Origin: a virus
Length of the DNA stretch: 34,698 bases
Strand: one strand, 5' to 3'
IMG/VR virus record: IMGVR_UViG_3300032086_001543
Coordinates: 1-34,698 of that record
Numbering within the stretch: position 1 is the stretch's first letter; each line of letters opens with the position of its first letter. The notes beneath the pieces are model-generated. The model worked only from the letters and a program-made list of their open reading frames with translations, did not search any database and had not been told where the DNA came from. Below, one piece after another: positions 1-34,698 of this stretch. A program made the translations under genes and the position numbers.

Positions 1-134
1 ATAGCTAGTATTACAAACAGTAATATTGTTCAATTAACAGATACACAAACATTAACTAATAAAACTATAGATGCAGACAATAATACTATTAGTGATTTAG
101 AAGTTGATAATTTAAAAGCAGGAGTTTTAGATAC
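1..134. repeat. Left copy of the 134-bp terminal direct repeat
   Basis: Bases 1-134 reappear as the last 134 bases of the window (34565-34698), with one difference seen (C at 44, T at 34608). The repeat lies inside the tail-fibre coding frame, and joining the two ends keeps that frame open. This looks like assembly overlap of a circular or circularly permuted genome of about 34,564 bp, not a functional long terminal repeat, although a short physical terminal repeat cannot be excluded. Confidence 0.85.
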
Positions 135-2994
135 TGATTTAACAAGTGTTTCTGCTTCAGATGATACATTAGCTTCTGCAAAAGCAATTAAAACTTATGT
201 AGATACTCAAGTAGGAGGACAAGATACTTTAGCTGAAATACTTGCTAATGGTAATACTACAGGAGGAACTAGCATTGATGTTAGTGCAAACGATGATATA
301 AATTTAAGTGATAGTAGTGAAATACATTTAGGAGATGGTGCTGATTTAGTTATTAAACATAATGGCACTAATGGTTTTATAAACAACAATACAGGCACTC
401 TTAGTATTTATCAATTACAAGATGATGGAGATATAAAATTCTTTTGTGATGATGGTACTGGTGCTACAGAGAATTATCTGCAAATAGATGGTGGTGAACA
501 AAGAATTAAGGTGTTTAACGAAATGCGTTTTAATGATGATGTAGAGCTTCGTCTAGGTACGGGAAACGATTTAAAAATATATCACGATGGAAGTAATAGT
601 TATATAAGAGAGTTAGGAACTGGGAATTTATATATTGATACAAGTGGAACTCAAGTTGTAATTACTACTAATGCGACTGCAAAAACTGCTGCAACATTTA
701 CAAATAATGCAGGTGTAGATTTATACTACGACAACTCTAAAAAGTTTGAAACAACAAGTGAAGGAATTGCAGTAACAGGAAACGGAACTTTTGATGGTGA
801 TATCACTACTAATGGTGATATTACTATAGATAATAGTGCTGGTGACCCTTTTTTAAAATTAAAAACAACAGCACAAGAATATGTAATTAGAATTGACCAG
901 TCAGATAGTGAGAAATTTCAAATAAGAGATGTTACTAATAGTGCCACAAGAATGACTATTGACAGTTCAGGTAATGTAAAAGTAGGTAGGTCATCTGGTT
1001 ATGGAAGTTCAAGAATACAATCCTTTATAAATAATACTGCAAACTTTGCATCATCTTCGTTTCTTGCAGCAGATTCAACAAATATGGCAGCAGGTGTTGG
1101 TGGAGAAATAGTATTTATTGGTAAGTATGCAACTGGTGTTGATGATTATGCTTTTTATGGTGGAATAAAAGGATTTAAAGAAAATGCTACTGATAATAAT
1201 ACAGCCTGTGCATTAGGTTTTTATACAAGACCAACAGGAACATTACCTACAGAAAGAATGCGTATAGATAGTTCTGGAAACGTAGGAATTGGGGTAACAT
1301 CACCTAACGCTAAATTATCTTTAGCAGGGGGTAGTAATATAAATTCTCAAAACTCAATTTTATATATTGATACAAATTCATATTATGCATCAGGTGCAGA
1401 CAGGTATATAACATCATCAACAGCAGCAAGATATTTTCAATTAAATGGAGAACATATTTGGTCAAACGCCGTAAGCGGTACCGCAGGTAATGCTATTTCT
1501 TTTACAGAAAGAATGCGTATTGATAGTAATGGTCGAGTAGTTTTGAGCAATAGTGAGGGAATACAATTATCAGCTAAAAATTCTACTTTATATGCTACTA
1601 ATGGTGCTTTATCTTATTATGCTACAAATAATGCTGTTTATTTGAATGGTGCTGGTCCAAGTGGTTGGTTAAGATTACAAGGAGCTGGTTCTGAAAATAA
1701 CAGAAATGCAATAAATATTTTTGGGAGTGCTTCAGATAAAATTACTTTTCATACTGCTTTATCAGAAAGAATGCGTATTGACAGTTCAGGAAATTTAGCA
1801 TTAGGAACAACTATAACAACTGTGGGTGGAAGTGGTACACAAACCTCAACTGCAAGTCCTACAAGAATGTTATTCGATAATGATTATTCTAATGGATATA
1901 CAGATGCAAGTTTAAAACTATATTTATTTAATAGTGGTACTACAAGGCACGGTTTTACATCTGGTCCTAATTATGATTTACAATATCACGCTTCAGGTCA
2001 CTCTACAAATGCACAACACAGTTTCTATACTAACAATAACTTTGTTATGCGTGTTGGAACAGGAGATACTACAAACGTAGGTATTGGTGTAACTTCTCCT
2101 TCAGTTCCTTTAGAAGTAGATGGAGAAATTAAGTCATCAACTTTAGGTCTCGGAATTGTAACTGATTCATCATCAAATATTAAACTACATACTCACAATT
2201 CAGCAGCTCTTTCGCAAGTATATCATCAATTTACAACAGGGTCAACAGGAAGTACTTCAAATGATGGTGTTCTTATGGGGTTAGTAAATGGTTTTGATCT
2301 TTGGATACGACAACAAGAAAATAGAGATATAGCTTTCCATACAAATGATACTAAACGTATGACTATATATCGAGATGGAAATATTGGTATAAATGTTAGC
2401 GTTCCACAATCTAAATTACATATAGGAGAAACTGCAACTATAGGAACTGACTTTACTACTGCTGTAAATAATTCACAATTATTTGTTCATAATGTAGGAG
2501 CAAATACTAATTCTAATGTAATATTTGCAGGTGGTGATACAGGTGCAAGTGGAGGTACTGGAGCATACAGTTTTGGTCAAAATGGTCAAGGTTATAGCCA
2601 TTGGGTATTCTATCACAAACCAATATCTACAAATCAAAGTAGTGTTGGTTCTATAAGTTCAACATCAACAGCTACTGCTTACAACACTTCTTCTGATTAT
2701 AGATTAAAAGAAAATGTAGTAGAAATGACTGGAGCTTTAGATAGAGTAAGTCAATTAAAACCTAGCAGATTCAACTTTATAGCAGATGCAGATAAAACAG
2801 TAGATGGATTTTTAGCTCACGAAGTACAAGATATAGTACCTGAAGCTATTACAGGAGAAAAAGATGCAGTAGATGAAGAAGGAAATGCAATCTATCAAGG
2901 AATAGACCAAGCAAAATTAGTGCCATTATTAGTAGGTGCTATACAAGAATTAAAAGCAGAAATAGAACAATTAAAAACTCAAATAAATAATTAA
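1..2994 (+). CDS. Tail fibre, C-terminal part, with S74 self-cleaving chaperone domain
   Basis: The frame is open from base 1 to the stop at 2994 and continues the gene starting at 33269; joined across the ends it encodes about 1,429 residues. The Met codon at 511 is only an internal methionine. The body is a glycine-, serine- and threonine-rich receptor-binding shaft with recurring RMRIDSSGNVGIG-like units near 951, 1252, 1509, 1767 and 2358, plus LGTGNDLKIYHDGSN-type units near 550. The last 100 residues (from about 2689) carry SSDYRLKEN and end in a coiled coil: the Peptidase_S74 or endosialidase-type intramolecular chaperone, which trimerises the fibre and is then released by autocleavage at the serine of SDYRLK (codon 2692-2694). 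The role is host recognition at the tail tip or as a side fibre. Confidence 0.9.
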   Translation: MASITNSNIVQLTDTQTLTNKTIDADNNTISDLEVDNLKAGVLDTDLTSVSASDDTLASAKAIKTYVDTQVGGQDTLAEILANGNTTGGTSIDVSANDDINLSDSSEIHLGDGADLVIKHNGTNGFINNNTGTLSIYQLQDDGDIKFFCDDGTGATENYLQIDGGEQRIKVFNEMRFNDDVELRLGTGNDLKIYHDGSNSYIRELGTGNLYIDTSGTQVVITTNATAKTAATFTNNAGVDLYYDNSKKFETTSEGIAVTGNGTFDGDITTNGDITIDNSAGDPFLKLKTTAQEYVIRIDQSDSEKFQIRDVTNSATRMTIDSSGNVKVGRSSGYGSSRIQSFINNTANFASSSFLAADSTNMAAGVGGEIVFIGKYATGVDDYAFYGGIKGFKENATDNNTACALGFYTRPTGTLPTERMRIDSSGNVGIGVTSPNAKLSLAGGSNINSQNSILYIDTNSYYASGADRYITSSTAARYFQLNGEHIWSNAVSGTAGNAISFTERMRIDSNGRVVLSNSEGIQLSAKNSTLYATNGALSYYATNNAVYLNGAGPSGWLRLQGAGSENNRNAINIFGSASDKITFHTALSERMRIDSSGNLALGTTITTVGGSGTQTSTASPTRMLFDNDYSNGYTDASLKLYLFNSGTTRHGFTSGPNYDLQYHASGHSTNAQHSFYTNNNFVMRVGTGDTTNVGIGVTSPSVPLEVDGEIKSSTLGLGIVTDSSSNIKLHTHNSAALSQVYHQFTTGSTGSTSNDGVLMGLVNGFDLWIRQQENRDIAFHTNDTKRMTIYRDGNIGINVSVPQSKLHIGETATIGTDFTTAVNNSQLFVHNVGANTNSNVIFAGGDTGASGGTGAYSFGQNGQGYSHWVFYHKPISTNQSSVGSISSTSTATAYNTSSDYRLKENVVEMTGALDRVSQLKPSRFNFIADADKTVDGFLAHEVQDIVPEAITGEKDAVDEEGNAIYQGIDQAKLVPLLVGAIQELKAEIEQLKTQINN

Positions 2995-2996
2995 AA

Positions 2997-3323
2997 ATGG
3001 CAAATACTTACAATTGGAAAATAAACGCATTAGATGCTAAAATTCACGAAAACGACTTAGACAATGTAATATATACTGTACATTGGTCATTCATAGGTCA
3101 AGACGATTCAGAAGAACCTGTAATAGAAAGTTCAATAGGTACTTTAGGTGTAGAATATAATCCTGAAGAACCATTTATTGAATATGCTGATTTAACTAAA
3201 GAAGATGTAGTTGGATGGCTAGAAGCTGGACTAGACGTTGACAGTATGAAAGAAAACATAGACAAACAAATAGAACTAAAAAAGAATCCTGTTGATGAAA
3301 CATTACGTCCAGACTGGGATTAA
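2997..3323 (+). CDS. Small conserved phage protein next to the tail fibre
   Basis: The product is 108 residues, beginning three bases after the fibre stop. It opens with MANTYNWKI, followed by a beta-rich half (VIYTVHWSF) and an acidic helical C-terminus with LTKEDVVGWLEAGL. This pattern is common in marine phages directly after a fibre gene (I associate it with the DUF7936-like group). Position suggests a fibre-associated or assembly protein; biochemical function is not known to me. There is no signal peptide or membrane segment. Confidence 0.75.
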   Translation: MANTYNWKINALDAKIHENDLDNVIYTVHWSFIGQDDSEEPVIESSIGTLGVEYNPEEPFIEYADLTKEDVVGWLEAGLDVDSMKENIDKQIELKKNPVDETLRPDWD

Positions 3324-3328
3324 TTTAA

Positions 3329-3336
3329 TATATTTG
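3329..3336 (+). promoter_or_regulatory. Bacteroidota -7 box TATATTTG
   Basis: An exact TAnnTTTG match lies 25 bp before the ATG at 3361, in the only gap between the fibre-linked gene and the lysis module. No good TTTG -33 box stands 17-23 bp upstream, so this is a moderate promoter call. Confidence 0.5.
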
Positions 3337-3360
3337 TAATATAACTATAAATTTAATAAA

Positions 3361-3609
3361 ATGTCAAAAATTAGTAAAGAAGAATTAGAATCATTATTAG
3401 AATCAGAAAAAAAGATTTCTGCTATCAAACACGACTTAGGTACATTAAGTGAGCAAAAACACAGCTTACTACACGCTTTAGGTCAGGTTAGAGAAGAACA
3501 GAACAAAGTAAAAAAAGAACTAGAAGATAAGTATGGTAAAATTAATATCAACTTACAAGACGGTTCTTACGAAGAGATTGTTGAAGAAGCTGAAGAAGTA
3601 AAAGAATAA
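3361..3609 (+). CDS. Short coiled-coil protein of unknown function
   Basis: The product is 82 residues, highly charged and mostly helical. Heptad-like leucines over residues 8-60 predict a coiled coil, followed by YGKININLQDGSYEEI and an acidic tail. Proteins with a long helix and a terminal YGxxNIxLxDG motif are frequent small genes in tailed phages, but I know of no proven role. It opens the lysis-side cluster behind a -7 box at 3329. Confidence 0.75.
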   Translation: MSKISKEELESLLESEKKISAIKHDLGTLSEQKHSLLHALGQVREEQNKVKKELEDKYGKININLQDGSYEEIVEEAEEVKE

Positions 3610-3613
3610 CGCT

Positions 3614-3757
3614 ATGGATTTTGCAGATATGAAGATATACCTTATAAACTCAATAGCTTTTCTAGTATCATTAACTGAGGTTGAGGTATCATTAAAAATT
3701 ATACTTCTAATCTGTACGATAGTATATACTATTCAAAAAACTAAGAAATTAAAATGA
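3614..3757 (+). CDS. Tiny membrane protein, holin-like
   Basis: The product is 47 residues, starting MDFADMKIYLINSIAFLV. Two hydrophobic stretches (about residues 8-20 and 26-41) are followed by a basic tail (QKTKKLK), a layout like a very small class II or III holin or holin partner. The ATG lies four bases after the preceding stop and the TGA overlaps the next ATG (ATGA at 3754-3757), so translation is coupled. The coding call rests on spacing, overlap and composition; the holin role is inferred from position in the lysis cluster. Confidence 0.65.
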   Translation: MDFADMKIYLINSIAFLVSLTEVEVSLKIILLICTIVYTIQKTKKLK

Positions 3758-4035
3758 GCAAAGAATTAAGTGAAGACAGTAAATTTGAAATAAGTATAAA
3801 AACACTTATTGCTATAGGGGTGGGATTATCTACCCTTATAGGAATGTGGTTTGCCTTACAGGCAGATATAGAGGAAGCTAAACAACTTCCTGAGCCTGAG
3901 ATTTCAAGAACAGAGTATGACTTAAAAGACAAACTCGTAAGAGAAACTATTATGAATACTGGTAAAAAAGTAGAAGAAAACTCAGAAGCGTTAAAGAAAA
4001 TAGACGATAAGTTATTTGAAATAATTAGTAAATGA
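3754..4035 (+). CDS. Single-pass membrane protein of the lysis cluster
   Basis: The product is 93 residues. A short acidic N-terminus precedes one strong membrane segment (about residues 16-35, IAIGVGLSTLIGMWFAL), then a long charged helical tail with coiled-coil character (about 40-93). It overlaps both neighbours by ATGA junctions. The topology fits a small spanin-like, antiholin-like or membrane-anchored lysis accessory, but no family motif is recognised. Confidence 0.7.
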   Translation: MSKELSEDSKFEISIKTLIAIGVGLSTLIGMWFALQADIEEAKQLPEPEISRTEYDLKDKLVRETIMNTGKKVEENSEALKKIDDKLFEIISK

Positions 4036-4370
4036 AAAAATTATTATGTGCGATATTTGTATTGGTTGCGAGTTTTGTGTATAGTCAAGACGTAACAGTT
4101 CTGCAAATAAATGCAGAATGGAATAAAAGAAATAACTATGATTTGAGTAACATTACAGGAGCTACTGTAAAGTTTAGTTATTTAAAAGACCAACCTAAAG
4201 AGGTTCAAAACAGTATTATGGCTGTACCTGTTATTGTTATTATGGATAAAACAGGTAGAGTTAGAATGCAATATGTAGCTGATATATCTTTAAAAATAAA
4301 AGCTACTAATATGGAAATTCAATATGCCATAGATAACATTAAAAGACCTAGAAGAGCAAGTACTAACTAA
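4032..4370 (+). CDS. Secreted thioredoxin-fold protein lacking the CxxC cysteines
   Basis: The product is 112 residues. Residues 1-19 form a signal peptide ending SFVYSQ, a typical Bacteroidota type I exit. The mature part reads like a thioredoxin: INAEW at 26-30 sits where WCxxC would be but is followed by N-K-R-N, so both catalytic cysteines are missing. AVPVIVIMDKTGRV (about 64-77) keeps the cis-proline loop and following strand, and a C-terminal helix ends the fold. A redox role is therefore unlikely; binding or scaffolding in the periplasm is possible. It lies inside the lysis operon and overlaps both neighbours. Confidence 0.7.
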   Translation: MKKLLCAIFVLVASFVYSQDVTVLQINAEWNKRNNYDLSNITGATVKFSYLKDQPKEVQNSIMAVPVIVIMDKTGRVRMQYVADISLKIKATNMEIQYAIDNIKRPRRASTN

Positions 4371-4840
4371 TGAATAGAATAAGCAAACATATAAGTTACA
4401 AAGAAGCTACAAGAAGTAATACAGCTCTTAGATTAGGAATAGAAAATATACCTAATGAATATCAATTACAAAATATGGAAATGGTAGCAAAGCACGTCTT
4501 TGAGCCACTTAGAGTAGCTATTGATGTTCCTATAAAAATTAACTCATTTTTTAGATGTGAAGAACTTAATAAAGCAATTGGTGGAAGTGCTAAAAGCCAA
4601 CATTGTCAAGGTAGAGCTATTGATATTGATGATTACTATGGTAACGTTAGTAATGCTTTTATGTATCATTATATTAAAGATAACTTGGATTTTGACCAAC
4701 TTATTTGGGAGTTTGGCACAGATGAGAATCCTGACTGGGTTCACGTTAGTTATGTAGATCCTGACTCTAATAGAAAGAGATGTTTACAAGCTATAAAAGA
4801 AAACGGTAAAACTAAATATATAGACATAACAAATGGATAA
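4370..4840 (+). CDS. M15-family peptidase, probable endolysin
   Basis: The product is 156 residues. It shows the M15 (D-Ala-D-Ala carboxypeptidase or L-Ala-D-Glu endopeptidase, VanY/Peptidase_M15_3-like) metal site: SQH at residue 78, D85 of GRAIDID, a candidate catalytic E114 in LIWEFG, and H125 in DWVHVSY. SFFRCEELNKAIGGS is the usual substrate-side segment. It should cut cross-links or stem peptides of host peptidoglycan. There is no signal peptide, so it would depend on the neighbouring holin candidates. The start overlaps the previous stop (TAATG). Confidence 0.87.
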   Translation: MNRISKHISYKEATRSNTALRLGIENIPNEYQLQNMEMVAKHVFEPLRVAIDVPIKINSFFRCEELNKAIGGSAKSQHCQGRAIDIDDYYGNVSNAFMYHYIKDNLDFDQLIWEFGTDENPDWVHVSYVDPDSNRKRCLQAIKENGKTKYIDITNG

Positions 4841-4979
4841 TTTAAGAATAGGATTTGGAGAAACATTTTCTACAGGCCCTTTATTAGGGTTTTCTTCTTA
4901 CCCACAAGATGAAGAAAATCAATTTAATGAATTAAATATATATTTGTTATTTGTATTTATTCACATAAAATGGACATAA
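4833..4979 (+). CDS. Small conserved hydrophobic protein
   Basis: The product is 48 residues: MDNLRIGFG start, an acidic middle (SSYPQDEENQFNELN), then a hydrophobic end IYLLFVFIHIKWT. It overlaps the end of the endolysin gene by 8 bases and ends just before the holin gene. The polar start with a terminal NIYLLF-hydrophobic block resembles small proteins common in flavobacterial phage lysis regions. It may be membrane-associated; function is unknown. Confidence 0.7.
   Translation: MDNLRIGFGETFSTGPLLGFSSYPQDEENQFNELNIYLLFVFIHIKWT
4939..4946 (+). promoter_or_regulatory. -7 box TATATTTG inside the preceding small gene
   Basis: This is an exact TAnnTTTG match, 37 bp before the holin ATG at 4984. 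It falls in codons for Ile-Tyr-Leu of the small hydrophobic protein, so coincidence is possible. If active it would let the holin be expressed separately from the upstream lysis genes. Confidence 0.35.
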
Positions 4980-4983
4980 AATT

Positions 4984-5379
4984 ATGAGTAAGATATTAGC
5001 AAAGCTGTTCGGATCTGCGGGATCCGGAATAGCAGATAAGATTTCAGGTATAATAGACAAACATACTTTTAGCAAAGAAGAGAAAGCACAAATGCAAAAA
5101 GAGATGGATCAGATATGGATCGATGCTGAAGCTGATATGCAAAAGAATGTTACAGAAAGATGGAAGGTAGATATGTCTAGCGATTCTTGGCTTAGTAAGA
5201 ATGTAAGACCTCTAGTTCTTATATTTTTAGTTGTATCTACAGTTCTTATGGTTTTTATTGATGCTGGTGTTATTGCGTTTGAAGTTAAAGCTAATTGGAT
5301 TGATTTATTACAATTAGTACTTATAACGGTTATAGGAGCTTATTTTGGGGGCCGTAGCGCAGAGAAATTTAAAAAGTAA
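4984..5379 (+). CDS. Holin, 3TM-holin-like
   Basis: The product is 131 residues. The N-terminal half is helical and charged, with a glycine-rich start (LFGSAGSG) and a long amphipathic helix; RWKVDMSSDSWLSKNVRP precedes a membrane segment (about 72-93) and a second (about 105-122), ending in a basic tail. SxxSWLxKNxRPLxLIF followed by two hydrophobic helices is characteristic of the Holin_3TMs-type family. It would permeabilise the inner membrane at lysis. It sits between the intact and degenerate M15 genes. Confidence 0.8.
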   Translation: MSKILAKLFGSAGSGIADKISGIIDKHTFSKEEKAQMQKEMDQIWIDAEADMQKNVTERWKVDMSSDSWLSKNVRPLVLIFLVVSTVLMVFIDAGVIAFEVKANWIDLLQLVLITVIGAYFGGRSAEKFKK

Positions 5380-5504
5380 TGGCAAAGCTAGTCATAAGCA
5401 ATTATCGTGCGTCTAATCGCACTAAAAGGCCCGGTGTGCATTCTAAAAATGCATCACCAGGGCAAAACAAATATAAAAAGAAATATAGAGGTCAAGGTCG
5501 TTAA
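5379..5504 (+). CDS. Small very basic protein (RPGVHSKN...YRGQGR)
   Basis: The product is 41 residues, rich in Lys and Arg, with RTKRPGVHSKNAS in the middle and KKKYRGQGR at the end. It overlaps the holin stop (TAATG). Small proteins with RPGVHxK and a terminal YRGQGR are common near lysis or structural genes in Bacteroidota phages; the role is unknown, with nucleic-acid binding plausible from charge. Its TAA stop is the start of the TTAAACGCA stem-loop at 5501. Confidence 0.75.
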   Translation: MAKLVISNYRASNRTKRPGVHSKNASPGQNKYKKKYRGQGR

Positions 5505-5516
5505 ACGCAGTGATTA
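5494..5516 (+). repeat. AAACGC stem-loop, copy 1
   Basis: TTAAACGCAGTG sits across the stop codon (5502-5504) of the small basic gene and the GTG start (5510) of the next. Arms GGTCGTT and AGTGATT pair around the loop AAACGC, partly by G-U pairs. This is the only copy outside 13477-16798. Confidence 0.6.
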
Positions 5517-5908
5517 CAGAACTTAAGTATTTTACATTCGAAGATTTTGATTGTCCTTATTCTAGATTTCCTGATACAGGATTTAAGTATATGGATAGAG
5601 AGTTTCTGTTTATGTTACACGAAGCTAGAAGATTATCTAAAATAAAGTTCAGGATACTTAAAGGATACGTTTCACCAGACGGTGTATTGATGGCTAATGA
5701 ACTCAGTAACTCTTCTCACTTAATAGGCCGAGCTTGCGAGATCTGGTGTAAAGATAATTATAAGAGATATAAAATAATTACAGCTTTACTTGAAGTCGGT
5801 TTTACCAGAATAGGATTCTCAGATGACAGGATTTATGTAGATAATGACAATATGAAGCCAGACTCAATATGGTATTTCAATAGAAAAATAGCAAAAAGGT
5901 TTATATAA
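5510..5908 (+). CDS. Degenerate M15-like peptidase
   Basis: The product is 132 residues and matches the M15_3-type layout: ELKYFTFEDFDCP start, MDREFLFMLHEAR helix, SSHLIGRACEI and RIYVDND end. Compared with the active pattern (H..D and HVD), H70 is kept but the aspartate is E77 and the last histidine is Y109, so zinc binding is probably impaired. GTG at 5510 is the likely start because it gives the family-like N-terminus, and no suitable ATG lies upstream. It may be a wall-binding or regulatory relative of the endolysin at 4370, or an altered enzyme. Confidence 0.7.
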   Translation: MITELKYFTFEDFDCPYSRFPDTGFKYMDREFLFMLHEARRLSKIKFRILKGYVSPDGVLMANELSNSSHLIGRACEIWCKDNYKRYKIITALLEVGFTRIGFSDDRIYVDNDNMKPDSIWYFNRKIAKRFI

Positions 5909-5992
5909 TATAGTATATTATATATATTATATATTATATTATATATATTATATTTTATATTATAAAAGTATAATAGATTATATTATATATAT
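5905..5992. other. A/T-only tract, possible unwinding region
   Basis: Nearly 90 bases of alternating TATAT and TTATAT blocks with only three G and no C. It separates the lysis module from the replication genes and lies beside a palindrome and a promoter. Such tracts can serve as easily melted origin DNA or late-operon ends. No replication initiator site was demonstrated here. Confidence 0.55.
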
Positions 5993-6020
5993 TACAATAC
6001 AACTATAAAGTTGTATTGTA
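5993..6020. promoter_or_regulatory. Perfect 12-bp inverted repeat before the replication genes
   Basis: TACAATACAACT, spacer ATAA, AGTTGTATTGTA: both arms match without error. The right arm supplies the ATTG that stands 19 bp before the -7 box at 6038, so a dimeric repressor bound here would cover the promoter. It could also be a terminator-like hairpin or an origin palindrome. Confidence 0.6.
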
Positions 6021-6045
6021 TATATTATATAAATTATTATATTTG
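6015..6045 (+). promoter_or_regulatory. Promoter: ATTG - 19 bp - TATATTTG
   Basis: ATTG (6015-6018) and TATATTTG (6038-6045) have 19-bp spacing, as in the Bacteroidota TTTG/TAnnTTTG promoter. It is 13 bp before the ATG at 6059. Confidence 0.6.
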
Positions 6046-6058
6046 TAAAAAACAAAAT

Positions 6059-6331
6059 ATGAAAATAAGCACAGAATTCCAGTATTACGAAGATTACGAA
6101 GATTTATCTAATTTCCTAAAAAGACCTATACGAAATCCTGAATTTAGTAAAGTAAATTCTCTTCAAGGATGTTTAGTTAGAGTAGGATCCTATAACGCAG
6201 AATTGTGTATTAAAATACAGCAATTAGAACTCATAAACGACAAACTCAATAAGGATATATTACATCTTAAAAAAGAGCTTCAAAACAAAATATCTGACCA
6301 TACAATAGAAAAATATTTTGATTCTATATAA
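6059..6331 (+). CDS. Hypothetical early protein with C-terminal coiled coil
   Basis: The product is 90 residues from ATG 6059. The longer frame to 6011 would begin inside the palindrome and promoter, so the ATG is preferred. An acidic start (QYYEDYEDLSN) is followed by a 40-residue helical segment with heptads (IKIQQLELINDKLNKDIL). It is the first gene behind the palindrome-promoter block, which suggests an early or regulatory protein; no family is recognised. Confidence 0.65.
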   Translation: MKISTEFQYYEDYEDLSNFLKRPIRNPEFSKVNSLQGCLVRVGSYNAELCIKIQQLELINDKLNKDILHLKKELQNKISDHTIEKYFDSI

Positions 6332-6347
6332 ATATATTATATATTTG
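6317..6347 (+). promoter_or_regulatory. Promoter: TTTG - 19 bp - TATATTTG
   Basis: This is the best promoter in the window: TTTG at 6317-6320 and TATATTTG at 6340-6347, spaced 19 bp, both exact Bacteroidota boxes. The ERF gene begins only 4 bp downstream at 6352, so the transcript would have almost no leader. Confidence 0.65.
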
Positions 6348-6351
6348 AAAT

Positions 6352-6900
6352 ATGAAATCATTACACGAAAAATTGGCCGCTGTTCAAGGGAGGTTGAAAG
6401 CGCCTAAAAACCAAAGAAACAATTTCGGTAAATATAATTATCGATCTTGTGAAGACATCTTAGAGGCTGTAAAGCCTTTATTAAGTGAGTACGGATTAGT
6501 ACTAACACTAACAGACCAAATACATTCTTGGGTAAATTCACCATATGTAGAAGCTACAGCTACTATAACAGATGGTAAAGATCAAGTTCAGGTTTCTGCT
6601 CAAGCAGGAATTAATCCTGATAAAAAGGGAATGGATATAGCTCAATCATTTGGTAGTTCTAGTTCTTATGCTAGAAAGTACTCTTTAAATGGACTATTTC
6701 TTATAGATGATACAAAAGATGCCGATGCAACAAATACGCACGGAAAAACATCAACATCTAAAAAGAAAGAATTACTAACACCTAAACATCCAAAGTTTGA
6801 AAATGTAAGAAATTACATTTTAGGTGGAGGTAATATTAAGCAGGTTGAAGATAAATATACAATATCTGATGCTGCAAAAATTCAATTAGTAAACTCTTAA
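6352..6900 (+). CDS. erf: ERF-family single-strand annealing protein
   Basis: The product is 182 residues. The ERF domain covers about 1-125: a helical start (MKSLHEKLAAVQ), FGKYNYRSCEDILEAVKPLL, LVLTLTDQI, and GSSSSYARKYSLNGLFLIDD, the family's conserved end. A Ser/Lys linker leads to a small C-terminal helical motif (about 145-182). ERF proteins anneal complementary single strands during recombination-dependent phage replication. A processive nuclease partner would be the RecE-like protein at 10183, and the small protein at 6911 follows directly. Confidence 0.88.
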   Translation: MKSLHEKLAAVQGRLKAPKNQRNNFGKYNYRSCEDILEAVKPLLSEYGLVLTLTDQIHSWVNSPYVEATATITDGKDQVQVSAQAGINPDKKGMDIAQSFGSSSSYARKYSLNGLFLIDDTKDADATNTHGKTSTSKKKELLTPKHPKFENVRNYILGGGNIKQVEDKYTISDAAKIQLVNS

Positions 6901-6910
6901 TTATTATTAT

Positions 6911-7186
6911 ATGGCAAGTATAACTTCAATTTCAATAGACGTCAAAAAAATTGACAAGTCTAAATTAAACAAAGGTCAATATCTAAATGTAGATATCACG
7001 ACTAGAGATGAAACAAATCAGTATGGACAAAATGTTTCAGTTTCATATCCTCAAACAAAAGAGGAAAGAGCAGCTAAAGAACCTAAGACATATTTAGGTA
7101 ACGGTAGAGTTGTTTGGACGGACGGAAACATTAGTAAAGCTGGAGTTGTTAAAGAGAAAACCACTGAGGAGATGGTGGATTTTTAG
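6911..7186 (+). CDS. Small protein following the annealing protein, possible ssDNA binder
   Basis: The product is 91 residues: ISIDVKKIDKSKL start, NVDITTRDETNQYGQNVSV centre, TYLGNGRVVWTDG, and an acidic end EEMVDF. The beta-strand-rich body with an acidic C-terminal tip recalls SSB-like proteins, and linkage to ERF supports DNA work, but no clear OB-fold signature is visible. It is the last gene before a strong terminator. Confidence 0.6.
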   Translation: MASITSISIDVKKIDKSKLNKGQYLNVDITTRDETNQYGQNVSVSYPQTKEERAAKEPKTYLGNGRVVWTDGNISKAGVVKEKTTEEMVDF

Positions 7187-7206
7187 TGTTTTGTTTTATG
7201 ATTGGG

Positions 7207-7238
7207 AAAGTGGGTTGTAAAAAACCCACTTTTTTTTT
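7207..7238 (+). terminator. Rho-independent terminator
   Basis: AAAGTGGGTT and AACCCACTTT form a perfect 10-bp stem around GTAAAA, followed by a run of T. It ends the ERF operon and separates it from the ATPase gene at 7264. Confidence 0.9.
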
Positions 7239-7263
7239 ATATTTATAATCCTTAAACAATACT

Positions 7264-8088
7264 ATGCAAGATAAATTTAACCTCCTCAGCAATAAAACAT
7301 ATGTAGATCCAGAAGAATCAATTGAATATCCTCCGGTTGCATTATCTTATGGTGAATATAAAATACGAGACAATTACTATCCAATACCTATAGGAACTTA
7401 CGGAAACTTTAGTTTTATTCAAGCAGCTCCTAAAAGCAAAAAAACATTTTTAGTATCAATGTTGTGTTCTGTATATTTAGCAGATCAAACTAAATTGACC
7501 GGTAAAATAAAAGGTCATAGAAGAAATAAAAGGCTTGTTCATTTTGATACTGAACAAGGTAGATTTCACGCACAAAAAGTATTTAGAAGAGTACTTGATA
7601 TTTCTAATCATAATTCTGAAATGTATGATACATATGCATTAAGAGTTTTGTCATCAAAAGAAAGGGTTGAATTTATAGAACTATATTTAGAGAGATACGG
7701 ATCTGAGTTAGGAATGATGGTTATAGATGGTGTTGCTGATTTGGTTTTGGATGTTAATGATATTAAAGAATCAAGTGATATTGTACAAAAAATATTAAGA
7801 TGGTCTGAATATTATAATATTCATATCATATGCGTCATACATACTAATTTTAATTCAAATAAAGCCACCGGCCATTTAGGATCTCACTTAGAAAAAAAGA
7901 CAGAAACTCAGATACAATTAAATGTAAGTGAAGAAAATGAAAACATTGTAAAAGTCACTTGTAAAAGATCCAGGAGCTTCGCTTTTGAAGAATTTAACTT
8001 TGAAGTAAGTAAAGATGGTATTCCTGTAGTTTTAGATAAAGTAGATAACATATTAAGATTAAATAATGGAACTAAGTTTAAGTTTTGA
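7264..8088 (+). CDS. RecA-fold ATPase (AAA_25/RepA-like), degenerate Walker A
   Basis: The product is 274 residues. FIQAAPKSKKTF (residues 51-62) is in Walker A position but replaces the usual glycine before the lysine (KSKKT instead of GxGKT). LVHFDTEQG gives the second strand with an acidic residue, MMVIDGVADL (D155) is Walker B, and IICVIHTNFN with GHLGSHLEKK resembles the sensor segment of RepA-like helicases and RadA-type ATPases. It probably acts as the replicative helicase or a recombinase-like motor. It heads the second early operon and overlaps the RusA gene by 23 bases. Confidence 0.75.
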   Translation: MQDKFNLLSNKTYVDPEESIEYPPVALSYGEYKIRDNYYPIPIGTYGNFSFIQAAPKSKKTFLVSMLCSVYLADQTKLTGKIKGHRRNKRLVHFDTEQGRFHAQKVFRRVLDISNHNSEMYDTYALRVLSSKERVEFIELYLERYGSELGMMVIDGVADLVLDVNDIKESSDIVQKILRWSEYYNIHIICVIHTNFNSNKATGHLGSHLEKKTETQIQLNVSEENENIVKVTCKRSRSFAFEEFNFEVSKDGIPVVLDKVDNILRLNNGTKFKF

Positions 8089-8476
8089 TATAAGGCCGCA
8101 GGCTCATCAATCAGTTAGAGTAGGAAGAAATGGTATAGCTTATACACCTAAAAAGATAAAAGAATATAAAAGATCTATAATGATCCTAGCTAGAAAACAA
8201 CTTCCTGAAGACTTTGAAATGATTCCAGCAGGAACTCCAATTACTGTAGAATATTTACATTATATATTTCAATATAATAAGTCTACTCCAAAAAAGAGAA
8301 GAACTTATCAACTAGAGAAAACAACTAAACCAGATCTATTAGATAACATTAATAAAGCTTTTATAGATGCTTTAGAAGGAATTGTGTTTGCTCAAGATCA
8401 AAATATAATAAGAGTAAAGGAGTTGAGAAAATTTTATGGAGAAAGCAATAAAATAGAAATAAAATTATTATATTAA
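8066..8476 (+). CDS. rusA: RusA-like Holliday junction resolvase
   Basis: The product is 136 residues. The RusA signature KPDLLDNINKAFIDAL starts at residue 88, with acidic residues D90, D93 and D111 (FAQDQ) in the places used for metal binding. RPQAHQSVR near the start matches the usual N-terminal segment. It resolves branched recombination intermediates before packaging, which fits the annealing and nuclease genes nearby. Confidence 0.88.
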   Translation: MELSLSFDIRPQAHQSVRVGRNGIAYTPKKIKEYKRSIMILARKQLPEDFEMIPAGTPITVEYLHYIFQYNKSTPKKRRTYQLEKTTKPDLLDNINKAFIDALEGIVFAQDQNIIRVKELRKFYGESNKIEIKLLY

Positions 8477-8486
8477 TAACCAGGAT

Positions 8487-8822
8487 ATGAATCAAGAACA
8501 ATTTAAAGAATTAAAAGAAGAATTATTAAATGAATGTCAATCTATTATGGATGCTAAGCAACCAGAATATACCAATAAGAATATTGACATATTATATAAT
8601 TTTAAAAGTACTGCTAAACATATAGGAATCAAACCTGCTGAAGTTTGGGCGGTATTCTTTCATAAACACATACAAGCAATATTAAGTCACGCTAATAATC
8701 CAGATATGCCTCAAGCAGAACCAATAGAAAGTAGATATGCAGATGCAATAAATTATTTACTGTTAGGTTATGCATTAATGAACGATAGACCTAAAAAAGA
8801 TATAATATCTGGAACTGAATGA
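8487..8822 (+). CDS. DUF1599-like (nucleotide-modification-associated) protein
   Basis: The product is 111 residues, all-alpha, with EPIESRYADAINYLLLGYALM at the end. That motif and the ExxxNFxxTA-like centre resemble the DUF1599 family, which is all-helical and found with phage nucleotide metabolism. No partner base-modification enzymes are seen here. It overlaps the sigma-like gene by ATGA. Confidence 0.6.
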   Translation: MNQEQFKELKEELLNECQSIMDAKQPEYTNKNIDILYNFKSTAKHIGIKPAEVWAVFFHKHIQAILSHANNPDMPQAEPIESRYADAINYLLLGYALMNDRPKKDIISGTE

Positions 8823-9394
8823 TACTAGAAGAATTATCTAAAAGAAATGATGAATGGATTAACATAGCTTTATCTATTTGTAAAGATAAAACTCTAGCTA
8901 ATGATCTGGTTCAAGAAATGTATTTAAGAATAGAAAAATACGTTAAGGATCCAGAACGTATAACAACAAACGATAAAATTAGTTCCCTATATATATATGT
9001 GACTATCAGGAACTTATATTTCAAACATCAGAATAATAAAAAAAGAAAGATAATATATCAATATAAAGACTATGATTCTTTTGATGATAATGATGTTTTT
9101 AATAACGATACTGATTCCATAGAAAATGATTTAGAATTATTAGAGATGGAAAAGGCACATAAAAAGATTATGGAGAAAATATTACAAGAAATATCTACTT
9201 GGCATTGGTATGATGAGAAGTTATTTAAGTTATACTTCTTTACAGATAAAAGCTTAAGAACTATAGCTTCTGAAACCAGAATATCATTAACAAGTATATA
9301 TAATTCTTGTAAAAACTATAAACAAATACTTGTCGAAAAGTTCGGTGAGGATGTAACAGATTTTTTTAATAAAGATTATTACCAAATAAAATGA
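8819..9394 (+). CDS. Sigma-70-like transcription factor
   Basis: The product is 191 residues. LANDLVQEMYLRI (about 26-38) and SLYIYVTIRNLYF (about 60-72) read as sigma region 2; an acidic linker follows; KSLRTIASETRISLTSIYNSCKNYKQIL (first 20: KSLRTIASETRISLTSIYNS, about 143-162) is a region 4-like helix-turn-helix. The size fits small ECF-type or phage sigma factors. It may redirect host RNA polymerase to late promoters, perhaps those marked by the 13-bp motif at 18667, 28829 and 31076. Confidence 0.7.
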   Translation: MILEELSKRNDEWINIALSICKDKTLANDLVQEMYLRIEKYVKDPERITTNDKISSLYIYVTIRNLYFKHQNNKKRKIIYQYKDYDSFDDNDVFNNDTDSIENDLELLEMEKAHKKIMEKILQEISTWHWYDEKLFKLYFFTDKSLRTIASETRISLTSIYNSCKNYKQILVEKFGEDVTDFFNKDYYQIK

Positions 9395-9813
9395 AAGAAC
9401 CAAAAGATAAAAGAACAAAGGCATACAAAGAATGGAAAAAGAAATTCGATGCCGCAAATGAAAACAAGTCTGAAGGACTTGGAGATACTATTGAAAAGAT
9501 TACTGAAGCTACAGGAATCAAAAAAGCAGTTAAGTTTTTAGCCGGAGAAGATTGCGGGTGTGACGAAAGAAAAAAAATACTCAACGATATGTTTAGATAT
9601 AATAAGCCTTTGTGTCTAAACGAAGAAGAGTATAACTTTTTAACTGATGTTTTTACTACTAAAGGAAGTATTATATCTGCTAGTAGAGTAGTCAGATGTA
9701 TTAATATATTTAATAGAATATTTAACGCAAAACAAAAAGCTACGAGTTGTAGCTCGTGCTTTGTGTCTAATGTTTATAATCCTCTTAAAAAGGTTTATGA
9801 AGCCTATAAATAA
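9391..9813 (+). CDS. Conserved hypothetical protein with cysteine pairs
   Basis: The product is 140 residues. The basic start (KEPKDKRTKAYKEWKKKF) is followed by EDCGCDERKKILNDMF and, later, TSCSSCF. The CxC and CxxC pairs could bind zinc. It lies between the sigma-like and nuclease-like genes with ATGA overlap upstream. I recognise the DCGCDERK pattern as recurrent in flavobacterial phages but know of no function. Confidence 0.7.
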   Translation: MKEPKDKRTKAYKEWKKKFDAANENKSEGLGDTIEKITEATGIKKAVKFLAGEDCGCDERKKILNDMFRYNKPLCLNEEEYNFLTDVFTTKGSIISASRVVRCINIFNRIFNAKQKATSCSSCFVSNVYNPLKKVYEAYK

Positions 9814-10195
9814 AGAGGAGGATTTATTTAAGTATTTAAAATTAACAGTTTATCCAGATTTAGTTAAAGCAAGAGGTAAACTGTCTAGATGGGATTGTTA
9901 TTCTGTAGACAAAGCTCATAGAATAGAATTAAAATGCAGAAAGACTCATTACGACACTTTGCTCATTGAGAAAAACAAATTTGATGCAATGATTGAAGTT
10001 TGTGATAAATATCTCGATATTCCTTATTATATTTGTAGTACACCAAAAGGCATATATTCTTTTAATTTATATGAAGTATATCCTGAATGGGAAGTTAACT
10101 ATAAAAATCCTGCTACTACTCAATTTAATAATAGAAGTAAGATTGCAAAAGAAGTTGCTTATTTAAACATAAATGATGCCAAATGGATACAATAA
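9797..10195 (+). CDS. Probable PD-(D/E)XK-type nuclease-like protein
   Basis: The product is 132 residues from ATG 9797 (a longer start at 9761 would overlap the previous gene by 53 bases and add a residue stretch unlike the rest). It has YPDLVKARGKLSRWDCYS, then HRIELKCRKTHYD: the E-x-K on a strand after an upstream D suggests a PD-(D/E)XK core like small phage resolvases or nickases. It overlaps the next gene by 13 bases. The fold is inferred, not established. Confidence 0.6.
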   Translation: MKPINKEEDLFKYLKLTVYPDLVKARGKLSRWDCYSVDKAHRIELKCRKTHYDTLLIEKNKFDAMIEVCDKYLDIPYYICSTPKGIYSFNLYEVYPEWEVNYKNPATTQFNNRSKIAKEVAYLNINDAKWIQ

Positions 10196-10923
10196 AATTA
10201 CTTGACGGATCAGAATGGAATGTTAAAGAGATCTTGGAAAAGATGGAAGATAATAACTTCTATTATGGATTCTTAGGTAAAAATACTTTATCGTCTTCTG
10301 TTGCTAAAAAACTTATGGTAAGTGCAGATGATTATGTAGAGTCAATAAAAAACCCTAAAGATCCGAACATAAAGCCGTTTAGGGATGGTAGATTAATTCA
10401 CGTTTCAATATTAGAAAGCGATAAACTAAATGATTATTATGATTTTATTGATGTGCCATCTAGAAGAAATAAAGAGTTTAAATTAGCTGCTGAAAACTCA
10501 GAAGGCAAGGAAGTTATGCTTGAGAAAGAAAGGATCTGGGCAGATGGATTAAAAGAAGTTGTTTTACAGGATCCTGAAATAAAAGAATATATAACAAAAG
10601 GAGAATGTGAAAAGTCTGGAATAGGATATATAATGGGCTTGCCTTTCAGAGGCAAGGCCGATTGTTTATATGAAGACAAAATAATTGATCTAAAAACTAC
10701 TTCAGATATTGACAATTGGGAATATAATAGTTATTTTTATGGCTATGATATACAAAGTTATATTTACACACAATTGTTTCACAAAGATGAGTTTGTCTTT
10801 GTTATCATAGATAAGAGAAATAATAAATTAAAAACATATACAGCGCCAAATGATTTTATCGATTCAGGAAAGAGAAAACTTAGAAGAGCAGTTGAGAATT
10901 ATATCGGACACTTTGGATTTTAA
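10183..10923 (+). CDS. RecE-like PD-(D/E)XK exonuclease
   Basis: The product is 246 residues. The order of motifs fits the exodeoxyribonuclease VIII C-terminal type (DUF3799): LSSSVAKKLM, FRDGRLIHVSILE with the helix-bound histidine, GECEKSG, LPFRGKADCLYEDKIIDLKTTSD with metal ligands D (GKAD) and D-x-K (IDLKT), then a tyrosine-rich helix (YDIQSYIYTQLF) that contains the Q-x3-Y element. It would resect double-stranded ends to give substrate for ERF annealing. Confidence 0.82.
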   Translation: MDTIKLLDGSEWNVKEILEKMEDNNFYYGFLGKNTLSSSVAKKLMVSADDYVESIKNPKDPNIKPFRDGRLIHVSILESDKLNDYYDFIDVPSRRNKEFKLAAENSEGKEVMLEKERIWADGLKEVVLQDPEIKEYITKGECEKSGIGYIMGLPFRGKADCLYEDKIIDLKTTSDIDNWEYNSYFYGYDIQSYIYTQLFHKDEFVFVIIDKRNNKLKTYTAPNDFIDSGKRKLRRAVENYIGHFGF

Positions 10924-11119
10924 AAGTTCTGTTAGTTTACTTTATTATAATTTGACAGTAGATGATTTTATGGCCGGAGCTTCGCTCAGGCAAATACAAT
11001 CCAGTTTAAAATTCTATGAAGAACTAGAATTGTATGATGAATGTCACGGAATATTTATGGCAATTAAATATTATAAAATAATAATGAGAACCTTTATAAA
11101 TAAAAGATATGAAGATTAA
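10850..11119 (+). CDS. Small hypothetical protein overlapping the exonuclease gene
   Basis: The product is 89 residues if ATG 10850 is used, overlapping the exonuclease by 74 bases; TTG 10892 or ATG 10970 are alternatives. The core TVDDFMAGASLRQIQSSLKFYEELELYDECHGIF looks helical (first part TVDDFMAGASLRQIQSSLKF). The LRQIQ-FYEE pattern recurs in small phage proteins I cannot assign. It overlaps the DnaA-like gene by 11 bases, in the dense early operon. Confidence 0.6.
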   Translation: MILSIQERENLEEQLRIISDTLDFKSSVSLLYYNLTVDDFMAGASLRQIQSSLKFYEELELYDECHGIFMAIKYYKIIMRTFINKRYED

Positions 11120-11663
11120 AGACGTAAGAAGTTTTGTAGAAGATAAGACTCAATTAGATATAGGAAAGAAATTGAGAAGAAGAGATTATGTATATGCAAG
11201 AGCTATATTTTTTTATTTATCTAAAAAATATGCCAGAGCAACTTATCACGCTATGGCAAAAGAAGTTAACTGTAATCACGCAAGTGTAATTTATTCTATA
11301 AGAAATACTGTTCCAGTAATATTTAGAGAAGAACCTCAACTAAAAAGAATATGCGATCACTTTGTTACTTTATTTACAGAAGAGATAGTATCAAATGTTA
11401 AAACTAAATCAGATATAATATCTGAAAACATAGATCTTAAAATAAGATTATCTAGATACGAAGATGCTGAAACTAAAGGTGGTAAGCTTAAGGTTGTTCA
11501 AAATACAATAGATTCTAAATTCGCTAAACTAATAGAGCAAACTCCTGAAGACAAATTAGATGATTTGTATGTTTCAATGAAAGCTAAAGTCAGAATGTTA
11601 AATGCACAATGGAAAGATAAAATAACTGTATATTCAAGTTATGAAACAGTTGATTCATATTGA
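11109..11663 (+). CDS. Protein with DnaA domain IV-like DNA-binding region
   Basis: The product is 184 residues. Residues about 22-70 resemble DnaA domain IV: RRRDYVYARAIFFYLSKKYA is the basic helix, and EVNCNHASVIYSIRN matches the signature turn with a conserved H-x-S-V core. The remainder is helical, without an AAA+ module. It may bind DnaA-box-like sites for origin recognition or regulation. TTAAACGCA, the core of the stem-loop family, is a partial match to a DnaA box. The stop overlaps the next ATG. Confidence 0.65.
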   Translation: MKIKDVRSFVEDKTQLDIGKKLRRRDYVYARAIFFYLSKKYARATYHAMAKEVNCNHASVIYSIRNTVPVIFREEPQLKRICDHFVTLFTEEIVSNVKTKSDIISENIDLKIRLSRYEDAETKGGKLKVVQNTIDSKFAKLIEQTPEDKLDDLYVSMKAKVRMLNAQWKDKITVYSSYETVDSY

Positions 11664-11902
11664 TGGCTAGAAAAAGAAAAATAAAACCTAGAATTAGATA
11701 TGATTTAAAAATAATATCCTGGTGTATGGACAATGGATATAAACTTTATCCTGTTCCTGAAGGAAAACAATATAGAGTAGTTTTAGAGTATAAAGGAATG
11801 AAAAAGAAATCAGAACTATTATATACTAAAAAACAATGGAGTGAAAGAATATGGGAGGTATATGGATTAATATACGATAAGCAATGCCAAGAAAAAAAGT
11901 AG
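11660..11902 (+). CDS. Small basic hypothetical protein
   Basis: The product is 80 residues, rich in Lys and Arg at the start (ARKRKIKPRIRYDLK) and strand-rich after it (YPVPEGKQYRVVLEYKG), ending with an aromatic helix SERIWEVYGLIYD. A double ATG at 11660 and 11663 makes the exact start uncertain. It precedes the terminase genes; a DNA-related role is only suggested by charge. Confidence 0.65.
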   Translation: MMARKRKIKPRIRYDLKIISWCMDNGYKLYPVPEGKQYRVVLEYKGMKKKSELLYTKKQWSERIWEVYGLIYDKQCQEKK

Positions 11903-12288
11903 AAAGAAAATATATGAAGAAGACCGATGGTCGAAAGAACAACGGTCAGAAACGAGGAGATGCCGTTCTTAGACGAACTATGGCTACTCCTGCTAATATT
12001 AATAAAGCAAAGAAGAATAGATCTAAAATGCTTGCTACTGGCGCTATTAAAGAGGTTTACGGCTCTGAAGAAGCCTTCTGGGTTATGGTGGCAGAAAATG
12101 CCAAAGACTCTCAATTCGATAGGAAAATGATATTAGAATACATTTATGGTAAAGCTAGAGACAATGTAGATGTTTCTACCGGTAATGATAAAGTAGATAT
12201 TTCTATTATGAATTTCTTTCAAGGTACTCCAAAGATAGAAGAGAATACAATTGACATAGAATCAGAAGATGAAGACACCGAAGCTTAA
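11884..12288 (+). CDS. Candidate terminase small subunit
   Basis: The product is 134 residues: a very basic start (PRKKVERKYMKKTDGRK), a helical centre (KSR-type segment to FWVMVAENAKDSQFDRKM), and an acidic tail ending SEDEDTEA. It overlaps the large terminase by 20 bases. The identification rests mostly on position and on a DNA-binding-like basic half with an oligomer-like helical half; no classical helix-turn-helix is clear. Confidence 0.55.
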   Translation: MPRKKVERKYMKKTDGRKNNGQKRGDAVLRRTMATPANINKAKKNRSKMLATGAIKEVYGSEEAFWVMVAENAKDSQFDRKMILEYIYGKARDNVDVSTGNDKVDISIMNFFQGTPKIEENTIDIESEDEDTEA

Positions 12289-13480
12289 TGAAAAGTACCA
12301 AGCATTTGGAAATGATTCTAGATACTTTATTGTGACTGGCGGTAGAGGATCCGGTAAGTCATTTGCCGCTAACGTATTCTTATTACTGTTAACTTATGAA
12401 AGAGGTCATAAGATTTTGTTTACTAGATATACAATGGTATCCGCAGCTTCGTCTATTATTCCAGAATTTATAGAGAAGCTAGAAATTATGGGTGTGGTCG
12501 AAGACTTTAGAATAATTAAAGACGAGATCACAAATATTAAAACAGGATCTAGTATTTTGTTTAAAGGAATCAGAACAGCTTCAGGGAATCAAACAGCAGC
12601 TTTAAAATCATTAAACGGTATTACTACATTTGTTTTAGATGAAGCAGAAGAATTAACTAGCGAAGATGACTTTGATAAAATAGATCAGTCTGTTAGGGTA
12701 AAGACTAAACAGAATAGATGTGTTCTTATATTAAATCCTACTACAAAAGAACATTGGATCTATAATAGGTTTTATGAGAATAGAAATATACCGGATGGAT
12801 ATAATGGAATAAAAAATAGTATTACTTATATACATACGACTTATAGAGATAATGTAGATAATTTATCTATATCATTCTTAAATCAAATACAAGACATAAG
12901 AAGAAGAAGACCAGAGAAATATACACACCAGATACTCGGAGGCTGGTTAGAAAAACAGGAAGGTGTTATATTTCGTAATTGGAGAATAGGAGAGTTTAAT
13001 GAGAACTATGACATATATTATGGGCAAGACTTTGGATTCTCTATAGATCCAACAGTCTTGACTAAATTAAGTATAGATAGAAGAGGCAGAAGAATATATT
13101 GTAAAGTAATGTATTGTAAGCCTGGACTTTCTACAACACAGATAGCAGACTTTAATATAAGATATGCAGGCCCACATTTAATCATATGTGATTCAGCTGA
13201 ACCTAGACTTATAAATGAAGTTAAACTTAAAGGAGTTAACATTAGACCTACAATAAAAAGAAAAGGATCTATCTTATCTGGTATTGCTCTTCTTCAAGAC
13301 TTTGATTTAATTATAGATCCTGATTCAACAGAATTAGTTAAAGAATTAAATAATTATGTTTGGGCCACCAAAGGCCAAACAAAACCAGTTGATCGTTGGA
13401 ATCATTGCATAGACTCAATACGCTACGCAGCTCAATACGCTTTAGAAGGATTCTCTAAAGGCACTTACTCAATTCGTTAA
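12269..13480 (+). CDS. terL: Terminase large subunit
   Basis: The product is 403 residues. Walker A is GGRGSGKS (24-31), Walker B FVLDEAEEL (D124, E125), and NPTTKEHWIYNRFY is the coupling segment. The C-terminal RNase H-like nuclease shows D254 in GQDFGF, D308 in IICDSAEP and D382 in HCIDSIRYA. This is the PBSX/Terminase_3-type packaging motor and nuclease. Its stop TAA (13478-13480) is embedded in the first of two tandem TTAAACGCAGTAGGGTT stem-loops, with no U-rich terminator. Confidence 0.93.
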   Translation: MKTPKLNEKYQAFGNDSRYFIVTGGRGSGKSFAANVFLLLLTYERGHKILFTRYTMVSAASSIIPEFIEKLEIMGVVEDFRIIKDEITNIKTGSSILFKGIRTASGNQTAALKSLNGITTFVLDEAEELTSEDDFDKIDQSVRVKTKQNRCVLILNPTTKEHWIYNRFYENRNIPDGYNGIKNSITYIHTTYRDNVDNLSISFLNQIQDIRRRRPEKYTHQILGGWLEKQEGVIFRNWRIGEFNENYDIYYGQDFGFSIDPTVLTKLSIDRRGRRIYCKVMYCKPGLSTTQIADFNIRYAGPHLIICDSAEPRLINEVKLKGVNIRPTIKRKGSILSGIALLQDFDLIIDPDSTELVKELNNYVWATKGQTKPVDRWNHCIDSIRYAAQYALEGFSKGTYSIR

Positions 13481-13516
13481 ACGCAGTAGGGTTAGACTCT
13501 TAAACGCAGTAGGGTT
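13477..13516 (+). repeat. AAACGC stem-loop, copies 2 and 3, 23-bp spacing
   Basis: TTAAACGCAGTAGGGTT occurs at 13477-13493 and 13500-13516. The first covers the terL stop. Each can fold with YYC before TT pairing GGG after the loop, leaving TA bulged. They are identical over 17 bases. Confidence 0.8.
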
Positions 13517-13522
13517 AAGATC

Positions 13523-13663
13523 TTAGTTAATTTCGTTACCTCTGGGATCAATAACCTTATAGTTGTTCTCTTTTAAAAGTTTTACTGCACCATCTATTTT
13601 CTTTTGAGTTTTTCTAAAGTGATCAAAGATTTGATTTTCAAATGCATTATTTTTTATGTACAT
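13523..13663 (-). CDS. Small minus-strand protein between repeat pairs
   Basis: The product is 46 residues from the ATG at 13663: a polar helical start (FENQIFDHFRKTQKKIDGAV) and a compact end KVIDPRGNEIN. Codon use and amino-acid balance look real and no stop interrupts it. It is one of only two genes on this strand. It lies exactly between two pairs of TTAAACGCA-type repeats, each with 23-bp spacing (13477-13516, 13682-13721), which suggests an inserted small unit. No family is recognised. Confidence 0.55.
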   Translation of the reverse strand: MYIKNNAFENQIFDHFRKTQKKIDGAVKLLKENNYKVIDPRGNEIN

Positions 13664-13681
13664 ATCTATTAATTTTAATTA

Positions 13682-13721
13682 TTAAACATAGTAGGGTTTA
13701 GTTCTTAAACGCAGTAGGCTC
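13682..13721 (+). repeat. AAACGC stem-loop, copies 4 and 5, 23-bp spacing
   Basis: TTAAACATAGTAGGGTT at 13682 (two changes, GC to AT, in the loop) and TTAAACGCAGTAGGCTC at 13705. They have the same orientation and 23-bp step as the pair at 13477. These are the most diverged copies and do not sit on a recognised stop codon. Confidence 0.7.
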
Positions 13722-13783
13722 TTGGATCCATCTCTGAAGCTTCCTCCGTTGTCTCGAAGTAGATCTCTGTTCATATTACGAAG

Positions 13784-13842
13784 TTAAGAAAATTTTAACA
13801 TATTCTTAACATTAATTTAACATTAGACAGAAAATTAGTTTG
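13784..13842 (+). promoter_or_regulatory. Phased TTAACA array, accessory operon 1
   Basis: TTAAGA at 13784 and TTAACA at 13795, 13806 and 13817, each step exactly 11 bp. TTAGTTTG (13835-13842), one mismatch from TAnnTTTG, follows 18 bp after the start of the last unit. The ATG at 13875 is downstream. Face-of-helix spacing suggests cooperative protein binding at a promoter. Confidence 0.65.
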
Positions 13843-13874
13843 TAATATTGTATCGAACACTAAAAAATAATTAT

Positions 13875-14138
13875 ATGAAAAAAGTTGAAAAGTTTATTGA
13901 AGAGACTTCTAACGGGAAGATCTTCAGCGCAACATTCGTAAAAAAGAATGGTAGGATCAGAACTATTCATTGTCGCAGAGGCGTCAAGAAAGGTCTGACC
14001 GGTAAAGGTATGGCCTATGATCCAGGAGAGAGAGGTCTACTGGTTGTTTATGATTTATCTAAAAAAAATTATCGTATGATAAATTTAGCTAAATTAATAG
14101 AAGCTAAAGTTAATGGTTTAATTTATAAATTTATTTAG
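13875..14138 (+). CDS. Sm-like / WYL_2-type small beta-barrel protein
   Basis: The product is 87 residues from ATG 13875 (an upstream TTG at 13848 would start inside the promoter). SNGKIFSATFVKKNGRIRTI, CRRGVKKGLTGKG, GLLVVYDLSKKNYRMINLAK are consecutive strands matching the short WYL_2/DUF2693 (Sm-like SH3 barrel) proteins common in phages and plasmids. An RNA- or DNA-binding or regulatory role is likely from fold, not shown. It is the first gene of accessory operon 1. Confidence 0.7.
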   Translation: MKKVEKFIEETSNGKIFSATFVKKNGRIRTIHCRRGVKKGLTGKGMAYDPGERGLLVVYDLSKKNYRMINLAKLIEAKVNGLIYKFI

Positions 14139-14139
14139 T

Positions 14140-14622
14140 ATGAATGAGCCTTATAAAAAAGTGATAGAGTTCTACAAGAACTCATCACCTAAACAACATC
14201 AATACTTTTTAAATTTGATAAGCGACCAATTGACATTTTTTAATTATGAAACTAGCGAGCAGTTTGATATAGATGATGAATGCCAAATTGATTTTAATGG
14301 CATATTTCATCAAATAAATTTAAAAGGTAGTTACGACAGCACTTTTGCAAAAGATCCCAGCATTGAAGCTCTAATTGATTCTGAAAGGAAATCTATTGGT
14401 TATGCTGAGTCAGATGCTAATAGTGACGAAGATATTCTAGCTAGATTGATTTCTAAATATTGTGAATGGGATGGAGCTTTTATTTATAGATTAGCAAGAG
14501 AATGTTTTACAGAATGTAATCATCATACTTTTAACAAAGCTTTTGAGAAGCTTTGGGAAAAGGAAATATTAAGAACAGATCACATAAATAAAAAAGATAA
14601 AGATGAAAACAATAATAAATAA
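14140..14622 (+). CDS. Hypothetical acidic accessory protein
   Basis: The product is 160 residues, beginning one base after the previous stop. Helical N-terminus (EPYKKVIEFYKNSSPKQHQY), an acidic strand-rich centre (DIDDECQIDFNGIF), and an aromatic helical half (YCEWDGAFIYRLARECF). The four cysteines are scattered, without a zinc pattern. No family is recognised. Confidence 0.7.
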   Translation: MNEPYKKVIEFYKNSSPKQHQYFLNLISDQLTFFNYETSEQFDIDDECQIDFNGIFHQINLKGSYDSTFAKDPSIEALIDSERKSIGYAESDANSDEDILARLISKYCEWDGAFIYRLARECFTECNHHTFNKAFEKLWEKEILRTDHINKKDKDENNNK

Positions 14623-14899
14623 AATTAAACAATACAATCGCAAGTCAATGGGAAATGTTAAGAACACTAGAGATGAAATTGATAACGATATAAAAATTGA
14701 AGTTGTTTCATCTTGGACGATTCAAGGCGATGCTAAAGAACATAACGAGACTTTAGCGAGCTTAGAAATATACGGCTGGACTATTACATCAGAAGAGTTA
14801 GAAGTACTTGTAGAGGCGCTTAAATGCGTTTATTCAAATCATCCTGATGGAGAGATTAAAATGCAAGTTACACATAATCACGAATATTTAAATTGTTAA
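14603..14899 (+). CDS. Small hypothetical accessory protein
   Basis: The product is 98 residues from ATG 14603, overlapping the previous gene by 20 bases; ATG 14648 (MGNVKN) is an alternative start without overlap. DIKIEVVSSWTIQGDAKEH and YGWTITSEELEVLVEALKCV suggest an alpha-beta fold. No family is recognised. Confidence 0.65.
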   Translation: MKTIINKIKQYNRKSMGNVKNTRDEIDNDIKIEVVSSWTIQGDAKEHNETLASLEIYGWTITSEELEVLVEALKCVYSNHPDGEIKMQVTHNHEYLNC

Positions 14900-14900
14900 T

Positions 14901-15110
14901 ATGAAAAATAATAAAGTTATTAAAGTAGTCAGGCCAATGAGAGCCTGGTTTAAAAGCTTCTGGACTTTAATGAATGACATATTCAATCCAAAAGCATCAA
15001 CACATAGATGGACTAGATATCCAATGTATGCTAAAGATCAAAAAGAAAAAGATCTTATAATAGCTGATAAAGTAGAAATATTAAATCAAAATATAAAAAT
15101 TAAATTATGA
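14901..15110 (+). CDS. Small basic hypothetical protein
   Basis: The product is 69 residues, basic and aromatic at the start (VIKVVRPMRAWFKSFWTLMN), with no clear membrane segment. It ends four bases into the next gene (ATGA junction). No family is recognised; coding is supported by tight spacing. Confidence 0.6.
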   Translation: MKNNKVIKVVRPMRAWFKSFWTLMNDIFNPKASTHRWTRYPMYAKDQKEKDLIIADKVEILNQNIKIKL

Positions 15111-15301
15111 CTTACACAGAAGATATTCAGAGAATTGAATCTCAACACCTGAGATCAATTCTCAATAAACAAGTAGATACAATAGACGAATTAAGAATTG
15201 AAGTTCTAACCTTACATTCAAGAATAGAAGTCTTGTTAGCAAAAATAGAAGTCCTGGAACAAAAAATTGAAGAGGATATAATTAATAATAAATTAAATTA
15301 A
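15107..15301 (+). CDS. Small coiled-coil protein
   Basis: The product is 64 residues and almost entirely one helix with I/L heptads (LRIEVLTLHSRIEVLLAKIE). It likely dimerises or oligomerises. It overlaps the previous gene by ATGA; the next gene begins two bases after its stop. Confidence 0.65.
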   Translation: MTYTEDIQRIESQHLRSILNKQVDTIDELRIEVLTLHSRIEVLLAKIEVLEQKIEEDIINNKLN

Positions 15302-15302
15302 A

Positions 15303-15545
15303 ATGAGCAAAGATAATCACACATACGTTCACAGCATTGATGACATTCACGGATCCGACGGAGAAGTTTACATAAGTTATGGAAAAGATAAAGAGCTAAC
15401 AATAGAATCTGAAAGCCTTTGGTTTTTTCTACCAGATTTAATTAAGATAGCAATACAGCAAAAGAAAGTTTCTAATGAGATCCAGAACTTGCACATTGAA
15501 TCGGCTGTTAAATTATTAAAGGATACACTCGATAATAATTCTTAA
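15303..15545 (+). CDS. Small hypothetical protein, last gene of accessory operon 1
   Basis: The product is 80 residues: HTYVHSIDDIHGSDGEVYIS, then a strand (ELTIESESLWFF) and a helical end with several leucines. No family is recognised. Its TAA stop (15543-15545) lies inside the first of four TTAAACGCA stem-loops. Confidence 0.65.
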   Translation: MSKDNHTYVHSIDDIHGSDGEVYISYGKDKELTIESESLWFFLPDLIKIAIQQKKVSNEIQNLHIESAVKLLKDTLDNNS

Positions 15546-15634
15546 ACGCAATAGGGTTGCCGACTTCATTAAACGCAATGGGGTTGGCAATTTCTTAAAC
15601 GCAATGGGGTTTCTTTCTTAAACGCAGTGGGTTT
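15542..15634 (+). repeat. AAACGC stem-loop, copies 6 to 9
   Basis: Copies start at 15542, 15569, 15595 and 15618 (TTAAACGCAATAGGGTT, AATGGGGTT twice, AGTGGGTTT forms). The one at 15569 forms the best stem: GCCGACTTCATT with AATGGGGTTGGC, 12 pairs around AAACGC including three G-U. No T-run follows, so it is not a classical terminator. The remaining gap to 15838 holds the TTAAAA and TTAACA arrays and no gene that I can support. Confidence 0.8.
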
Positions 15635-15653
15635 GCCCCTCCAAAATCAAATG

Positions 15654-15686
15654 TTAAAATTCTGTTAAAATTTTGGTAGATTAAAA
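15654..15686 (+). promoter_or_regulatory. TTAAAA repeats, weak phased set
   Basis: TTAAAA at 15654 and 15665 (11-bp step) and again at 15681. It resembles the TTAACA arrays but with A in place of C and imperfect phasing of the third unit. It lies about 150 bp upstream of the GP88-like gene and may be an additional operator or plain AT-rich sequence. Confidence 0.35.
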
Positions 15687-15769
15687 TATTTTTTGTATTG
15701 GCAAATTTTCGGGCTTGATTCATTTGCGCAATTTAGAAACGTTTTAAATAAATTAGATGCCGTCAAATG

Positions 15770-15815
15770 TTAACAATTTGTTAACATTAGTAAACTGATT
15801 TTAAATATATATTTG
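15770..15815 (+). promoter_or_regulatory. Phased TTAACA pair and TATATTTG box, accessory operon 2
   Basis: TTAACA at 15770 and 15781 (11-bp step), then an exact -7 box TATATTTG at 15808-15815, 27 bp after the second unit, that is one 11-bp step more than the 16 bp seen at 16856/16872. The ATG is at 15839. Confidence 0.65.
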
Positions 15816-15838
15816 TGATTCACTTTAAAAAAATAAAT

Positions 15839-16636
15839 ATGTCTAATTTTCAAAACACTTTAAAAGAAACGTTGAAACACGTTGACGGGTTTAAGATCCC
15901 GAAAAAATTATTAAGTCAGGGAATAAGCAACGCTAAAACAAAAAAGAATAAGTTAAAAACTTTTATTCTTTATTTGGCCCCTTATAATCAAAATAGTAAA
16001 GGTGTCAACATTTGCCCGCACGCCTCAAAAGGCTGCGCGGCCGCTTGTCTCTTTTCAGCTGGCCGGGGTAAATTCTCAAACGTTGTAAAGTCCAGGATAA
16101 ACAAAACTGAGTATTTTCTGAGGGACAAAAAAAATTTCTTGCATCAATTGCATAAGGAAATTATTCAAGAATATTACAAAGCAAAAAACGGAAATTATAA
16201 AATTGCGATCAGGTTAAACGGGACGTCAGACCTTGATTTTTTACATTTATTACGGGTTAACTTTGGCTTTTGTTCTGAAAGTTATTCAGACAATTTGGTT
16301 TTTTATGATTATACAAAAGACATTAAAAGAGCGTTAAAATATAAAGATTTTAAAGAATATAATTATAAATTAACCTTTTCACATTCTGAATGTAATTCTC
16401 TTAGTTGTGATCTAGCAATTAAAAATAAAATTAACGTTGCCGTGGTTTTTGAAAAGATGCCTATAAAATATCTTGACACGTGGGTAGTTGATGGGGACCA
16501 GTCAGACGATATAATGTTGGATCACTCGGGCGTTATTTTGGGCCTCAAAGCTAAAGGGGACGCGCGAACAGATCAAAGCGGGTTTGTAATTAATAAAGAA
16601 AATAAAAATCTTGAATTCGATGTCTTACCCTTTTAA
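15839..16636 (+). CDS. GP88-like phage protein with a Cys cluster
   Basis: The product is 265 residues from ATG 15839; the longer frame from GTG 15815 would start inside the -7 box. It matches the pattern of the phage gene-88 protein family: YLAPYNQNSKG, ICPHASKGCAAACLFSAGRG (C59, C66, C70), SRINKTEYFL, IRLNGTSDLD (about 124-133), and C185/C190 in SECNSLSCD. The C-x6-C-x3-C cluster suggests a metal or iron-sulfur site; the family's activity is not known to me. Codon use is more GC-rich than in the structural genes. It overlaps the zinc-ribbon gene at 16620 by 17 bases. Confidence 0.8.
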   Translation: MSNFQNTLKETLKHVDGFKIPKKLLSQGISNAKTKKNKLKTFILYLAPYNQNSKGVNICPHASKGCAAACLFSAGRGKFSNVVKSRINKTEYFLRDKKNFLHQLHKEIIQEYYKAKNGNYKIAIRLNGTSDLDFLHLLRVNFGFCSESYSDNLVFYDYTKDIKRALKYKDFKEYNYKLTFSHSECNSLSCDLAIKNKINVAVVFEKMPIKYLDTWVVDGDQSDDIMLDHSGVILGLKAKGDARTDQSGFVINKENKNLEFDVLPF

Positions 16637-16754
16637 TTATTATGAACCACCGGCTCAGGATCCGCCGAACTTTTGCGCATTCTGTGAAAAAGAAATATCA
16701 GAAAATAAAACTTATTGTTCTAGTTCTTGCCTGGTTAATGATTCAGAACTTTAA
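16620..16754 (+). CDS. Tiny zinc-ribbon protein, partner of the GP88-like gene
   Basis: The product is 44 residues: MSYPFNYYEPPAQDPPNF, then CAFCEKEISENKTYCSSSCL. Two cysteine pairs (CxxC and CxxxC, 11 residues apart) indicate one bound zinc. The gene overlaps the end of the GP88-like gene in another frame and its TAA (16752-16754) lies in the next TTAAACGCA repeat. Cysteine spacing and the coupled start support a real gene; function is unknown. Confidence 0.7.
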   Translation: MSYPFNYYEPPAQDPPNFCAFCEKEISENKTYCSSSCLVNDSEL

Positions 16755-16798
16755 ACGCAATAGGCCTCATTAAACGCAATGGGGCCTCCTGCTTTTTT
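16751..16798 (+). terminator. AAACGC stem-loops, copies 10 and 11, forming a terminator
   Basis: TTAAACGCAATAGGCCT at 16751 covers the zinc-ribbon stop, and TTAAACGCAATGGGGCC starts at 16770 (19-bp step). Copy 11 folds with AGGCCTCATT and AATGGGGCCT, 10 pairs around AAACGC, followed by CCTGC and seven T (16792-16798), a standard intrinsic terminator. This is the only copy with a T-run. Confidence 0.75.
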
Positions 16799-16822
16799 TC
16801 CAGTTTCAGCGCTCTCAAAATT

Positions 16823-16879
16823 TTAACAAAACTTTAACATTTCTTTAACATTTATTTAACATTTTGCGCCTTATATTAG
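16823..16879 (+). promoter_or_regulatory. Phased TTAACA array, accessory operon 3
   Basis: TTAACA at 16823, 16834, 16845 and 16856, all exactly 11 bp apart; each unit is TTTAACAWWWN-like. TATATTAG (16872-16879), one change from TAnnTTTG, starts 16 bp after the last unit. The ATG at 16921 is downstream. This is the cleanest of the three arrays. Confidence 0.7.
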
Positions 16880-16920
16880 CAGTATTAAAATAATTAATTA
16901 ATCTAACAAACATTAAAATT

Positions 16921-17196
16921 ATGAGCAAACAAAAATCTTTATTTCACATTTTGAAACCGGAAGCAAAAAGAAACTTATTTAAAAATTTAGTTTCCTATCC
17001 TTTCTCGGTTAAGCCTTTAATTGAAACATTAAAAAATACGTTTTACGTTTCAGATTTAACCGGGTCTAATATCGTCAGGCTTCATAGATACACGGACACT
17101 AAAACAGTTGACCCAGTAACCTATGAAAACTTAAGTTTTACCGATCACATTTATTGTACTAAAATTTTTAAACAAGATGAAGAAAACGCGTGTTAA
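16921..17196 (+). CDS. Hypothetical accessory protein
   Basis: The product is 91 residues: basic helical start (KQKSLFHILKPEAKRNLFKN), then mixed strands (TFYVSDLTGSNIVRLHRYTD) and a terminal cysteine. No family is recognised. It is the first gene after the cleanest TTAACA array and overlaps the membrane peptide gene by 20 bases. Confidence 0.65.
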   Translation: MSKQKSLFHILKPEAKRNLFKNLVSYPFSVKPLIETLKNTFYVSDLTGSNIVRLHRYTDTKTVDPVTYENLSFTDHIYCTKIFKQDEENAC

Positions 17197-17296
17197 AAAA
17201 ACAATAATAAAACTAATTGGGGCCGTCTTTATGGTGGCCTCAATGATACAACTAACTTTAATCTTTTTTTTAATCTTAAAACTAATAACAGAATGA
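17177..17296 (+). CDS. Tiny single-pass membrane protein
   Basis: The product is 39 residues: KKTRVKKTIIK basic start and one hydrophobic helix (LIGAVFMVASMIQLTLIFFL) to the end, so an N-in topology. It overlaps both neighbours (20 bases upstream, ATGA downstream), consistent with translational coupling. Function is unknown. Confidence 0.6.
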   Translation: MKKTRVKKTIIKLIGAVFMVASMIQLTLIFFLILKLITE

Positions 17297-17583
17297 GAAA
17301 CATTTTAGCCGACAATAAAACACTAAAACAATTTAACAACGTGGAATTTGTCAACCACATAATGAGAACGTCACACTTGCACCAGGTCGCAAGCCTCAAA
17401 GTCTTTGAGCTGGGTATGAAATCAATTTTAAAAGAGAAACAACAGCTTTTAAAAGAATATGAAGAACACCAGGAAAAACTTAAAAAAGAAAATAAGGTTT
17501 CAATTGCTTTTCATATTCCTAGTATGATCCAAATAATTGAAGAAATGCAAACGGCGTTTAATATTAAATATAATCAAGAATAA
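17293..17583 (+). CDS. Helical hypothetical protein
   Basis: The product is 96 residues, largely helical with a charged coiled-coil centre (KEKQQLLKEYEEHQEKLKKE) and a short end FHIPSMIQIIEEM. No family is recognised. It is followed by a hairpin at 17613. Confidence 0.65.
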   Translation: MRNILADNKTLKQFNNVEFVNHIMRTSHLHQVASLKVFELGMKSILKEKQQLLKEYEEHQEKLKKENKVSIAFHIPSMIQIIEEMQTAFNIKYNQE

Positions 17584-17612
17584 TTTTGTTTTGTTTAGAT
17601 CCTAGTAAATAT

Positions 17613-17640
17613 ATAAGCCTCTGATTATTAAGGGGCTTAT
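17613..17640 (+). terminator. Hairpin after accessory operon 3
   Basis: ATAAGCCTCT pairs with AGGGGCTTAT (10 pairs, one G-U) around GATTATTA. The following sequence is TATTTG, so the T-run is weak. It is not a member of the AAACGC family. Confidence 0.6.
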
Positions 17641-17688
17641 TATTTGCGGGTGCTGGCAAACTCTTTTATCAAATCAAATCTTAAAAAT

Positions 17689-17802
17689 ATGACTGAATTA
17701 GTTTCAAATTGTTGCGGGGCTTCGCCCTGGTTAAATGAATCCAGGTATTTAAGATGCTCGGATTGTCTAGAACATTGCGATTTTGAAGAGCTGAAAGAAT
17801 AA
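17689..17802 (+). CDS. Tiny zinc-ribbon-like protein
   Basis: The product is 37 residues with SNCCGASPW near the start and RCSDCLEHC after it, ending FEELKE. The CC and CxxCxxxC cysteines fit a short zinc ribbon. It lies alone between the hairpin at 17613 and the region before the HNH gene. Supported only by cysteine spacing and an uninterrupted frame. Confidence 0.55.
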   Translation: MTELVSNCCGASPWLNESRYLRCSDCLEHCDFEELKE

Positions 17803-18122
17803 TTTTTAAACTGGATATCCAGACAGAGAAAAATTAACGTAAATCTAATATATCTATATATACTTTACCAAGTTTAATCAAATCAACCGAAAACAGGTTT
17901 ACTAATTTTGAAAAATAAAGATGTTTAGGGATGGGGTTTGAGAAAAGAATATACCTCCCCCAAGTCCTCTCTATATGTTTTTTATATTGTGTATTGAAAA
18001 TTAAATTGATGTAGAGTAGCATATCCGAGTCTCGTTATGGACGATACTCGTCTATGTACATATAGACAATCATTTTTTTATCATTTTGTTTTGCTTTTTG
18101 TTTATTATTTTCAATAAACTTA
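17803..18122. other. 320-bp intergenic region with two adjacent hairpins
   Basis: No gene is supported; a minus-strand frame at 17834-18022 lacks recognisable features. At 18026-18050, CGAGTCTCGT and ACGATACTCG pair with one mismatch around TATGG; immediately after, GTCTAT and ATAGAC (18050-18067) pair around GTACAT and are followed by a run of T at about 18073-18080. The second could end + strand transcription; the pair may be a structured RNA element. Confidence 0.45.
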
Positions 18123-18620
18123 TTAACAACCTTTTTTAAGTATATAATACAATGTTGATGAACTGCTAATATCGAACTCTTGCATAGTTAATTTATAAGA
18201 TCTTGTTTTATTATAATAAGATTTAACTCTATCATAGTCATACTTCTTAGTAAATGAAGAAGCATATAATGCTTGTTTTAAAACAGCATCTCTATCTCTA
18301 TCAGCAATATTTTGTTTGTTGGTTCCTAATGCAATATTAGAGTAAGAGTTATCTTGTTTGTCATTATTAAGATGCCTTACTTGTAATCCTTTTTGGTATA
18401 TCTTCTCACCATACTTTTGATAAGCCTGAAGTCTATGTACAAATACACAAAATCTTTTCTTTTTATTTTGTATACTAAACTTTACATATCCATTTGGTTG
18501 AATATTGCCAATATATTTTCCACTTGGACTTTGAAGAAATCCATCTTCAGTTACTCTATAGCCAATTTCATAGGCATAAATTTCATTTCTTGAATATTTT
18601 AAATTATTGTGTGTTTCCAT
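18123..18620 (-). CDS. HNH endonuclease, homing type
   Basis: The product is 165 residues from the ATG at 18620 (a TTG at 18635 is a weaker start). Order: an N-terminal strand region (GYRVTEDGFLQSPSGKYIGN), the HNH core FCVFVHRLQAYQKYGEKIYQ with VRHLNNDKQDNSYSNIALGT, then QNIADR, and a helix-turn-helix-like end (YKLTMQEFDISSSSTLYYIL). This is the layout of phage free-standing homing endonucleases. It is opposite in strand to all neighbours, between accessory and tail genes, as expected for an inserted selfish element. A TATATTAG box lies just upstream on its strand. Confidence 0.85.
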   Translation of the reverse strand: METHNNLKYSRNEIYAYEIGYRVTEDGFLQSPSGKYIGNIQPNGYVKFSIQNKKKRFCVFVHRLQAYQKYGEKIYQKGLQVRHLNNDKQDNSYSNIALGTNKQNIADRDRDAVLKQALYASSFTKKYDYDRVKSYYNKTRSYKLTMQEFDISSSSTLYYILKKGC

Positions 18621-18666
18621 AAATCTAATATACAAAATTCTATTGATACACTTTTTAATATTTTAG

Positions 18667-18679
18667 ATTAACTATATAT
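18667..18679 (+). promoter_or_regulatory. 13-bp motif ATTAACTATATAT, copy 1
   Basis: Identical to 28829-28841 and 31076-31088. Here it runs into the ATG (18678) of the first tail gene, preceded by TTTTAG. It may be a phage late promoter element or a translation-start element. Confidence 0.5.
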
Positions 18680-19388
18680 GACAAAGACATTTAAATTAAA
18701 GGTTCCTGTTTCTTTGGATGACATAGCTTTGAAAGATTATCAAAAATATGTCAAAGTATCTGAAGAGACAAAGGATAGTGAAGATCAGAACTTTCTTACA
18801 TTAAAAATATTAAGCATATTCTGCGGAATAACTATGAAAGAAGCTTATGAATTGCCTATAACAAAATTTGACTCTATCATAACACACTTGGCAGCATTGC
18901 TTTCTACAAAAAGCAAGCTGTCAACAAGATTTAGTATGACGGATCCAAAAGGTGATACAATTGAATTTGGATTTATGCCTAACCTTGATAAAATGACTTT
19001 AGGTGAATATATAGATGCAGAAAAGTATATGAGTAGTTGGGATACTATGCATCAAGCAATGGCTGTGTTTTACAGGCCTATCATTTCAGGAAATAAAGAT
19101 TTCTACAAAATAGAAAAATATGAAGGTAGTAGTAAATACAGTTCTATAATGCAAGATGCTCCTGCTTCTGTGGCTATTGGTGCAATGCTTTTTTTTTTGA
19201 ATTTAGGGATCGAATTGTCGAAAACTACGATGGACTCTTTACAGCCACAAGTTCAGACATCGAGCGAGGAACATACACACAAGGATTTGGAAAAAAATGG
19301 GGATGGTATCAATCAATATACTCACTTGCAAAAGGAGATGTCAGAAAGATTGATGAAATTACAAGAATTAATATCCACAAAGCAATGA
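18678..19388 (+). CDS. Tail assembly chaperone (gpG-like)
   Basis: The product is 236 residues in the zero frame. It begins MTKTFKLKVPVSLDDIALKD, has a helical centre (LTLKILSIFCGITMKEAYEL), MTLGEYIDAEKYM, and AIGAMLFFLNLGIELSKTT before a polar tail. This matches the first product of tail assembly chaperone pairs in siphophages of this type. A run of ten T (19189-19198) lies where the conserved -1 frameshift begins; the shifted product ends at 19459. The chaperone binds the tape-measure protein during tail assembly. Confidence 0.8.
   Translation: MTKTFKLKVPVSLDDIALKDYQKYVKVSEETKDSEDQNFLTLKILSIFCGITMKEAYELPITKFDSIITHLAALLSTKSKLSTRFSMTDPKGDTIEFGFMPNLDKMTLGEYIDAEKYMSSWDTMHQAMAVFYRPIISGNKDFYKIEKYEGSSKYSSIMQDAPASVAIGAMLFFLNLGIELSKTTMDSLQPQVQTSSEEHTHKDLEKNGDGINQYTHLQKEMSERLMKLQELISTKQ
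19189..19198 (+). promoter_or_regulatory. Candidate -1 frameshift slippery run T10
   Basis: Codons CTT TTT TTT TTG cover ten T, so T TTT TTT or T TTT TTG can slip back one base. A second candidate, A AAA AAT at 19292-19298, lies downstream. Both lead into the same frame. Confidence 0.6.
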
Positions 19389-19459
19389 TGTGGTTAGAAT
19401 TTGAAAAAGAGAAAAACGAAATAGAATCCAGAATGATAAAACAAGCTTATAAAAGATGA
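19199..19459 (+). CDS. Tail assembly chaperone -1 frameshift extension (gpT-like)
   Basis: The frame is open from 19199 to TGA 19457-19459 and has no start of its own. It encodes the typical second part: GTYTQGFGKKWGWYQSIYSL, AKGDVRKIDEITRI, and EFEKEKNEIESRMIK. Joined by a -1 shift to the 236-residue protein it gives a 260-residue fusion, a G-GT pair as in lambda-type tails. KKWGWYQSIY is the family's hallmark. Synthesis by frameshifting is inferred from conservation of the out-of-frame sequence. Confidence 0.8.
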   Translation, partial: EFRDRIVENYDGLFTATSSDIERGTYTQGFGKKWGWYQSIYSLAKGDVRKIDEITRINIHKAMMWLEFEKEKNEIESRMIKQAYKR

Positions 19460-19917
19460 TAGCAGTATACGAAACATTAGACAAAATAAAAGATAATCTA
19501 AGATCTAATCCTAGCATCCAGACGGTCACTTTTGGTGACCTTATGGAGGTGGACTTAGCAAAGACAACTATATTCCCTTTAGCACACGTTCAAATAGGAG
19601 ATGTGTCTTTTCAGGATCATATCATAGTTATGAATGTCTCTGTATTATTTTTAGACATAATAGATGATAATAGAGAAGTAAATGATTCTGATCAATTTTA
19701 TGGTAACAACAACTTAATAGACGTCCTAAACACTCAATTGGCGGCAGCCAATGTTTTGCAAGGCGATATGAGACGTGGGGCATCATATAATGATTTATTT
19801 CAGATTAGAGGAAACATATCTGCTAAACCATTTTTAGATAGATTTGAAAATCAATTAGCTGGATGGGGAGTAGATTTAGTAATAGAGTTACCTAATAAAA
19901 CAACAAGCGTTTGCTAA
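19456..19917 (+). CDS. Putative tail completion or terminator protein
   Basis: The product is 153 residues, overlapping the frameshift-extension stop by four bases. Strand-rich core (FPLAHVQIGDVSFQDHIIVM, LFLDIIDD) and a conserved-looking end GWGVDLVIELP. Position after the chaperone and the alpha-beta layout fit head-tail or tail-end completion proteins; direct motif evidence is weak. Confidence 0.5.
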   Translation: MIAVYETLDKIKDNLRSNPSIQTVTFGDLMEVDLAKTTIFPLAHVQIGDVSFQDHIIVMNVSVLFLDIIDDNREVNDSDQFYGNNNLIDVLNTQLAAANVLQGDMRRGASYNDLFQIRGNISAKPFLDRFENQLAGWGVDLVIELPNKTTSVC

Positions 19918-19918
19918 T

Positions 19919-20398
19919 ATGTCATTAGATATAGAGCCAATATTAGAATCAATAGGACAAGATGTAATTGCAGAAATGCAAGCTAATCTTGAAAAGAATA
20001 AGCCTGGTAAAAAATGGAATTCTATGGCTTCAGGGAACCTATATGGTAGTTTTCAGACAGAGATAAAAAATAATATATTAGAAATAACAAGTTCTGCTGA
20101 ATATTCTGGAGATGTTGATTTAGGTATGCCTCCTAAAGAAGTTTCTCTATCCGCTATATCACAATGGATAGCTAATAAAGGGTTTCAAGGAAGGGATAGA
20201 TTTACCGGCAAGTTTATGTCAAGAAAAAGCTTAGCGTTTGTAATATCCAGAAAGTTACAGCAAAAAGGATATTCTGGAATAAATTACGTTTTAAAGACAT
20301 TTGAAACATTAAAAGATCATATAGAAGAAAGTGTAACTAAAGGTTATGCTAAACAAATAGAAAAAACATTAGAACAAAACATATCAAAAAGAATGTAA
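19919..20398 (+). CDS. Putative virion morphogenesis / HK97 gp10-like protein
   Basis: The product is 159 residues with GKKWNSMASGNLYGSF, LGMPPKEVSLSAISQWIANK and RKSLAFVISRKLQQKGYSG. The residue order (basic loop, then helices) is like gp10-type or gpS-type head-tail joining proteins of siphophages. Gene order (before the tail-tip proteins) fits a connector or minor tail role. Confidence 0.5.
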   Translation: MSLDIEPILESIGQDVIAEMQANLEKNKPGKKWNSMASGNLYGSFQTEIKNNILEITSSAEYSGDVDLGMPPKEVSLSAISQWIANKGFQGRDRFTGKFMSRKSLAFVISRKLQQKGYSGINYVLKTFETLKDHIEESVTKGYAKQIEKTLEQNISKRM

Positions 20399-20399
20399 T

Positions 20400-22178
20400 A
20401 TGGCAACACCACAATTATCAAGAAGTCCTATATTTTATAAAGCTTCTGCTGTTTTAGGAGAAAAGTTTATTTATCAAATATTTATTTATACAGGACTTCA
20501 TACAACAAACAAACCTGTATCTGCTACCTATACTATAACAAAAGATAAAATAGAAGATGTTGTAGAAATTGGGATTACTGATTCAACAGTTTTACCTTCC
20601 AATGGATTAGCTGATTCTACAAAGCAATTTTTATCTACAGTAGAAGTTGGAGATTTAGTTTACAATACTACAGATAACACAATAGCTATAGTAAATTCTG
20701 TTGATAGTAATACGATTTTATCTTTAAGTGATGATATAATGGTTTCTGGAGAAGAGTACAAAATATTTAGTAAAGCTTCCTCAAGTATAGAGATAGCTGA
20801 ATTAATAAGGGATTATTTTAAAACTGAATATTATAATTTTGCAACAGATGCAGTTTGGGTAGATATAACTACAAGTATAGAAGTGACGTCTGGAACGTCA
20901 ACTAGTGTTACAGCAAACAAGTTAGTGGACAGTTCTCAACAATTTATTAGAAAAATAGTTACCACTTCAGCTATAGTTACAATTAACAATACAACTGATT
21001 CTACAAGCGCTAGAGTTACTGCTGTAGATGATGACACTACTCTTTCCATAAATAGTGACATATTCCCAGATACTGGAGATTCATATACAATTACAGTTCC
21101 TGTAACAGCAACAAATAATACACCTTGGTTAGTTCTAGACGGTTACGGATTCTTTAAAGAAGGATTAAATCCAGGCAATAGTGTTGTTGCCAATAGACAA
21201 GCTTTAATTAGCAATAGTACAATGTATTTTATTCCTGGTAAAGATATTATTATTCCTATTTATGCACCCTTGCAATCTACATTAGAATTTGATATTCAGG
21301 GCCAAGTTGCTACTGTATTTTGGAATGCTGTAGATGAGTTTTGGGAAAGCTATCAAGTAGGATGGGGTAATACAGTTAGTGATATAAAGGTTACAGACGG
21401 ATCCGTACTAGACTCCGGAACGGCAGATGGAACATCTACTTATAAACTAGTAGATAGTTCTCAGGATTTTACTTCTACTGTAAAAATAGGTAATATAGTT
21501 TATAATACTACAGATGAAAGTTTTGCTAATGTTACTGCTGTAGACAGCAATACTCAATTGACTTTAGACGCGGATATAATGGCTTCTGGAGAGAATTATG
21601 AAATACAAAATGCTTCTAGTAACGATAAAATACAATATGTAGTTATAAGTCAAACCGCCGACTTTACAGGAGGTACAGTAACGATAACTGATGGATTAGG
21701 TTTGTCTTTAACTCAAACAATAGAACTTAAAGAACTTTGCGATATAAAATATACTCCTTATAGAGTTATATTTTATAATAGATATGGCGCTCTTCAAGAT
21801 ATTATATTTAACAAAAAGTCTAGTATAAATATGGAAACTACTTCTGATAAATATAAAAGAAGTACTGTTAACTTTAATTTAAATAATTTTAGTTATGATA
21901 CTTATAAAGCACAAAAACAAAGAATAGATATCCAGGGTAATGAAAGTTTAATATTAAACACAGACTTTTTATCAGAAGATATTAACGATCCTATAAAAGA
22001 ATTATTGCTAAGTCAACAAATATGGGTAGACAAAGGAATAGGAAATAGTAATTCTACTATATTCCCTGTAGTTATAAAGAGTAGTTCGATAGAAGAAAAG
22101 ACAAGTGTAAACAACAAATTAGTAAATTACACTATAGAGTTTGAATTAGCTTTTGATAAAATACAAAATATTAGATAA
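20400..22178 (+). CDS. Large tail structural protein with triplicated domain
   Basis: The product is 592 residues. Three related units of about 65-75 residues occur near residues 62-125, 165-235 and 335-405; each has a KxxxDSSQxF-like start, a central NTTD, and VxxVDxxTxLxLxxDI end (for example LVDSSQDFTSTVKIGNIVYN). The C-terminal part (from about 430) is unlike these. It is probably a baseplate or tail-tip component. It overlaps the next gene's ATG by one base (TAATG). Confidence 0.6.
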   Translation: MATPQLSRSPIFYKASAVLGEKFIYQIFIYTGLHTTNKPVSATYTITKDKIEDVVEIGITDSTVLPSNGLADSTKQFLSTVEVGDLVYNTTDNTIAIVNSVDSNTILSLSDDIMVSGEEYKIFSKASSSIEIAELIRDYFKTEYYNFATDAVWVDITTSIEVTSGTSTSVTANKLVDSSQQFIRKIVTTSAIVTINNTTDSTSARVTAVDDDTTLSINSDIFPDTGDSYTITVPVTATNNTPWLVLDGYGFFKEGLNPGNSVVANRQALISNSTMYFIPGKDIIIPIYAPLQSTLEFDIQGQVATVFWNAVDEFWESYQVGWGNTVSDIKVTDGSVLDSGTADGTSTYKLVDSSQDFTSTVKIGNIVYNTTDESFANVTAVDSNTQLTLDADIMASGENYEIQNASSNDKIQYVVISQTADFTGGTVTITDGLGLSLTQTIELKELCDIKYTPYRVIFYNRYGALQDIIFNKKSSINMETTSDKYKRSTVNFNLNNFSYDTYKAQKQRIDIQGNESLILNTDFLSEDINDPIKELLLSQQIWVDKGIGNSNSTIFPVVIKSSSIEEKTSVNNKLVNYTIEFELAFDKIQNIR

Positions 22179-24283
22179 TGTTTACAATACAATTATTTAT
22201 ATTAGATAATGATGGTTCTCATAAGAGAGTTGATATGTTTAAGGATGAGTCTGTGTCTATCACACAGACCATCCAGAATGTAAAAGACATATCTAAAGTT
22301 TTTACTGATTTCACTAGAACTTTTAATTTACCTGCTTCATCGACTAACAACAAGTTATTTAAACATTATTATAATTCAGATATTGTTAATTCAGATAATA
22401 ATTTAATTAGTGATTTTGATGCTAGAAAAAGAAGAGATGCTATTATAGAATTAAATCATATGCCTTTTAAAAAAGGCAAAATAAGATTAGATGGTGTTGA
22501 TATGAAAAACGGTAAACCTTATACATATAAAGTTACCTTTTTTGGAAATACAGTAAACCTAAACACCTTAATTGGTGAAGATGATCTTTCTAATCTAGGC
22601 GAAGAATTAGACAGTTACAATCAAGTTTATACTACAACTCAAATAAGATCTAAATTAATAGGATCAATAGGTGATATTATAGTGCCTTTAATTACACATA
22701 CTAGAAGATTAATATACGATTCTAGTGATCCAGCTGCTTTTACGGGATCTACTAATCTGGATCCTGAAGCCTCTCAAACTTTAGGTAAAAGAATGGATAA
22801 TGTTCATTATAATAATTCTGGATTACAAGGTGTATTATTAACTGAATTAAAATATGCATTAAGAGTAGATGCGATTATGCAAGCAATACAAAGAAAATAT
22901 AATTTAACTTTTTCTGATGATTTCTTTAATTCTACAAATGATGCGTATTATAATTTATTTTTATGGCTTCATAGAAAAAAGGGAGCTTTACAAGATCCTG
23001 TAGAATTACCTTCTTATTCTGAATATGTTAATTTTGGAACAGATGATACTATGGCTAATGTTTTGTCTTTAGGTAATGAAATATTTGTAGTAGGTCATTC
23101 AGACGGAACAAAATTACCTACAACATTAACAATAAAACCAAATAGCGGAAGCACAGGTTCTTACAAAGCAGAAATAATAAAAGATGGTGTTACTATAGCT
23201 GAAGGAACTCAATCTGGTGCAACTCATTTATCAATAAATGCTAATTTATCTAATGGAAATTACAAGGTATTATTAACTGTTAGTGAGGAATTTATTTTTG
23301 GTAATGATTCATCAAATCCTCAAGTAAATAGTGTAGAATGGGAAATGAATGATTTGTTAGTTCCTGAAACACATACTTTTAATGTAAGTGAATTTACTAT
23401 AGAAGAAGATTTTGATTTTATTATATACAAAGAAATACCTGAAATAAAAACAATAGATTTTTTAACTGGAATGTTTAAAATATTTAATTTAACAGCATAT
23501 GTAGAAGACGATGGAACTATAAAAATACAAACTTTAGATGACTTCTATTCTTCAGGTGTTGAATATGATATAACAGATTATGTAGATATAAATCAATCTC
23601 AAATAAATACTTCATTACCTTATAAACAAATAGATTTAAGATTTGAAGGTAGGGAAACATTTTTTTCCGCTACTCACGAACAGTTATTCAATAGAGAATG
23701 GGGTACTGAAGAATATAATGATCAGGAAAGTTTAGATGGCCCTACTTTTAACTTGTCAGTTCCTTTTGAACATATGAAATTTGAAAAATTATATGATTTG
23801 CAAGATGTTTCTGGTGCTACAGAAACAGATATTCAATGGGGCTGGTGTGTTGATGATAATCAAGAATCATTTATAGGTAAACCTATTCTTTTTTATCCTA
23901 TAAAAATAACTTCAGGTGAAAATTTAGGTATGAGAACTGATGTAGGTAATTTAACGACAAGTTCCACTTACATAATACCTTCAAATACTACAGATCTAAG
24001 TGTCAATGCACAAACATTGAACTTTAGATCTGAATTAGATGAATATAATAATGAAGAGCTTGTAAACACATTGTTTAATTCTTATTATAAGACGTATATA
24101 AGCGATGTTTTTGACTCTAAGAATAGATTGACTAAGATTTCTGCTTTTCTACCCGCTAAACTACTTATAAAGCTTACTTTGGCCGATAGATTAATAATAA
24201 ATGAAAAAAAATATAAAATAAACTCAATAACCACTAATATGAAGAACGGTAAAAGTGAAATTGAGTTACTAAATGATTTCTAA
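22178..24283 (+). CDS. Large tail-tip structural protein
   Basis: The product is 701 residues. The start (FTIQLFILDND) leads to a segment typical of flavobacterial and related phages: ISITQTIQNVKDISKVFTDF-type (here SITQTIQNVKDISKVFTDFT), NLPASSTNNKLFKHYYN, DGVDMKNGKPYTYKVTFFGN. A middle immunoglobulin-like part and a C-terminal part with KLTLADRLIINEKKYKINSI follow. The latter half suggests a baseplate hub or distal tail role. Only the general structural role is firm. Confidence 0.7.
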   Translation: MFTIQLFILDNDGSHKRVDMFKDESVSITQTIQNVKDISKVFTDFTRTFNLPASSTNNKLFKHYYNSDIVNSDNNLISDFDARKRRDAIIELNHMPFKKGKIRLDGVDMKNGKPYTYKVTFFGNTVNLNTLIGEDDLSNLGEELDSYNQVYTTTQIRSKLIGSIGDIIVPLITHTRRLIYDSSDPAAFTGSTNLDPEASQTLGKRMDNVHYNNSGLQGVLLTELKYALRVDAIMQAIQRKYNLTFSDDFFNSTNDAYYNLFLWLHRKKGALQDPVELPSYSEYVNFGTDDTMANVLSLGNEIFVVGHSDGTKLPTTLTIKPNSGSTGSYKAEIIKDGVTIAEGTQSGATHLSINANLSNGNYKVLLTVSEEFIFGNDSSNPQVNSVEWEMNDLLVPETHTFNVSEFTIEEDFDFIIYKEIPEIKTIDFLTGMFKIFNLTAYVEDDGTIKIQTLDDFYSSGVEYDITDYVDINQSQINTSLPYKQIDLRFEGRETFFSATHEQLFNREWGTEEYNDQESLDGPTFNLSVPFEHMKFEKLYDLQDVSGATETDIQWGWCVDDNQESFIGKPILFYPIKITSGENLGMRTDVGNLTTSSTYIIPSNTTDLSVNAQTLNFRSELDEYNNEELVNTLFNSYYKTYISDVFDSKNRLTKISAFLPAKLLIKLTLADRLIINEKKYKINSITTNMKNGKSEIELLNDF

Positions 24284-24429
24284 TGTTAAAGAATATACTA
24301 GACTTACTAAAATTAGATGACTATTATGGAGTTTCACCTTATATAGATATAGCTAAAGGTAAATATGAAGCTCCTGAAACTATGAAAGAAGCAATAAATA
24401 AAAGAAAACGATTTAATATAAAATACTAA
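24283..24429 (+). CDS. Small hypothetical protein before the tape measure
   Basis: The product is 48 residues: MLKNILDLLKLDDYYGVSPY and a basic tail EAINKRKRFNIKY. It overlaps the stop of the previous gene (TAATG) and the ATG of the tape measure (TAATG), so it is translationally coupled. Function is unknown; perhaps a tail assembly factor. Confidence 0.65.
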   Translation: MLKNILDLLKLDDYYGVSPYIDIAKGKYEAPETMKEAINKRKRFNIKY

Positions 24430-26951
24430 TGGCACAGAATCTCCTTATTGAAATACAAGTACAAGATAATCAAGTAAGAGCTAAAATTGATGGTTTACAA
24501 AACTCTTTTGATACTTTAGAAAATACTATAAAGGCAGCTAAAAACGCTTTAGCTAAAATGAACACTACATCTCAAGGAACTGTAAAAGGTTATGGTGAGC
24601 AAATAAAAGCATTAGAAGAGTTAAGAGATAAAACAGCAAAAACAAACGAGCAGTATAGAGCGCAAACAGAAGAAATAAATAAGCTTAAAGATGCTCAAAA
24701 TGCTATAAGTGGGCCAATGAAAGGATCTGTTGGAGATCTGATGAACCAAAGAAATGCATTAAAAGCTCAGCAAAAAGCTACCTCTAGAACAGCAGAAGAA
24801 TTTAACAAATATCAAAAGAAAATTGTAGAAGTTCAAGCTAAAATAGACGCACTTTCTGGAACAACAATTAAAAATGTTAAGGTTAATGAAGATTTGATAT
24901 CTAATGCAGGTTTAGCTGGAGCTACATTAACAGAATTTGGAAGAACAGTTTCTGATTTACCTTACGGTATTAGAGGTATTGCAAACAACCTTTCTCAATT
25001 ATCTACTTTATTTATTACATTAATATCAAAAACCAATGGAGCAAGCAGAGCTTTTGCACTTTTAGGTAAACAATTAATGGGGCCACTAGGTCTTATTATA
25101 TTGTTTCAAGGTGCTTTGGCTGCTTTAGATTATTTTGCAGGTGGAACAAAAAAAGCAGAAGAATCAGCAGATGGATTAACTGATTCTTTTGGCAAGCAAG
25201 CCGTTCAATTGATGTTAATTACTGAATTATTTGAAAAAAACATTACTTCATTAGAGACTACCTCTAGTCTACTCGATACTTTAAATCAAAAATATAAAAA
25301 TCTAAATCTAGAAATTGATGAGTTTGGAAATGTTACTGATGATTCTATAAGTAGCTTGAAAAATCTTACTGAAGAAATGATAAAGCAATCTATAGCTCAA
25401 GATGCAATATCAAAAGCTTTAGAAATATTAAAACAAAAAGAATTAGAGTCAAATAAATTAAGAACACAATATCAGACAACTACAGATAGGATTATATTAC
25501 AATTTAGAGAATGGGGTAGTGTTCTAGGTTATTTTAGTACTAATGCAGAAAAAAGTGACGAAAAAATAAATGAATTAGAATTATCTTTTCAAGCAGTATT
25601 AAGAACAATAAAGGATCCTGAATATAAAAAAATATTAGAAGATTTATTTAAGGGAAGCAACAAAGAAGCCGATAACTTAAAAAACTTACTTAAGTCTATA
25701 AATAGAGAGATTGAATTATTAAATAAAGAATCAGATAGAGCTAAAGAGTTATTAAAAGTTCAGTTTGAACTTGAAGACACAATAGAGAAGGCTAAACAAA
25801 GGCAAGGTGATGATAGAGAAGCAATAATAACAGCAGCACAAGAAAGGGCTAGGTTAAAAACAATAAAAATAAATGAAAAGTACGATGCTTTAGAGTTAAA
25901 AAACGCTAAAAAACATTCAAAAGACCTTGAAGCTATAGAATTTGAAAAGGACAAATTTTATTCATTGTTTAATGAATCAGAAGATCAGAGATCTAAAAAT
26001 GAAAGCGTAAGAAGACGTATAGAAATAGGGGATATAAAAAGAAATTTATCAGAAGAAATATTAGCTTTAAAAGAAAGATCTAAAAGCAGAAAAGAATTTG
26101 AAGAAGAAAAACGAAAGTTAATAGAAAAATCAATAAGAAAAGAAATAAGCTCTATAGAAACTGCATTAAAGGCAGATAGATTAAGTATTGAGGAAAGGAT
26201 GCGATTAGAGATGAGATTAGCAGATTTAAAAACCTCTTTAATACAAATTGACGAAACTAGATCTGAGAAAACATTAAGAAGAGCTAAAGAATTAATGGAG
26301 TTTATGGATTTTGGTGTTCAAGCATTAAGTGAACAAATTAATTCTGAGATATCTGCTGAAGAAAGAAAAACTACTTTAATAAACAATGAATTAAAAAAGA
26401 GATTATTAAATGAAAAGCTAACAGCTGACGAGAAAAGAGCTATAAACAATCAAATAGGAAAAAATGAAGCTGATCTGCAAGCTAAAAGAGACAAATTAGC
26501 TGAAAAACAATTTAAATTACAAAAGGCTATATCTATAGGTCAAGCCTTAATAAACACATATGAAATGGCTACAAGAGCTTATAATGCTGTATTAGCTGGG
26601 CCTGAAAAATTCCTAGGTATAAGCGCGTTAGCTTTAGCTAAAGTTGCAGCCGGAGTAGCCACAGCTTTTGGATTGGCTCAAGTTAATGCAATAAGACAAC
26701 AGCAATTTGTTCCATCATCTTTAGCGGGGACTACAAATGTAAGTGGATTAGGAGGCGATTCAGGAGGAGCAGGAGCGCCAGCTCAACAAGATCCTATATT
26801 CAATATAGTAGGCACAGGAACTCAAATGCAATTAGCTGAAACTGTAGCTCAAAGAACAGGTGAACCAGTAAAGGCTTATGTAGTTAGTAATGACGTAAGT
26901 ACAGCACAAGAATTAGACAGAAATATTATAAGAGGTTCTGCATTAGGATAA
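24429..26951 (+). CDS. Tape measure protein
   Basis: The product is 840 residues, mostly helical with long coiled coils (about 1-160 and 400-700), a hydrophobic patch GPLGLIILFQGALAALDYF near 215-245, and another near 700-750 (FLGISALALAKVAAGVATAF), ending with a Gly/Ala-rich stretch. Length and pattern are typical of a tape measure, which sets tail length; 840 residues would predict a tail of about 125 nm by the common 0.15 nm per residue rule. It follows the tail-tip genes, not the chaperone pair as usual. Confidence 0.85.
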   Translation: MAQNLLIEIQVQDNQVRAKIDGLQNSFDTLENTIKAAKNALAKMNTTSQGTVKGYGEQIKALEELRDKTAKTNEQYRAQTEEINKLKDAQNAISGPMKGSVGDLMNQRNALKAQQKATSRTAEEFNKYQKKIVEVQAKIDALSGTTIKNVKVNEDLISNAGLAGATLTEFGRTVSDLPYGIRGIANNLSQLSTLFITLISKTNGASRAFALLGKQLMGPLGLIILFQGALAALDYFAGGTKKAEESADGLTDSFGKQAVQLMLITELFEKNITSLETTSSLLDTLNQKYKNLNLEIDEFGNVTDDSISSLKNLTEEMIKQSIAQDAISKALEILKQKELESNKLRTQYQTTTDRIILQFREWGSVLGYFSTNAEKSDEKINELELSFQAVLRTIKDPEYKKILEDLFKGSNKEADNLKNLLKSINREIELLNKESDRAKELLKVQFELEDTIEKAKQRQGDDREAIITAAQERARLKTIKINEKYDALELKNAKKHSKDLEAIEFEKDKFYSLFNESEDQRSKNESVRRRIEIGDIKRNLSEEILALKERSKSRKEFEEEKRKLIEKSIRKEISSIETALKADRLSIEERMRLEMRLADLKTSLIQIDETRSEKTLRRAKELMEFMDFGVQALSEQINSEISAEERKTTLINNELKKRLLNEKLTADEKRAINNQIGKNEADLQAKRDKLAEKQFKLQKAISIGQALINTYEMATRAYNAVLAGPEKFLGISALALAKVAAGVATAFGLAQVNAIRQQQFVPSSLAGTTNVSGLGGDSGGAGAPAQQDPIFNIVGTGTQMQLAETVAQRTGEPVKAYVVSNDVSTAQELDRNIIRGSALG

Positions 26952-26983
26952 AAACAAAATACTAAAAAAAAGATTTACTTATT

Positions 26984-28135
26984 ATGGAAGAAGCACAAAT
27001 AATAGAATTAATTATCGATGAAGAAAGTGATATCGCTGGAATACAAGCAATATCAATAGTTGATAATCCAGCAATAGAAGAAGATTTTATTGCTCTTAAA
27101 TCTCAAGAGATAAAATTAGCTGAGGTAGATAAGGATAAAAAAATAATAATGGGGCCAGCTTTAATACCTAATAAAAAGATATTTAGAAAGTTTGGTGAAC
27201 AAGAATATTTTATTTATTTCAGTGAAGATACCGTCAAGAAAGCCTCAGAGCTTTTCTTGACTAAAGGTAATCAAAATAATTCTACTTTAGAACACGAGAT
27301 TAAACTTAATGGACTTTCTGTTGTTGAATCTTGGATAATAGAAGATGAAAAACAGGATAAGTCTAATAAGTATGGATTTAATTTACCTGTAGGTACTTGG
27401 ATGGTATCTATGAAAGTAAATAATGACGATGTATGGAATAATTATGTTAAGTCTGGTAAAGTAAAAGGATTTTCTATTGAAGGCCATTTTATAGACGCAA
27501 TTAAATACGAACAAGATCAGGAACTAGAAGCTTTATCTATTATAGAAGAATTAACTGATATATTAGAAGTAGATATGGCTACTTATGGTGACTATGGATC
27601 TGGGGTTAGAAACAATGCTAAAAGAGGTATTGAACTTAATAAGAAAGTAAACAATAAATGCGCTACTTCTGTAGGGAAAGTTAGAGCGCAACAATTAGCT
27701 AGAGGAGAAAAACTTTCTGTATCTACTATAAAAAGAATGTATAGTTATTTAAGTAGAGCAGAAACTTATTATGATCCTAGTGATAGTAAAGCTTGCGGAA
27801 CTATATCTTATTTATTATGGGGAGGTAAAGCAGGATTAAATTGGTCAAGAGGCAAGTTGAAAGAACTTGGCGAATTAGAATTAAAATCTATGATAGTTGA
27901 TGAAGAATATGCTATTATAGGAGATAGATTAGCTTATTCTACTATTGAGTCTGCTGAAATAGCAGCTGAAGATTTTGGATGTCAAGGTCATCACGAACAC
28001 GAGTTTGAAGGTAGAATATGGTATATGCCTTGTGAAAAACATTCATTAAAATTGCCTTGTCAAGAAGGATATGAGCAAATAGGAATGAAAGATAAAGATG
28101 GTAGAAAAGTACCTAACTGCGTACCTATAAAATAA
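26984..28135 (+). CDS. XkdF-like prohead protease with Cys-rich C-terminus
   Basis: The product is 383 residues in three parts. Residues about 10-170 resemble the XkdF/Peptidase_S78_2 domain: SIVDNPAIEEDF, IIMGPALIPNKKIFR, STLEHEIKLNGLSVVESWII (H and S in protease positions) and GKVKGFSIEGHF. A middle part (KMYSYLSRAETYYDPSD-like; here RMYSYLSRAETYYDP, then CGTISYLLWGGKAGLNW) and a Cys-rich tail (EDFGCQGHHEHEFEG, YEQIGMKDKDGRKVPNCVP) follow. It should mature the capsid. Confidence 0.78.
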   Translation: MEEAQIIELIIDEESDIAGIQAISIVDNPAIEEDFIALKSQEIKLAEVDKDKKIIMGPALIPNKKIFRKFGEQEYFIYFSEDTVKKASELFLTKGNQNNSTLEHEIKLNGLSVVESWIIEDEKQDKSNKYGFNLPVGTWMVSMKVNNDDVWNNYVKSGKVKGFSIEGHFIDAIKYEQDQELEALSIIEELTDILEVDMATYGDYGSGVRNNAKRGIELNKKVNNKCATSVGKVRAQQLARGEKLSVSTIKRMYSYLSRAETYYDPSDSKACGTISYLLWGGKAGLNWSRGKLKELGELELKSMIVDEEYAIIGDRLAYSTIESAEIAAEDFGCQGHHEHEFEGRIWYMPCEKHSLKLPCQEGYEQIGMKDKDGRKVPNCVPIK

Positions 28136-28139
28136 AATT

Positions 28140-28346
28140 ATGGCAAAAAAGTTTAAAACTCCAGGAAGAGCAACTCCTAGATCTAATAGAAGAGGATGTT
28201 TATGCGCTGACGGGACTTATTCAAGAAAATGTTGTGATGGATCTTTACAGGCTCAAGGAGTTGGAAAAATATATGGTGATGGAGTTTTATTATTAGAGTC
28301 TGGATCAAATATTCTACAAGAAAATGGAAACAATATAAAATTATAA
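28140..28346 (+). CDS. Small Cys-rich conserved phage protein
   Basis: The product is 68 residues with NRRGCLCADGTYSRKCCDGS, then a Gly-rich, strand-like end. The GCLCxDGTYSxKCCDGS pattern recurs in phages of this host group in my memory. Four cysteines could bind metal or form disulfides. It sits between protease and fibre-like genes; probably a structural or decoration component. Confidence 0.65.
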   Translation: MAKKFKTPGRATPRSNRRGCLCADGTYSRKCCDGSLQAQGVGKIYGDGVLLLESGSNILQENGNNIKL

Positions 28347-28349
28347 ATA

Positions 28350-28802
28350 ATGTCGAAAAAAATATCACAATTAAACGCGGCTACAGAATTACAAGGCACA
28401 GAAACATTTGCAGTAGTTCAAAGTAGCGAAACAAAAAAAGGAACAATTAGTCAAGTTATAAATTATATACACGCTACTAACATTACTGTTTCATCAGGAG
28501 ATACTGTTGATTTAGACGATGCAGCTTATGACGATACAAGATTAATAAAATTAACTTGGTCAGGAGGTTCTGGAAATATGACTATGACTTTGCCAGATGC
28601 TACAACTTCTAAAAACACAAACAGATTAATAAGATTTGTAACAAATGGAGGGTTTAACACAAATACAAGAGTTAATTTAACTCCTGTTGCAGGACAAGAA
28701 TTAGATGGCTCTTCAAGTTCTTATGAATTAAATGTAGCTTATGAAGGTTTAATGTTGTGGTCAAGTGGAACAGAATGGATTATAATACAGAAGAAAGCAT
28801 AA
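28350..28802 (+). CDS. Putative head fibre or decoration protein
   Basis: The product is 150 residues: KISQLNAATELQGTETFAVV and TKKGTISQVI at the start form the conserved anchor of phage fibre-like or appendage proteins; the rest is beta-rich (VSSGDTVDLDD, LWSSGTEWIIIQ). Placement between protease and scaffold suggests a head-attached appendage. Confidence 0.6.
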   Translation: MSKKISQLNAATELQGTETFAVVQSSETKKGTISQVINYIHATNITVSSGDTVDLDDAAYDDTRLIKLTWSGGSGNMTMTLPDATTSKNTNRLIRFVTNGGFNTNTRVNLTPVAGQELDGSSSSYELNVAYEGLMLWSSGTEWIIIQKKA

Positions 28803-28828
28803 AAATACAACAGACAGATAACTAATTA

Positions 28829-28841
28829 ATTAACTATATAT
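28829..28841 (+). promoter_or_regulatory. 13-bp motif ATTAACTATATAT, copy 2
   Basis: Identical to copies at 18667 and 31076. It stands 11 bp before the scaffold-like gene ATG (28853), in a 50-bp gap, a spacing that could fit a promoter with a short leader. Confidence 0.5.
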
Positions 28842-28852
28842 AAAATTTTATT

Positions 28853-29356
28853 ATGAATGCAAAAGATATCGTAGAAAAGTTTAGAAACGTTCTTCTTAGT
28901 GAAGAAGGTGAATCTAAAGCTCCTGAAATGGAGGCTAAAAATGAAGCTTCTAAAATAGAAGTAAAAGAACAAGAAGTTGTTCTAAGTGAAGAAGTCAAAG
29001 AAGTAGAAAATACTGAATCAGAAACTGAATTATCTGAAGAGGTTGAAGCTTCTTATGATGACAAAAAAGAATTAGACGAAAAAGAAATGATCGAAGACAA
29101 AAAAGAAGATCCAATGTCTAAGTATGCAACAAAAGAAGATCTAGAAAAAGCTATGGCTGAAATGAAAGCCTTAGTAGATAGTCTTAAAATGCAAGAAGAT
29201 ATGCCTGAAGTTCCAGAACAATTATCTTCTCAAGAACCAGCAGTTGAACCGATCGCTCACGATCCTGAATCTTCTGTAGAGAAAAAGAGTTTAAATCTTT
29301 ATGCTCAAAATAGAACTAAAACTTTAATGGACAGAGTTCTAAGTAAAATATCGTAA
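28853..29356 (+). CDS. Scaffold-like protein
   Basis: The product is 167 residues, very acidic and helical, with KYATKEDLEKAMAEMKALVD in the centre and a basic end (TKTLMDRVLSKIS). An acidic coiled-coil protein directly before the major capsid gene is the classic scaffold position and composition. It is likely needed for prohead assembly and cut or released later. Confidence 0.7.
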   Translation: MNAKDIVEKFRNVLLSEEGESKAPEMEAKNEASKIEVKEQEVVLSEEVKEVENTESETELSEEVEASYDDKKELDEKEMIEDKKEDPMSKYATKEDLEKAMAEMKALVDSLKMQEDMPEVPEQLSSQEPAVEPIAHDPESSVEKKSLNLYAQNRTKTLMDRVLSKIS

Positions 29357-29381
29357 ATAATTAAAATTAAATAAATAAAAA

Positions 29382-30329
29382 ATGGCTACTACAACTTCAA
29401 TTACAACTACTTACGCTGGAGAATTTGCAGGTAAGTACATTTCTGCTGCTTTATTATCAGGTGCTACACTTGACAAAGGGAGCATTGAAATTAAACCAAA
29501 CGTAAAATACAAAGAAGTAATTAAAAAAGTTGCAACAGATGCAAACTTAATTAAAGACGCTTCTTGTGATTTTACTGACACAGGTGCAATTACATTAACT
29601 GAAAGAATTCTTCAACCAGAAGAATTCCAAGTAAACCTAGAGCTTTGTAAAAAAGACTTTAGATCTGACTGGGAAGCTATTCAAATGGGATACTCTTCAT
29701 TTGATCAACTGCCTCCTAAGTTTTCTGATTTCTTAATCGGTCACGTTGCTTCTAAAGTTGCTGAGAAAACTGAGCAAAATATCTGGGGCGGTGTAAACGG
29801 AAACGCTGGTGAATTCGATGGATTTACAGTTCTTATGGCTGCTGACGGAGACGTTAATGACGCTGCTAATGGAGCAGAAACTTCCTTCACATCTTCTAAC
29901 ATTGTTACTTTATTGAGCAATGTTGTTGATGCAATTCCTAATGCAGTTTACGGAAAAGAAGACTTAAAATTATTTGTACCACCAGTTGCTTGGCAAGCTT
30001 ATATCAGACACTTAGGTGGATATGGTGCTAACGGATTAGGTGCTGCTGGTTACAGATCAGAAGGAAACCAATGGTATAACAATAATGCTTCATTATCTTT
30101 CGAAGGTATCGAAGTTGTTTATACTCCAGGTATGCCATCTGACCACATTGTTGCAGGTGAAAAATCTAACTTATTCTTCGGAACAGGTCTTTTATCTGAC
30201 CACAACGAAGTAAAAGTTATTGATATGGCTGATCTTGATGGATCTCAAAACGTAAGAATAGTTATGAGGTTTACAAGTGGCGTACAATATGGAATCGGAA
30301 GTGACCTAGCATTGCTTACATTAGCATAA
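29382..30329 (+). CDS. Major capsid protein
   Basis: The product is 315 residues. It follows the protease and scaffold, with a Thr-rich N-terminus (TTTSITTTYAGEFAGKYI), EIKPNVKYKEVIKKVATDAN, ILQPEEFQVNLELCKKDF, and a C-terminal strand region VRIVMRFTSGVQYGIGSDLA. Size and order fit an HK97-fold capsid protein of flavobacterial phages. Its codons are richer in C at third positions than those of neighbours, as often for highly expressed virion genes. A terminator follows at 30351. Confidence 0.85.
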   Translation: MATTTSITTTYAGEFAGKYISAALLSGATLDKGSIEIKPNVKYKEVIKKVATDANLIKDASCDFTDTGAITLTERILQPEEFQVNLELCKKDFRSDWEAIQMGYSSFDQLPPKFSDFLIGHVASKVAEKTEQNIWGGVNGNAGEFDGFTVLMAADGDVNDAANGAETSFTSSNIVTLLSNVVDAIPNAVYGKEDLKLFVPPVAWQAYIRHLGGYGANGLGAAGYRSEGNQWYNNNASLSFEGIEVVYTPGMPSDHIVAGEKSNLFFGTGLLSDHNEVKVIDMADLDGSQNVRIVMRFTSGVQYGIGSDLALLTLA

Positions 30330-30350
30330 TAGATAAAATAAATGTTTAAC

Positions 30351-30376
30351 AAAAGGGCGGTTAACGCCGCCTTTTT
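30351..30376 (+). terminator. Terminator after the major capsid gene
   Basis: GGCG pairs with CGCC around GTTAA, or AAAAGG/CCTTTT with CGG/CCG if one G is bulged; a T-run follows in CCTTTTT. It may reduce transcription past the capsid gene. Confidence 0.7.
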
Positions 30377-30395
30377 AATATAAAAAAATAATAAT

Positions 30396-31001
30396 ATGAG
30401 TTGCGATTTAACACAAGGAAGACAAAGACCGTGTAAAGACTCAGTAGGAGGTATAAAAGCCGTTTATTTCATCAACTACGGGACAACTGATGTTGTTTAT
30501 GACAGTACCAATACAGATGAAATTGATGGACTTGGATCTGGCCTTACTGCTTACAGATACGATCTTAAAGGCAATTCTAATTTAGAGCAAACAATTAACT
30601 CTTCTACTGATACTGGAGGAACATTTTTTGAGCAAGTTCTAACATTAGTTTTACCTAAATTAACATTAAAAGACCATAAAGAAATTAAATTATTGTCTTT
30701 TGGAAGACCACACATTATCGTAAAAGATAATAACGATAATTATTTCTATGTAGGTAATGAACACGGAGCTGATGTAACTGGTGGAACTATCTCTACTGGA
30801 TCTGCAATGGGAGATCTAAGTGGATACAGTTTAACTTTATCTGCTCAAGAAAGACAACCTGCTAATTTTATTTCAGTTACTGCTGAAACAGACATTCAAT
30901 TAACTTTAGGAGATGCAAGTACAATTACAGTTACACCTGGAGTTGCTACTGACGTAGATGTTGATGATGATCCATCAGGAATACCTGGAGGAGGAAACTA
31001 A
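30396..31001 (+). CDS. Major tail (tube) protein candidate
   Basis: The product is 201 residues: MSCDLTQGRQRPCKDSVGGI start with two cysteines, YRYDLKGNSNLEQTINSSTD, TFFEQVLTLVLPKL, KEIKLLSFGRPHIIV and YFYVGNEHGADVTGGT. This run of motifs is one I associate with the tail-tube-like virion protein of Bacteroidota phages; the strand-rich fold fits. The Gly/Asp-rich C-terminus may be an added surface domain. The head-side position, far from the tail chaperone, leaves a head protein role possible. Confidence 0.6.
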   Translation: MSCDLTQGRQRPCKDSVGGIKAVYFINYGTTDVVYDSTNTDEIDGLGSGLTAYRYDLKGNSNLEQTINSSTDTGGTFFEQVLTLVLPKLTLKDHKEIKLLSFGRPHIIVKDNNDNYFYVGNEHGADVTGGTISTGSAMGDLSGYSLTLSAQERQPANFISVTAETDIQLTLGDASTITVTPGVATDVDVDDDPSGIPGGGN

Positions 31002-31018
31002 TCAATCCTTAATTTATG

Positions 31019-31049
31019 AAAAGCCTCACTTTTTTAGTGGGGCTTTTTT
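31019..31049 (+). terminator. Rho-independent terminator
   Basis: AAAAGCCTCACT pairs with AGTGGGGCTTTT (12 pairs, one G-U) around a T-rich loop, then T run. It separates the tube candidate gene from the portal block. Confidence 0.88.
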
Positions 31050-31075
31050 GTTTAAAACAAAATAGGTTTTTTTTG

Positions 31076-31088
31076 ATTAACTATATAT
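31076..31088 (+). promoter_or_regulatory. 13-bp motif ATTAACTATATAT, copy 3
   Basis: Identical to 18667 and 28829, directly after a terminator and running into the ATG at 31087. It is preceded by TTTTG, close to the TTTTAG of copy 1. Confidence 0.5.
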
Positions 31089-31443
31089 GATAATACTATT
31101 ACCAGTGTCGACTTCTCAAACAATTAAAATTGTACCTAGATCTTATGCAGAAGATAGTAATGTACAATTAAAAATTACAGAAGACGGTACTAGAAAAACA
31201 GAAACACTAACAAGCTTAACAGCAACATATAGTGGCAACTTTATAGAAATACCTTGTACTTTTAGTATTTTATCTGAAGGTAAAATGTATTATATAGAAG
31301 TAACAAGAGCAGGTAGTTTATTGTACAGAGATAAAGCATATTGTACAGCTCAAACCGATAGAACTATTCCACACACATTGAATACAGGTAAATACGATGA
31401 GCATACTGCTTCGCCTTCAGGACAGAAATACATAACAATATAA
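31087..31443 (+). CDS. Small strand-rich protein before the portal
   Basis: The product is 118 residues, beta-rich with SQTIKIVPRSYAEDSNVQLK and YYIEVTRAGSLLYRDKAYC. No signal peptide and no family motif. It begins a transcription unit (terminator and 13-bp motif upstream) and ends one base before the portal gene, so a virion or head assembly role is likely. Confidence 0.65.
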   Translation: MIILLPVSTSQTIKIVPRSYAEDSNVQLKITEDGTRKTETLTSLTATYSGNFIEIPCTFSILSEGKMYYIEVTRAGSLLYRDKAYCTAQTDRTIPHTLNTGKYDEHTASPSGQKYITI

Positions 31444-31444
31444 T

Positions 31445-32677
31445 ATGAGTAGAAAAAAAACATATAAAAATAATATTAGAGTTGTTAATCTACAAGGTTA
31501 TACCACGCCAGAAATAAAAGAACATTACAATAAGGAATGGGTAACCTACGGAGAGAACAATGATTATTTTGACAACTTAATAAACCTTTACTTAAGTAGT
31601 CCAACAAATTCTTGTTGTATAAATGGTATTGTAGATATGATCTACGGTAGAGGTATAGATGCTACAGACAATGAGGAAAAGCCTGAGATGTACGCTAGAA
31701 TGAAAGATCTTGTAAAGGGAGATCAAGTAAAAAGAATAGTAAACGATTATAAATTACTTGGCCAAGCTGCAATGCAGATAGTTTACAATAAAAATAAAAC
31801 AGCTATAACTAGCGTTACTCATTTTCCAATGGAAACTATTAGAGCTGAGAAAGCTGACAAAGGACAAATAAAAGCTTACTACTATCATCCTAAATGGGTT
31901 GATATAAAAACTAGCGATAAACCTAAAAGAATTCCTGCTTTTGGATATGGAAGTAAAAGCGAATACAGAGAGCTTTACGTCATTAAACCTTATAGATCTG
32001 GATTTTATTATTATGCTCCAGTTGATTATCACGGATCATTACAATATTCTTCTTTAGAAGAAGAAGTATCTAATTATCACATTAATAATATTAAGAATGG
32101 TTTACAGCCAAGTTTACTTATTAACTTTAATAATGGTGTTCCAGATGAAGAAGCTCAGCAATTAATAGAGGGTAAGATCCAGGATAAATTTGGAGGAACA
32201 TCTAATTCAGGTAAATTCATATTAGCGTTTAATGAGGATCCAGAAAGAAAAGCGGACATAGAACCTATACATTTACCGGATGCTCACGCACAATATCAAT
32301 TCTTAGCAGATGAAGCTAGAGAAAAGATAATGTTGGGCCACAGAATTGTATCACCAATATTACTTGGAATTAAAGACAATACAGGCTTTGGGAATAACGC
32401 AGAAGAGCTTAGAACGGCTTCTATTCTTATGGATAACATAGTCATTAGACCGTTCCAAGAACAGCTCTTAGAATGCTTTAATAAGATTTTAGAATTCAAC
32501 GGAATATACTTAAATCTTTATTTTGTTACTCTTCAACCAATTGAATTTACTGAGCTTGATAACATTCAAACTAAAATCAAGAGAGAAGAAGAGACTGGAG
32601 AAAAGTTGTCTGCAATAGAAAGAGTTAAATCAATATTTAAAAAGAAAAAAGATGAAAGCACTATTCATAACGACTAA
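31445..32677 (+). CDS. Portal protein
   Basis: The product is 410 residues. A charged start is followed by WVTYGENNDYFDNLINLYLS, SPTNSCCINGIVDMIYGRGI and DYKLLGQAAMQIVYNK, then a strand region and EKIMLGHRIVSPILLGI with FGNNAEELRTASILMDN near the end, the portal clip and channel helices. This is the HK97/SPP1-type portal signature. The portal forms the ring through which DNA enters. The connector gene overlaps its end by 26 bases. Confidence 0.88.
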   Translation: MSRKKTYKNNIRVVNLQGYTTPEIKEHYNKEWVTYGENNDYFDNLINLYLSSPTNSCCINGIVDMIYGRGIDATDNEEKPEMYARMKDLVKGDQVKRIVNDYKLLGQAAMQIVYNKNKTAITSVTHFPMETIRAEKADKGQIKAYYYHPKWVDIKTSDKPKRIPAFGYGSKSEYRELYVIKPYRSGFYYYAPVDYHGSLQYSSLEEEVSNYHINNIKNGLQPSLLINFNNGVPDEEAQQLIEGKIQDKFGGTSNSGKFILAFNEDPERKADIEPIHLPDAHAQYQFLADEAREKIMLGHRIVSPILLGIKDNTGFGNNAEELRTASILMDNIVIRPFQEQLLECFNKILEFNGIYLNLYFVTLQPIEFTELDNIQTKIKREEETGEKLSAIERVKSIFKKKKDESTIHND

Positions 32678-33161
32678 TGATCTAAGAAGAAAATCCATAA
32701 TTGGAGGTGCTGTTGATGCTGATAAATTCATTCAATTTATTGAAGTGGCTCAGGACATTCATATTCAGAATTATTTAGGAACTAAATTATACGATAAAAT
32801 ATCTACATTAATAGTAAATGATACTATAGATGATGCTGGCAATGCAGTATATAAAACACTACTAAATGACTACCTAACACCTATGTTAATATGGTTTGCT
32901 CAAAGTGATTATTATATGTTTGCCTCATATCAAGTAAGTAATGGAGGAGTTTTCAGACATCGAAGTGAGTCCTCAGAGACTCCTTCGATGCAAGAAATTA
33001 AATCTTTAGTAGATAGCTCTAGAGATAAAGCAGAGTTTTATGTTAGAAGATTTTTAGATTATATGGATAATAACAATAATTCATATCCGGAATATAATGA
33101 TGTTAATGAAGACGGTATGTATCCTGATAAGAATGAAAACTTTAATGGATGGGTTTTATGA
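32652..33161 (+). CDS. Head-tail connector (DUF6712-like)
   Basis: The product is 169 residues: DADKFIQFIEVAQDIHIQNY, LGTKLYDKI, LLNDYLTPMLIWFAQSDYYM and RDKAEFYVRRFLDYM. The helical order is like the gp6/DUF6712-type adaptor proteins that follow the portal. It overlaps the portal gene by 26 bases. A role in completing the head neck is probable. Confidence 0.75.
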   Translation: MKALFITTNDLRRKSIIGGAVDADKFIQFIEVAQDIHIQNYLGTKLYDKISTLIVNDTIDDAGNAVYKTLLNDYLTPMLIWFAQSDYYMFASYQVSNGGVFRHRSESSETPSMQEIKSLVDSSRDKAEFYVRRFLDYMDNNNNSYPEYNDVNEDGMYPDKNENFNGWVL

Positions 33162-33262
33162 TAAGTAAAAAAAATACTTATAAACCTAAACAGGAGAATG
33201 TGGTTAAATTAAAAGTATTTATTGATAAAATACTTAATAAACAAAACAACAAAAATAAATAG
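33158..33262 (+). CDS. Small basic protein between connector and fibre
   Basis: The product is 34 residues, rich in Lys and Asn (NVVKLKVFIDKILNKQNNK in the centre), with ATGA overlap to the connector. No family recognised. Translational coupling and a short gap to the fibre ATG support coding, but it is near the lower limit for prediction. Confidence 0.5.
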   Translation: MISKKNTYKPKQENVVKLKVFIDKILNKQNNKNK

Positions 33263-33268
33263 ATATTT

Positions 33269-34698
33269 ATGGGAGCTACTTTAACAGGAACTAGAATATC
33301 TGATACTTATGATTCGCTTTTAAAAGCAACTGACAATGGAATCATAACATCTAGTGCGAAACAGATTACAGATGGTGTTGGTACAAATACACCTTTATAT
33401 ATATCAACAAGTAGAATAGGTATAGGTGTTTCACCTACTACCACATTTCAGGTTGCAGGTAATTCTAAAATAGGAGGAGATTTAACTGTAACTGGTAATT
33501 TACTTGTTGAAGGAACTACTACTACTGTGGATACTGACACATTAAGTGTCAAGGATCCACTAATTATTGTAGGTAATGATAACAATACTTCTGATCTTGT
33601 TGATCTAGGATTTTATGGTTTATATGATACTTCAGGATCCCAGGATTTATATGCTGGACTTTATAGAAGTGCTTCAGATACTAAATTTCATTTATTCAAA
33701 GATCTACAAGAAGAACCTACTACAACAGTAAACACAGGAGGAACAGGATATGCTGTAGCTACTTTAGTTTCTAATTTAGAAGGTAACGTAACAGGAGGTA
33801 CTATTTCAGGTACTACAGGAACATTTACTGGGAATATTAATGCTGCAAAAGGAATTTTTGAAGCAGCTAATAATCAAATATCAATTGTAGATAGCGATGA
33901 TAACCAAGATTTTAGAGTTCAAGTAAATGGTGGTGCTTTTAGTGTTAAGGACCATACAAACTCACAAACTATATTTAAAATATTTGCAAACTCTGGTACT
34001 GATGCATTGGTTATAAATAGTAGTGGTGCAACTTTTGCTGGTAATGTAGATATTGATGGTACATTAGATGTAGATGATGTAATAAGTGTTGAAGGTTCTG
34101 GATTTGGTAGAATAGAAGTAGGTGGAGCTTCAGGTGGTTATATAGATTTAAAAGCACCTAATTCAGACGACTATGATTTTAGATTAATCACTAGTACTGG
34201 TGGTGCTGAATTATATTCTATAGATACATTAAAGTTTTATACAGGTTCAGGTACAGATTTAGCAATTACAATAGATACTTCACAAGATGTTACATTTGAA
34301 GGTAATATAATACTTTCAGGAACAGTAGATGGGAGAGATGTTTCTACTGATGGAAATAAATTAGATGGTATTGAAGCAGGAGCTGATGTTACCGATACTG
34401 CAAATGTAAGAAGTGCAGGTGCATTAATGGATGATGAGCTTACTAATATTTCAGCAGTAAAAGCTATAAACCAACAACTAACAACAACTAGCAATGTACA
34501 ATTTACAAGTGTAACTTCTGACCTTACAGGTGATGTTACTGGGAATGCAGATACAGCAACAAAAATAGCTAGTATTACAAACAGTAATATTGTTCAATTA
34601 ACAGATATACAAACATTAACTAATAAAACTATAGATGCAGACAATAATACTATTAGTGATTTAGAAGTTGATAATTTAAAAGCAGGAGTTTTAGATAC
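33269..34698 (+). CDS. Tail fibre, N-terminal part (continues at base 1)
   Basis: The frame from ATG 33269 is open to the end of the window and in phase with base 1 after removing the 134-bp overlap. The N-terminus begins MGATLTGTRISDTYDSLLKA, then STSRIGIGVSP, GDLTVTGNLLVEGTTTTVDT, and VKDPLIIVGN, a common start of marine phage fibres. Further strand-rich repeats (TFAGNVDIDGTLDVDDVISV, KLDGIEAGADVTD, LTGDVTGNADTATKIAS) lead into the C-terminal part described at 1-2994. The full protein is about 1,429 residues. Confidence 0.88.
   Translation, partial: MGATLTGTRISDTYDSLLKATDNGIITSSAKQITDGVGTNTPLYISTSRIGIGVSPTTTFQVAGNSKIGGDLTVTGNLLVEGTTTTVDTDTLSVKDPLIIVGNDNNTSDLVDLGFYGLYDTSGSQDLYAGLYRSASDTKFHLFKDLQEEPTTTVNTGGTGYAVATLVSNLEGNVTGGTISGTTGTFTGNINAAKGIFEAANNQISIVDSDDNQDFRVQVNGGAFSVKDHTNSQTIFKIFANSGTDALVINSSGATFAGNVDIDGTLDVDDVISVEGSGFGRIEVGGASGGYIDLKAPNSDDYDFRLITSTGGAELYSIDTLKFYTGSGTDLAITIDTSQDVTFEGNIILSGTVDGRDVSTDGNKLDGIEAGADVTDTANVRSAGALMDDELTNISAVKAINQQLTTTSNVQFTSVTSDLTGDVTGNADTATKIASITNSNIVQLTDIQTLTNKTIDADNNTISDLEVDNLKAGVLD
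34565..34698. repeat. Right copy of the 134-bp terminal direct repeat
   Basis: Matches 1-134 except for T at 34608 (C at 44), which changes ACA (Thr) to ATA (Ile) in the fibre. A sequence polymorphism between overlapping molecules or a base-call error explains this more easily than a biological difference between two termini. Confidence 0.85.

Follow-up and report, generated by a model that had tools for sequence, protein, structure and literature searches.

The virus record IMGVR_UViG_3300032086_001543, analyzed over its whole length of 34,698 bases (the window), contains three intergenic regions with exact copies of TTAACA at 11-bp steps, each upstream of one or more small genes (Table 1). 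The WYL_2 protein encoded at the start of operon 1 is an SH3-like barrel with no recognized helix-turn-helix (HTH). The GP88 protein of operon 2 has relatives encoded at 44 viral loci; it contains a cysteine-rich stretch (CPHASKGCAAAC), and relatives occur in pelagiphages and mycobacteriophages. Elsewhere, the record encodes a sigma-factor-like phage protein (8819-9394; weak matches to Sigma70_r2 and an HTH, and a PHROG sigma factor) that, judging from these matches, could alter or switch promoter choice, and a DnaA-C-like HTH protein (11109-11663; domain match). We found no Trans_reg_C domain (the OmpR-type effector domain) in the 34,698 bases of the record, which is possibly not complete. 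The terminase is closest to those of Nonlabens phages P12024S/L (50% identity). Based on this match and on the type of promoter, we tentatively assigned the phage to a flavobacterial host. The genomes of P12024S/L do not contain any exact TTAACA pair.

Table 1. Repeat units, putative -7 elements and genes in the three regions; positions are those of the window.
Feature	Position	Strand	Remarks
Array 1, degenerate first unit TTAAGA	13784..13789	+	
Array 1, TTAACA x3, 11-bp steps	13795..13822 (starts 13795, 13806, 13817)	+	Units kept in L577, L579, L580 and L582, flanks diverged
Putative -7 element TAATATTG, array 1	13843..13850	+	20 nt after last unit; TANTATTG conserved in all aligned relatives
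Operon 1 first gene, WYL_2 (PF10902) small protein, 87 aa	13875..14138	+	
Operon 1 remainder, five small ORFs	14140..15545	+	No confident family match
Degenerate extra pair beside array 2	15652..15670		TTAAAA-N5-TTAAAA on +, exact TTAACA-N5-TTAACA on -
Array 2, TTAACA x2, 11 bp apart	15770..15786 (starts 15770, 15781)	+	
Putative -7 element TATATTTG, array 2	15808..15815	+	21 nt after last unit
Operon 2, GP88-family gene (PF17338), 265 aa	15839..16636	+	E 1e-33
Array 3, TTAACA x4, 11-bp steps	16823..16861 (starts 16823, 16834, 16845, 16856)	+	
Putative -7 element TATATTAG, array 3	16872..16879	+	21 nt after unit 3, 10 nt after unit 4
Operon 3 first ORF, 91 aa	16921..17196	+	No family; no match in cultured phages
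Operon 3 second listed ORF, 96 aa	17293..17583	+	No confident family match

We found that the arrays are far more regular than expected by chance. There were six exact pairs in the three intergenic regions, compared to a mean of 0.0006 in dinucleotide shuffles of the same regions, and three exact triples, compared to none in 5000 shuffles. These comparisons exclude chance arrays. The unit starts and 11-bp steps given for all three places in the initial annotation are correct. Every distance of less than 41 bp between two copies of TTAACA on the + strand was 11, 22 or 33 bp. The hexamer as such was not over-represented (31 copies on the + strand of the whole window versus about 26 expected). 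The spacers between units differ inside each array, which sets the arrays apart from a simple tandem repeat.

Another repeat, TTAAACGCARTRGG with its variants, is present in these three intergenic regions as ten tandem copies with a step of 19-27 bp (13477-13719, 15542-15632 and 16751-16784), in every case upstream of the array. A repeat of this type is also found upstream of array 1 in a distant relative (L579). The degenerate pair beside array 2 is retained in several relatives, yet no leftward gene follows it.

All three arrays share the arrangement TTAACA-N5-TTAACA-N20/21-TAnnTTTG, and they were the only sites in the whole window that matched it with up to two mismatches. For array 1, the -7 box had initially been placed at TTAGTTTG (13835), and this is probably wrong. 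In an alignment of array 1 from relatives, TTAGTTTG was lost in the more distant ones, whereas TAATATTG, TACTATTG or TAGTATTG was kept 20 nt past the last unit (window positions 13843-13850). Because TAATATTG is conserved across relatives, it is the likely -7 element of array 1. The distances of 18, 27 and 16 bp originally given between the arrays and -7-like boxes were arithmetically correct. The accompanying proposal that the 27-bp case is the 16-bp case with one decayed unit was not supported, as N20/21 is the common spacing and unit 4 of array 3 is an exceptional addition. Units 3 and 4 of array 3 have an exact N10 spacing to the -7 element, and the 21 nt from unit 3 to TATATTAG is found in every close relative; unit 4 is TTAATA in three of them (L575, L576 and L577).

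Close relatives (82-94% protein identity) have the same set of arrays wherever their contigs reach far enough. Relatives with ~62% protein identity keep some of them: L579 has arrays at all three places and L580 and L582 have array 1. In these three relatives the surroundings of array 1 have diverged, the 11-bp step is intact, and TAATATTG is exactly 20 nt past the last unit.

The same element is present in unrelated viral contigs, where N20/21 is the main peak. The counts that follow are samples among the matches listed, not totals. When the spacer between the second repeat and the -7 element was left free (0-30 nt), 60 of the 132 matches listed were at N20/21. After grouping into independent clusters, this spacing accounted for 20 of 76 clusters among the matches listed (uniform expectation 2/31, p about 5e-8); looser clustering rules gave 31 clusters with N20/21 elements, and we used the stricter figure. 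There were minor peaks at 9/10 and 30, i.e., one helical turn apart. Conversely, with N20/21 fixed and the spacing between units left free, the mode was 11 bp (32 of ~91 viral clusters among the matches listed). Just 2 of the 58 viral N20/21 elements listed were inside an ORF, and for 49 an ORF started within 250 bp. The genes behind such promoters mostly encode small proteins without an assigned function. We also counted four-unit TTAACA arrays in viral contigs and found at least 58 with a step of 11 bp, at least 18 with 10 bp and at least 46 with 12 bp. A step of 12 bp is in codon register and the raw count does not single out 11 bp, so we relied on the test anchored at the -7 element.

Flavobacteriaceae chromosomes also carry the element. 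In 249 genomes, the spacing was exactly N21 at 63 of the 105 listed sites, counts that are dominated by orthologous families and thus represent few independent events. Genes behind the N21 sites include those for a conserved lipoprotein of ~474 aa, a membrane protein of ~185 aa encoded next to porX (PorX-like), and a small lipoprotein resembling a CAP-domain protein as read from its sequence (no Pfam match). Accepting two mismatches brought in a CarboxypepD_reg-type protein and an S9-family oligopeptidase; under this rule, a scan of eight genomes gave 57 N21 matches compared to 10 for the reversed pattern. The genes behind these sites are not known as members of one regulon. A single TTAACA at -27 was not enriched across 127 ordinary TAnnTTTG contexts, indicating that the hexamer is not a general promoter feature.

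Host genomes are not dense with triple arrays; an exact TTAACA triple was present in just 11 of the 249 Flavobacteriaceae genomes, and in about six of these it belongs to a single conserved site of another kind, which has an outer palindrome. At that site (L242, L249, L250, L253, L254 and L258), three TTAACA units at 11 bp lie inside an outer inverted repeat of the type TGCTATTTTAAC...GTTAAAATAGCACA, in three of the six loci upstream of a gene for a ~200-aa secreted-looking protein. Several Flavobacteriaceae (L627-L630) have a TTAACA pair 24 nt from TAnnTTTG, before a gene for a conserved ~152-159-aa protein (DUF4442-like).

Based on the repeats and their position, we infer that the arrays are probably operators, borrowed by the phage, to which a host response regulator of the OmpR/PhoB family (a winged-helix protein) binds. 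Sites for this family are direct repeats of a hexamer or heptamer at 11 bp (PMC3264566, PMC4832192). The phage arrays likewise consist of head-to-tail candidate half-sites of 6-7 bp with an 11-bp period, and their distance from the core promoter is constant, seen as the N20/21 peak in both viruses and host chromosomes. The site for KdpE at kdpFABC of Escherichia coli, TTTATA-N5-TTTACA (PMC3264566), is similar in having AT-rich 6-bp direct repeats that begin with TT and are separated by a 5-bp gap. It differs from the phage arrays in that the recognition site described has two half-sites only, is gammaproteobacterial, and belongs with another regulator and another promoter consensus. The Pho box of PhoB/PhoP-type regulators is also built from direct repeats with a period of 11 nt, is bound head to tail, and can have more than two units (PMC4415409, PMC4832192). 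For PhoP, binding is tighter to arrays of three and four motifs (PMC4832192).

In the arrangement that we propose, a single TTAACA would serve as a half-site, and a tandem dimer would bind two of these at a distance of 11 bp. With the half-sites beginning 38 and 27 bp before the -7 element (37 and 26 bp in array 1), the dimer would be centered at about -41/-42 from the expected transcription start, beside the host sigma factor. This is the usual position of a class-II activator, and the regulator would presumably activate rather than repress. If the -7 element is taken to begin at -12 (PMC6847099), then an N21 pair spans -50 to -34, with its center at -42, and an N10 pair is centered at -31. 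Cooperative binding would be extended by the additional units, which lie upstream in arrays 1 and 3 and at -16 in array 3. By recruiting RNA polymerase to the phage operons, the host response regulator would make three small accessory operons dependent on the signaling state of the host. Cooperative binding of a regulator to one face of the helix, at an activator-type promoter, had been suggested from the sequence of the window, and the recurrence of the 11-bp step and of the fixed distance to TAnnTTTG in unrelated phages and host chromosomes lends support to this idea.

The arrays could be true Pho boxes, through which host PhoB would activate the phage operons under phosphate starvation, as happens in cyanophages. 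A Pho-box reading falls within control by an OmpR/PhoB-family regulator, and the likelihoods of the two overlap; we consider this narrower reading rather unlikely. The hexamer of the arrays is that of the pst and porin promoters of Flavobacteriaceae (putative Pho-regulon promoters), which have [A/T]TAAC[A/T]-N5-TTAACA-N10-TT[A/C]TTTG or close variants, and all five matches to the strict N10 pattern in 149 genomes were before a porin gene. The boxes in these promoters are one turn closer to the -7 element than the N21 boxes, in the classical Pho-box position. Units 3 and 4 of array 3 have exactly this geometry, as do the boxes at the GP88 homologue in L536, and control of cyanophage genes by host PhoB is on record (PMC10976474). 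However, the gap of ~10 nt between the second repeat and the -7 element is found in the window for units 3 and 4 of array 3 only. Arrays 1 and 2, with gaps of 20 and 21 nt, are one helical turn further away, and several relatives do not have the unit at -16 in array 3. In addition, the host genes behind N21 sites are not evident phosphate genes, and many of the genomes that contain them gave no confident match to pstC. A Pho-box identity for all three arrays was weakened once N20/21 emerged as the common geometry.

It is improbable that the arrays are bound by a regulator that the phage encodes, e.g., the sigma-like protein, the DnaA-C-like HTH protein, or the WYL_2 protein, whose gene lies behind array 1 in every relative examined. 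The record does have matches to a sigma factor and to an HTH, but a sigma factor leaves two to four tandem units unexplained, the WYL_2 protein is a small barrel without a recognized HTH, and the same element is found with the same spacing before conserved chromosomal genes. The initial annotation had left the choice between a host and a phage regulator open. A host regulator is favored because the element also stands before conserved chromosomal genes and no OmpR-type effector domain was found in the phage record. We are equally doubtful that the arrays are phased, AT-rich elements similar to UP elements that are read by RNA polymerase with no specific regulator. In Flavobacterium johnsoniae promoters, AT-rich motifs separated by one turn have their centers at -18 and -28, and there is a weak motif at -33 (PMC6847099). 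The arrays are at positions unlike -18 and -28, the exact hexamer, including its C, is both conserved and phased, and ordinary -7 contexts show no enrichment of a single TTAACA. There is almost no likelihood that the arrays are an artifact of chance or of simple repeats in an AT-rich genome. The unremarkable number of TTAACA copies across the window and the 12-bp-step arrays in viral contigs could be taken in its favor, but shuffling produced no such arrays, the spacers vary, and the arrays are conserved in relatives.

None of the response-regulator genes examined was preceded by a good TTAACA pair, so autoregulation did not provide a name for the regulator, and the literature that we searched on RprY states no binding motif. 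Titles and abstracts of the Flavobacterium literature contained nothing bearing on TTAACA, and we found no description of a TTAACA-N5-TTAACA-N21-TAnnTTTG operator in the open-access literature that the searches yielded. The binding sites of regulators in the Bacteroidota are poorly known, and phage promoters there even less so. A precise, searchable operator that is found in both host chromosomes and phages provides a way into a regulon that is apparently undescribed. It is possible, and we suggest it tentatively, that TTAACA-N5-TTAACA-N21-TAnnTTTG defines a conserved Flavobacteriaceae regulon with several envelope-type genes, and that unrelated Bacteroidota phages widely exploit it by copying the operator, often with extra units, for their accessory operons. 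If so, this would be a second setting, after the cyanophages, in which phages are plugged into host two-component signaling. In cyanophages S-PM2d and P-SSM2, host-type boxes couple phage genes to the host PhoBR system (PMC10976474). The cyanobacterial boxes are PyTTAAPyPyT/A, whereas the arrays described here are found with a Bacteroidota-type -7 element, TAnnTTTG, and precede genes without an assigned function.

One other feature of the record concerns its ends. Open ORFs at 1-150 and 34550-34698 encode a nearly identical peptide, IASITNSNIVQLTD[TI]QTLTNKTIDADNNTISDLEVDNLKAGVLD, suggesting either internal repeats of a tail fiber or overlapping ends of the record.
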